64,000 nt of DNA. It comes from Owenia fusiformis. Lineage: Eukaryota; Annelida; Polychaeta; Sabellida; Oweniidae. Position numbers and translations under genes: made by a program. Of this stretch, positions 1 to 64,000 are shown in pieces; the stretch's first letter is position 1; the number at the start of each line of letters is the position of its first letter. The notes under the pieces are model-generated. The model worked only from the letters and a program-made list of their open reading frames with translations, made no database searches and was not told where the DNA came from. The stretch spans positions 9,108,030-9,172,029 of the forward strand of contig CAIIXF020000009.1 in the NCBI GenBank assembly GCA_903813345.2, in the 5' to 3' direction.

Positions 1-530
1 TTTTCAAAAAATAATCGCATGCTCACGCTGGACAATTAGTTACTCTACATGTTATTGTTAATGGTGTTCAAAGTTCCCAAGCCTAAAATGCCATTAACTG
101 GTAGGTCATTTTTAGAGTTTCTCTCTCAAAAGACACATCTTTCCTGACATTTACTTCATGTTTGTTGAGTTTATTTCTCACTTTTTCCACCCCTTTTTAC
201 TCTATTTTGCATTTAAAATAAACGTGATTGCATTTTGTAAAGTAGATATACATCCCCGTGCATCTATGCGTTAAACATCAAAAATAGTTTTTTAACAAAC
301 TAACAACATTTTGACAACTTAAGTTCACCTCTATTTTCAAATTACACTTACAAAAGATAGTTTTCTAAGCTGAATTTTAAAAATTCACCCCCAAAGTGTT
401 TTGCTGAGAAAACTACCCTTATCTTTCGTAAAGACATATTTACCATTTTACAATTACACAAATCAGATACTTGTGACACCTTTGCACATCAGATCTAATG
501 ATTTAAATATAATTTGACATCTGAACTCAC
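1..530 (-). other. NCX intron sequence, no gene seen
   Basis: AT-rich non-coding sequence lying 3' (minus strand) of the exchanger exon. The exon ends at a GTGAG donor (rc of 526-530), so this stretch should be the intron leading to exons beyond the left edge. I see no further NCX exon here. Confidence 0.6.
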
Positions 531-1221
531 CTAAACCTACTCCAGTCTCAACACCTGCATCAGATTTCCTAGAACGGAAGAAATCTTTATCTGCGACGTA
601 GGCCAAGATGACGAGTATCGGGAACATCAGAAGGGTGACGATAGCCTCCCAAAGGTCCACGTAATTAGGCGTAATAAATTTCAAAATAATCAAGAGCCAT
701 ATATAGGCAAAGATACTAAAGAAGGCAGTTACGGCAAACACCTTGACTGACTTGATGGTACGGACATCGGGTGATGGGATAGTCGTAATACATACAGCAG
801 AGATAACCAAAAGATTAAATGCTGCCGATCCAACGATTGTTCCAGGACCGAGTTCTTCAGAATAGAAATTATTTTTGATGATCCCTATAATTGATAGCAG
901 AATCTCTGGAGCGCTGGACCCAAGGGCCATGAGGGTGAGGTTAGCGACAGTGTCATTCCAAACTTTAACTTCGATCTCCTCATACTCTCCGCCTCCTTTC
1001 TGACTAGCAACTTTAATTGTGCGTGTCTTGCTCGTGATTCTCTCGATAGCACACATAAAGATATCAGCTATAATAGCGATACCGAAAAAGCACCAAAGTA
1101 GTCCTATGACATAAATTGTTGCTCGTGCCCCCTTTGACCATGTATACTCACTCACAAAGGGTAACAAAAGACCTTTGTCTGAGCATAGATAATCACCCAA
1201 ATCAATTGTACAGTTCGCCAT
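531..1221 (-). CDS. Na+/Ca2+ exchanger (SLC8/NCX family), first coding exon, partial gene
   Basis: The exon encodes about 230 residues of a plasma-membrane sodium/calcium antiporter, which exports cytosolic Ca2+ in exchange for Na+. The alpha-1 repeat is clear: NLTLMALGSSAPEILLS at residues 94-110, including Glu106 of the ion site, then GPGTIVGSAAFN at 125-136. Hydrophobic segments fall near residues 34-56, 93-115, 126-147, 158-182 and 190-210. The closing charged stretch (VADKDFFRSRK) should start the large cytosolic loop. The start ATG at 1221 is the first in frame. A polypyrimidine tract and AG at 1321-1322 (rc) suggest a 5'UTR exon boundary at 1320, so there is probably an upstream leader exon. 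The frame ends at a GTGAG donor just after residue 230; the open frame continues into the intron to 463. The calcium-binding Calx-beta domains and alpha-2 repeat must lie off-window. No obvious cleavable signal peptide is seen, unlike vertebrate NCX. The family is certain; the subtype is not. Confidence 0.93.
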
Positions 1222-1454
1222 TTTTGGCAGTTGTTTCAGATTATACTTCTAGTCCAGATTCAGCTTCCCGCAGTTCTTTTAGATACAATCAGATGATGTC
1301 TTTGTCGTATTTCCACATCACTATAAATAAAAAATAACATAAATAAATTTAATAATATTAATATGCATCAATGTTCTAGTTATTCACATACATGTACATG
1401 TAGTTGAATTTGTTTACCTTGAATAAAACAACAACAGATTCTTTAAATTAAGAA

Positions 1455-1770
1455 ATAATTTATACTTTTATCAAATTCAAATTACTTGCAAAACTAATAT
1501 TTTAGTTTTGTGGTATTTTGCATTCATCTTCCTGGTTTTTACAACGGAGTTTTAAAATCGTGCTATATATATTTAATTAATTAGGAAGTAAGATATACAA
1601 GTTACATATATGTATATTTTTACAGAAATATCTGATATAATTTATACTTTTAGCATATTTCAAATTATATTTTGTTTTGTGGTATTTTGCATTCATCTTC
1701 CTGGTTTTTACAACAGAGTTTTAAAATCGTGTGGTATACATTAATTAATAAGGAAGTAAGATAAAGACTT
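1455..1770. repeat. Two-copy direct repeat, period about 170 bp
   Basis: A block beginning GTGGTATTTTGCATTCATCT at about 1510 recurs at about 1679 with few differences and continues through a run ending AGGAAGTAAGATA in both copies. It looks like a local tandem duplication upstream of the NCX leader. No coding content is apparent. The surrounding stretch from 1321 to 2160 is otherwise AT-rich, with nothing I can name. Confidence 0.75.
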
Positions 1771-2160
1771 TTTTTATTTATTATATTTATAAAATATATC
1801 CAACAAATGATTTTTATCAAAATTGAGATTACGCATGATGATTATGTGACAAATGAATAAAATTTATCTCCAGTTTTGAATTGTATTTGATAACACAATA
1901 TCAGATATTTCTATATGTTTGCATTATCTTCAAAGACATCCAACATAAGTCAATTTTTTATGAGTCAAATGGCCTTGAGATTAAAGTACAAAAACCGACA
2001 CATTCCAAGATGAATTATGAACCAAGAAAACAAAACAGATGAAAACTAACTAGTAATTGTTTTTACAACATCAGAAACATATGTGAAAGACCATTCATAC
2101 CTTTAACCTAAGAAACATTATTTTCAATGCTTCCAAATGACAACATGCTTGCAAATAAAA

Positions 2161-2602
2161 CAAACTCGTGATCTCTAATTGCACTCACAATAATTTTGTG
2201 ATCTCTTACTATACTCACAATAAACTTGCAATCTCTAATTGCACTCACAATATACTTGTGATCTATAACTGTACTCACAATAAACTTGTGATCTCTCACT
2301 GTACTCACAATAAACTTGGAATCTCTAATTGCACTCACAATAAACTTGTGATCTCTTACTATACTCACAATAAACTTGTGATCTCTCACTGTACTCACAA
2401 TAAACTTGGAATCTCTAATTGCACTCACAATAAACTTGTGATCTCTTACTATACTCACAATAAACTTGGAATCTCTAACTGTACTCATAATAAATTTGTG
2501 ATCTCTAACTGTACTCATAATAAATTTGTGATCTCTAACTGAAATCATAATAAATTTGTGATCTCTAACTGAACTCATAATAAATTTGTGATCTCTATTT
2601 AG
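2161..2602. repeat. 30-bp minisatellite with 90-bp higher-order repeat
   Basis: About fifteen head-to-tail 30-bp units of the type TAAACTTGTGATCTCT plus a variable 4-6 bases and ACTCACAA. Because the unit is 30 bp (ten codons) and rarely carries stops, both strands stay open for more than 120 codons, giving false peptides with VRDHKFIVS-like or CTHNKLVIS-like repeats. Units 2281-2370 and 2371-2460 are identical over all 90 bp, showing a three-unit higher-order step. Units toward 2480-2602 form a different subgroup with ACTCATAA ends. I do not regard the open frames as genes. Confidence 0.9.
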
Positions 2603-4138
2603 TACTCACACAACTGGCATCAGTTCCTGACTTATCTGGGTGTAACTTTCAAGTAAGCACATCAAGCTAACTGACATATAACACAAAAATATGTTGACAT
2701 ACAGCCATAAATGTGTAACTCCCACTCAAATAAAACTACAGTCGGTCTATGCATACACTAACCCCTCAGAATGAATCATAAAAAGTTGCATTTATTTCCT
2801 TTTATGAATACTTAGAATTAAATCTGATGGCTATGTAGAAACGGATACAAGGTTATTCAGCCTAATTTATAAAAAATAAATTCTGAATGTGTTTATTAAG
2901 TGAAAAAAATGTAAACATTTTGAAATATTTTGGAGGGGACATTATTGCCGGTTTCTATGCTGCATAGAGCATATATATGTGATCATAAAAAATAAGCATC
3001 TACTAAAATGTAGACTGACCTTCCCTTTTAATTAATGATTTTACATCCACCTCTTTTTACATTTACTTCTATGCATTTTTGTATTTTATTTTATCATCAA
3101 TGAACAGTAAAAAATCAAATTACATTCTATTTATTAAATGTAGATAAAACCATCTATTCATCCCAGTTCTACATTCAAGGTGCACACAGTATGAAATATA
3201 AATTTTTGGCAAATTATTTTATATGATGTTTCACGAATACATTGAAGGCTATATGAGGTACATACACTGCTATGCAAAAAACCTTGCCTACAGTGAAAAA
3301 TACCATTTAATTATTTATGCTACATTGAAAGGCTACTCTCTCCTCATATTGTCCTATCAAATCAACTGCAACATTTAATATGGAAAAGTTGCATGAACAT
3401 TATTGAACATGGGCTTTTATACAATGAAACTTGTTATAATGAACACTTCTCTCGGTACTCAATAAAAATAGGCTGCATTATCATGTCTATGTGTACATAG
3501 TATATACATGTACATGTGATCAAAATGTAGGATTTATTCAAATAAAAATGGTCTCATGTAGTGTTTATGACAGCTTAAGACTATTCAAGGACTGTAATTG
3601 TGTATGCATGTGAGATGAATATTAGATTTTTATGATTTTGTGGATGATTGTAAATCATGATGTTGCCAATATGACAATTGGAAGTATTTGCCTTCATTTT
3701 CAACATTGTTTATAATTTATCTGCTTAATTTTTGTTGTTGTCTGGATTGTTTTTTTCAATTGTTTTAGTTTAGAAAGTTAACCGTGACCTAGACTGAGAT
3801 AAATAACAGCAACCGCAAAACATAATTTGTCATAAATCACTCTTCATGCCGGTTGTGAAAAAAATATAGTCTCCAGTTAGGACCTTTATATCTGAACTGT
3901 TCTAACCTAAAAACATCTAAATAAATATGAATACTTTTTTCTGTGCCATTTTTTATCTTCCATGTTTTGCTGAATTTAAAAGTGAGATGGCTTGTTAAGT
4001 AAGGCGCCATTTCAGATAGTTAAAGTCTTTCGGAAAACCTCTGGAGATTTACGTAAAATTCTGAGCAGAAACCGCCATATTGGATTTGGGCAGAAAAAAC
4101 ATTCACCTGACAAACAATTACAAGTCTTGGTCGACAAA
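2603..4138. other. Gene-free AT-rich stretch
   Basis: No ORF, splice-bounded exon or clear repeat is supported here. The sequence is AT-rich with short homopolymers and could be intergenic DNA or a long 5' intron of the NCX gene. Confidence 0.5.
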
Positions 4139-5072
4139 GAAGAATTCTTTTTATGTTATTAGATATTTTCGTTTTTGATAGCAATATTTGCGTGTAATAT
4201 TTCACTTATTTCAACCGTCAAATTCCTCCATTCAGTTCCCGGCATGCACCACTCATAAGGGAAATCCCTGGGGAATTACCCTTCCGACATTTTGAAAGTT
4301 GCTGATATATTTCCGATGTAAAAACTAAAATCTCTTCGTTCTGCCAATAAACCCATACAATTGGCGATCTAACAACATAAAAAGAATTCTAAAATACCTG
4401 GAATGTATCGAGGTAGGTCATTTAATAGTGCAATGCATTCATTCTCCGACATTGTAGAAAGACAGGCTTACTAATAATACAGGCGTACGACCACAATCTA
4501 AATTATCGCATCCTACGACCCCTTTAGATTGTGGTCGTAGGCCTGTTTCATTCGTAAGCCTGTCTTTCTACAATGTCGGAGAATGAACTACGCATTGCGC
4601 TATTAAATGACCTACCTCGATACATTCTAGAGTATTTTAAAATTCTTTTTATGTTGTTAGATCGCCAATTGTATGGGTTTATCGTCAGAACGAAGAGATT
4701 TTAGTTTTTACATCGGAAATATCTCAGCAATTTTCAAAATGTCGGAAGGGGAATTCCCCAGGGATTTCCCTTATGACTGGTGCATGCCGGGAACTGAATG
4801 GAGGAATTTGACGGTTGAACCTACACGCAAATATTGCTATCAAAAACGAAAATATCTTCGTTCTGCCGATAAACCCATACAATTTGCGATTCAACTATAT
4901 GAAAAGAATTCTAAAATACTCAGGAATGTATCGAGGTAGGTCATTTATGTGTGCAATGCATAGTTCATTCTCCGACATTGTAGAAACACAGGCTTACTAA
5001 TGAATCGGGCCTACGACCACAATCTAAAGGGGTCGTAGGATGCGATAAAATCTAAAGTGGTCGGTAGGATAC
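4139..5072. mobile_element. Nested palindromic (foldback) element
   Basis: A left arm of about 350 bp ending at 4502 pairs with a right arm starting at 4523, across a 20-nt loop (4503-4522). The inner hairpin stem is CGACCACAATCTAAA at 4488-4502 against its complement at 4523-4537. A third, direct copy of much of the left arm follows at about 4858-5072, so the order is arm, inverted arm, arm. The ends carry CCTACGACC-like motifs. No transposase is visible, so this looks like a non-autonomous foldback element that partly duplicated itself. The small open frames inside are by-products. Confidence 0.8.
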
Positions 5073-6296
5073 AATAAAGGCTATTATACAGTTATACATG
5101 CCCAAACTGTCCAATTAGCGGAAGTGCAGGACTGTATAGTGGAACTGGATCAGTTTCAAATACATTTCCATGAACGTATGAAAACATTGCTTTCAACAAC
5201 TGCTATGCCTTGACTAAGTGTGACACCTATCACTTTATGTTCCCCATCAATGGTTTCACTGTACTCAGCAGATTACTGAATTGATTCAACCAGAACCAAC
5301 TTTTTACATGTATATTTTCATAAATTCTAGCAAATCATTCATCATCCAAAACCTTACACTGAATATAGTTCAATACTTTTCTCTTAGTAATACAAAAGTG
5401 TTGGAAATATTGCAGTAAAAATGCTAAAACTTACCGTTTTTTTTGAATAATTTATAAACTATTTCAGCAAACTCCTAGTTGTTGCTATTTACCCAAACAG
5501 TGACGGATCACCACCTAAGTGTGTCCGACTATTGCGCGTAGTAAAGAAACACCATCGTAAATTTATTGTTTTTTATCTGGTATGATAACTGTTCAAACTC
5601 ACTTATATTTAAATATTGTACTGTTTTAGTCATCAAAACAAGCATAATTTACTAGACTACCATATTAAACAATGAGATCAAAGGTCAAAAAGAACTATTT
5701 AAATTAGTCCGCCTGAATAGTTGACCTACTTTCAATCAAACAACAAAGCTATTTTATTTTCCTAATTGGTTTAGTACCAAAAGTAATAAAATTCAACACA
5801 TTGGTCATTGATTAATTACTGACATTGTGACCAAATAAAATCGTATTTAAATACTTACTTGCATTTTAATTTCCTATACTTGAGATAACATAACGGATTT
5901 AAGAACATATTGGTAAAATTAAAAAGATTCGAGTATTATTATGTACATAAAAATATAGCTCTGCTGTATGGCACACGTGCGGGAAGTTTTGTTTTTATTT
6001 TTACATTAGAAGAAATCCTCTTCAAATTCAAAGTTGATCTACTAAAATCGCAGGTAAAACATTTAATTGTTAGTTTCAGAAATACACTTCAATACAGAAA
6101 GTTGGACATAGAATATTACATTAATTTTTTCGGCTAAGATCTTAGAGCTTGTTTTTAATTTTTTTATGATGACGATGTCAATTGTCATTCATTCATTTTT
6201 GACTAAAATCAAAACACAAATTCTCAGGATGAGTTCATATGGTTAAAATAACGAAATAATCAAATGTTACCGTGTGTCTACTTAGCAGTTTGTTCT
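5073..6296. other. Gene-free stretch
   Basis: AT-rich sequence with no supported exon. A 75-codon frame on the plus strand near 5910-6137 shows no domain and no splice context I trust. Confidence 0.45.
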
Positions 6297-6444
6297 TTGG
6301 CTTGCACCCACCTGAAAATCAATTTGCACCAAATTGAAAATGAGAAAATCACGAGAAGTGGGCATATTTTTTCCAATTTTGGTCTGAATTTTGAAAATGA
6401 GAATTTTGCAAACAATTGAGAAAAAATACTGTGGAGAACATTTG
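6297..6444. mobile_element. Degenerate copy of the CAGTGATCTCCCC MITE family
   Basis: Shares the interior motifs GCACCCACCTGAAAATC, TGGTCTGAATT and GAGAATTTTGC with the better copies at 22627, 33192 and 36860, and ends in a decayed CTGTGGAGAACA terminus. The left terminus is missing or diverged. It directly abuts the large inverted repeat that follows. Confidence 0.6.
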
Positions 6445-7561
6445 AGTTATTTCCTTTAGAGTCTGTTAACTGTTAAAAATAATAAGAACATAACTTCGAC
6501 ATATGAGTGTTACCTGATGAATGGGACCCTCACGTGCTTTCCAAATGGTAGTACACGAACTCTAGTGTAACTACATCAGCTTATCTTTCTGTCCGATCAA
6601 CAATAAGTACAGTTATACAAGAAATGTAAATGGAGTGGAAATATTCCGAAGGCATGTCATTCCGGAAGTTATGATACGTCATGGTGTCACTACGGTAAAT
6701 CATTGAAAAATATTGAAAAAAATCACAAAATTCAAGTTCTGGTGTGAGGTTCCATATCCATCCGCTAAAAGGTATGACACTATAAAGTCCATTTACAAAT
6801 TTGTGGTTTTGTTCTAAATAACGCCATAGTTGGCTTAGGGTACCTAGTATGCCACTATTTGGTATCAAAATAAAGAGGAGTTCAACTTTCATTTGAATTA
6901 CGAAAATAGCAATGTAGGTCAAAATAGTTCCGGCATGAGCATGTTTACCACGCGTTTGCCCGTCATCTCAGAAATGAGGAAATGGTAGCAAACGCGAGTT
7001 ACAATAAATGGACGCTGATATCTCAAAAAGTAACCTGCCTCCCTATATTTTGATGTAGATCAATCGAACCCCTATATGAACAGGTACATTTTTATATATA
7101 ACACTATGGGGGGAGGTAAGCATTTTATAGTTGATCACAAACGCCATATGTGCAAAGTATTGTTCTGAATTTTCGAATTTGATGTTGGATTACGATACTC
7201 ACACCTTCCTGGGTACATATTGCCAATTTGAACGAATTAGCCCATACAATGACTATATTTCTGCAATATCCTATACATAACCTTCATCTTGACACTATAT
7301 TTAACATAGGGTTTGCGTCTCGATTTTTAAATATCACTACGCCAACATAGGGATTCATTTTTAGGTAAAATCCCTGCTTCAACGATGAAAATTAATGAAT
7401 AAAGTAGTTCCTGTTTATGGGACCATATTCTTGAGATTTTTTTCTAAAAATGGCACATTTAGAAAGTACTTGGCCTCAGCTTTACATACATACCTCAAAT
7501 GGCCATAGTGCATACACTTAAACCTACTATACACACCATTGAAGTTGGTATGGCTTCGTTT

Positions 7562-7926
7562 TTAACCTTTAGCGTGCTGCCGGCGAACGCGTCCGCCGAG
7601 ACTAAAATGTCTATCACAACTGCCGGCGGACCCGTACGCCCAATTTCAAACTTTTAAAAACTTTACTTTTTCGCGCCATTCGTATTGTCCAATTAGATTG
7701 CCCGATTTATTCAGTGCCTAACATGACTTCCTGTTGACCTAAAAATGGCGATATTTCGAAAAATAATTCTCAATTCAACAATTTAAACAGTGTTTTAGTC
7801 GTTTTAAGTGAACAAATCGTACAAAATGGCGGACAAATACGATCACAACGAAAATGTGGAGGAAATGGACTACGATTTCGAGCTCTTTAGGCTCTTGGAA
7901 GCCGATAATGTTCATCGAAAATAGAA
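7562..7926 (+). mobile_element. Possible piggyBac-like 5' terminus remnant
   Basis: A TTAA at 7562-7565 opens a GC-rich stretch reading TTAACCTTTAGCGTGCTGCC, with a repeated CCGGCG motif nearby. About 260 bp later an ATG at 7826 starts a 32-codon acidic frame (MADKYDHNENVEEMDYDF and so on) that stops at 7922-7924. PiggyBac elements target TTAA, often start with TTAACCC, and their transposases have acidic N-termini, so this could be a decapitated element. No transposase core or right end is found, so the call is tentative. It sits in the spacer of the large inverted repeat. Confidence 0.35.
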
Positions 7927-8099
7927 ACTAGAATATTTTCTGAATTGAAAAATTGAACATTCGATCGCTGCAAATTCAGATTTGAATTCTGACCAGACGA
8001 AGGGGCGGAGCGGCGGATTTCGGAGGAGTATTCATGGTATATTTATGCCCAGTCATGTTATTGTACGAAAAATATTCATAAGAACATTTTCATGTCCCC

Positions 8100-8220
8100 A
8101 CCACATAGTGTGGGGCCATATTGTCGGCCTAGGCGCGTCCGTCTGTCCGTCCGTCCGTACGTCCGGCAGTTTTCTCCAAAACCGCTACAGATATCACCTT
8201 CAAATTTTCAGGGATAACTT
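8100..8220. repeat. Dispersed repeat with GTCCGTCC pyrimidine/CpG tract
   Basis: Contains a CCGTCTGTCCGTCCGTCC-type run followed by AAAACCGCTACAGATATCACC. A related GTCCGTCCGTCTGTCC tract marks the left end of the elements at about 24050 and 31010, so this is probably a fragment of a similar family. No gene is supported. Confidence 0.4.
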
Positions 8221-9585
8221 ATGAGTGCATGCAGATGTGGATGATAAAAAATTAACTCGATACATACTTCCTGTCGGCCATTTTGAAGTCAAATGCTAAA
8301 ATCCTTGTCTGCAAACTTTAAGAAAATCGGCTTCACAGTTGCTTTTAAAACTTTAACATCTTGTTCAGCTCACTTCATTCTAGATCTGATTAGGTTTTGG
8401 ACCTGTTAGCTCAGTCATGTCAGCCATTTTGAATGTTTTAAGAAAAGTTAGCGCACGATAATACTTTGTATCATATTAAATGGTGTTTTTCAGTTTTCAT
8501 ACTTTAACTATTTAGTAGCTTTATAAATAATTTCAGGTGTACCCTATGTTAAATATAGTGTTGAGATGAATGTTATGTATAGGATATTGCAGAAATATAG
8601 TCATTGTATGGGCTAATTCGTTCGAATTGGCAATATGTACCCCAGAAGGTGTGAGTATCGTAATCCAACACCAAATTTGAAAATTCAGAACAATACTTTG
8701 CACATATGGCGTTTGTGATCAACTATAAAACGCTTACCTCCCCCCCCCCCATAGTGTTATATATCAAAATGTACCTGTTCATATAGGGGTTCGATTGATC
8801 TACATCAAATTATAGGGAGGCAGGTTACTTTTTGAGATATCAGCGTCCATTTATTGTAACTCGCGTTTGCTACCATTTCCTCATTTCTGAGATGACGGGC
8901 AAACGCGTAGTAAACATGCTCACGCCGGAACTATTTTGACCTACATCGCTATTTTCGTAATTCAAATGAAAGTTGAACTCCTCCTCTTTATTTTGATACC
9001 AAATAGTGCCATACTGGGCACCCTAGAAGCCAACTATGGCGTTATTTAGAACAAAACCACAAATTTGTAAATGGACTTTATAGTGTCATACCTTTTAGCG
9101 GATGGATATGGAACCTCACACCAAAACTTGAATTTTGTGATTTTTTCAATATTTTTCAATGATTTACCGTAGTGACACCATAACGTATCATAACTTCTGG
9201 AATGACATGCCTTTCGGAAAATCTTTGGGAATATTTTCACTTCATTTACATTTCTTGTATAACTGTACTTATTGTTGATCAGACGGAAAGATAAGCTGAT
9301 GTAGTTACACTAGAGTTCGTGTACTACCATTTGGAAGGCACGTGAGGGTCCCATTCATCAGGTAACACTCATATGTCGAAGTTATGTTCTTATTATTTTT
9401 AACAGTTAACAGACTTTAGTAGTTCGGCATTGTATCAGTTTACTTGATCATACTAAACATTCGAATATTTACATGATAAGTATTTATTTTAACAGTTCTA
9501 AGCATTGAATATTTACTTGGTATTAAGCATATATTATTTACTTCATCGTGAGAAATGTTCTTGGAGTAATTGAATGAGTTACTGT

Positions 9586-11628
9586 CTACTTAGTGAGGGA
9601 GGTCAAGTACATGTTCAAGGCAAGGTCATCTCCTGCTTCATTTGTATTGAACCATCCGTTGCAGCGTGGACAATTGACCCTCAAGAGTTTTCCTTTATAG
9701 TCAACAACCTTTGACTCAACAGAGCACACAGGGCATTTGTACATTGCCGTTTGTAGACCTTGCAGTGATGACACTAACTGTGACGCTATGCTAGGGCCCT
9801 GCCGCTCGTATGCATCAATCTCACTTTGCTTTAAGTCGTTCAGGGTCCAGTATACATCAATAAAGTCAAGTCCAAGGATGTCAGCATTACGCACTCTGAA
9901 GAAGCCCCCATCAGCCCAATCACTGCCCCAGGAGTTCATCAGTCGCAAACATTCACTGTTGTAGCTGGTGAGAACGACTGCATGCCCACCTACTTCAGCC
10001 CCATATGGACGTTGTGTGATATCAAGATCAGATTTTGTCAGGATGCCATCTGGGTGTTCCTTATAGAATTCTGAGAATAAGTCCCATTCAGGGTCTGTGA
10101 GCCTGAACCTGACAATCACTTGGCGCTTTGCAGTGACAGCCTTCAGAGCACCAATGAGATCCATCTTTTCGCAGTGAAGTCGATATCCTGGACACATCTC
10201 TTTTAACACACGCAATGTATTGGCACCATCCTCTCCATATTTCTCAATCATCTGTTTACGAAGATCAAAGAAGTTTGGATAGCCACCTTCACGCCCTATG
10301 ATTCGCTTCATGGCAAGGTGCAATACTGCTGCAGAGGCATTGGCGTAGCAGGTTCCTCCCTTTTGCCGTTTGGCCCCGAATCCTTGGTTGGCCTGGTTGA
10401 TGTAGAGGTCAAGGGAGACAGAAGCGAGGATATCAGACAATGAATCCTGGCAACACACAACATTTCTTGCTAGGTCACATACATCTGCGATGATATCAGG
10501 GTGGTTCACTTGAAAGAACAGACGTGTTTCATTATTCTCTATATCAATGTTCCATCCTTGCTTTACAAATATTGTACGTGGTATCATCTGTGTTGTGATC
10601 GTGGAACTCATTTTGAACATGAAGTGTGCAGGTTTGTCCCAGCATTCAGAAGCAGTACTGTAAAGACGACGTGGATCTTCAATTGCTTGGCTGGTGATAT
10701 AACAACATATTATCGTCACACCAGATTTGGATAGCTCTCGCAGAGGGGGATTATTCCCATCACCAGGCTGCCCATCAGAGAGAATAAAGAGCAGTTTATG
10801 GTGTTGCTGGAATTCAGGCTTGTTGAATAGAGATATAGATTTTTTCATTGTTTTAATCAGGGGAGTACCACCATATATAAATGGCTTTACAGTGTCCATC
10901 AGTTCATCAACACGTTGCTTAGTGAGTTCTTCCTCTTCACCTATGCACCCATGTAGTATTTCTGATGCATCGTGTACATTCATCACAGCAGCCGAGCTGA
11001 TTTCAACCAGAGTACAACTATGGGCAAGTCTTATTCCTTTATCCACTGCTTCCTGGACGGCATCCCTAGTTGCAAATTCCTGGGTGCCAGGGACAAATCC
11101 ACCCAAGAAGAAAAAACTTTCCTTGCCATAAGACTTAAATGAATGTTTAAATTCTTTGCATTCATCTGGCAAACATGTGTCCACAAATCTTTCTCTGAAG
11201 TCTGAACCATCTGTGAGTTTCCCTAATATGAAACTAGCTTCGTTATCTTTCACAACGCTCATCAACACATTCATCTTGGCCCATTTTCTTACTCTTGGTG
11301 CACCATTATTTTCAAGTATGGACAATATATCATCAAGTATTCTCTCTTTACTCTGACTTCTTAGCTGATGGTTAACAGAAGATGCTGATTGGGCTCTCTT
11401 TATGGTATTTAACAAGTCAAATGCCTGTGGTTCATAAGATGCCCCGAAACCTAGACCAAATACATGATTAGATGAAGAGACATCATGTTTTATCAGTCCA
11501 TCTATAACTTTGAAGATAGATCGAGCCCAGCTTCCACCTTCTTCATTAACTCGCCCACCAATACTCTGCTCCATGGAGCCTGACACATCTACTAAGATAC
11601 CTGTAAGGGTGGCCATTGCTAGATGAAT
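9586..11628 (-). CDS. VWA + papain-like (C1) peptidase + zinc-ribbon fusion protein
   Basis: A single uninterrupted exon encodes 676 residues from the ATG at 11616 to the stop at 9586. A TTCTTTCAG acceptor puts the exon edge at 11628, leaving a 12-nt leader, so upstream 5'UTR exons are expected. Three parts are visible. (1) A VWA domain at the extreme N-terminus has a complete-looking MIDAS: Asp10, Ser12, Ser14 of DVSGSM, Thr251 of GGTPL, Asp281 of LSDGQPGD. (2) A papain-fold region spans about 410-590, with candidate nucleophile Cys423 (KGGTCYANAS), His545 (GGHAVVL) and Asn561 (MNSWGSDW). A Gln (418) lies upstream, one residue closer than in papain. (3) A zinc ribbon has CPVC at 628-631 and CPRC at 649-652. 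No signal peptide or propeptide is seen, so it is probably cytosolic rather than a lysosomal cathepsin. Function and substrate are unknown to me. A proteolytic role in stress or defence is only a guess. Confidence 0.88.
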   Translation of the reverse strand: MHLAMATLTGILVDVSGSMEQSIGGRVNEEGGSWARSIFKVIDGLIKHDVSSSNHVFGLGFGASYEPQAFDLLNTIKRAQSASSVNHQLRSQSKERILDDILSILENNGAPRVRKWAKMNVLMSVVKDNEASFILGKLTDGSDFRERFVDTCLPDECKEFKHSFKSYGKESFFFLGGFVPGTQEFATRDAVQEAVDKGIRLAHSCTLVEISSAAVMNVHDASEILHGCIGEEEELTKQRVDELMDTVKPFIYGGTPLIKTMKKSISLFNKPEFQQHHKLLFILSDGQPGDGNNPPLRELSKSGVTIICCYITSQAIEDPRRLYSTASECWDKPAHFMFKMSSTITTQMIPRTIFVKQGWNIDIENNETRLFFQVNHPDIIADVCDLARNVVCCQDSLSDILASVSLDLYINQANQGFGAKRQKGGTCYANASAAVLHLAMKRIIGREGGYPNFFDLRKQMIEKYGEDGANTLRVLKEMCPGYRLHCEKMDLIGALKAVTAKRQVIVRFRLTDPEWDLFSEFYKEHPDGILTKSDLDITQRPYGAEVGGHAVVLTSYNSECLRLMNSWGSDWADGGFFRVRNADILGLDFIDVYWTLNDLKQSEIDAYERQGPSIASQLVSSLQGLQTAMYKCPVCSVESKVVDYKGKLLRVNCPRCNGWFNTNEAGDDLALNMYLTSLTK

Positions 11629-11889
11629 CTGAAAGAACAAATCATATTCAAATTATTTAAGATATTGCAGTTAAATCTGTTGAATCCGAATGCTACTGAG
11701 ATTTGCCAAAAGTGTTCAGATTAGCAGGTGTTCACTTTTCAATGCTCCTTAAAATATGAGTCAATGGCAAATAAATGAGAGATTGGGATAGGACATTCTT
11801 AATGTACCATTCGAAAGTTTGCTTTAGACCCCCTTGGATAGTAGTATGTATTGTATTTCGTCTCATGGAGTATGGAATCTACAAATGTA
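11629..11889. mobile_element. Fragment of the TACAGTAAAACCTGT MITE family in the VWA-gene leader intron
   Basis: The stretch at about 11675-11780 (TGTTGAATCCGAATGCTACT, then GTGTTCAGATTAGCAGGTGT) matches the interior of the intact element at 12782-13020 (AAGTGTTCAGATTAGACAGG). The termini are missing. The rest of this interval is non-coding. Confidence 0.5.
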
Positions 11890-12067
11890 CAGGGTGTCAA
11901 AAACAGCAATACCCCCTCTACAGCAAAAAGTCCTGAATGTTCCATATCGTGGCATACCTCATTTACTTTGTTTGCTGCTCTGATACTGGTTAAAGGTCAA
12001 ATCTTCAGAAAGTGGAATATGAAAGAATTAGCCCAGATTTCAACCGCTGTTGTTTTTTGACACCCTG
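11890..12067. mobile_element. MITE, mariner-type, 178 bp, TA target site
   Basis: The terminal inverted repeat CAGGGTGTCAAAAA at 11890 is matched by its complement ending at 12067, and the element is flanked by TA on both sides (11888-11889 and 12068-12069). TA duplication with short inverted ends is typical of Tc1/mariner-derived MITEs. The 69-codon frame across it is incidental. Confidence 0.8.
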
Positions 12068-12462
12068 TATATAACCAGTAATAGGGATTTTGACTATATT
12101 TGACCATCTATCATTGCTCCCAGGGTCAGGACATTGACTCATAAGGTTGGAAGCGAATTTGATAGCCCAATGTTTGTTTTGTCAAAATACCTACTCCTTC
12201 CTAGGTGATGGGTTTCATGCAAACCTTTGAATTGTGCATAGCCATGAAAAAATTGTTATGATTATGCAGATCCAAGAATTTAAGTTAAAATGTATATACA
12301 TGTACATTTTTAGAATAATTTTAGTATATTTCACACATCATTCTTGTTTCTATGGCAACCACGAGGTCAATCGATAAACACAAAACAATGGAAACCTCCA
12401 CAGGCCATTGACAATGATCTGTGAATTTTTTTCCACACATGTCCTAAATAGAACATGTTATC

Positions 12463-12600
12463 AAACTTACCACAATTTGAATTTGCACTTCACTTCCTTA
12501 TCATTATAAGTTGTAGTGTACAAGATCTAAGTTGTAGTAGAATCTTAGTTCTTTTCAGCGATGGAAATGATGTATAGTTTTAATGCCTAAAAACAAAGTT
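12463..12600 (-). other. Possible 5' leader exon A of the VWA-papain gene
   Basis: On the minus strand the segment ends ...TTCAAATTGTG followed by a strong donor GTAAGTTTGA (donor GT at 12469-12470, exon edge 12471). A related segment with the same ATTGTG/GTAAG junction occurs at about 13500. They lie upstream of the coding exon, which itself starts with an acceptor and a 12-nt leader. Non-coding leader exons fit, but transcription start and limits are not visible. Confidence 0.3.
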
Positions 12601-12781
12601 AGAATTTTATTTATGAGATCAGGTGACTATCAGTTTTACAATTTTCAGTATGTTTACTTCAGGGAAGTAATGTTTAACTTCCGAGAAATGGTGTTGAGTG
12701 CAAGGGCTGAACTATTTGGGAATTGACATGTTTTCAGTCCAGTCTTCATTGATTTACATAACATTGTTTTGTATTTGACTA

Positions 12782-13020
12782 CAGTAAAACCTGTCTAATC
12801 CGAACGTCGAACTAAACATCAGAAATTTTATGAAAAAGTGTTCAGATTAGACAGGTGAATTTTTCAAATATGACTGTTCACTGTTCAAATTGGGAGGTGT
12901 TCACATTTCAAGGTTTTTGTTTGATATGGGAGTCAATGAGAGGAAAAATGGGACCGAAAAAAGTGTTCAGATTGGAAAGTGTTTGGATAAGCCAGGTGTT
13001 CAGATATACAGGTTCTACTG
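12782..13020. mobile_element. MITE of the CAGTAAAACCTGT (pogo/Tigger-like) type, 239 bp
   Basis: The left end CAGTAAAACCTGTCTAATCC is mirrored by GGTTCTACTG at 13020, with TA on both flanks. The interior has repeated GTGTTCAGATT motifs. Related fragments lie at 11675, 41130, 43265 and 63500. The TIR and TA site point to the Tc1/mariner superfamily, probably pogo-like. Confidence 0.75.
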
Positions 13021-13489
13021 TATATTATTACTACATGTTTTTATGTCTTAAAAGTGGTTACATATTGTTATGTCCATTTTATAAGAATAAGAATCTGTAA
13101 TGAATGATGTCTGTAACAAATAGCAGGTGGTGACATTATGCATGTTAATGCCTTGTTTGTAATCTTCATTATATGTGTACATGCAATTTTATTATGAAAA
13201 ATTAATTCAATTTGAGCCATTACCACAATTCCATAACCTATTACTATTGCAGTGACATCTAAGATTAGTGGGCCATAGTGGTCATTATACACCCTCGTCC
13301 ACGGCGAATAACTAGTTTGTACTCAGTTTTCGATAGGTGATGATACTACTATATCTAGTAGTAACCTCATTTCATTGGGCAACATAGTGAAATCTTGGCA
13401 CTCAGGACCTCTGCCCTTAATTGGGCCAAGATTGTACTGTGTTGCCCGCTGAAATGAGTTCAGTAATAGCCTAGCCTAATAAGACTTTA

Positions 13490-13640
13490 TTGGACTTACC
13501 ACAATTTCACTTGACTTTGTAGCTCAGTAGATTCTTAGTTCGTAAAAGATTCTCAGCTCATCTTAGTGAAGAAAATGCTGCTTACTTCTACTGCCTAAAA
13601 AATGAAGTTTTAACTTCTGAGAAGTGTTTAACATAGTGAG
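13490..13640 (-). other. Possible duplicated 5' leader exon B
   Basis: On the minus strand this reads ...AAGTGAAATTGTG then donor GTAAGTCCAA (exon edge 13500), paralleling the segment at 12471. Shared stretches on the plus side (CTTACCACAATTT, TTCTTAGTT, TGCCTAAAAA) support a local duplication. It may give an alternative promoter or leader for the VWA-papain gene. Confidence 0.3.
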
Positions 13641-13756
13641 CAGACTGTTTACAAGTTAAATGTAATACACAGTATTTATTTTTGAGGTCAGCCAACTGTC
13701 AGCTTTAGTATTTTATACTTTTATCTATGAATCAACTATACTTCAAGTAATATATT

Positions 13757-14078
13757 GAATGCACCCAAGGAGGATTGGCTCCCAGAATCGAAGTCGATAT
13801 TTTCCAACAATGAAAACGCCGAGATGTCGTTATTTTCTGAAATTATAACCGATTATAAATTCAAAATAAACAGTTCAAAAGATTCGAACCAATATCTCTA
13901 ACATTTCCTGAGAGTTTTGGAATTTTTCGTTAGGAAATAAGACCAAAATTTACGATTCAAATGTTGAAGTGAACAAAATGGCGGCTGTTGGAATTCAAAT
14001 TTTGTAGCACGACATGCCCATATATGGGACAGAATATCGATGTTGCACTCTGGGAGCCAATCCTCCTTGGAATGCACC
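13757..14078. mobile_element. Mutator-like MITE with 9-bp target-site duplication
   Basis: Termini CAAGGAGGATTGGCTCCCAG (13766) and the complementary CTGGGAGCCAATCCTCCTTG (ending 14069) enclose a 304-bp element. GAATGCACC occurs immediately on both sides (13757-13765 and 14070-14078), a perfect 9-bp duplication. Nine-base duplications are characteristic of MULEs, so I assign it there by that criterion. No transposase is present. The interior holds an incidental GATTCGAACC motif. Confidence 0.8.
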
Positions 14079-14550
14079 TGGGAATCCCACATGTAATTTC
14101 TCAACCATTGCAGTGACATCTATTTAAAAGTAAAAAAAATGTTGGTTGATGGACTAGCAATTTCTGGAAATGCATGAAAATGTTATTTTGAGTAATATTT
14201 TAGTGAACAAATGATGGGCCAATTTTCTATGTGTATGCTATAGGAGAGTAATCCTTGGAATCCAAAGTTATTCGAGATTTTAGACTGAAAAAATAATTAA
14301 GTGTGTCATGAGTGATATAAAGATAAAGTTTTATGTTGGATATTTGTGATGTGTCTTGCATAGAACAACCATTTGCTGCACCCACTTGAAAATCTAGAAA
14401 TTGCACGCTAACCTTTGTTTGCTAAAACGATGAAATATAGTGATATTTTTACTCAAACAACTGGCATTAGGATTAAGAAAACTAGAGTTTCACTGGATAA
14501 TGTATAATATTAATAGTTCAATATTGTTTTATCTCTATAGGTCATTCATG

Positions 14551-14687
14551 TCAAATCTGCGGACAGCCCTTGTAAGTTGGTTCACTGCACTCTAGACTGG
14601 GTGGAGGAACACGAAGAAAGCATTGACACATCAAGCAAGAGTTCCAACAGATACCAGCGTACACGTCATCTTCTTGAATTCGAGGAA
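14551..14687 (-). CDS. VWC-like domain protein, terminal exon
   Basis: Entered by a good acceptor (TTTCTTGTCTAG, rc of 14688-14699), it encodes about 45 residues ending at a stop at 14551-14553. The pattern is WNSCLMCQC, then 13 residues to Cys, then 7 to Cys, then PQI-stop. This is the W-x-x-C-x-x-C-x-C core of a von Willebrand type C domain. The candidate upstream exon at 15379-15445 ends in DCEGMNQN with a split codon (1 nt), and this exon supplies the other two bases, so the frames join without a break. Six to seven cysteines in a short chain fit a small secreted protein. No signal-peptide exon was found. The same stretch is also open on the plus strand, which lowers certainty. Confidence 0.5.
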
Positions 14688-14741
14688 CTAGACAAGAAAG
14701 CAGTAAAAAGTAAGCTAGCTTTAAACTTCTAACGTCATACT

Positions 14742-15068
14742 CAGGGGCGGATCCAGGAACCAACAGGGGGGGGCCAAATTTCAGGTCAGAGAAAAAACGT
14801 CCGCGCTTGCGCGGAAAAAAATTTTGGGCCCCTAAAATCCAAAAGTGGGCCCAAATTTTGAAATTTTGAGGCCCATTTTCTTCAAAATTTGGCCTAAAAT
14901 TAACAAATAAGGCCTTAAAAGGCCCAGTAATGACCAAAAAGGCCCACTTTTTGGGGCCTGAAGGCCTTGTTTGGCCCAAAAATTTTTTTGGGCCCAATTT
15001 TTTTTTTCTGGGCCCACCCAAGGGGGGGGGGCCCGGGCCCCTGGGCCCCCCCCCCTAATCCGCCAGTG
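14742..15068. mobile_element. hAT-like MITE with GGGCCC-rich interior, TSD ATACT
   Basis: Starts CAGGGGCGGATCCAGG and ends AATCCGCCAGTG. ATACT lies directly on both sides (14737-14741 and 15069-15073). The interior is unusually rich in GGGCCC and poly-G/poly-C runs compared with its AT-rich surroundings. It sits in the inferred intron between the two VWC exons. The CA(G/C)(G/T)GGCGGAT ends resemble hAT termini. The open frames through it are spurious. Confidence 0.75.
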
Positions 15069-15378
15069 ATACTTACATTGAAATGGGAGTTATTCTTGAA
15101 GTATCACTGAATGTTGACACGTGAATAATCCTTTGAAATCTGAAAGCCAAGCATAAATAATATAAACAATTATTTACAAGATGATGAGGTTTTCCAAAAT
15201 GCCTTTATTTTTCTCATCAAACAATATCCACGTTACAAAAGCAGCATTGTGGGATAAAAGACAGAATTAGAGGTACTGGGTATCTCAAACTTCGTTGATT
15301 AGTTTCATTATTTTAATAAGTGGAACTGACCTCAGCAAACAAATAAAGAATCATATCCAATTAACATACTATACTTAC

Positions 15379-15445
15379 CATTTTGATTCATACCTTCACA
15401 ATCCAAGATGTCCAATGAGAGCCTTTTATAATGAAGGTAATTTGG
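15379..15445 (-). CDS. VWC-like domain protein, upstream exon
   Basis: Acceptor options are at 15446-15447 (AACAG) or 10 bp further upstream; the donor is GTAAGT (rc of 15373-15378). It encodes roughly PNYLHYKRLSLDILDCEGMN, continuing QN, with the last base G completing a codon in the exon at 14687. The Cys in DCEG would be the first domain cysteine. Weak on its own; phase continuity with the Cys-rich exon is the main support. Confidence 0.4.
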
Positions 15446-16890
15446 CTGTTTGTTACTGTTGGTGTTGATCCATAATGGACAATAGAAGTATATTATACTC
15501 ATAATCAATTGTGCTTCTATACGTGTGCTTAATATCAAGCTTAGAAGACACAAACCAAGGTCTGAATGTGATTCATACATAAGTTAAGGCATGTATAGGC
15601 TAGTCTATATCCAATAGACTGAATTTCCTGAGAATTCAGTCTATTGATCATTATGTCCTTCCTGTGGGGAAAAACAGGAAATTTCAGGCAAACAATTATC
15701 AATTTTAGGAAACTTCCATTCCCAAAAATAAGCATTATAACAATTCAATTAAGTAGTAAGGAACAATTAAATGCTATGAAAAGTAACACAGCATATTGTC
15801 AAATGGAAATAAAGCTAGGGGAAGTAACAAGTATGCAAATTAATTTACCCAGTCGGCCATTTTGAATGGCACTTCCTATGTAAACAAATTTTTTTCAATC
15901 CCAAATTTTACCATATGTGGGCTATAGTCTGAATATTTTCATTTCCAAATTTCAAAAAAATTTCAGACTAGAGGATATAGTCTAATATATAGGCTAGTCT
16001 CTAGGGTTTTTACTTCACAGGTTGTGTGTTGTTCCAAATTTTACCTTTTTGGTCAAAATACCTCAACATTTCACACTTATGGTAGAATGCCAAACAGATT
16101 TGCAACAGGGTACAGCACCCAGCTGGTCCAATAGTGGGGAGACCATTGTTTGAAAAATCAGAGGAGCAGATCACTCATTTACTTATTACTCTATTCACTG
16201 GCATGTAGCGATTATAGCGGTCCTGTCTTGGCTTATTGAATTGTTACGAAGTTACGTATGCGGTGCGGAAGTTAGAGAGCAAATGACCATCATTTCAATG
16301 TAATAGTTTATGCAGGAAAATTGAGATTAGGCCATTGGAGTATTTGTTTCATGCATTTGTAAAACGTTACCCACTCATAGGTCATACTTATCGTTAAACC
16401 AATAACTCAAATATATGCCCTTGTACACCGATCACCTGTTGAAATTAATACAGGCCGATTTCAACAAATGTAAACGGCGATATATTTAAAATCGTATTCA
16501 AGCATGACCACGTCCCAACTTCTTTTGTTTTCTTTACAACTAAGCTATGACTGCAGTCTATTCAGTGTTGCGTATCGAACCTTGTTTATTATAAAAATAG
16601 TGCAACAACAAGCAGAATTCACACATTTACCTTATACTTATTCTCAACTGAAGACATTGAATTTATCTCTTAGGTTTTACATTATAAATATCTTAACATG
16701 CAGAATACGAAAATAGAGGCTTAGGCCCAACTTTGTATGAATTTTATGAGAACAATCTGATTTTAGAGAAATGAAAAGAAAAATGTCCACACACTACACA
16801 AAATATTTATGGTTCCCCGGGAATACGTATGTGCTGCTTGTATATTAGAATCGTATTCCAGTTACAGAAAGAAGTACATATCATGCTAAA
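15446..16890. other. Gene-free stretch with a perfect hairpin
   Basis: No exon is supported. At 15612-15646, CAATAGACTGAATT and its exact complement flank a 7-nt loop. Nearby, GGATATAGTC/GGCTAGTCT motifs recur near 15600 and 15970. The rest is ordinary AT-rich sequence. Confidence 0.5.
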
Positions 16891-16899
16891 CTATATACA

Positions 16900-17541
16900 A
16901 CAGTTATGCACTTGGAGGTTGGAGACATAATATGTCTTCCCTTGGTCCCTCGGGAAGAAATATTGTATATCTCTCGGGATATTCCCTGTATCCAAAACCT
17001 TCAATTGCATAACCCCTATATAATGGCCAAGGGATAATCCCAATATCCTGACTATAGGATAATATGTTTATCCCATACCAATCTTGGTCATCTGGTTCAC
17101 ATTGTTAAATCGTGGAAATATTTTAGAATATTCATGTCCAGTTTTGTTTTCTTGGCCGTGGGCGGATTTTCATGTTCTCTCAAATAATCCCATATTTATT
17201 TTCTCGAATTTTTTATTGATAAAGTGGATGCTCTCTCCCTTTTTTAACTATCAAACAGACCCTGATTGTCTGTGTTTTCTCCATTGCCGTTTACAGTCAT
17301 TCCGCGAACGTTACAAATTATGAACAAATATGCAAGCGGCGATTATGACGTAGCGGGCAGATATACTACATCTGCCCGCTTGGAGCGGGACGTAAAGCTT
17401 TATCCCATGGTTGCAAGGAGGATATAGATCGAATATCACATGATGATATATTTGATATGTGGATCAAGATATCATATTTTAGCAAACAATTTACGAACCA
17501 TCGAATATCACTTTTAAACTATCGAATATCACATCTTAAAT
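16900..17541. repeat. Left half of a large inverted repeat interrupted by a LINE
   Basis: Sequence at 17398-17541 (ATCCCATGGTTGCAAGGA, then the GAATATCAC motif repeated) recurs in reverse complement at about 20222-20362. Outer parts (16910-17070) resemble 20365-20520 inverted. A perfect hairpin GCGGGCAGAT/ATCTGCCCGC sits at 17353-17379. No coding content. Confidence 0.65.
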
Positions 17542-17547
17542 AGAGGA

Positions 17548-18071
17548 TATCCTATGATTTATGAGTGATATGATTTTTATCCACGAATGGATATGATATC
17601 TGCACGAGTGAGCGTAGCGAGAGATTAAAATCATATCACGAGTAAATCATAGGATGTTCTTTATATTCCATAGTTAAAGTCATCATCAGAATCTTCGGGA
17701 ATTAAGTGATCTAAAACGAATTTTCCAAACGATACGGCGATATTGACACTTAGCCTCGTTTTGAGTCTAAAGTAGCAAAAATCCATAAACCATGGCATAC
17801 GGCGCCGCATGTCATGGCTAAAACACCGTATGCTATGGTTAAGTGAAAATTTGCCAAAAATATCATATTTTACCACTGATTTCAAAAATACCGTTTTTAT
17901 TTTGACATGTTATCCTATGGATATCATGCTAACTATGGAATAATATAGGAATATCCTATGGCTCTGAAAAAATATCACTTATATCCATGAGTGGATATTG
18001 ATATCTTCGCGAGTGAGCGCAGCGAATGAGTGAAGATACTGATATCCATGAGTGGATATAAGTGATATTTT
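17548..18071. repeat. Nested palindromes with CGAGTGAGCGTAGCGA-type loops
   Basis: Two palindromes: 17548-17654 (arms of about 30 bp beginning ATCCTATGATTTATGAG) and 17969-18071 (arms of about 40 bp around TCACTTATATCCATGAGTGG). Both centre on CGAGTGAGCG(T/C)AGCGA. An outer pair, ATTCCATAGTTA at about 17667 and TAACTATGGAAT at about 17930, brackets the space between them. It appears to be layered foldback DNA. Confidence 0.75.
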
Positions 18072-18289
18072 TGAAAAACTATAGGATTGTCCGTTTCATC
18101 CCATTGGGAATTATTATCCAGCGAACATTGAATAGTCAGATAAATTGCAATGGAAATTCCATTTCGTCTGACATTTTGATTGCGATAATTCAACGAACGT
18201 CATATACGTGACGTAACAGAGTGGTTTGTATTTAATGCGAACGCCGTAAAAACAGGATCCCAAAAAATAAAAATATATAATAAATATAT

Positions 18290-20130
18290 AATTCAATTCA
18301 ATTCAATTCAATTTATTTCATATTTCTTATATAATATACACTATAAAAACAAGCCGCTAGACACCCTAGTGGGTATATGTTGCGGTCTAACAGAAATCAT
18401 TTAAATGACATCTAGACTACATATAAAAGAAAACACTTATATTATGTTACATGTAGGTATATAAAAATGGTATTAACAATTAATCTAAGGATGTACAATG
18501 TAAAAATGTTACAAAAATCAGGTATCAGTATAAAATCAACAGTATAGTATGATATTGGTATTATACATTATCGATAGATGAGTAGTTTTTTATATGAAGA
18601 TTTGAAAATATTTAGAGTGGAGCATTTTTTAATATCATGTGGTAGAGCATTCCAAAGATTAGGACCTAGATAGCGAAGGGAAAGTTTAGAGCATTTAGGG
18701 ATATGAAAATAATGCAATTGTCTTGTGTAATGATGATGAATATATATGTTGATATCAAACAAGTCTTGAAATAGATTTTTTGGAAGACTGGGGTGCTTAT
18801 TAAAGATTTTGTACATGAACTGACCAGTACAATATCTGTTGACATCAAAAATATTTAATATGTTAAGATCTTCAAATAAGGGAGAGGAGTGAGAAAGTCT
18901 ATCCTTATTTAAAGCTAGCCTTAAGAATTGTTTCTGCAGTTTATGTAGACGATCATAAAATGATTTAAATGTGTTACCCCAGATTATGTTGCAATAATTT
19001 AATTGAGAGTGTATCAATGAGTAGTAAATTGTTTTGAAACTGACTATTTGAAGTAGATGTTTAATGTGATAAAGAGAACCAATGACGCGAGAAATCTTTG
19101 TTTCAATAGATTTTATGTGCTCTTTAAATTTCAAGTTTTTATCAATAATAATTCCAAGAAAGTCAATTTTATCCCGGAAATTTATGTTCTCATTGCTTAT
19201 TTTGAGATTCAGATTTGTTTGATTTTTTTGGGGTCCAAATAGAATAGCATTGGTTTTGCCAATATTAAGTGAAAGTTTGTTTGCTTTTATCCAGTCATCT
19301 ATTGAATTCAAGTTTGCATTAGTTCATTTAAATCATAATCACTATCAAGAAGATTGGTGTCATCAGCAAACATAATAAATTTTAGATTAGGGTCAACAAA
19401 AGGCAGATCATTTATGTAAAGAATAAATAATAGTGGTCCAAGCACCGAGCCCTGCGGAACACCACAATTTAGAGATGATTGTTTAGATTCATAATTGTTA
19501 ATGGTGACATATTGTTTGCGGTCTTTTAAATAACTTTCAAACCAGGACTTAGCTATTCCTCTGATGCCATAATATTCAAGTTTTTGTATCAAAATGTCAT
19601 GATTAATAGTGTCAAAGGCCTTGGAAAAATCTAATGTTATGCCAATGCTCGTTTTCCCCAAATCAGTTGATTTTCGAATTTGTTCAATGAAATATAAAAT
19701 GGCCATGTAGGTCGAATTTCTGAAATCCAAATTGATAAGTAAAAATAATTTCAAAACGTTCTAAAAAACCAGTGAGTTTGGCGTGCATGAGCTTTTCTAA
19801 CAATTTAGAAAATACCGATAAAACTGAAATTGGTCTATAGTTCGAAGGATTTGTAGTGACTCCTTTTTTAAATACAGGTGTTACTTTGGCCAATTTGAGG
19901 GCGTCTGGGAAAATACCAGATTTAAAAGATAAGTTAAATATATACAAGAGCGGATCAATTAAAAACTGTCTTACAGACTTAATAAGTGATGGTAGAATCC
20001 CATCAGGTCCAGGCGAGGAAGATTTTAGAAGACATATTTCTAATTCAAGCTCAATTTTTGAGGTCTTTTTGAGATAAATAGATGATTGAACTTTTTGAGC
20101 TCTTGCTAGGTATTCATAAACAATCATTTT
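18290..20130 (-). mobile_element. 5'-truncated non-LTR retrotransposon (CR1/Jockey-type RT)
   Basis: Minus-strand reading gives, in order, SSSPGPDGI, NYRPISVLSVFSKLLEK, LDFSKAFDTINHDIL (motif A Asp), GVPQGSVLGPLLFILYIN (motif B) and FADDTNLL (motif C). A thumb/C-terminal region follows (NKLSLNIGKTNAILFG, FLGIIIDKNLKFKEHI) and ends at a stop at 18568. Three frames must be joined, so there are at least two frameshifts, near 19700-19750 and near 19310. The endonuclease and any ORF1 are missing, so it is a dead 5'-truncated copy. The 3' end at 18291-18325 carries a short (TTGAA)n-like tail, as CR1/L2-type elements often do. It split an older inverted-repeat element. Confidence 0.9.
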
Positions 20131-20520
20131 GCTGAATTAATAAAAAAAATTGAAAAAATCAAAACCATCGAATATCACTTTTGAAACCATCGAATATCAA
20201 TTTGAAACCATCGAATATTACCTTTCAAAAAGTGATATTCGATGGTTTCAAAAGTGATATTCGATGATTTGGGAATTGTTTGCTAAAATATATCTTCATC
20301 CACGTATCAATTATATCTTCACGTGATATTCGATCTATATCCTTGTAACCATGGGATAAATAAGGGTTATGTACTGGGAGTTTTGGATACGGGGTTTTTC
20401 CAGAGGGAGATATGCATATCTACCTGAGGGACCGTAGGGACAGAAAGTAGATGTGCATATCTCACAAGGGATGAACCCAATATCCAAACCGACCGTACAT
20501 AACTGCTTTATCCTATACCA
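20131..20520. repeat. Right half of the LINE-interrupted inverted repeat
   Basis: ACCATCGAATATCAC units repeat in tandem at 20165-20225, then reverse orientation at 20230-20275, so the block is itself a small palindrome. Its outer part matches 17398-17541 in reverse complement. Confidence 0.65.
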
Positions 20521-20867
20521 AGTAGAGTTTTCAGTAGTACAAGGTGTAAAAAATAAACAAATCATTCATATGCAAAGTCATTTTATTGCATTTCCACTTT
20601 TTGGAAGCGGGAAGATACGCCCCGAAGCGGGAAGATATGCACCGAAACGGGAGATATGACGGGAGATGTGGAGGTTCTTGATATGGAAACCTCAAAATCA
20701 GGATACGGGATATATCTAACCAACTTATCTCCCTAAAACCCTACTTGGCATAGGATAAATCAAGATAATTTCTACTCGCATCTAGTCTATTCCACATGTT
20801 TGGGAAAAGTGTACAGGAAAATCTCCATGTTCAATTGATGTATGATCAACCCTCATAGGGGTCAATC

Positions 20868-22028
20868 CAGTTGTCCGAAACCCAGTTGTCCGAAACTCAA
20901 TTCTCCGAAACCCAGTTGTCTGAAACCAAGTTCTCCGAAAATTAGGGGATCTTATCAAAAAATACAATTTCTTAAAACGAATCTTGTCGCAACCTCTGCG
21001 AATCACGACAGCATAACATTTGAATCACGTTGACATCATTGCAAAATTAGGCTAAATATGCTAAGTCAAGACGTTAATTAGCCCACGAAAGTTCATGGGT
21101 AACTTGAGAACTACAAAATACAACCAAATACTTTTCGAACGTACAATAGCAATATTTCTCACCCAACGTCTTCATAGTTTTAGGAACGTATTTTAAACGC
21201 ATGATAGCCAAATATATCAAGATACTATATCTGCCTAAATGAAGTTATCTAGTGTTGACAAAGTTTTGAAATATATTTTATCCAGATCCATCAGAAATTA
21301 ACTTAGCCAATACATTTGTTCATAAGAATTCTTTAATTCTACCTCGTTCCCAATACGTCCTCAGACAGACAAGAAATTGAAGTCACACCCGTTTGTTTGC
21401 GTGGCATATTTATACGTATACGCACTTTCTCTGATTATTGTCAAACAAATACATTTCAGGAGAAGAACATAAAAAACAAATGCCTGAAACGAATGCCGAA
21501 ACATAAATCCCAAGTGATTAAGTTTAGAATGTTTTATTCTTTTACGATTTGATAAGAGACTGAGACTAAGAAATTAAATGCGACGAAATATTTTGACAAC
21601 GTAATTTGTATACTGTTTTATTCTTAAAGTTCTATGCGATACCTTATTTTATCTGTTTCAAAATGTTTCATTTTATTTTGCCTATATAAAAGAGATTGAA
21701 GAAGATAAGATAAACTGTTCCGTAATATATATTGTGTTTTAATAACCTTTTTTAGAATCACAATGTAAAATAAATCTCCCGTTCCTGCCATTCTGGTAAC
21801 GCCATACAATGGATGCAATTCAAAGTGAGAGAGAGAGATCTATGAATATCAGAATGCGTCCATGCCATTAATTTGGCCAAATACATGGCATGAAACTGAC
21901 GTAAGCTTTAGTAAGCTACGCCCCCCCCCTTTCTCTGGTAAATTATGACTTTATTTTTCGGAGTAATGGGTTTCGGACAACTGGGTTTCGGGGAATTGGG
22001 TTTCGGACAACTGGGTTTCGGACAACTG
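20868..22028. mobile_element. FB-like foldback element with tandem-repeat termini (CAGTTGTCCGAAAC)
   Basis: The left end (about 20868-20941) is a head-to-tail run of about 17-bp units such as CCAGTTGTCCGAAAC. The right end (about 21958-22028) is the same run in reverse complement (GGGTTTCGGACAACTGG). The roughly 1.0-kb middle has no convincing gene, only AT-rich sequence. Inverted termini made of tandem units are the hallmark of Drosophila FB-type foldback elements; the relationship here is by structure only. Confidence 0.75.
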
Positions 22029-22626
22029 GGGTGTCAATATATACGAATCGAATGTATTCTCGTGTGCATTACAATATCCCCATTGAAACATTTTTGGCCT
22101 GCAATGGACGTATAATGAATTAGAATATGAGGCCGTGTTATCATTCTAATGTAAAGTCATGGTATTTACTGTAGTATTGGGTTGCAAGTTAATATCAGAT
22201 TCAATGCAAATTAATCATCTAATATCAGATGCGCGATCAGTCCAATAATCTAATTTCAGGTCATCAGTTCGATATCTAGCACTTGTTCTAACGACACGGT
22301 ATTACTAGACTATCATATTATAAATACACACACATATAAAACAATCAAACTGGTACACGATATAAGCACGACTGCTCTTTCAATTGAGTATAAATGTTGA
22401 TAAACTTACCCGGAAGCCAAGACATACACGTTTAGACGATGCTATTTTCAGTTCAGTGTAAGAGTAAATGCCCGGATATCGAGGCTTTTTCGTGTAAAGT
22501 TTTAACCAAGCATCTAAAATCGGGTTATATTGCGTGTAGAATTTATCGATATCAGGGCCGCTACATGCCAGTGTCTATTACTCTTTATAAAATAGAAATT
22601 CAATGAACCATCCTGTTATATGGAGG

Positions 22627-22816
22627 CAGTGATCTTCCCAGCATTAAAGCACGTTGGCGTAGCACCCACTTGAGATCTAATAAACAGGCATGCACCCACC
22701 TGAAAATCCATTTGCACCCACTTGAAAATGAGAAAAATAATGAAAAATTGGCATATTTTGACAAATTTTGGTCTGAATTGTGAAAATTAGAATTTTTCTC
22801 TCCTGGGGAGAACACT
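22627..22816. mobile_element. MITE of the CAGTGATCTCCCC family
   Basis: Begins CAGTGATCTTCCCAGCATTA and ends CTGGGGAGAACACTA, with the GCACCCACCTGAAAATCC interior. Flanks GGAGG and GGAAG could be a decayed 5-bp duplication. See the copies at 33192 and 36860. Confidence 0.75.
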
Positions 22817-23010
22817 AGGAAGATGGTCTTCGAAACCGAAATCTGTGATTTTCAGACCCCTGCTATTAAAATATTAATGGCGTTTGAAAACCAGTAGTGA
22901 GAGCTTCGAAGCAGATTAATTCATTGAAATGTTGTGTCTGCCTCGACACTTCCAAGAAAATAGATAACGTCCAGACATTTAATTGGGAAACAATCCAAAA
23001 TCACTGGGGG

Positions 23011-23500
23011 GTATCGTGATGCAACAACACCGTGATGTTATTCCACGCATTCCTGACAAATAGGGCTCGGACCATTGGGATTCTAACAAATTTGGCGACG
23101 AGCCTTTTTACGTTTAAGTTGTCTAGTTCAAAGTAGTAACAAGATGTAGGACATCCTCCGAACAAATAATAAATACTATTACTATGTATATCATTTGGCT
23201 TTTATATCCTTTTAAGTTTGATAAAGACTTTGGCGTTGTTGCATCATTGATAATAAACATAGTGGTGTTGTTGCATCAATAGTGAGGAACTAAAACCGTG
23301 AATTTATCGCTTCTGGATGATGCTACATGTATATCAATGACAGTATTTTAAAATATAGATCGTGCGCTAACTGCAGGTGTATGATTATCGTGAAACTTGT
23401 CCTAGAAATGGGTTTAAATTAGGAAAAAAATTATCTTGAGAAAATCTATCACTTGAAGGCTGGCCATCTTGATGCAACAACATGGTGTTGTTGCATCAAG
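23011..23500. repeat. Cluster of GATGCAACAACA inverted motifs
   Basis: The 12-mer GATGCAACAACA or its complement occurs at about 23019, 23231, 23265 and twice at 23471-23499. The last pair forms a 15-bp perfect hairpin with a 3-nt loop. This looks like the ends and internal junctions of a small foldback element, bounded by the first and last copies. No coding sequence. Confidence 0.6.
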
Positions 23501-23811
23501 ATCTATAGGTTACATGATTCCAACTTAAATGCTTACAGTGTGAACAACTGAATTTATACTTATAGTCTGAAATTAGCTTTATTAAGTGCTTTTTCATCAC
23601 ACCTGGGTTCATAACTAAAGTCTTCAGTCAATGTATTAGAAATTAGCATTTTTGCTATGATTTGTTATTAAAAAAATGTAACTACAAAACAGCAATATGA
23701 TGAAAACAGAAAACACCAATATGATGAAAACAGAATGCCTCTGTCTCAAATGAATTTGTGTTTCAATAATTTTTTCTTCAATTGATTTAATTTTTAGAGC
23801 TAGAAAACAAA

Positions 23812-23946
23812 AGGATTGGTATCGATATGGAGAACTGAAATCAACAATGTTTTTGTCTTAAACCAATCATTGAAAACATTCTGTAAAAAAACACGCTATT
23901 TTATGTAATGTTGACTGATTGACAACAATTTAATGAGAAAATTATT
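23812..23946. repeat. Dispersed repeat shared with 61065-61178
   Basis: The block starting GGTATCGATATGGAGAACTG, with ATTGAAAACATTCTGTAAAA, recurs near 61065-61178 in the same orientation. Family unknown. Confidence 0.6.
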
Positions 23947-23950
23947 TAGA

Positions 23951-24014
23951 AATAATAATTATGGTTCCTCTAACTAACCTGAATAACTTATTTAGAGGAA
24001 CCATAAATTATTAT
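23951..24014. repeat. Hairpin, arms about 23 bp
   Basis: AATTATGGTTCCTCTAA (left) pairs with TTTAGAGGAACCATAAATT (right) around a loop of about 16 nt. It may be the remains of a short inverted-repeat element. Confidence 0.6.
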
Positions 24015-24049
24015 TAATTAGAACTAACAGATGAACATCTTTGGCGCTA

Positions 24050-24620
24050 TTTATCCCAATGAACGAAGTTCTGTAGGGATATAGTGAAGCCTAGCCCTCC
24101 GTCCGTCCGTCTGTCCGGAAGATAACTCCAATACTAGTCAACAGATTTTCTTCATATTTGGTGGAAAGATGTATATAAGTGAACAGTTACAAAAAAAAAT
24201 TTTCAAGATGGCCGCCAGTTTATAAATGGCGGGAATTTTTCGCAAAGATCTTATGTTTTTCATTTTAAACCAAAATAATGAATATTATTATTTGAAATTT
24301 TGGTAGCATATTAACAACATCTATCCATTTCACATATATTCCGGGTTTTTCACCCTGACCCCCAGGGGCCGTAAATGGGGTATCGAGGAAAACAGGAATT
24401 TGAGTTAATTTTGAGATGTTTTTGAAGTATAGCTTTATTATACTCAAATGAAAGACAATTTAGAGTAGATTGCAAATATAGTAGCGTTTTTCTGATTTGG
24501 GCCTCAAAAAATCAAAATGGCCACCTAATTCGGGATTTCGAAATTGTTTTCTGATCTGTACAGATTGATGATTTAATAGTGTTTGTTGGGAGTTGCTACT
24601 CCGTGGAGTTGCCATTTTCT
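24050..24620. mobile_element. Repeat of the CCCAACGAA / TTCGTTGGGA family
   Basis: The left end reads ATCCCAATGAACGAAGTTC, then a GTCCGTCCGTCTGTCC tract. The right end reads GTTGGGAGTTGCTACTCCGT, then TTTCTAGTTA. The same ends occur at about 29150-29715, 31010-32080 and 34085-34130. The interior includes AAATGGC(C/G)GCC motifs. No transposase seen. Confidence 0.65.
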
Positions 24621-24709
24621 AGTTAGAAATATTTTGAATAACTGTTTTTGTTAAAAAAAATTTTTTAAGTGCAATTGTTTTTGCTCCTTTCTACCAATTC
24701 TTGAGAATG

Positions 24710-25020
24710 AAATAAAATGTCTTTCCGAACCTTGTTGAAACAAAATAGCATATACAACATGTTTTTAGACCTCTCAATATTATATAGTTATACAAAGGAA
24801 TTTTTGGTTGATTTTAAAAAAGCATTCAAAAAATTAAAACAAAATCCCCCCAAATTAGATAGAAATGAAGATAAACCTTTTATTTCATTAACAAGATACT
24901 TTTTTAAAACCAACCAAAATTTCCTTTGTACAATTAAAATATTGAGAGACCTAAACATGTTGGGTTTATGTCGTTTTGTTCCAATGAGGTTCGGAAAGAT
25001 GTTTCATTTTACTCTGGAAA
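24710..25020. mobile_element. Foldback MITE with CTTTCCGAACC ends
   Basis: AATGTCTTTCCGAACCTTG at about 24717 is mirrored by GAGGTTCGGAAAGATG ending at about 25008, and the pairing continues inward (CATGTTTTTAGACCTCTCAA against its complement). Arms are about 75 bp. The 102-codon frame across it is a by-product of the repeat. Confidence 0.65.
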
Positions 25021-25659
25021 TATGATACCAAGAACAAAAGAAGTGTTTGATGTGTTTTCTAACACAATATAGATGAAAGTATATATATATATTTCAAATT
25101 ATATTGTTACCATTCAAAAGATGACCATTAAATTGATGATGTGTTAAATTTTAAGATTTTTTTCATGACTGGTTGAAGAGAATCGTGTGTTCAAAAAGTT
25201 CTCCATATCGATACCACATCTTCCATTCCATTTTTCTGAAAATATAAAGTGAAAAACCAATGTCAAATCAAAAATTAATGAAAATCAATTTCATGCATGA
25301 AGTGACCACTGTTGTTTTCATAAGCCATCCTCTAGCCAGTCATATTACATCATCTACGTGTTGTACCGCACCCCACAATATACAGTCCAATTATGAGTGA
25401 GAGAAATGAGAAGACCTCTTATAATAGAAGTAGTAAATATGTTGCAATATAAAGACACTCGACTTATATACTTATTGTATATCAATGTCTACATACTCAT
25501 CTGGTAATGATGCACAACAATATTAGATTAGACGAATAGAGTTACACAAAAGACATATAGATTTCTTCAAGAAGTCATGAAATAAATGAACTAAATGAAA
25601 AGAAATGATGAAATGAAAAGACAGTATGTAGGGAAATAATATATAGAGATAATAATAAA

Positions 25660-25780
25660 GTAACTGTAAAATAATTAAGTTACGAAGACAAATATTTTTG
25701 CAGTGAAATCTGAGATTGTTTGTGAGGATTAAGAATCATTAGAAAAATAAAATTGATGAGACTATAACAAAGTGAAAAAA
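25660..25780 (+). repeat. Decayed upstream duplicate of the GPCR start region
   Basis: AAAATTGATGAGACTATAAC at about 25748 parallels the gene start AAAATGGATGAGACTACAAC at 25914. The preceding stretch (AATTAAGTTACGAAGACAAA) parallels AATTATTAAGTTACAAAGAT at about 25855. The upstream copy reads TTG where the gene has ATG, and its frame soon stops. Confidence 0.7.
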
Positions 25781-25916
25781 TTAATAAAATAAAAAACATT
25801 ATAGTTATAGGAAAATAGAATATAAAAAATAATAAAAGTAACTATAAGATAATTATTAAGTTACAAAGATAAATGAGACAGTCTGTTAGGAATTAGAAGC
25901 AGTAAGAAAAAATAAA

Positions 25917-27218
25917 ATGGATGAGACTACAACACTTGAACATAACATTAGCAAAATGTATAACTGGCAAATTGAAGCAAATGCAAGTAGTTTTTATATC
26001 GGACTGATGTGTGTCTCTGGCATCATCTTCGTTTTCTTGATACTTACAAATGGCTTACTGATTACGGTAGTGTTTAAAAATAAGCACTTGCAGACCCCTC
26101 CAAATATCATAGTTCTGAACATAGCAATAGCTGACCTTCTTCAAGCTCTCTTTGGACTACCTATCCGGGAATTGATGAATTATGAATATGACATAGCAAG
26201 AGATATTGTGCTAGGAACAGTTGATAAAAAATACATCTGCTTTTTGAGAGTATTCTTTACACTGCTAGCGACAGGTGGTGCTTTGTTTCTTTTTGTAACA
26301 TTGGCCATAGAGCGGTTTGTTGCGATTGTGTTGCCATTTCGTTATGATCGTTGGATGTGTAAGAGAAATACAATCATACTGAGTCTAATGTCATGGGGCC
26401 TACTCATCTCCATCATTATCCCTGCATTCTTTGGTTGGAACAGATGGGACGTGAAAGATCAATGCTCTGTACTGAATACACTTCATAGAATCCATAACTC
26501 CGCAATCCTGAATCCTTTGATTTATGGTTCACTGGCCCTAACCGCGATCCTGTATGGTAAGATATTCTGGATTGCCAAAAAGAAGCAAACTCAGATTTTG
26601 GCTCAGATTCAAGCTGTTGACCATGCCAAAGCTGTAGCGTATAAACGTAGCTTCAAGATTCTAAAAACTGTTGTAATAATCCTTGGACTGTTCATACTAT
26701 CATGGATTCCATTACTGTTTGTGAGGATGGTTCTTACACGTACAAATCTTGATGCTAATGCCATTATTTTACTGACGAATATCACATTCAAAATCTTGCT
26801 GATAAAATCTATATTCAACCCGATGATATTTTGTGAGAAAGATCGACAGCTTCGAATGGCTGCATTGAAACTCTTAGGCCTACAACAGGAAAATGTAGAA
26901 ATGCTTTTCACTTCTAATGCCACCAGCTCAGAGAGGGATCCTCGACTTGCCCATGTGAACGAGGCCTTTACAGGAGCAGTAGACACAGGAAGAGAACATA
27001 GAGATACTGAGGCATCAACTAGTAAGATTGGAGACGTGGGAATTGGCAATGTTTTTAACAGTACTGATATGCCACAAGTTCCAGGTTATATAAGAGAGAA
27101 TTCAGGAGTCAGTACCGATACAAGTACAGTAGACTTTAAAATGAAAGATGTGACACATCCAAATAGTCTCCCTGTTAACACACAAGAAACTTTTGACATA
27201 AATCTAGCACACATATGA
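25917..27218 (+). CDS. Class A (rhodopsin-family) GPCR, intronless, ligand unknown
   Basis: Encodes 433 residues with seven predicted membrane segments, roughly 27-52, 62-86, 108-131, 152-172, 194-218, 248-272 and 285-306. Family landmarks: Asn45 (TM1), Asp73 in IADLLQ (TM2), Cys108 and Cys183 for the TM3-ECL2 disulfide, Trp160 (TM4), SWIP at 262-265 (TM6). Two signatures are altered: ERF (132-134) in place of DRY, and NPMIF (301-305) in place of NPxxY. N-glycosylation sequons are at Asn10 and Asn22 in the short outer tail. The C-tail of about 125 residues is Ser/Thr-rich. FGWN in ECL2 recalls adenosine-like receptors, but I would not assign a ligand. A candidate AATAAA lies at 27237-27242, 19 bp past the stop. 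The start is the first ATG in frame. Confidence 0.9.
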   Translation: MDETTTLEHNISKMYNWQIEANASSFYIGLMCVSGIIFVFLILTNGLLITVVFKNKHLQTPPNIIVLNIAIADLLQALFGLPIRELMNYEYDIARDIVLGTVDKKYICFLRVFFTLLATGGALFLFVTLAIERFVAIVLPFRYDRWMCKRNTIILSLMSWGLLISIIIPAFFGWNRWDVKDQCSVLNTLHRIHNSAILNPLIYGSLALTAILYGKIFWIAKKKQTQILAQIQAVDHAKAVAYKRSFKILKTVVIILGLFILSWIPLLFVRMVLTRTNLDANAIILLTNITFKILLIKSIFNPMIFCEKDRQLRMAALKLLGLQQENVEMLFTSNATSSERDPRLAHVNEAFTGAVDTGREHRDTEASTSKIGDVGIGNVFNSTDMPQVPGYIRENSGVSTDTSTVDFKMKDVTHPNSLPVNTQETFDINLAHI

Positions 27219-27242
27219 TGTTGCTCAATTAACTCAAATAAA

Positions 27243-29149
27243 TACAAAGACCATTCTTTAAAAAATTTCCAGTTATGCTAAGGTAAGGTATTGTTCTGGT
27301 TCTAATATATTTGTGGTTGAAATCGAGGAATGTTAAGGATTGAATTTGTCCTGAAAAAAATATTCGGCTCAAGGTCCAATGTTTCACTATGTTGCCTGCT
27401 GAAATGAGGTTAATAGTGTTAACATCACCATTTATGCTCAGGGCTGAAATAGCAAGAACTGACTGCTACTGAACGAAAATTATTTGGACTGAATGAATGA
27501 ATCTCATTTTCCGGGGAACACTACCGGGCTGAAATTTCCATTTTGGCCTGCCATTATGACGTTTAGTAAAGTATAAGCCTTCTAAACAAGTACTAATACC
27601 ATTAAAGAACAGGCCCGCCAAGGTGGTAATAATACAGCACCAGCACTAAAATTGATCATGAATGTGTTTTGCTTATATATACATCTCATGAATTCAATGA
27701 TCAACAGATGGTAAATGCACAGTAAATTGACATGGAAAAATTGAACTGTTTATCTGCATTACTATTTGAGATGTCATATGAGAAAATGACTTTGTGTTTA
27801 TTTCTTGCAAAAAAGCATTTGCTTAACGCTTATGGCCTTGTCAACGCAAATACTTTGCATGCCTCATCAATTTAGAAAAGGAAAAATCAAACTTGCAAAT
27901 TATCTGGTTTCTAGACTATGAAATTAACTCTATATATCACAAATACACTACCTCATTTGAGAAGATATGTACATTTGGCCTTAAAGATTAATTTTATATT
28001 TGTAAGATTTGGTCGTGGGTTGGTACAATGAGTATGTATCAATGCCATCAAATGTGAGGTATACACACAGTGTTCTCCCCAAAAAAAATTTTCAACTGGG
28101 TGCAAGATTTCAAGTCTGAAAAAATCAGCACTCGCTACGCTCACAATATCTCTGTGTAGGTGCTAACTTCACTCATTTTTTAAATCAGAAGTTGAAGTGC
28201 AGATGCCAACTGGGTGCCAACTGGGGGGCCTTTGGTTTCAAGTAGGGGGAGCCCCCGGTAAAAGTGACATGGGGAGATCACTGACACATAAATGCTAATC
28301 CAGATCTGGGGAAAGTCAACTGGTGGAATTTAGAATTTAGAGTTACTGAGATTTTGAAGCCAAACAGTGTCTACCGTAGAGCATCTTTGTTTTATTTTAT
28401 ACAAAAACAAATCAAATTGATGGACACATTTGTAGTTACGGACAGACAGCCACTGACTTAGTACAGTGTTTGGCTTCCATATGACAATGATTTTAATTTA
28501 TCAAATAAAAGCCAATGTGAGATACTAATACAGTACAAGACATAATGTAGGAAGTTCAGAATGAATATGTAATTTTTAACACAAGTGTCTTGAATGAAAC
28601 TTTGAATGAAGGTAGTATAGTGGCTAGGAGGCAAAATTCAATAGACTAGATGCGAGTAGATATAATCTTGATTTACGTCATTAAATATTCAGAACATAGT
28701 CAAATTGATATCATATTTGAAATCTACAAGTAAAAATACATCTAGAAATATTGTTTATCAACTTTGAAAATTTAATTTTTTTCAAAATGTAATTTCTAGT
28801 TCGGGGAGATTCCCCATAGAGCCCCTGTTATAAAATCACAAAAAGTTAAATATCTTTTCTTTTATTGGACATATAACATTTTCTTTAACCGAACATATTT
28901 TAATTTGCATAACTATTAGATATGGTGATATGAAAATTGAACCGCTAAAACAGATGAATATTAAGTTAAAGCGAACTTTCTCCTATACCCGCCATGCTAT
29001 CTGACCCGAACGAGCCACCTGGTGGTGAAACTGGTAACTACCTACTCGCATCTGAGTCATTCTTACATACAAAACGCATTAAATCACTTCATGTATTTTC
29101 GGTCTCTATGTTCTTTTAGGGATTAGTCATTTCTGTTACATACTTAATA
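27243..29149. other. Gene-free stretch with MITE debris
   Basis: Around 28070-28280 are decayed TTCTCCCC...GGGGAGATCACTGAC motifs related to the CAGTGATCTCCCC family, interrupted by a G-rich piece. No exon is supported elsewhere; sequence is AT-rich. Confidence 0.45.
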
Positions 29150-29715
29150 ACCCCAACGAAGGAAGTTTGGTAGGGATATAGTGAAGCCCTTCGTCTATAA
29201 AGTATAGCTTTGTTACACTCAAATGAAAAGTAATTTAGAGTAGAATGCAAATAGGCTATAGTATCATTTTTCTGATTTGGGCCTCGTAAAATTCAAAATG
29301 GCCACGTTTTATGGGATTTTGCAATAATTTTCTGATCTCTTCAAAGTATGACCATATTATACACAAATTTAAGGAAATATGAGGTAGATAACAATTATGG
29401 TATTGTTTTTCTGATTTGTGCCTCAAAAAATGGCTGCATAGCAGGAATTCGCTGTTATTTAGAGATTTCTTCAAAGTATGGTGACATGATACTTTATTAG
29501 ATCTAAAATATGTATTGTCTTTATTATTTGAAACTCTTAAATGGTCACTAAATGTCTCTAATGTATGTATTTTATAATATCTCCCAATTAATTTTTCAAG
29601 GGAAGATGGTAAATATAACATTGTGACAAATACAGATTCATGTATGTTATAGTATTCATTGGGATTTGCTACTCCGTGGAGTTGCCGTGATCTCACATTA
29701 GTTGGGGGATAATTC
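29150..29715. mobile_element. Repeat of the CCCAACGAA / TTCGTTGGGA family
   Basis: Left end CCCCAACGAAGGAAGTTTGG with GGGATATAGTGAAGCC, right end CATTGGGATTTGCTACTCCG with GTGGAGTTGCC. Interior contains AAAATGGCCAC motifs and short direct duplications. Lacks the long GTCC tract. Confidence 0.6.
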
Positions 29716-30059
29716 ATGGGTGGTTTTGGGGGAAGGATTGGCGGACATACTTACAAGATTCAATCAGATTTTACACTGTCCTTCTAGCTTGAATGATTGA
29801 AATTGATGGATAATGACACATGACAAACTTCTGCACATGTGCATTGACCTACATTTTACTTCCTTTAAACCAAAGTTTGTTTACATCTAATCGTAACACA
29901 AATGTAGGGTTACCTTTTTAATAATAGACTAACTCCCATTAAACACACATAAAACCAATTAATTTTATATTAATTGTTAACAAGTTCTTTGAGTTAGATG
30001 CTTAAATTCTTTTCACACATTGAAAAAGAATGAGATTCAATCAGAAACCTACTGTAAGC

Positions 30060-30190
30060 AGGGTCACCATTTTGACCTGTATTACAGTGGAGACGATTAC
30101 CCCATTTAACGTGTAACACAGAGATTGCCATTTTGCATGTCAATTGACGTGAATCACGCCAATAAGCATAATGTCCATTGTAATTCATAA
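30060..30190. repeat. Inverted partner of 32230-32350
   Basis: Reverse complement of this block (CACGTCAATTGACATGCAAA, GTTAAATGGGGTAATCGTCT) matches 32270-32345 (CACGTCAATTGTCATGCAAC, GTTAAATGGGGTTATCATCT). The pair brackets the 31.0-32.1 kb element at a distance. Function unknown. Confidence 0.65.
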
Positions 30191-31009
30191 TTTGAAACAC
30201 CAGGTCAATTAGGAGACCCAGTGTTTAATATATATATATACATTATACAATCTAAGTAATATTTCTTTTATAGTATGTATACTTTGGTAAACATTAATGA
30301 TATATTAAATCCCAGGGAAGTATTTCATTCCAAAAATGTGGAGAAAACGCCGTTCAATCTTGTGAATTTTCTGTCAATGTTACGAACCAATGAAGTCACC
30401 ACCGAACTTGCATTCTTGGAAAGTCTAAATCGATTAATGGAACGCCTTTTATTATTTTTTCTTCAAGTATTTAATCTAATCTAGCACTTGTATGCAGGAA
30501 TTCTATGTGGGGATTTTGCGCTAGAACTAATCAAAGTTACCTCTCACGAATCTTAGAAAAACGCCATATTAGAATTACTAATACTCCTTCAATTTCAGTT
30601 GTCTAGATATTGTCTTTTCGACAGGTTTTACGACAAAATTGGTACTGACCTAATGGTATTGTAATCTCTTAACATCGTGAGCCCCAATTCCGAGGAAAGA
30701 CCACTGGAAATCACTAAAATGGGGTCTACTTTCCCTCCTCTTTTTGACCAGAAGTGTTTTCCTGACCTGTGTTGCTGATTTTTTCGTTTTTTTTTGGCTG
30801 GATTTAGTTTTTAAACCTTCTTTACAATGATCTAATGATTACCTTAAATGAATTATAAACGATTAAAATTCCTATCCTCATTAGATCAGAATTTATTAGT
30901 TTACTTATTAGTTGCTGTTGAATAAATATTTCTTGTAAACACTGACGTAAACACATCATAATAGTTGTTAGTTCAAAATGCAACCCGGACAATAGCAAAT
31001 GTTTATGAT

Positions 31010-32080
31010 TATCCCACCGAACGAAGTTCGAGGGGGATATAGAGAAGTCGTCTGTCCATCCATCCGTTCGTTTGTCTGTATGTCCGGGCGATAACTCCAA
31101 TACCGGTTGACGGATTTGGTTCAAATTTTATGGGCTTATGCCTTATGAGTGTAGGACCTCTGCTCGAGAAGGAATTTTCAATATGGCCACTCAATTCAAA
31201 ATGGCCGCCATTTTTCGTAAAAAATGTAATCGTTGATAACTCACATACAAGTTGACGGATTTGGTTCAAATTTTATATGCTGATGCCTAGGGACAAAGGA
31301 GTTTCGCACAAAAAGAGATTTTCAAGATATCTGCTTAATTTCAAAATGGCAGCAATTTTTCGTAAAAATATGTAATTTTTGATAACTCAAATACCAGTGA
31401 ACGGATTTGGTTCAAATTTTATATGATGGTGCTTAGGGGCACAGTAGCTATGTTTGACAAAAATTTTTCAAGATGGCCACTTAATTTCAAAATGGCGGCA
31501 ATTTTTCGTAAAAAACTTAATCTTTGATAACTCAAATACCAGTGAACAGATTTGGTTGAAATTTTATATGATTATGCCTAGGGACAGAGTTGCTCTGTTC
31601 AAGAAATAATTTTCAAGATGGCGGCTGAATTTCAAGATGGCTGCCAATTTTTTGTAAAAAACGTAATCTTTGATAACTCATATACCAGTGAACGGATTTG
31701 GTTCAAATTTTATATGATGATGCCTAGGGACAGAGTTGCTATGGTCGACAAAGAATTTTCAAGATGGCTGCTTTATTTAAAAATGACAGCAATTTTTCGT
31801 AAAAAAAACATAAACTTTTGATAACTCTTATACCAGCAAACAGATTTGTTGTAAATTTTATATGATAATGCCTAAGGACACAGTAGCTCTGTTCGAGGGA
31901 GAATTTTCAAAATGGCAGCTGAATTTCAAAATGGTTGCCAATTTTCTTAAAAGAGAGTAATCTTTGATAACTCAAATACCAATGGATGGATTTGGCTCAA
32001 ATTTTATATGGCCGCTATTTATCAAAACATGTTTTGTTCGGTGGGATTTGCTACTGCGTGGAGTTGCTGTTTTTCTAGTT
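31010..32080. mobile_element. CCCAACGAA-family element carrying a seven-unit array of about 146 bp
   Basis: Left end ATCCCACCGAACGAAGTTCG with a GTCTGTCC tract, right end GTTCGGTGGGATTTGCTACT. Between them the motif GATAACTC starts units at 31090, 31235, 31381, 31526, 31672, 31820 and 31966, spacing 145-148 bp. Each unit contains GGATTTGGTTCAAATTTTAT and an AAAATGGC(C/G)GC(C/A) block. Frames across it are short and unrelated to known proteins. Confidence 0.8.
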
Positions 32081-33191
32081 ATAACTATTACATACGATGC
32101 AGATCATGATTTACCCACTAGTTTCCCAGTTTATAACTGCCTGTCGTCTTGCCGATAATATGTGAAACTTTTACAAGATAATAGTTTGCACACCAATTGC
32201 CGTTACATCACTTGACAGACATGATGTCAGTTGTCATTATTATCTATTGACATGCGTACTTATGCTTCATATTTTCACGTCAATTGTCATGCAACATGGC
32301 AATTGACGTACTTCACGTTAAATGGGGTTATCATCTCCACTGCATTAGCACCTATTTGGCAGATCATTATGATGTTACTTGTAGTATTTCAGTCAATTGC
32401 CAACTTGCAATTATGACATTGATGAGAGTGATCAGGTTATTATTTTGGGTTGCTATATAAACCAAAACAACCCAATAAGGTGTGTATAAAAGATTTACTT
32501 TAATGTCATCTCAAAATCTGCTTGGAATTGTACCATTGGATTTTTATGGGAAATTCCTCAAACAGTTCACACAATTTGAGAAATTATTGGCATATATGAA
32601 ACCTATTTAAAACAGTTTTTATAATATTCAAAAGCATTGATTATCAATGTAATGATTCAGCCTTCTGAAGTTTGAAAAATGAAAATACCTGGGTGTAAAT
32701 CCACAGATAATCCTTGAAAATGAGAAATATTTTTTGAGATCATATGGTGCCATCTTATAGTCAATAAAATGTCTTAAAGTATATTGATGTTTTTTGGATG
32801 AAAAACTTCGCATAATGCATGAAAAAAACAGCCCCGATTCATTCAACAAACAACTCCCCCAACTCTTGGGGTTCGCATAATTGCCGGAAAAGGTGAGTTT
32901 GAATTTATTTAGGCAAGATTTGGAGGGGGTTCACACGAACCCTGCGAAGCCCCTCTCCCTACAGCCCTGGCATCATGATCAAATTCAAATCTCGTACACG
33001 TCAAAAGCACAGCGGCCATAATAACCATTTGTTCACAAAAATAAACTCCGCCTATATGCCATCCATGTTATATCTACTTTCACAATGCATCATGTACCCT
33101 CGCATATGAAAAAAACTTAACAATACCCTTTCTCAACCAATTATCAATGGACTGGCACACATAAAACATCTTTCATACTCTTGTATTGACG
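32081..33191. other. Gene-free stretch
   Basis: Contains the inverted partner at 32230-32350, otherwise AT-rich sequence with no supported exon. Confidence 0.4.
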
Positions 33192-33387
33192 CAGTGATCT
33201 CCCCAGCATTAAAGCAAGTGGGCGCAGCACCCACCTGAGATTTTGAAAATAGGCTTGCACCCACCTGAAAATCCATTTGCCCCCACTTGAAAATGAGAAA
33301 AATTGGCATATTTTGACCAATTTTGGTCTGAATTGTGAAAATGAGAATTCTGCACCCACTTGAGAAAAAATCCTGGGGAGATCACTG
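33192..33387. mobile_element. MITE of the CAGTGATCTCCCC family, TSD TGACG
   Basis: Best copy in the window: CAGTGATCTCCCCAG at the left, CTGGGGAGATCACTG at the right, 196 bp apart, with TGACG directly on both flanks. Five-base duplications and CAGTG ends would fit a hAT5-like origin (inference). The interior repeats GCACCCAC(C/T)TGA in forward orientation. Confidence 0.85.
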
Positions 33388-34084
33388 TGACGTGTATCTC
33401 CAAGAAATAAACTTGTCAATTCCTACTCTTCTAAACTCCTATTGGCTCTGGAAAATGACAATTATACCCTTATCCTTACAGATGCAACCCGATCCTTCTA
33501 ATTATCTGTAATTACTGTCAAAATATATGTTCTTCACCTTACATAACTTTTAAACATCAGCAGCTAGGGCATCAGTGAAATCAACAAAATACTAATTGGT
33601 GACATGCTCACTGGAGACTGTCCTCTCATATATACACCTTATATGTCCGCAAGTTATTACTTTCTGTCGTCATTCATAGAAGACTTACCACTCGAAATCC
33701 AACCCCAGAAAGTGTGCATTAAACTGTTACAGGCAAAAGGTAAAACTGATTTCAGATTCAGATTCCTGAATCAGATTCAGATATGTCCTACTTTTCAGAC
33801 ACCATATCTAAAAAGTGGGTCAAAATACTTCCTGATGGCAAAGGGCTACAAAGTCTTACAACCTCCAATAACTTAAATATTTTTCAAAATTATCTGATTC
33901 GTCCTTTTGAAAATAAATTCAAAATGGCTGCCTAGAGTAAGAATTTGCTCCTAAATGGTCACCAAAATGCTTAAATTGGAAATTCTGATAAATCTCTAAT
34001 ATATGTATTTAATTCCTTTTAATATCTGCCAGATGGTAATTAAATATTACATTCTGACATATACAGATTCATGAATATAGCGTT

Positions 34085-34135
34085 CGTTGGGATTCTCTAC
34101 TTTGAGAGGTTGCTAATTTCTAGTTAAAACATCAA
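34085..34135. repeat. 3' terminus fragment of the TTCGTTGGGA family
   Basis: TTCGTTGGGATTCTCTACTT followed by GAGAGGTTGC and TTTCTAGTTA matches the right ends at 24600, 29675 and 32040. Upstream homology fades within a few hundred bases. Confidence 0.55.
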
Positions 34136-34278
34136 CCACAAAGGTAAAGTTTCTCATCATTATGGATAATGTAACTGTCATGGAATCTACCCTTTTCCGA
34201 CTACTTTCTACCTACTCAGTTTTTCGAAAGTATGTCAAACATCCAGTTCGACCAGATTTCAATGTTGATTGTCATATA

Positions 34279-34829
34279 CAGGGTGGTAAAAAAATGGAAA
34301 CCCTTACACCATTTTCCTCATATTTGTCATTTTATTTTAAGAAATAACTTCCACATTTGTACATCATTCAATTTCCTACCAGCCTTCTTTATTTCATGAC
34401 CATCAGATTGATAGTCACAATGTTTCAACACTTTACAGAACATGCCCTAGTGGCCACTATTGCACTGTCGGGCCACCTGCACTCGCCGTCCAAAATGTCC
34501 CTACCTGTAGGGATATGGCAAGGAAAAAGTGTATGAGAATGACCTCAAGACAATCACAAACTTAAAAAGTGAGATCATCTGTATCATTCAGGCCATACCT
34601 TCTGAGGAATGCATTTGGCCCATTGACAACTGTGCAGGTTTGCCTACAGCGCGATGATGGCCAAACTTGAAGCATGTTATTCAAGTGACTATCAGTTTGA
34701 TGGTTATGACATTTGGGAGGATGGTAGGAAATCGAATGATGAACAAATGTGTGAAATATCAGAGAGTAATTTCTTAAAATGACAAAGATATTAGGAATAT
34801 GCAGGGTTTCCATTTTTTTGACCACCCTA
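34279..34829. mobile_element. Foldback MITE, mariner-type, about 550 bp
   Basis: Left end CAGGGTGGTAAAAAAATGGA after a TA; right end TCCATTTTTTTGACCACCCT. Pairing continues inward for well over 100 bp (for example TCATTCAATTTCCTACCA against its mirrored counterpart near 34720-34740). The terminal G of the right end is lost. TA target and CAGGGTG ends fit Tc1/mariner. Confidence 0.75.
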
Positions 34830-36360
34830 AAATAAAAATATATATAAAATCTATGTACAGTATATATGTTATATGATGAATGGGGTTCAATTCAATATTT
34901 TATTATTTCAATGCTGTGATACTCATTCTCTCATTGGTCAATTAGATACCATGTGACTAAAGATATATAGAGGTATTCCATGTCTCCCTGCTTAGAAAAC
35001 TAAGCTCATACTTACTTCAATTTTTTGTGAGATCTTTGAATTTCTATGGTAAATTGTTCATGTGTTTGAAATTTACAGGTTTTTTTCAGAAAATGTGACT
35101 TCCTATGATTCCATGTGATCAACAATATCACATCCATTATGTTTGATTACTTTGATTACTGTTTAACCAATGTCTAGTTCAGGTTTTTATCAGTATCTAG
35201 TCACTGTGGTATTATTTTACTGTCTATTTATCTATTAATTAGCTTTTTCACCCCCAGGTGATTACATATTCCACCAAGATAGCGCTCACAGTCATTGAGC
35301 AAAAGTCACTTTGGAATATCTGGAGGAGAATACCATTCGATTCATTACTCCTAATGGCTGCTCAATACACCATTTATCAAAAATTGTAGATTTAGTAAAC
35401 ATAATAAATGTGCTATTGATAATCACGTAAAATCATAGAAAATCACATTTTCGGTAAATCTTGGACACATGAACAATTTACCTATGAATATTCAAACATC
35501 TGACAAAAAAATCAGTATTAGCTTTTAGGTATTTGAATGCTAAAATATGCCTATCCTTGAGTTTCTGTAAAAAAATATGTCAATACCATTATGTTCACCT
35601 TTTCTAGCCTTCTAAAAAAGTTACACACCCTGTACTTTCTTGATTTTCAGAGCTTCTGGTTCCATAATATTATAGACGTTTCATGATGATTAAAAAAACA
35701 TCTTTCTAATTGTTCCTGCACACTTTTGAAATGCAATCATGCTACTTTAATATAATGAAAGCTGGGAAGAAAGAATGGCTAACCTTAACTAGCATGTAGT
35801 AATTAAATATAAAGAAGCAAAGATTCAGGTTTCTTTGCACGAGGTCCACTTTCAAATGAATCTAACATCGTGATAATTAGTCAGAGGTGTTGATTATGAG
35901 GTGTTATGTTTATCATTGACGTTGGCACTTACTAATTTGAAATATATATATATAGGTTTTTTCATGCTTCATTTTCCATGTGATTTAGCACTATGGTCCT
36001 TTGATTGCTAATTTAGGTTTATACACTAAAACTTGCATTTTCTCTTTAGTGCATATTCCATTTTTGTTTCATGAAAATTTACACAATCTATTATTTGAAA
36101 ATTTGTCTACACATTGATATGATAATTTCATTGAAACAATATCAAAGACACAAAGTAGAATAACAAGTTCTGGGACTGCTTAATTATGCCAGAAACAAAT
36201 ATTTTGTGAGGGAAAAGTAAGAAGTGTCAGTGCTAGAGTGCTAGACAATCCAATATTACCAGAAACATCTTCACACATACATAACAAGAGTCTATGCCTA
36301 GGAGGGGGAAAAAAAACCAGGGTTCAAAGATGACATATGCTTATAATATGAATCTGTATT
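34830..36360. other. Gene-free stretch upstream of PFAS
   Basis: No exon or well-bounded repeat identified. AT-rich, intergenic between the repeat cluster and the PFAS leader region. Confidence 0.4.
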
Positions 36361-36455
36361 TAGATGACATCGTCGCTGATTGGTTTAACGAGTCGATCGT
36401 TGATTGGTTTAAAACTAGGTCAATTTGAAAACTTTGAAAACCAAGATGGAGGGTA
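36361..36455 (+). promoter_or_regulatory. Candidate PFAS promoter/leader with two inverted CCAAT boxes
   Basis: GATTGGTTTAA occurs near 36378 and again near 36402, each an inverted CCAAT element of the sort bound by NF-Y. Some 40 bp on, CCAAGATGGAGG is followed by GTAAAC, a possible donor that could splice to the acceptor at 37095-37096. The coding exon's own acceptor implies an upstream leader exon. The start site itself is not visible. Confidence 0.35.
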
Positions 36456-36859
36456 AACAAATACATGTATACGTAAAGGAGGTGCGCGAAGGAGGAAATC
36501 GTATGTCATCAATTGAATCATGGGGTTTTCCCTCCTCTTTCTATGACTAATACTTCTAAAGCCACACATCTGCTCTAATTATTTACTGCATGCCACCTTC
36601 AGGCATTGCTCAGTTGGCTTAAAAATGAAATGGCTTAATTGACAACTTGATTGCTCCAGTAACCAGTTTTGACTCTGGGATAACTCCCGGGATAACTACT
36701 AGGGATGATAATCAAAACACATTTTTTGTTAATTTGACCCTTTGGATAACTATTAGTCTTATAATAAAAACACATATCGTCAGATTTTATTTTTTATTAA
36801 TTTGGACAGAATACTTTTATAAAAAATAATAGATATTGAAAAAGAAAGTTATCACAAGT

Positions 36860-37066
36860 CAGTGATCTCCCCAGCATTAAAGCAAATGGGCGCAGTATCC
36901 ACCTGAGATTTTGAAAATAGGCTTGCACCCACCTGAAAATCCATTCGCACCCACTTGAAAATGAAAAAAAATCATGAAAATGGGCATCTTTTGACCAATT
37001 TTGGTCTTAATTGTGAAAATGAGAATTTTGCCACCACTTGAGAAGAAAATCCTGTGGAGATCACTG
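36860..37066. mobile_element. MITE of the CAGTGATCTCCCC family abutting the PFAS start exon
   Basis: CAGTGATCTCCCCAGCATTA at the left, CCTGTGGAGATCACTG at the right. Its right end lies 30 bp before the exon edge at 37097, so the polypyrimidine tract begins just outside the element and the branch point may be inside it. No clean target duplication seen. Confidence 0.8.
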
Positions 37067-37111
37067 CATGCATATATATTTTCTTTTTTATTACAGTTGT
37101 AGGGTCCCAAG

Positions 37112-40100
37112 ATGGTTGTGTTATGCAACTATAAAAAGCCTGCACTGAGCAAATGTGCCATAGAGGTGGTATCAGAAAAACTTTCCAACAAGCTTCCAGA
37201 AGGAGTGACATTACAGAGTATAGACACTGAACTTTGTTTCTACATTGATACTAAAAGAAGTAAGTCCAAGTCACAATATCACTGTTCCTTAACTTGTTTT
37301 GTTTGATATACGTCAATGTTACAAAATAGAGAGCTGCCTGTGTTCAAGTTTGGTAAGATATTTTGTTTTTTCAATTTAAACCTACTTTCAAATCAAATTG
37401 CAGATCATAATTTGGGTTAAATATTGAGAATATACACTCATTACATCAAAGTAACTAGTTGTTTAGACTTGTTTTTTAGCAACATGTTACCGTCTTTACA
37501 CCCTTTCTGTCTTCAGTGTTGCATTGAACGTATGTTTGTCGCTGAAAATAATTTGTTTCCCTGCTATAATAAGAACTGATTGCCATTATTCTCGTTCGTT
37601 ATATTTTTATTTTAAATTTGGAATTGATGGAATTTTTAAAGTAAAACCGCTGCAATGCGTTTCAATGTTTTTCTTCATCAATCAAATCTGAAATATAAGA
37701 TTTTGCCTTAATGAATGCGAGTTTCAAATAGAGAGAAAATGTGAAATGGACTATTGACCCCAAAATTTACCCCCACCATTTTACATTAACTTCATTCAAT
37801 TTACAAAACTAATTTCAGATCTTGAGGTTGAAGACCAGAAGATGATAGAATGGGTTATATCTACACCATTTGAAGAACTCCAGACAACTAAACAGAGTAA
37901 ACTTCTAGTTGGGGATGAAAAGAAACAATTACTCATTGAAATTGGACCCAGGTAAGCAGCTTCATATTTTGCACACCAATCTTTAATCATGGATTTAAAA
38001 CATCCTGTGGATTTGTTACTAGCAACAGGTTGTTTTTAAAGACACTAGGTTTTTCTTGACAATTTTTTTCTCCACTTTTAAACCCCACTTAGGTAGCAGC
38101 ACAATAGAATGAACTGTAATTTAGTTTTAAAGAATATACAGTTGTAACAAAGAAGAGTCCCTCCTTTTTATCACACCATCGATGGGATATAGTCGTCATA
38201 CTGGTCGTGATCGTGGTCGTGATCGTGGTGGTGATCATGATCGTCCCGCTTTTTGTCATCGCCGTTTAAGGAAAACTGCTCATCAGATTTTCTCCAAATT
38301 CGCAGAGATGATAGAGCATATGAAGTACTAGAGCTGATTAACTTTTGAGCGGCCATCTTGTTTTCTTGTTCTTGAAATTTGTAAACATAATAGGAGAACA
38401 GTTTTCCTGGTTCATAGTATCTGCCTATTTGATGGTGTGATCTCGTTCATGTCCTGTGCCTTGTTCTATTGTTTATAAAGAATTGACATTTTGGCAACCT
38501 ATACAAAACCAGTATGGTACAATAGATGATTGACTGTCACATGTACTGCACTAAAACTGAGCCAATTACACCCTATTAACTCATTAAATAGTTGAATGGT
38601 AAATACAAAAGAACTCAAATTTTAAACTGTACCTGGCCTGTTACATGTTGTTATTAGTTGCGAATTACATGGATAAATAGATGGCAGTATTGTGGCATGT
38701 TTTTGCCTTGTTATCTGTTGTAGGCTGAACTTTTCAACAGCTTTCTCTACAAATGCCGTCTCGATTTGCCAATCCATTGGATTAAAGAATGTCACTAGGA
38801 TAGAGTGCACCACTAGATATCTTATCACCTTCACTGTGAGTATCTCGTCATCCATGCAGTTTCAAGTCTGTATTTTTCATTAGTTTTTCAAATGTATGTT
38901 ATGGTTTGCTATTTGATTAATTCACCAGACTCTCGTCACCATTTGAACAAAGAAGGAGAGAACAAAGTTTCCAACTTCAATGGGAGTCTCTCTTTAGCAC
39001 TCTTCAATAGGGAGAAAAAGTGATTCATCCATCAAATAAGACCAGCCCCCAAAACAATGTTACATCTAAAAGTTAATTGAAAGAAATCTACTTGAATATT
39101 TTAATACCATCCTTAAACTAAAGCATCCACGTGCAGAACAGAAAACAGTCCAATCCATTTTGTTTCAGCAACCAAATGGTGTATCATTAGTCTCCTGCGA
39201 TGGCATTGTGAATGCTTTACATGATAGAATGACACAATGTCGATACCTTCAGCCAATCAGCAGCTTTGATTTGCATATCCAAAGAGAGGCTGTTTACGAG
39301 GTTGATATTATGACCAATGGGAAAGCAGCTCTTGAAAAAGCAAATAAACATTTAGGTAGGCGATGTTTGGTTCCGCATGTATATGTGACACATAAGTGAA
39401 TACATACTGTAGATCCCAGAATTATGCAGGCGAAAATTTGAGGTTGTGAAATATTCTTTAAAAAAATGTAAATCATGCAAAATTTATGCGCAGATGAATG
39501 AATTATGTGCAAAATTAAAACACATGCCACATAAAAAAATATTGTGGGATCTCTAATAGATCTGAACTTGAGTAAAAGATATTGCATTCCTCTTTTCATT
39601 CTGAAGGTTTTAACAATATGATACGAAAGAAGTAATTAATTTGAAATATGAAAGTCTATCTGGTACAGTGAGACTTTCATATGTTTGACATAAACTTTTT
39701 ACTTTCAAACATTTGTTGGTTACCTCTTGTACTGTATTTCCTTATGTACTGTACTATATAAGTTTCATGACATTGCTCTAGATGTTTTCTGAAATAGAGG
39801 GTTTATTGCAAAAATTGATAAGCACATGTGCGTAGGTGTAATGCAACAAAAATTTGGAAAGTATGCAATGCTTTCTTTTCAGTGCATATGGACATCTAAA
39901 CGTTTCTAAACATTTGTGATTTATTACTATGAATTGAAACAGAGAACAGCAGAAAAATATCTGAATGAGGGGTGTCAGCTGAGATTACTTTCTTAGGAAT
40001 ACATTATGAATTGAAGAAAATATTCCTTATTTCAGGACTGGCATTTGATGACTGGGATCTGGAATTCTATACAACATTATTTCGAGATAAAATCAAACGA

Positions 40101-43100
40101 AATCCTACATCGGTTGAATGTTTTGACCTGGCACAATCAAATAGGTAAGATCTCGTTCATGTGAAATTGAAATTTATGTCATCACCAGAATTTGTGACAT
40201 ATTGTTATATTCTCTTAGCTTTTCATGGACAGTAATCGGCGGTTAGTGTTTGGTGTCTGTAGCAAATGGCAGGTTTTGATATTTTGCATGTTGACGATTT
40301 TTATTTTTGTATTGTAGTTCAAATGAAATATGTTGTTAAACAAAACTGTGCAACAGTCACTGAAAAGATAAAAACAATTTTTGATATTGCATACTGCATG
40401 AACCATGCTTTGTATATTATTTGAATTTATCATAGAAATTATATTTACTTTCTGTGTCATCTGTTTCATGTTGCAATTAGTTATACCCAGGATACCCTTG
40501 TATCTTAATCCTCATTAGTACAGTTCGTTTATACAGTAGTTACATTTGAAGTTTTTCTGATTTTAGTGAGCACAGCCGTCATTGGTTCTTTAAGGGGAAG
40601 ATGGTGGTTGAGGGAAAGGAGATGCCCGACTCTCTATTCAAGATGGTGATGGAAACACAGTGTCATAGCAACAGTAACAACATCATTAAGTTCCATGACA
40701 ACAGCAGGTATTGTTAACATGCCTCTTAAATATGCGATGTTCAGCTGTTTACTTGTTTTAAACGTTTGAAATAACTCCGAGATGTTAAGCATATCCCTTA
40801 GTTGATTGACTTTGCATTTTTTGTCTGATATTTCAGTTGTTTGGCATAAACTTTATTGTTTGGCATATTCTCTTATTGTTTGCCTGTATTATTTGTTGTT
40901 TCTAGCGCCATAGCAGGGTTTGAGACAAAGCTCTTATACCCCAGCAAGTGTGGAAAACCGAGCCCAATGAGACCTATAGATGGCATCACTAGGCATATAA
41001 TACTTACAGCTGAGACGCATAATTTTCCAACAGGTACATCTGAATATTTAGTACTATGTCATGTTAGTTTCAAAATCTTAAGTTGAGCTTAAAATTCTAC
41101 AACCTGCAGGCTAGGCCTTCATTTATAATACAGTATAACCTGTTAAGTGGAACACCTCCATAAGTGGAACACCTCCCAAATGAAACATTGTTTTGTATAT
41201 ATCAAAAATGTTCCATATACATATATGCAATATGTATTACTGTATTTCTTTCTTTCCTTTAGGGGTGGCACCATTCCCAGGGGCTACAACCGGCACAGGG
41301 GGGCGTATTCGTGACGTCCAGGCTACTGGTATAGGAGCACATGTGGTGGCTGGTACAGCTGGCTACTGCTTTGGTAACCTGCATATACCTGGTAGGTACT
41401 TTAAAGTTGAATGAGTGGGCTTAATTTTCTCATTACTCACTGTATATTGTCTGTTATATCTGTGCCTTAATAGAAATATGACTCATTATTTTATTCCCAC
41501 ACATATTTCATATTCGTAATTGAACAAGTAACTTGAGATATCATATGTTACAATGGTTGAAGAATATGGTAACATATTATTTGATTTTATAGGCTATGAA
41601 CTACCATGGGAAGACAAAACACTCTCATATCCAACAAACTTCGCCCCACCTCTAGAAATTGCCATAGAAGCCAGCAACGGGGCATCTGACTATGGGAACA
41701 AGTTTGGTGAACCAGTTCTAGCTGGTTTTTCCCGGTCATTTGGAATGCTAACTGGGAACAAGGAAAGACGGGAATGGATTAAGCCAATCATGTTCAGTGC
41801 AGGGATGGGTTCAATGGACCATATACACTCTAAAAAAGAGGAGGCAGAACCTGGTATATGATTTAAATTGATTTAACCCCCCATGCAAATGTTTATCCTA
41901 TTTGGAAATAAGATAAAAAACATGTTGATTAAACAATATTTTGAAGATTGCACTAGTATATATCAGAAATATTTGCAGAAATTCTAATGGAATTTACAAA
42001 ATCTTTAAAGCTATTATTGAATAATCAACTCACTCATTTTCACTTAAATACTCAACATACTAAGTAAAATCATAAGCAAAATGTATGGAAAAATTTCCCC
42101 CATACTGGTATTCTGTGTATTCTGAATACAACGCGTGGTCCTTTAGGCAATGGTCAAATACTTCAACATGAAAACTTCTGAATGAAATAAGGTAAATTGC
42201 TAATTACAAAATTCTGTATGTTAAAGGTATGGAGGTGGTTAAGATAGGGGGACCAGTCTACAGGATAGGAGTGGGGGGTGGGGCTGCCTCATCTATCGAA
42301 GTACAGGGGGACAATACATCAGAGCTCGATTTTGGTGCCGTTCAACGTGGCGACGCTGAAATGGAACAGAAATTAAATCGTGTCATTAGAGCCTGTATAG
42401 AGATGGGAAAAGAGAATCCTATATGCAGTATACATGATCAAGGGGCAGGTGGAAATGGTTAGCAACACTAAGTTCAAGTATTTATATCTCAAGCTCTATT
42501 ATTATAGATATGAGCATGCTGAAGTCTTACTTGTTTTTGATGAAATGTTTTAGCTTTAAGTGATAATTTCCTAACAGAGTGAGATAGGCTTAGATATTTT
42601 ATATGTTATCTCATGTTGTGCAAATAACATTTCAATTTGAACATAGTGTTTTCTTCATCTCTCTTTATATCATTTCATCTTCTTGAAAAATTCTCATTTT
42701 GTCCATATAAGGAATAAGGAATGAAACTGGTTCAGAATATTTACAGTTTCTTGGAGGCAATATTTTATAAAGTGTACATCTTCAAGTGAAATATTTCCTT
42801 TCTTTTCAGGCAATGTATTGAAGGAGATTGTGGAACCAGCTGGTGCATTGATACGTGCTAAAGATTTCACACTGGCTGATCCCACCATCAGTGTCCTAGA
42901 GCTATGGGGAGCCGAATATCAGGAGAGTGATGCAGCACTTATCAGACCTAAAGACGTTGAGACACTCAAGCTGATTGGTCAACGAGAGAAATGTCCGATT
43001 GACTTTGTAGGGACCGTTACTGGAGATGGGAAGGTAATGGAGATGAGAAAGCATGAAATTAGAATACATTTGAAAACACAATGACTCAGACCCCTATAAA

Positions 43101-46100
43101 CTTTACTTGTTATTGACAGCTTTGACCTTGTGATATTACATCACTTTTCACATAGGCCTACATCTTTTATTCGGTAAATCTCTGGCAACAAGCCATTAAT
43201 TGTATAAGCATTGAGTAAGATTCTAGTCCAAGATCTATGGTAAATTGTTATAGTACATTACGGTCTATCTGTATAATCCAAACTCCTCTCTAATCTGAAC
43301 ACCTTTCAATGTTTACTTAATTTGTCAGAGACAGTCATGTTGAAAAAACTGGAAATGTGAACACCTGTCAATCCAAAAACTTTTGACTAGCCCTGTTAGT
43401 ATTTGGGTAAGACAGAATTTACTATACAAAATTATAACGCTTACAGGTGAAACTTGAAAACCTTGATGACAGTGGTGCAATGAATGGACACACAAATGGA
43501 GATGGCCCACCTGAGAAAAGAATTAAGACACACATTGATTTCCCTGTCGATCTTGACTTAGAAAACGTCATGGGCTCAATGCCCAGGAAGGTAAGAATAT
43601 TTGATTTAATAGAGCCAAAGTAATCTCTAACCCTACTATCACACCAAACTAGTTCTCACTACGTTCTCGAAAACGGGCTTAAACTGTGTACGAACGGACT
43701 GGATGTACTTAGAACCGGTTGGGGTCTATTTACAAACTTCATAGAATCTACTCGAACGGGTAGGTCCTCTAGATTGACACCAAGCAAGTTGCCACTACGT
43801 TCTTCAAAACTGGTTCTAAACTGTGTGTGAATGGAATGAACATAGCTACAATGTTCTACAGTCTGTTTACAAACTTCATGGACTTTCCCGGACAGGGAAT
43901 GTGATTTAGAATTTTGAATCGATTCAAAATTCGATGGTGACCATGCGGTTCTGTAAGCAGGTCATGATGACCTTCTAGACTAATGGACGCATTATATGAC
44001 GTTTCACACCGACATGGTGCAACCTGAACGAAGTGCGAATGAGATGGACGTATTGAAGACTGTTTTTGAACGAAGTAGCTAATTATTTTAGACATATTTC
44101 CCGACCACAGCCAGATTGAGCCCGTTTTACGACGTTTTCGTAGGACTGGCAAGAATGGGTAAGAACTAGTTTGGTGTGATAGGGGGGATAGATCCATCAA
44201 ATATTTTTATTTGAACACTCAAATTGCTTTAACATAGCATCATTTTTTGTATCTTGGATTGTGAATTTTTCTTTCACTTGGGAAAGGATATTTTATAGCA
44301 AAGAATGTAAAACATTGATACAAAATTCCAGGTTGTAAATGTAGCTTATTCCATAAATCTATGAGAACGTATTTCAGTTGTTACTTTCTAATATTTATCA
44401 AGTGTCATGTTTGGAGAATACAAAAAGTGTTCAGTGCATATGATAGTTCATCTCAAGTACATATTGAATACATGTAAGTTTTCCTTATATTGTACTGTAC
44501 TTACTGCACTGTATACTGTACTTACATATTTCAGACATTCAACCTAAGTAGGACTAAACCTACATTGAAGTCGCTTAGTTTCCCAGATGATCTCACTGTG
44601 AAGACTGCCTTAGATAGAGTACTGCGTCTTCCCTCAGTTGCAAGCAAACGTTACCTCACAAACAAAGTTGATAGGTTAGTTCCTTTGATGGTTTAGTCTC
44701 AGACTCTGAGGCTAAAATACCTGAAATCTAAATCGGTTATAAAAATCTGCAATTTTCTCCATCAGTATGCTTTAATACAAACTTTCTTTTCAAACTAATA
44801 TTTAAACAAAAGGTTTGCATCATTATTTTAGGATAAGGTAGATTAAACTAAAGCAGGATTCTTGTTGTTATATAGTGTTACTGCATTGCATGACGTGTGT
44901 ATAACGGTAACTGGTCAACTCAACCCCAAGTCAACCCAAGTCAACTCAACCCTTAGTCAAGTCGACCCCAAATCAAGTCAACACTTAGTCAAGTCGACCC
45001 CAAGTCATCTCAACCCTTAGTCAACTCGACCCCAAGTCATCTCAACCCTTGGTCATCTCAACTCTTAGTCGCCTATTTTCCAATAAGGGACTGATTTCAA
45101 CGACTTGAGCAAATCTTCAAGGGATACCAAAGGGAGGACTAGAACACATCTTTATGGACTAAGTTTGTCAACAACGCATGTGCGTCCAAGGCTAATGGAA
45201 ACAATCATAAATGAAATGATCCTCTCAGCAATGAAGAATACTTCTGAATAAATGACTTCAAGAGTACTGTTCTGCTTCTAGTACAGGTAGTTTGAAGCAA
45301 CTATCTAAGCAAGATGAATATGTTTTGGCAGGAAATTTTCAAATTAACATCAGTCAAAATTTGCTGACCCGCAAACCACTTTTACTTTTTTTGTAATTAC
45401 AATAAAATAAATTGTAGATGTGATATGTATATGAAACATTGCTTGTCAATTCAGAATTATACAATGAACACCTGCTGAAAATTTCAACTCAAATGGTTGA
45501 GAAATCTTGATATGGCAGACCAATTCCCAGAACTTAATGATCACCCTGTATAAGGGACGTTATTATCACAATACTAATGACATTGCTCACTTTTTAAAGT
45601 TAGTTTCCAAGCGTTATACAAAAAATAATCGATATTGGATGGAGGGGGGGGGATAGGATGGAGGGGGGATTTATATGTCTTTATGATGGAACAAATTCAC
45701 AAGAACTCATGTATTAGAAAAAACTTAACTCAGTACCCAGTAAATCAAAAAGTCTATAATTAAAAACAGTATATTTTCTCAATGTAATAAACTTTTTGAA
45801 TTAGGGAAGAAATTCTTTGCATTAATCAAATAGGATTCAAATAGGAATGTTTACCTTTACCATGATTATCTATTATAGATTTATTCCTTTAATAATTCAT
45901 ATACTATCAAAATATTTAACGAAATACTATTAAAATATAATGATATATTATATGATAATGTATTTTAACCCTACTAAAAACAAGTGAAATCGTTGGGGTC
46001 GACTTGACTAAGGGTTGAGTTGACCAAGGGTTGAGATGACTTGGGGTCGAGTTGACTAAGGGTTGAGATGACTTGGGGTCGACTTGACTAAGGGTTGACT

Positions 46101-49100
46101 TGACTTGGGGTCGACTTGACTAAGGGTTGACTTGACTTGGGTTGAGTTGACTTGGGGTTGAGTTGACCAGGAAGCGAAAAAACAACATGAATATTTTTAC
46201 ATTGATAACGTAACACGACTTTACAAACTTATTATTTGACAGGTCAGTGACGGGTCTTGTGGCGCAGCAACAGTGTGTAGGTCCTTTCCACACTCCCTTG
46301 GCTGATGTAGCTGTAACTGCACTCTCACACTTTGACACTGTAAGTAAAACTATGTTAAACAAGGGGTCTTAGAACTTATCCTTGCTTTATACCTTAGTTT
46401 TGTATATTTTAACTGGATTTAAAATTGAGTTGGTATTTACATGTGAAAATGAAACACTAGGTTTCATTAGAATTTCTGATAACATGCTAAATGTTCTCAA
46501 AAACAAAAGGCGATTTTGGAAAAATTTGTTGTATTTGTGTTTGGTTTAAGATCATAGTCAAATATGTCAAGTGGTAAGAAGTTAAAAATCGACATAAATC
46601 TTAAATTTTTTCTTTCAGGTTGGATCAGCGACGTCTATAGGTGAACAACCAATCAAAGGCCTAATAGACCCTGGATGCGGGGCTAGGATGGCTGTCGGTG
46701 AAGCACTGACCAATCTTGTCTTTGCAAGAGTCACTGACTTGAAAGTAAGAAATGACATTTATAATCACACTTTTCCAAACTGCTTTATTGTTGTTGTCTT
46801 GTACTGATGAGGGGCATACATTTGTATGGGCGTGTGGGCAGGTGAGTGGGTGGGGACCACATACTGTATAAGTGGTATTTAATCCGAGCGGTTAATTTTC
46901 CGAATGGTCAAATTTCATCATTTTCCTAATGACAAGAAACCTCCTATTGGATAACATTATAAAGACAATATTTCCGACATTTAATTTTCCGAACCTGGCA
47001 AAAATGAGAAAATAGGCAAAATTACCACTTCTACAGTAAATCTTGTCCTTGTTTGAGGCAAACCTCTAACCTATTCAAATTGAGTGGAAGCATGAAGTAT
47101 AAACAGACAAAAGAAAGGTGATCAATATACACCTCAATAGTCCACTGAATGCCCTTAGTCCTATGGAGCAAGGAATGGAATGCTCATCATGCACTGTATA
47201 TTTGGTGCATTATTTGACCTCTTAAGCTGTGTGACGCTATGGAATTATGAATATTATTTTCTGTATTATCGTATTTCTATATATTAGGATGTAAAATGTA
47301 GCGGAAACTGGATGTGGCCAGCTAAGCTTCCTGGCGAGGGTGCAGCATTATTTGATGCATGTCAGGCTATGTGTGATGTCATGAAAGAATTAGGTATTGC
47401 GATAGATGGTGGGAAGGATTCACTTAGTATGGCTGCGAGAGTTGAGGGAGAAACGGTCAAAGCACCAGGTTTGTATACTTTGTAAATTGTATCACACAGA
47501 GCATGAATAAGAAGAATATGAGTAAAGATTACATTTTTCCTTGATTTAACAGTTAATGGCCCTAGGGCCATATAGATTAAAATAAAATGTTTGTTTTTTT
47601 TCAAAACAAAACTGAACTTTTCCAGGTGCCTTGGTCATCTCTGCGTACGTTGGTTGCCCTGACATCACAGCGACCTTGACCCCAGATCTCAAATCCGAAC
47701 AATCAGATCTGCTCTGGGTGAGCCTTGCCCCTGGGAAGAGCAGACTTGGGGGAAGTGCACTAGCTCAATGTTATAGTCAACTTGGTGACGAGTCTCCAGA
47801 TTTAGACAAGCCTGAATTACTTTCTGCTGCATTCAGTGTTACTCAAGGTCTTATTAAAGGTATGACAAAAATTCAATCCATATTTGGTAATGGTTTATTA
47901 TGTCACCATTAGAAGTGGTGGTCTGTGTTAGGCGGTAGGTATCTGTAACAAATGGCACGTGGTGCCATTTTGCATGTTAATGCCTCGTGTATTGCGTTGC
48001 TTGAAGTTATTAGGTTATAATGTTTTTTTGTTGTTTTTTTTATTTGAAATTCATACAATCCATTTCTGTATATATGATACAGTAACCAACCTTTATAACT
48101 TGTAGATATAAGATAACGACGCCATTGTATTTTTCAGACAAAATGTTACTATCAGGTCATGATATCAGTGATGGAGGTCTAGTAACATGTGTCCTTGAGA
48201 TGGCATTTGCTGGGAATTTTGGCATCAATTTAACCCTCTCACAGTCAGGTAATACAATCATTATCTTATCAGATGAAATCATTTATGCTTCTCATTTTTT
48301 CAATTATGAATAATTTTCACTATTCCAAATAGTTCATGAGTAATTTTAAGTATTCCAAAATGGTTAATAGTAATTTACAAAATTTCAAATAGTTTATTAG
48401 TAATTTTAAGTATTCCAAATAATTTGAGTAATTTTAAGTATTTCAAATAAATTTTCAGTATTCAAAATAATTTATGAGTAATTTTACGTATTCAAAATAA
48501 TTTATGAGTAATTTTCAGTATTCTTTACAGGTATGCTTTTCATTTCTCATAGGTCTCATTGAAAAACAGAAACCTTTGAGTAAGGAGAATATACCTAATG
48601 TAAAAAGATCGCCCCCTTTGAATGCTGTGTAGATCCTGGCAATATCATAAAAATTATTCTTGTTAATTGTATAGTAATTGTTCATCATACTTTTCTAGAT
48701 ATGATCAAAACTCTGTTTGCGGAGGAGTTGGGTTTAGTCCTTGAGGTTTCTCTAGATAACACAACTGCTGTATTGGAGAGATATCAGGGACGTAATGTGC
48801 CCTGTCACCATATTGGGACCACTGCAGGAGTAGGGCCTGAGGCACAGGTAAAAAAGTTCAAGATAATTAAGAAATAGGAATTGTATTGTACACCCCCAAA
48901 ATGCAATCTGATTTTCGACGCCGTTTCGGTGCAAAATTTTGGTGTCGAAAGGTTTTGTTGCCGGTACGGTGTCAAAACGATGCTGGAACAGCGCCAAATT
49001 TTTTTGATGCCGGAACGGCGTCGAATTATATTGGCTGTGTATCGAGATCCTGTACCCTCCATTGTATCTCTTATCTTTTTGGAAGCCTCTCAATTTTAAA

Positions 49101-52100
49101 TCTGTTAAATAAACCCTGCCATATTTCACTTGTGGCTTTTCTTTTTAATTATAAAATTGCAAAAAAATACCTGTATAAGTAATTCAAAATGAAAGAAAAA
49201 TCATAACCAAGAAGGTGTTTTATGTATATGTTATATAACCTATTTGTTACATTACATACAGTAATTTATAGTAGGCTTGACTGTGATCCAAATATCACTG
49301 AAGCACCCAAAAACCCTCCTAAAAGGAGCCAAGTGTTATTTTATGTGCACTGACACGCAGACAAACAAGAACACACCACCTCCTTTTGTAGGAGTTGTGG
49401 ACCACTGTCAAACACCCTGGATCACTCTATGGCGTACACAAGAGCAAAGTAGTCTGAAATTAGCAGACCATGCAATCACCACAAAACAGACATTTACCCA
49501 AATTTAATTATATAAATTGATTTTATTTTCTTAAGATCAAGATATCAGTAGGATCAAATGTTGTTCTGGATGAGAAGATGGTTGCCCTTAGAGATATATG
49601 GGAGGAGACTAGCTGTCAGTTAGAACATCTACAGTCCAATCCCCACACAGCTCAACAGGAAGAGGAGGGGCTTAAACAGAGAGTGGCACCTCCCTACTCA
49701 TTGACCTTTGACCCTGCTGTGAAAGTAATTCCAAGTGTTCAACCATCAGGTAACTTGGAAATCAGTTGTATTTAATTTTTATTTCCAGATCATAAATTTC
49801 AGGAAAAAAAAGCAAAATTGTATCTCTTATATTGAACATTTGTAACTCATTTGCAAACAAGAAATACTGAATTGATATTCCAAGATACTTCACTCAACCA
49901 CTGCTCAAAATATCCAACCCTTCATCACTAGGTAATATAACATACATTAAGGAACTGCAAGCATTTTTCTCAGCATCGTCAAGTGCTATAAAAATGATGT
50001 TCTTAGACATTGATTTTACAATTCCACTTTATGTTAAAATCGGCACCATTCACATATTTCCAACTCATTTTGTCAGGAACTTTTGTTTGCAATATTTCAC
50101 ATTTAAAACTTGACTGCTTAATGTATTTTATTTTCAGTGCGACCTAAGGTAGCTGTTGTCCGTGAAGAGGGTAGTAACGGAGACAGGGAGATGATTGCCG
50201 CATTACATATGGCTGGTTTTGAAGCCTGGGACATTAACATGCAAGACTTGTCCGAGGGTGCGATTACTTTGGAAACATTCCGTGGTGTCGTCTTTGTTGG
50301 GGGGTTCAGTTATGCTGATGTGTTTGGATCTGCTAAAGGTATGATTTAACGAGAATTATTTCTGGTTTTAACACAGTGCAACATATGGCAAATGGTTATA
50401 GTCCATTGATCGCAGTTACATGTAGATTCTTTTTTTATGAAATTGATCGCTCAGTGAACAATAAAAATGATGGTAGGACCGTATGATAGTTTTTCGAACC
50501 TTCTGTATATCGTATCGTGCTCCTCATTGGGAGAACACCACATTAATCTTGTCATCAAAATTCTTGGAAAACCACTCATCCATTCAACTTCAAATTTTTA
50601 CAAATGCAAGTGAAGCCTAGTGCTCAAGTCCGATTTGGTTTTGGACATCTTGGGTACATTATATGGCAGCCATTTTGCTCTTCAAGTGCAATATTTATCA
50701 ATGTGTGTCTTGCTCCTGGCGAGCATGTTCATAAAAATGCATGTTTCACCACCAAAAGTGGTTACATTCTGTAATGGTCTCCATTTTTTATGGTGGTTTG
50801 TGGTTGGCGTCCTGCAATTGGCACCTTAACAATTAAAGGTGCAATAATTAGTGCAGAGGGGTCATTCAACGATCATGGACCAGTGTCAAAATATATTTAA
50901 GTTTGGATAGTTCATCAAGACTAACATCTATTTTTATTATCTACAAAGATACCCCCTAGATAAACATTATTTTAGCTGATATTCCTCTTGAAACATGGTG
51001 GATCTTAAAAATATAAAAGTGGAAGTCCCCTTTTTCAAGCTTTGAACTGAATTTACACTTCTTAATGCTGAAATTGATAATTTATCCATACATTTTAAGA
51101 AAATAGGTATGTCAAAGAAGATGTTAAACCAAATGTTGCCTTGATAGCTCAGAAAAAATGAAAAAACCTTCCGATTTTCTCTACAGTCCTTATTGCCCCT
51201 TTAACTTAACAGACACTGTTTAGTAGACTGACTTCTATTTTTTCAAATCTGACATCAGATTTGAGATTTGACCTTTAATGACCTTCTCAAGGTCAAAAAG
51301 GTATTTTTCAACTTGCCTCAAATTGACAAATAGGTGGAGCCATTTTGTCATGTTAATGCCTTGTCTATTACTACTTGTGCCTGGACTATAATATGATGTA
51401 CTATTCCTTGCTTTATTCCCTTTATAGATTCCTCTCATAATCCTCTATTTATTCACTAGGTTGGGGAGCCACCCTGCTGTTCAACAAAAAAGTCCAAGCT
51501 CAATTTGCAGCTTTTTACGAGCGTAGTGACACATTCAGTCTAGGAGTTTGCAACGGATGCCAGCTGATGGCGCTACTTGGTTGGGTTGCCCCTGATGATT
51601 CATTGATTCAGAATAAAGAAAATCAAGGTAGGTTGGATGATGTTCATTTTATATGATAAGAATCTGGGTCATACTGGCTACATTTATTCTGGGGAAATTC
51701 CAAGAAGTATTAACAAAAGTAGAACAAATCATAGTTCAGATTTTTCAATATTTTCTCAACTTTCATCTTGAAGGGTAATAGAGACAAGCTGAGAACACGT
51801 TTTGAAAACACAATTTCACAATGCTGTTGCTCTCATTAATTTTCTTTTGAAACTCTTGATTTTATGAAACATTTTAGTTTTAAATTTTCTTGAGAATGCA
51901 TGTTAAAAAATTATTGTCTGTGTTGTGCTGTGTTGTGTTGATAGTCGGTGTTAATTGGTTATAGAAGGTGCTACCACTGGTCAGGGGGTTTTTGTGACGC
52001 ACAACAAATCAGAGAGGTTTGAATCTCGTTTTTCGACTGTTAATATTGGAGAAACTCCATCGATAATGTTGTCTGGGATGCAAGGATCAACACTTGGGAT

Positions 52101-52814
52101 CTGGGTGGCCCACGGGGAAGGTAGGTGACATGAAAAATGTTAATCAAATTTAAAAAATAAATCTTAGTAGAATAATGAATGAAGTATTTTGATATGAATG
52201 ACTTTGTCATCACAAATAAACATTAATACAGATGTTCTTTCTTTTCATGTTTATCATGCATTTGTATCAGCATTTATTGAATGACTCTTGCATATGGAAA
52301 TTAATTGAACTAATAAGCCTCCTCGTTTTATACACAAATGCTTTTGCTGCAGTATTTAGATGTCATCTCTTAAGGTTGATGAAATGTTTAATGAATGGTT
52401 TAAATGGAGTTACTGTATTCTTTACGATATTAGACCCACTGTGCTTTAAATTTTCCATATGAATTTATAAATATTAAAATGGTGGGTGATAATGGTGTTT
52501 GTTTTTCAGGGCAAATGGAATTCAGGAATGAGGAAATTCTCACACAGGTTAAGGAGAACAATCTTATTGCCCTAAAATATGTCGATGATGAGGGTAAACC
52601 CACAGAACAATATCCACTTAATCCAAATGGCTCAATAGATGGCATCGCTGGTCTCTGTTCAGGTAATGGCCGCCATCTTGCTATGATGCCTCATCCTGAG
52701 CGCTGTGTGTTACCATGGCAATGGCCATGGATGCCAAATGATTGGAAGAACATGAAAGTGTCACCATGGTTACGTATGTTTGAGAATGCATACAAATGGT
52801 GCATTGAGCACTGA
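37112..52814 (+). CDS. PFAS: Phosphoribosylformylglycinamidine synthase (FGAR amidotransferase), 24 coding exons
   Basis: Cytosolic enzyme of de novo purine synthesis: FGAR + glutamine + ATP to FGAM. Exons: 37112-37259, 37819-37951, 38724-38835, 39169-39355, 40036-40144, 40567-40707, 40906-41033, 41263-41391, 41593-41853, 42227-42457, 42810-43033, 43447-43590, 44535-44674, 46243-46339, 46619-46744, 47288-47468, 47626-47859, 48138-48248, 48699-48847, 49536-49749, 50138-50338, 51460-51627, 51965-52120, 52510-52814. All junctions are GT/AG and keep frame, giving 4029 nt and 1342 aa, close to the vertebrate length. Landmarks: QSNSEHSRH (227-235), [10 protein letters not shown] (311-320), [12 protein letters not shown] (326-337), HDQGAGGNG (519-527), SGHDISDGG (914-922). 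The class I glutaminase domain starts near 1067, with nucleophile Cys1164 (GVCNGC), His1303 and Glu1305 (PHPER). No stop or missing residue is seen; it looks functional. Several introns carry transposons. Confidence 0.96.
38171..38356 (-). CDS. Small antisense ORF in PFAS intron 2, His/Asp-rich tail
   Basis: An ATG at 38356, in good context (ACAAGATGG), opens a 61-codon frame: [20 protein letters not shown], then a polar middle, then a [17 protein letters not shown] tract. The N-terminus looks like a possible mitochondrial presequence (Arg, Ser, no acid until residue 25). The tail comes from a GTGGTCGTGATC-type microsatellite. I do not recognise the protein. It could be a retrocopy of a small gene, a nested gene or chance. 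Confidence 0.3.
   Translation of the reverse strand: MAAQKLISSSTSYALSSLRIWRKSDEQFSLNGDDKKRDDHDHHHDHDHDHDQYDDYIPSMV
41125..41200. repeat. Fragment of CAGTATAACCTGT (pogo-like) MITE in PFAS intron 7
   Basis: TACAGTATAACCTGTTAAGT followed by two GTGGAACACCTCC repeats resembles the left end of 12782-13020. The right end is not seen. Confidence 0.45.
43637..44181. mobile_element. MITE in PFAS intron 12 with TATCACACCAAACTAGTTCT ends
   Basis: TATCACACCAAACTAGTTCT at the left is mirrored by AGAACTAGTTTGGTGTGATA at the right, a perfect 20-bp terminal repeat. Further matches extend inward (AAAACGGGCT against AGCCCGTTTT). About 545 bp, no transposase. Internal short direct duplications (ACTACGTTCT). 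Superfamily unclear; no target duplication resolved. Confidence 0.8.
44913..46168. mobile_element. FB-like foldback element in PFAS intron 13
   Basis: The left terminus (44913-45075) is a tandem array of CAACCC(C/T)(A/T)AGTCAA(C/G)TC-type units. The right terminus (about 45993-46168) is the same array in reverse complement. The outermost 20 bases, GGTCAACTCAACCCCAAGTC, are identical on both sides. The 0.9-kb middle is AT-rich with no ORF. Array-built inverted termini match the architecture of Drosophila FB elements. The right end lies 74 bp before exon 14. Confidence 0.85.
48293..48530. repeat. AT-rich minisatellite in PFAS intron 18, unit about 30 bp
   Basis: Units of the type TTTATGAGTAATTTTAAGTA followed by TTCCAAATAG recur about eight times with variation in length. 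Within an intron, no coding effect visible. Confidence 0.7.
48905..49027. mobile_element. CpG-rich palindromic MITE in PFAS intron 19
   Basis: TTTTCGACGCCGTTTCGG at about 48911 is mirrored by CCGGAACGGCGTCGAATT ending near 49027. The stretch is much richer in CpG than its surroundings and is open in several frames. No coding support. Confidence 0.6.
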
Positions 52815-52877
52815 CATTGCTGTTACATTCAACAGTGACATCTATTGCCAAATATACAATTGTCAAAACATGAAAAC

Positions 52878-52883
52878 AATAAA
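52878..52883 (+). terminator. PFAS polyadenylation signal AATAAA
   Basis: Canonical hexamer 64 bp past the PFAS stop codon, the first AATAAA downstream. Confidence 0.7.
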
Positions 52884-53095
52884 TGAGTCTAAACGAGATA
52901 CTCTAAATTGGTGCCAGCTTTAATTTTGGACATTTCTTGCAAATTAATACCTGCCAGTTTACCATGTTATCCAATGGTATTGTAATGGATTTTGTGGATC
53001 AAATTGAATTAGTTGACTGTACAAGAAAACACACCAAATTGAACGAATGGCGTTAAATTAACCAATTCGCAGTATGTGACAAAGACACCCCTTAT

Positions 53096-53233
53096 GCCTG
53101 GGTCACATTTGCTCCGATCCATCAGCCAGCACCCGCCAGATTGAGTGTTTTGTTCAATATTGTATTCAATTTTCAACAAAATACTCAATCGCCCGGGCGC
53201 CGTAGTGAAAATCGCGGGAAATGTGACCAAGGC
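53096..53233. mobile_element. Short MITE with GCCTGGGTCACATTT ends
   Basis: GCCTGGGTCACATTTGC at the left, GAAATGTGACCAAGGC at the right, and an inner pair GATTGAGTGTTTTG / CAAAATACTCAATC. About 138 bp, able to fold nearly end to end. Confidence 0.7.
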
Positions 53234-54995
53234 ATTACTTAGCAACTGCAAGTACTTGAATGCAGTACACTGCTTCTTAGGACACTTTTAAGGGCTGGTA
53301 TAGTCGCCCTATGAGAGTTGCTTATCTCTTTTTAAATGCTTATAAGGGTCACTTAAAAGTACCCACTCTAATAGTTTCTGTATACATATGCAAAAAGTAG
53401 AGCAGCTTAGTCAAAGTGCAGATTTGATCTGAAGGAAGTTAATGCCCATGATAGACCCAATTAGTAAAAGGGCCATATTTAATACAAGCAAAAAATGTAC
53501 AAGTTTTTCATCAATTGTATTCATGATTTGGCCTAAGTGCTACTCCATTCACATAATGTAAATGATATTTTTCATGTTAAAAAAGGGATAAATAATGTGT
53601 GTTGAATGAGCTTTTGAAAATGAAATATGAGAGGTGAAATGTGGAATATGAAGGGAAGGAAACAAGGAAAATAAGAAATATTTATGACATGACTTAACCA
53701 GATCTATGAATTTTTAGCATAAATATGCGAGTAGTCCTAGACATATTATAAAACCTTGTACATAAATAAGAAAATGTTTTCAATCGGAGCTGTATTCAGA
53801 TCTACAAGTTTTACTCAATAGTATACAGTGGTAAATAAATGCCAAATTTGGAATCTCATTTTTGTAACATTTGTTTTTCAAATGTAAAAAGTCATATAGT
53901 AAACATGTGTTTTGAACTAGTTGGTATTCATGAGAAATCTTCAATTGCCAAATCTAATTAGATATTCTGAGAGTCATTAAGAGAAACTAAGCAACAGTAA
54001 GAATTCCTGAATCAGTTGTAGTAACAATGGATATAATGATGTCATAGTAAGAGAACAATGGATTTTTGGATTTCTTAACTTTACAAATGTGTCTGTTCAT
54101 GACCCCCGGGTTATTAAAATAAGAACCATTTATCAACTTTCTGTATGCTCTGCCATGTCATTTCACTGGAGTTAACCACCTATACTACAGTCAAATGTAT
54201 AGAATGGAACTGAAAATATGGTGAATTCGGCAGAAATATTTTGGCAACGCCTGAAGAATTTGATCTTTTTTTTGATCTCAACAATAAATTCCATTCATGA
54301 AAATGGTGTTGAAATATTGTTTATATGTAGTATATAGAACAAATACAGTTTCAAACTAAATTTTATATAACGTCTGAATAGCACACTGGTGCATGTTTAT
54401 TGAATCCAACACCAAATGATGGAATTGTTAGAAAAATAAATCAATGAATGTTATTTGCAAATTATTTAGCAATATTTGTTTATTTGATAAATATGTTCAT
54501 ATTGTAATACAAAAGAATAGCAGTTAGGCTTTAGACATGCTTTAAATGATTCATATATACTCACTGCCTCCCTTAGTACGTTTCCATAGACACTCTAAAA
54601 TTTATCAATTCATTATTCATGTTATTTGTTCATTGTTCCCTAGTAACCTAGGTTTCTTTGTTTAGAACGCTTGCAGAGAGATGACCATGCATTGTTTCGC
54701 AAAAAAAACGTGAAAAGTTTTGGTTCTTACTCGGACGTTTTCACATATAGTTCAAACTCTTAACTCTGCAGTGTGTCTATTCTAAAGTATAATCATTTTT
54801 TCTTTCTTTACATCTTCAATCAAACCCTCAGGCCTTTTGCCCTCCACAGCCTTTCGTAGACATTTATACATGTGTGTAAGCCATGATAACAAATAAAAAG
54901 GCACTCATCTTTCTCATGTGTTATCTGTATTCAAGGATCGTTGGCCATTAAAAAGTCCATATGTTATGTTGGAGATTAACAGACATGTATACGTT
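53234..54995. other. Gene-free stretch downstream of PFAS
   Basis: AT-rich, no exon or well-bounded repeat supported. Confidence 0.4.
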
Positions 54996-54999
54996 CATG

Positions 55000-55150
55000 C
55001 CCGTAGCCAGGGCGGTTCAGGGGCCATTAGTTCTTTCAAAATCATGCACTTTTATTTTATTTTTTCATCCATTCTGAGCACATTTTCAGTGGTTTTTGGC
55101 CAAAGTTGTCAAATGTGAACTCTTGAATTTTTTAAAAGAGTCCCCCTGGG
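55000..55150. repeat. Truncated GGCCCGTAGCCAGG-type MITE
   Basis: CCCGTAGCCAGGGCGGTTC and TTCAAAATCATGCA match the intact copy at 58848-59048; the right terminus is missing. Confidence 0.65.
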
Positions 55151-55238
55151 AAAGATTTGAAACAGTCCTCAGTTGCATTGGCTAATTAGTTAAACCAAAC
55201 ATATACTTGTTCTCAAACGCTCACCATTAACTAGTATA

Positions 55239-55716
55239 CAGTGTGTCTCAAAAAATGTTACACTTACAAAAAGTTACCTAGATACCAGAACACCAGTCTT
55301 TCTCGAATAAATCCACACCATCTGATTCAAAATCCGTCCATGATTGACTGCACAGGACAGATTTTATAGACCGCGTGTTTATGTGGATAGACCCAATGAT
55401 CATATGTAAGACAAATAGGAAAATTACAGAATGATTCAGTTAAAGGTCATGTTCTACTCAGAAGAAATTTAAATGTTAAAGAAACTATTGTCATTTGGTC
55501 CATCTAATCACTTAGAAGTTGGCACAAGTCAGCTTTTACCTTGGGACACTAAAAGCTGTCTTGTAGAGCCAATCAAGGACAGATTTTGAATCTGATGGTG
55601 TCAAATTATTTGAGAAAGATTTGTCTTTTTGTATCCAAAGTATATTTTAGGGGAAAGTCGAAATTATGAAAGATATTGAAATTTTTGTAAGTGTAACATA
55701 TTTTTGAGACACACTG
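55239..55716. mobile_element. Foldback MITE, mariner-type, 478 bp, TA target
   Basis: CAGTGTGTCTCAAAAAATGT at 55239 is mirrored at 55716, and pairing continues through TTACACTTACAAAAA. TA is present on both flanks. An inner pair (CACCATCTGATTCAAAATC against its complement) shows the arms are long. Confidence 0.85.
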
Positions 55717-55850
55717 TATATCATACTCTGTTCTGAAATATTCCTCGTTAGCAAATTAGTTCAACCACACATATACTTGTCTAGTACCTAGGAATTTGAT
55801 AAATATGCAATTTATACTTTGATCTGAAGTAGTTGTAAATCACTCCTTAC

Positions 55851-56115
55851 TTCAACCATACATATACTTTGGTCAGGAACATCCGTTAGTGCAAACCAGT
55901 CCAGAAACACGTATTCGCAGTGATGTGTGTCACATGGACAAATGTATGTGCACACCCCAGGAACCCCATCAGGATAGAATTGTGCCTCGCAGAAGCGGAA
56001 ACGACCAAGTATCGAAGACTCGTCACCCGTATTTGATGTCGTGTGGATCTTCACTTGCAATTGGTGTTGATTCTTGTATGCCCATGGGTCACAGACCAGA
56101 CTGGTTCCATTTATC
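55851..56115 (-). CDS. Extracellular-type exon, F5/8 (fucolectin-like) C-terminal half
   Basis: Acceptor TTTTTTCAATTTAG precedes 56115 and donor GTAAGG follows 55851, bounding 265 nt open throughout. The peptide has about seven cysteines and closes with a run ending SICMVEV, close to the (L)CEVEV ending of fucolectin-type F5/8 discoidin domains, preceded by CEYVFLDW where that family has RYVxL. NGTS is a potential glycosylation site. The N-terminal half of the domain and a signal peptide were not found, so the gene model is incomplete. It needs two bases from the previous exon and leaves phase 0. Confidence 0.5.
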
Positions 56116-56579
56116 CTAAATTGAAAAAATACCATAACTAACGCTTTACTTTTTGCAGAATTGAAACTTTCAAAATCGTTTCAAATTTTTATTTACCGTG
56201 CGTGAGTGAGTCAAAAAAGGTTATCCAAACAAAATAAATTAGTCAATCCAGCAAGGGTTTCAAGTTATATTTTGTACAATTGAACCGTGTTCCGAAGGTC
56301 CTTCCATTCTAAGTTTCATTGGTATATTCCCAAATGGTCGCGATTGTATGGCCACTTTTACAAAAAGTGCTACAAATGCCGAAACATGCCAAACTCACAA
56401 GATATGAACCCACAAACCTTTAGCTTTGGGGCTATTTGATAGTCTACACTAAAAACCCAAGAAGCATCAGGGATTTGAAACAAGAGATTGAAAGAAAGAT
56501 GAGAGCCATTACACACGATATCTGTGTGTAGTCGGAACAACTTTACTCGATGTGCTCATGTATGCTTTCAGAAACTATA

Positions 56580-56910
56580 CCGGCGTGAAAGAAAAAATGG
56601 TCCCCCAGGGATTATGGTCCCCTTTCTTAACGGCCCTTACTGGCCCTGATTGCGTATAAGATAATGAGGGAAAGAGTTTATTTAGGTCAAGATATAAATC
56701 AATGGAGAGTAGGACCATAATTTGACAGGACCTCCTACCCTTTTACACCGGTCTCCCAGGGATTATGGTTCCCTTTCTTAACCTTAACGGCCCTTACTGG
56801 CCCTGATTGCGTATAAGATAATGAGGGAAAGAGTTGTATTTAGGTCACCATATAAATCAATGGTGAGTAGGACCATAATTTGATAGGACCTCCTACCCTT
56901 TTACACCGGC
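56580..56910. mobile_element. CCGGCGTGAAA MITE with internal tandem duplication
   Basis: Ends CCGGCGTGAAAG and CTTTTACACCGG are inverted. Inside, a block of about 155 bp (CCCAGGGATTATGGT through CCTACCCTTTTACACCGG) occurs twice head to tail with small differences. Confidence 0.6.
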
Positions 56911-57382
56911 ATTCTGACAGTCTGAGCATGTTTTGTAATACTAGTATGATCATATATCATGATCATTTTGTTAGACCAATGAATCTTGTTATAGTGAACA
57001 TTGGAGGGTTAACTGTCCCAAATATGATCTCAAGCCTATGCTGAATGACTGAGTAACTAATATTTGTATTTGTTTGGGTTTACTATTTTGGCTCACCCTG
57101 TACCTTACACTAGATGCGGAAGGAAGCTTTCCAGGAAAATACTATTACTTTACTCATACTTTTTTTAACCAGAAAATTACATGAACGGTATAAGAAATTT
57201 TTCAAAAATGTTAATATATACATGAACCTTAATCTATCTTATAAATAAAGTGATTTATAATCATTATGTCTTGCAGTTAAAAATCACTAGTCAAAAGATA
57301 AAACGGTCCATATCCAAAATCTCCCATAACCTCATTACTAAAATAATCAAACTCACAAAACAAATATTTTGGTGACGCTCAC

Positions 57383-57931
57383 AGTTTCCAGTTGTAGTTG
57401 AATAATATTATGGAAGGGTGGACTGTCAGCCGGAAGACATTCACTCTGCTCGAGAATACCGAGATCGTTAAGGTCGCCTGTCAATTGACTCATACTGTTT
57501 TGACTGTTTACTCTGATCTTCGTCATATTTGCAGATATGATGCTCAATGGTGCCGTTTGCGCCATGGTTGTTTGTGCCATTTGTGGAGTCATAGTTGTCT
57601 GTGGCAGATCTGGAGCCATGGTCGTTTGCACCATTTGTGGTATCATAGTCGTTTGCGCTGGTGCTGGAGCTATGGTCGTTTGCGCCATTTGTGGTGCCAT
57701 AGTCGTTTGCGCTGGTGCTGGAGCTATGGTCGTTTGCGCCATTTGTGGTGCCATAGTCGTTTGCGCTGGTGCTGGAGCCATGGTCGTTTGCGCCATTTGT
57801 GGTGCCAAAGTCGTTTGCGCTGGTGCTGGAGCCATGGTCGTTTGCGCCATTTGTGGTGCCATAGTCGTTTGCGCTAGTGCTGGAGCTATGGACGATTGCG
57901 CCACTTGAATTTTAATGATAAACAAGCTTTG
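57383..57931 (-). CDS. Mucin-like Thr/Pro/Ala/Gln repeat exon
   Basis: Minus-strand exon bounded by acceptor ATTTATTTAG (AG at 57932-57933 rc) and donor GTGAGC, 549 nt, phase 0 in and out. It encodes alternating 9-residue units of the type TTMAPAPAQ and TTMAPQMAQ (about 13 units), followed by a non-repetitive tail with an NMT sequon and one Cys. Such Thr/Pro arrays are usually O-glycosylated spacers in secreted or surface proteins. The first in-frame codon after the acceptor is not ATG, so the N-terminus lies in another exon. The frame cannot join directly to the exon at 56115 (phases differ). The array is open in other frames too, so a minisatellite without a gene is possible. Confidence 0.45.
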
Positions 57932-58459
57932 CTAAATAAATTATAGAAATTTTATGATACATCGTCATTTCAAAAATAACGCCAGGACAGCCTAAATTGT
58001 ATATCATATTTCATAACTCTGAAATGAAGTAGAATATATCAGTCTGTATATGAAGTAACCAATAACTGATTATTGCTAAAACGTATTCGCAACCGCATCT
58101 CGTTTTGAATTAAGTACGCATAAATCTTGTTAACGTGTTGCGGATTTTCGATACGATGGGCTCAAAATGTTGTGCGAAACCTCTCTAATAACTTAACTTC
58201 AAACGGATTTTATTCTCCAAAAACTGATGTGCTAGTGTTGCGGTTGATCTCCGTGGACTTTAGGCTAAACGTTTTTCATTAATCCACAGTCGGATCCACA
58301 CCGCCGACAATCTGAGTCTGAGGCATAGGCCTACGTTAAAAGTTCAATTATTGCTGTTTGATTTCATCTTCGACTTCCAAGGTGAACGTCAAATTCTTTT
58401 ATTTGAATTAAAATTTCAAGTCTTTATCTTACTTTACTTACCAATTTCCGGACTGAAAA

Positions 58460-58563
58460 ATATCGGTAGAAAACATAACTTTAGTAACATTTCCGTAGAT
58501 GTTGACGGTCGACTCTCTCTCTCTGAATGTTCACGTATGTGTGTATTAAGTCAGGTGTTGTGT
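58460..58563 (+). CDS. Possible PAN/apple-like exon fragment
   Basis: The plus frame reads NFSNISVDVDGRLSLSECSR then MCVLSQVLC, before a GTAAGC donor at about 58564. The spacing EC-x-x-x-C-x-x-x-x-x-x-x-C resembles the start of a PAN domain. The acceptor is unclear and there is no matching second exon. Weak. Confidence 0.25.
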
Positions 58564-58847
58564 AAGCAGTAAACACCAGAAATACCCTGCACTCAGATTG
58601 GTTTGCTACAACCACACTCTCAAGATCACAAAACAAGACCCCGTTTCGATCAAAATCTTTATCGACTTAACACCTTATATTTTGCTATTGGCCATCCAAT
58701 GAGAACTTGGATATTTTAATTTTATTTGCCAATGTTTTGTAACAATCACAGCAAATAAAAAAATCAGTCGATCCATATGTTTACGTGATCCTTAAAAGAT
58801 ATTTAAGTGTAGAATTATTATTATTCTGAACAAGGGTACACTGTTTA

Positions 58848-59048
58848 GGCCCGTAGCAAGGGGGTTCGATGAGTTCGAGCGACCCACCCCTCCCTGGCCA
58901 AACATTCTTTCAAAATCATGCAGTTTTTCACCATTCTGAGCACCTTTTAAGTGATTTGGCCATTTTTCGACCAAAATTGTCAAAAGTGAACTCCTCCTGG
59001 AATTTTTTAAAAAGTGAACCCCCATGGCAAATCCTGGCTACGGGCCTG
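58848..59048. mobile_element. MITE with GGCCCGTAGC ends, about 200 bp
   Basis: AGGCCCGTAGCAAGG at the left, CCTGGCTACGGGCCTG at the right. Interior shared with the truncated copy near 55000. hAT-like by appearance, target duplication not resolved. Confidence 0.75.
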
Positions 59049-59394
59049 CTATTGCTACGTCAATAAAGTCTCGATTGGAGATGCGTATATTTGTTTTTGT
59101 CTTTCATAATCATACCTACTAAATTATGCAGCATTGTCTCCAATTTGACAGGTTGTTTATTGTTGTTTTTGTTTCCCTATTGACGTCATAATGCTGAATA
59201 ATATATTCTTTACCATTTCCAAAACGCAGCTTCGTGGATATACTTATTCGATGTGTTAGTTTTCGTTGTAATAACTTGGCCAGGAGAGTATAAAGGTCCC
59301 TTGCGTACAAGTTCTTTTAAAAACGGGTAGCTTAACCTCCTTACTTAAACAACTAATGAAATAAAAACAAGACATTAACATGACAAAATGTCAC

Positions 59395-59880
59395 CACCTA
59401 CTTGCTCACAATCTTATGTCAGATTTGAACTTCTGAGAACTTGTAAATGATTTTTTAAAAATGGTCATTTTTTTAATTTAAGGCAAGTTGAAAAAATTGG
59501 TGACCCTTTCATCTTGAGAAGGTCATTGAAGGTCAAGTCAGAAATAAAAAAAAATCAGATTTGAATTTTGGAAGTTTAAGAAATTGTTACAGACGCCAAC
59601 CCTGCACGTTTCTGAGAGCTTGGGGACAATTTTGAAAAAAATGGAAAGACCTTTTTTACCCTGAGAATGTAATAATTGAGGGTCAAATCTCAAATCTAAT
59701 GTCAGATTTGAACTTCTGAGATGATTTTGAAAAATTTGAAGCATGTTGAAAAAATACATTTTTGACTATTTCTGACCTTGAGAAGGTCATTGAATGTCAA
59801 ATCTCAAGTCAGATTTGAACTTAAGAAGTTATCTATGATTTCGAAAAAAAATGAAGTCAGTCTAAACAGTATTTGTTAAG
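59395..59880. repeat. Degenerate tandem repeat with GTCAGATTTGAACTTCTGAG motif
   Basis: The motif TCAGATTTGAA recurs at about 59418, 59555, 59704 and 59810, each with a downstream TTGAGAAGGTCATTGAA-like segment. An inverted copy of the same block lies in PFAS intron 21 (about 51240-51340), so it is a dispersed family. Confidence 0.6.
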
Positions 59881-60075
59881 TTATTGGAAGTTGCAGAATT
59901 TGTTAGACGCCAACCACCAACCGCCCAACCACCAATCGCCGCCCGCCAAAAAAGGAGACCACCCCAGTATATCACCACCAAAATGGTGACATAAATAATT
60001 ATAGGCGATCCCATGATTTTGAGGAATATCACCGAGTAGATTAAAATGATATTCTGAAAAAATCATAGGATGTTC

Positions 60076-60354
60076 TTATTATCCTACACTTACAAGGAGT
60101 GTACTAAATGTATAATATCATTGCAAAATGAATTTCATGCCAAATAGAGTCAATTTGGCGGGAAATCAACAAGCGGAGTATATTGTCACAATATCCAGAT
60201 ATCCTTCGCATATTGGGTTTTCCTGACTGAGTATATCGTCACGATATCCTCCGCCCGGAGTATATCATCACGATATCCTCCGGTTATTCATTTTGCCAAT
60301 AAATATCAAATTTATTTTTTGATGTCATTACACATTTAGTATACTGAGTGTAGG
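60076..60354. mobile_element. Palindromic MITE with TTATCCTACACT ends
   Basis: TTATCCTACACTTACAAGGA is mirrored by GAGTGTAGGATAA, and the pairing continues through GTACTAAATGT and into the middle. CACCACCAAAxTGGTGACATAA lies outside on both sides (about 59970 and 60370) in direct orientation. Internal GAGTATATCxTCACGATATCC repeats three times. Confidence 0.7.
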
Positions 60355-60954
60355 ATAACAACTTATATCACCACCAAAGTGGTGACATAATAAAATGTAA
60401 GTGCGATTAAAATATTCATCAAATTAGATTTCACGTCGTCGAAAGTTAGAATTTTCTGAAAACGTTTATTTTTTACTCATGCTAATTGCTTAAATGATAA
60501 AATCGAGTTTCTGTGTTATTTGGTTACGAACTAGTCTGTACGAACAGTAATTGCAATGTTGCTAGGCCCATATGGCCATTGAGGAATTGAAAGTATTGTG
60601 GGAATTTTTAGGAAACTCCCACAGTCGCACCGGAATAGCCGGACAACGGTAAAACAGATGTCACAACTGGCGGACATAACCGTCGCTTCAATTAGATTTT
60701 CATGAGCTGTATAGATCACCTAGACTAAATTCCTTTGGAACAACAATCAATCAAAGTGTCAAAGATAGGGGACAACGGACACTGTATTACCATATGCCGT
60801 TGTCTTTGTAATTTTTTTCAGATCCAGATTCCCTTGTCATTGACGATAGCCTATCGAAGACGCTATATTATAGCGATTCACCCACAATTTTAGTATCTGA
60901 TTTGTGTTTATTTAATGGTTTTGGATTACGTTGAGAGTTATTAAATTGATTTGG

Positions 60955-61200
60955 CCCGCCCCCTCCCCTGGGTGAGGCCAGAAAAGTTTTGGGCCCAAAA
61001 ATTTTGTAGTGCCAATTTTATAGGCCAAATTATCAAAAATGGGCCTCAAATTTTCAAAGGAAAATGGTATCGATATGGCGAACTGAATTCAACATTGTTT
61101 TTCTCTCAAACCAATTATTGAAAACATTCTGTAAAAACACAGTGTTTATTGACAACAATTTAATGCAAAAATTATTATTCTGAATCCGCCAGTGAATGTT
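60955..61200. repeat. Partial GGGCCC-rich hAT-like MITE
   Basis: GGCCAGAAAAGTTTTGGGCC and GGGCCTCAAATTTTCAAA match the interior of 14742-15068; the right end TGAATCCGCCAGTG is retained. The 23812-type repeat occupies the middle. Confidence 0.55.
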
Positions 61201-61382
61201 ATATTATTCTAGTAGTTATAGAACTAAATGTGACTGTCATTCACCATTTATTTAGCAGTAACAATAATTTGCTTCATTGTCAGTAAAAACAGATATGCAG
61301 GTTATTTACTAATAATTGTAATAATCACAGGAACTCGGTTCATTTGGCAGAAACATAGGTAATTGTACTGCAAATCTGTTCA

Positions 61383-62090
61383 TTTAATAATTTGACTGGA
61401 AAACAGCTGTATTGATTGACAGGAACACTCAGATTTGATTGGAAGCCAGCTTTTCGTACGTTCAGGAATCCAGCTGATTGCCAGGAACGCTGTGAATTTG
61501 ATCAGAACTCAGTTTTTTGAGCTGATTGATGTAACTGATGTGTCTGGAAGTCAGCTTATTTGACAGGAACACAGCAAATTTGACAGGAACACAGCTAATT
61601 TGACAGGAACACAGCAAATTTGACAGGAATACAGCTAAATTGACTGGAAGGCAGTAGTAAACTGTAGTAATGATAGGCAGGAACGCTGCTGATAGTTTTT
61701 TTACCAGGAACCCAGTGATTTTGAATGACCGGAACTAAGATGACTGACTGGAACACTGTGAATTTGACTGGAACTTGCATATTTTGGGCTGTGATGATCG
61801 CTGCTCTGACTGGAAGTCAGCTTATTTGACAGGAAGTCAGCTAATTTGACAGGAACTCAGTTAATTTGACAGGAAGTCAGCTAAGTTGACAGGAACACAG
61901 CTCATTCCATAGGAAGTCAGCTAATTTGACAGGAACACCGCTAATTTGACAGGAAGTCAGCTAATTTGACAGGAAGTCAGCTAATTTGACAGGAACACAG
62001 CTAATTTGAAGGGAAGTCAGCTAATTTGACAGCTGTTTTGACTGGAACCCAGTTGATTGACCGGAACGCAGTGAATTTGACAGGAACCCA
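61383..62090. repeat. 20-bp minisatellite, GACAGGAA(C/G)(A/T)CAGCTAATTT
   Basis: Units are most regular at 61560-61630 and 61815-62030 and become dispersed and diverged toward 61383 and 62090. Alternating AGGAACACAG and AGGAAGTCAG variants are visible. Minus-strand frames through it are not considered genes. Confidence 0.8.
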
Positions 62091-62099
62091 CGTATTTTG

Positions 62100-63224
62100 G
62101 GCTGCAACTCGACTGCTCTGATTGACTCCTCAACAAGTGCTGACCGGACACTACTCACAGAAACTAACATAGTCTCACAGCGCCTAAAGCATAAGGAATA
62201 CAATATCAATTAAAGATAATTCATAAAATAAGATTTATTTACTAATGACATAAGCATGCCCTGGAGAGATAGATTTTTAATATGAACAAATTACAGTACA
62301 AGTCCACTTAGGGGTCACAAGTCAACAATTCAACATATCTTGAAAAATAAAATTATTTTTGACTATTAACCACAAGAGATTTTCTTAAATCTGTAATTTT
62401 ATATGTGCCAGTATACTGAGGTATAGTTAAGGAAATATGATTTCAATGTGATTGCAATTCAATGAAGTCAAGGATTAAACAACTTAACAGTCATTGCTTA
62501 AAACCCTCTTACACTTTCTCTCAATATTCTCAATAACACTTGATAGAAACTGAAACAATACATTGAAAATTACAAAAATACATTGTCCAAATAAGGCCAT
62601 TCAAGGTTAAATATATGTTTTATGTCACCTCCCTTCTGATTTAGAATAACAATAGAAACTTTAGAATTGTGATCTTGGATCATTATAGTGAAGAGTTCCC
62701 AAATTGAAAACTACATGTATTTCAGCTTTGATATAATAGTCTTCATTTAAGAGTTCATGAAACTCAAAAGATGTGTCATTAATAAAGCCAGGGTTTTGTT
62801 TTTTAATTTATTGGTTTTTCACCTTCCACCCTTCTTAGATTAGGCTGTCAGGATATTAAACATATTATTAACTTTGAACACCTAACTTTGTTTCATCCCT
62901 TTATGATTTCATTCCAAATGTTTATAATTGTGATATTATTAAGAGAAATGCTTCAAGTCCAATATTTTGTACAATTAAAATGTTGGTATGCATAGTAGGG
63001 TATGCATAGGCTTCCCCAAACTTTAAACTTTGTTTGGTAAGGTTTTAAATAAAATCAATAATTAAAAAAAAGGAACTCATAGCCACATTATGCTACACTA
63101 TGTAAATGGATAGTAACCTTTTATTAATGTATGCAGCAATGTTTTTAATATATCTCCTCTTCGGGAGCATATGGTATGTCATTGGGAGCGTATGATAATT
63201 CATTTCCTCAGGTTTTCAATCACA
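62100..63224 (-). other. Probable 3'UTR and intergenic sequence of the SR protein gene
   Basis: Lies downstream (minus strand) of the SR terminal exon. AATAAA-like signals on the minus strand occur at about 63119-63124 and about 62232, so the UTR may be about 0.1 or 1 kb long. No other gene seen. Confidence 0.4.
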
Positions 63225-63387
63225 CTAGGACCTGGATCTAGAGCGGGACCGAGGCGACCGAGATGGTGATCTATAGGGAGAACGTGATCTTTGTGGAGAA
63301 CGGGATGGACTTCTGTGTCTTCTGTCTCTCGATCGGCTCCCGGAGCGAGATCTCCTTCTTCTGGGTGAATAAGATCTTGAACGAGAC
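63225..63387 (-). CDS. SR-family splicing factor, terminal RS-domain exon
   Basis: Entered by acceptor TATGTTTTACTTCAG (AG at 63388-63389 rc), this exon encodes about 53 residues of nearly pure RS dipeptides (SRSRSYSPRRRRSRSGSRSR and so on), then SPSRSP/SPYRSP variants, ending SRSRSRS-stop at 63225-63227. This is the phosphorylated RS tail of a nuclear pre-mRNA splicing factor. The RNA-recognition motif must be in exons to the right of the window. The paralog (SRSF2-, SRSF4- or SRSF7-like) cannot be fixed from the tail. Confidence 0.8.
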
Positions 63388-64000
63388 CTGAAGTAAAACA
63401 TAGTATAGATTATAGAAAGCACAAACTTCAAATTAAAGAGAGAATCAGATATAGCGAGCAGGCTAAACAAAAAAAAATTCAATTCACAAAACTGCATACA
63501 GTAAAACCTGTGTATAGTGAACAATTTTTTGCCAAGAAAAAATGTTCACTGTTGGTAGGTGTTCACTACAGCAATGATTTGATTTTGCCGTATTATATAA
63601 AGATACCAGCTATTAAAAGAGAGGAGGGAATATTTATTATTTATTTATTTATTAATTATTTATTTATTTAGATATACATGTACACTTTTTTAACAGTGGC
63701 ACTCTTACATTAAGGTGCATGTAATCAAAAAATATCCACAATTCAATGTTGGTTAAAACAGCACATTTTATCAAACTAAAATGAGTCTTAAAAAGAATTA
63801 AAACATATTCATATTTGAATGATAAATTTAAATTGTATTTTCTACCCATATTAACCCATGACACTCAAGCGTTAAGTATTTAATTTGTTGTAATGCTATA
63901 TACAAACTGACTTATTTTAGACTAACTGTCATCTGAATGGTTCATCCTTTTAATGTCAGATTTTTATCTCTATATAATTCTTTTTATCTCATCAAGATGG
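63388..64000 (-). other. SR gene intron with MITE fragment and microsatellite
   Basis: Holds a CAGTAAAACCTGTGTATAGT fragment at about 63500-63570 with GTTCACT repeats, and a (TTTA)n run at 63640-63668. No further exon is evident before the right edge. Confidence 0.5.

Follow-up and report, generated by a model that had tools for sequence, protein, structure and literature searches.

Reading frame on the minus strand of an Owenia fusiformis contig joins a VWA domain, a papain-like region and a zinc-ribbon-like tail

Animal papain-like peptidases are mostly lysosomal or secreted and are kept inactive by a propeptide. A stretch of 64,000 nucleotides from the polychaete Owenia fusiformis (assembly GCA_903813345.2, contig CAIIXF020000009.1, positions 9,108,030 to 9,172,029; hereafter the window, to which all positions refer) raises the question of whether an animal gene can encode a non-secreted papain-like peptidase with a metal-dependent VWA domain on the same chain. 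A preliminary description of this DNA had proposed such a protein, with a VWA domain, a papain-like region and a C-terminal zinc ribbon encoded in a single exon, and had called the arrangement probably undescribed.

The coding sequence of the VWA–papain-like–ribbon protein (P0001, 9586..11616, 676 amino acids) is found on the minus strand (the preliminary description had not named the strand) and runs from an ATG at 11616 to a TAG at 9588–9586. A plus-strand frame starting from 9586 was ruled out, as it contains 27 stops. Reading by eye, we found a likely splice acceptor, ttgttctttcag, at 11640–11629 of the minus strand, with a polypyrimidine tract and its AG at 11629..11630. Position 11628 is the first base after this acceptor and the ATG lies 12 bases further on, so an intron is probably located upstream of the ATG. 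About 100 bases past the stop, a candidate polyadenylation signal, AATAAA, is present at 9483..9488 (minus strand). GC content by codon position in the 676-codon frame is 0.51, 0.39 and 0.41. No second copy of the gene was found within the 64-kb window, where tblastn returned a single further piece with an E-value of 6.0.

Could the frame be open by chance, or stem from a recent bacterial contaminant or transfer? Its coding part is a single exon and its GC content of 0.44 exceeds that of the surrounding 2-kb blocks, although such an excess is usual for coding DNA. Against an origin of this kind, the probability of 676 open codons arising by chance, calculated from base composition, is about 3e-19, and the frame is preceded by the likely acceptor and followed by AATAAA.

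For the part of the gene seen here, the single coding exon of the preliminary description holds, but no stop interrupts the frame from the acceptor to the ATG, and a further coding exon may lie upstream. A first exon beyond the intron that supplied a signal sequence would make the product a secreted or lysosomal enzyme of the cathepsin type. However, the ATG of the 676-codon frame has a purine at −3 and a G at +4 and is directly followed by the first VWA strand (both read by eye), and the whole-protein Pfam scan gave no Inhibitor_I29 match, in line with the earlier statement that a cathepsin propeptide is absent. CPxC ribbons, moreover, are commoner inside cells. We consider a secreted or lysosomal product distinctly improbable. 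Inspection of the N-terminus of the 676-residue frame showed no signal peptide.

The remainder of the window contains several other coding and repeat features. Pfam matched seven of ten window frames, including a sodium/calcium exchanger, and the genes recognized look like those of an animal. A rhodopsin-type GPCR of 433 amino acids occupies a single frame at 25917–27218 on the plus strand (7tm_1, E 4e-30), and a phosphoribosylformylglycinamidine synthase-like gene was recognized by Pfam in three pieces at 42725–52811, also on the plus strand (AIRS_C, 42725–43081; FGAR-AT PurM_N-like, 46598–46804; GATase_5, 52434–52811). On the minus strand, three neighboring frames at 18568–20136 probably represent a broken non-LTR retrotransposon, with an RVT_1 reverse transcriptase domain at 19311–19754 (E 8e-20). 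Two minus-strand frames consist of tandem repeats: in the one at 2108–2578, a unit of about ten residues (RDHKFIVS...) recurs, with a sub-threshold pentapeptide-repeat match only, and the one at 57353–57931 has a repeat rich in Ala, Pro, Gln and Thr (MAPAPAQTT...).

In the 676-residue translation, every residue that the preliminary description had named for the VWA, papain-like and ribbon parts was found at the position given for it. These residues, together with similarity at the level of domains, bear out the order VWA, papain-like domain, zinc ribbon. The MIDAS is complete, with D10, S12, S14, T251 and D281 present in order. Its DxSxS motif (D10/S12/S14) falls in the first part of the VWA domain (residues 1–58; 11443..11616, minus strand), and T251 and D281 fall in the second part (residues 232–335; 10612..10923, minus strand). 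An insert of about 170 residues (about 59–231; 10924..11442, minus strand; boundaries inferred) separates the first VWA strands from the MIDAS threonine and makes the distance from DxSxS to the threonine far longer than is usual. No Pfam match was confined to the insert.

Pfam VWA (PF00092) matched the whole protein with 21.5 bits (E 2.9e-4), below its cut-off of 23.8. Residues 1–358 alone scored 24.1 bits, just above the cut-off, and a query in which residues 1–60 were joined to 229–339 scored 25.4 bits. In every query form, the joined one included, this profile aligned only to the latter half of the domain (235–329 or 235–332), and part of the gain in score on shortening the query or omitting the insert reflects query length. 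VWA_2 spanned both halves of the joined query (E 0.0065) but, at 17.5 bits, stayed under its cut-off of 27; it is the only alignment that, along with the DxSxS motif, places the first half. The joined halves matched no PDB sequence. The simplest reading of this sequence pattern is one VWA domain that is interrupted by about 170 residues.

The papain-like (C1) domain covers residues of about 399–600 (9817..10422, minus strand), as indicated by profile, PDB, alignment and model matches. Cys423, His545 and Asn561 follow one another in the papain-type order that the preliminary description had claimed, with papain-like spacing. The candidate nucleophile Cys423 (codon at 10348..10350, minus strand) lies in QKGGTCYANA and aligned with the family cysteine; His545 (9982..9984, minus strand) lies in GGHAVV and Asn561 (9934..9936, minus strand) in NSWG, both being assigned by motif and alignment. 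GGHAV and NSWG at their own spacing occur once in the window and in none of 100 shuffles. With the whole protein, Peptidase_C1 (PF00112) matched residues 541–577 (E 0.01, 16.4 bits), and with residues 399–676 the score rose to 18.3 bits, still below the cut-off of 20.7. Cathepsin B matched residues 505–584 in a phmmer search against PDB sequences (E 2.6e-4), the PHROGs peptidase family phrog_16701 matched residues 534–576 (E 3.5e-6), and Pfam C42, also a papain-like viral peptidase, touched residues 418–466 below its cut-off (E 0.048). Searches of NCBIfam and PADLOC with the protein gave no matches.

We extended these comparisons with a set of 78 viral loci, found by searching DNA for GGHAV...NSWG spaced as in the window protein. 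Searched on its own with a profile of 63 of the 78 viral C1 frames, the protein scored 46.3 bits (E 1.6e-16; envelope 410–601). The reported alignment spans residues 533–582 only, and the viral frames had been selected by the same motif that carries the match. The Cys half alone scored 2.7 bits, with one of 200 shuffles scoring higher, and C423 was placed on the family cysteine. Cys423 and His545 are 122 residues apart, compared with 99–148 in 52 non-redundant C1 stretches that had been preselected for 95–150. In a 53-row alignment, C423, H545 and N561 occupy the catalytic columns. Selection of the rows by the GGHAV and NSWG motifs accounts, at least in part, for the invariance of those columns; one further glycine, at position 75 in the first row, is likewise invariant although it played no role in the selection. 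The oxyanion position, at −6 from Cys423, is taken by Arg417 and not by the usual Gln, which is found mostly at −6 in the viral C1 frames listed. Candidates for this role are Gln418 at −5 or, with a six-residue insert (MAFFT), Gln411.

The non-standard oxyanion residue, the weak Cys half and a C1 score under the curated cut-off would fit a papain fold that does not cleave, or that carries out another reaction such as acyl transfer or deamidation, the protein then serving as a scaffold with its VWA domain and ribbon. However, Cys, His and Asn as well as the GGHAV and NSWG blocks are intact, whereas drift would be expected to leave less. Loss or change of the cleaving function therefore seems unlikely to us.

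Of the predicted structures, an AlphaFold2 single-sequence model of the whole protein failed, with a mean pLDDT of 31. A second AlphaFold2 model, of residues 390–676, was built with 52 papain-family (C1) rows and reached a mean pLDDT of 68.8 and a pTM of 0.62. In ten-residue blocks, the pLDDT was mostly 67–90 across its peptidase core, where it dipped to 46, and 59–71 in the ribbon, and it was about 30 over the last 20 residues. Foldseek ranked papains best for this model. At E <= 1e-3 it returned 237 chains from the PDB, and the best 50 are papain-family by title, with target-normalized TM scores of 0.40–0.60. Among viral models, 32 were found at E <= 1e-3; the titles of 12 name C1, papain or cathepsin, and others are unnamed or otherwise titled. 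Structure prediction, which the preliminary description had proposed as a check, gave a papain-like model for residues 390–676, but the rows behind the model are themselves papain-family and bias the result, so that the model indicates compatibility and not independent proof. When the 53-row profile was compared with the PDB, many papains were matched, the best being xylellain; since C1 proteins make up 52 of the 53 rows, these matches say little about the window protein.

The zinc-ribbon-like tail (residues 626–655; 9652..9741, minus strand) contains C628/C631 and C649/C652, which form the two CPxC pairs that had been described. Zn_ribbon_TFIIB (PF13453) matched it with 15.4 bits (E 0.012) in the whole protein and with 20.0 bits (E 4.4e-4) in the last 80 residues, both below the cut-off of 22. 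Of the three Pfam profiles, VWA passes its cut-off with residues 1–358, Peptidase_C1 and the zinc ribbon stay below theirs in every query form tried, and all three stay below in the whole protein. Each domain therefore has support, though in no case is it overwhelming.

We then compared the protein with sequences from viruses, plasmids and prokaryotes. Viral contigs scanned with the whole protein, the C-terminal part and the VWA part yielded no confirmed relative, within a reach of close relatives. A motif query made of two joined peptidase stretches found one viral locus, a 371-residue C1-like frame (L005) on a GC-rich viral contig. With tblastn at E <= 1, 11 phage records were matched, ten of them through the peptidase region and the remaining one through the VWA part (residues 248–331, E 0.07), and all nine plasmid records fell within residues 478–651. 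In the genome-contig collection, the exact pattern GGHAVV[LF]...NSWG occurred at three loci; no VWA was found in the frames of these loci, and the three genomes that carry them matched in the peptidase region only. Searches of three prokaryotic phyla at E <= 0.001 gave matches in 15 of 297, 26 of 82 and 4 of 296 genomes (675 distinct), all in query residues 511–623 except for one at 602–660. This ribbon-only match, which has an internal TGA, lies in prokaryotic genome G373 (contig 564, 10391–10570, minus strand).

These searches also bear on a chance or bacterial origin of the frame. One whole-protein scan of the genome contigs, whose reach is close relatives only, found no relative, and the 675 genomes of the three phyla gave matches in the peptidase or ribbon region only. 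Together with the length of the frame and its flanking signals, this argues against contamination, recent transfer or a chance frame, any of which we regard as very improbable.

The preliminary description had also suggested looking for the same three-part order in animals, protists and bacteria. From 98 of 112 fetched loci, we obtained 98 frames with a C1 signature (the other 14 had no frame by the pattern), counting one open frame per locus, some of them cut by locus ends, and leaving aside any VWA encoded by a separate gene. None of the 98 contained the MIDAS motif D.SGS[MSTA], a match to the VWA part at E <= 1 or two CxxC pairs at the ribbon spacing. Searches with the VWA part gave nothing better than E 0.72 in 83 loci and 1.7 in 78 frames. 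By these features, the viral and prokaryotic relatives found are C1 peptidases of a generic kind. Similar uncharacterized proteins may be present in invertebrate genomes, a possibility that does not enter the interpretation here. In one open-access literature collection, we found no publication that describes this protein. The three-domain combination is real and looks little studied.

Our preferred interpretation, which we hold to be probable, is that the window protein is a single-chain, non-secreted C1-like cysteine peptidase, active and with a VWA domain that captures a partner or substrate. The whole chain would fold into three modules and would reside in the cytosol. Its N-terminal VWA domain with the large insert would bind a divalent metal at the MIDAS, and this metal would contact an acidic residue of the partner or substrate protein. 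Cleavage would be carried out by the papain-like domain, with Cys423, His545 and Asn561 as its catalytic residues; the zinc ribbon at the C-terminus may cap the structure or offer a second surface for contacts. Because no propeptide is recognized, control would most likely be exerted by ligand binding to the VWA domain or by the insert, and not by zymogen cleavage. If this is true, an enzyme with its own metal-dependent capture module, apparently without a propeptide, would represent a different control of intracellular proteolysis. Eukaryotic intracellular VWA proteins such as Dictyostelium Vwa1, whose MIDAS is conserved, and VWA5A are said to be implicated in protein–protein contacts (PMC10539598), and on this basis we favor a VWA-directed, probably active peptidase. 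A role in defense or quality control, which the preliminary description had offered as a guess, is speculative. A broader proposal is doubtful at present: that animals have a family of cytosolic peptidases whose papain-like domain is gated by an insert-bearing MIDAS VWA, that the window protein is its first described member, and that this build is a counterpart of prokaryotic vWA–peptidase conflict effectors.

The C1 papain family (MEROPS C1/PF00112), which includes cathepsins and bacterial and phage peptidases such as xylellain (PDB 3ois), has in common with the window protein the order Cys...His...Asn, the GGHAV and NSWG blocks and, within the bias of its C1 rows, the papain-like model. In contrast to that family, the window protein is without a recognized propeptide, has an unusual oxyanion position, scores below the Pfam cut-off and places its peptidase after a VWA domain and before a ribbon; at the nucleophile it has CYA, whereas papain has CWA. 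An inhibitory propeptide is typical of cathepsins and not of all C1 peptidases. Vwa1 and VWA5A are non-secreted VWA proteins, as is predicted for the window protein, but they carry a VIT domain, and the accessible part of the account does not mention a peptidase for them (PMC10539598). Of the MoxR-vWA ternary conflict systems of prokaryotes, about 9% are reported to have the effector position occupied by a peptidase that is fused to the vWA component (Kaur et al. 2020, PMC7159879). These systems resemble the window protein in combining a metal-site vWA and a C-terminal peptidase on one chain. They differ from it in being prokaryotic, in having peptidases that are mostly of the trypsin or caspase type, and in pairing the vWA with a MoxR ATPase (PMC7159879).
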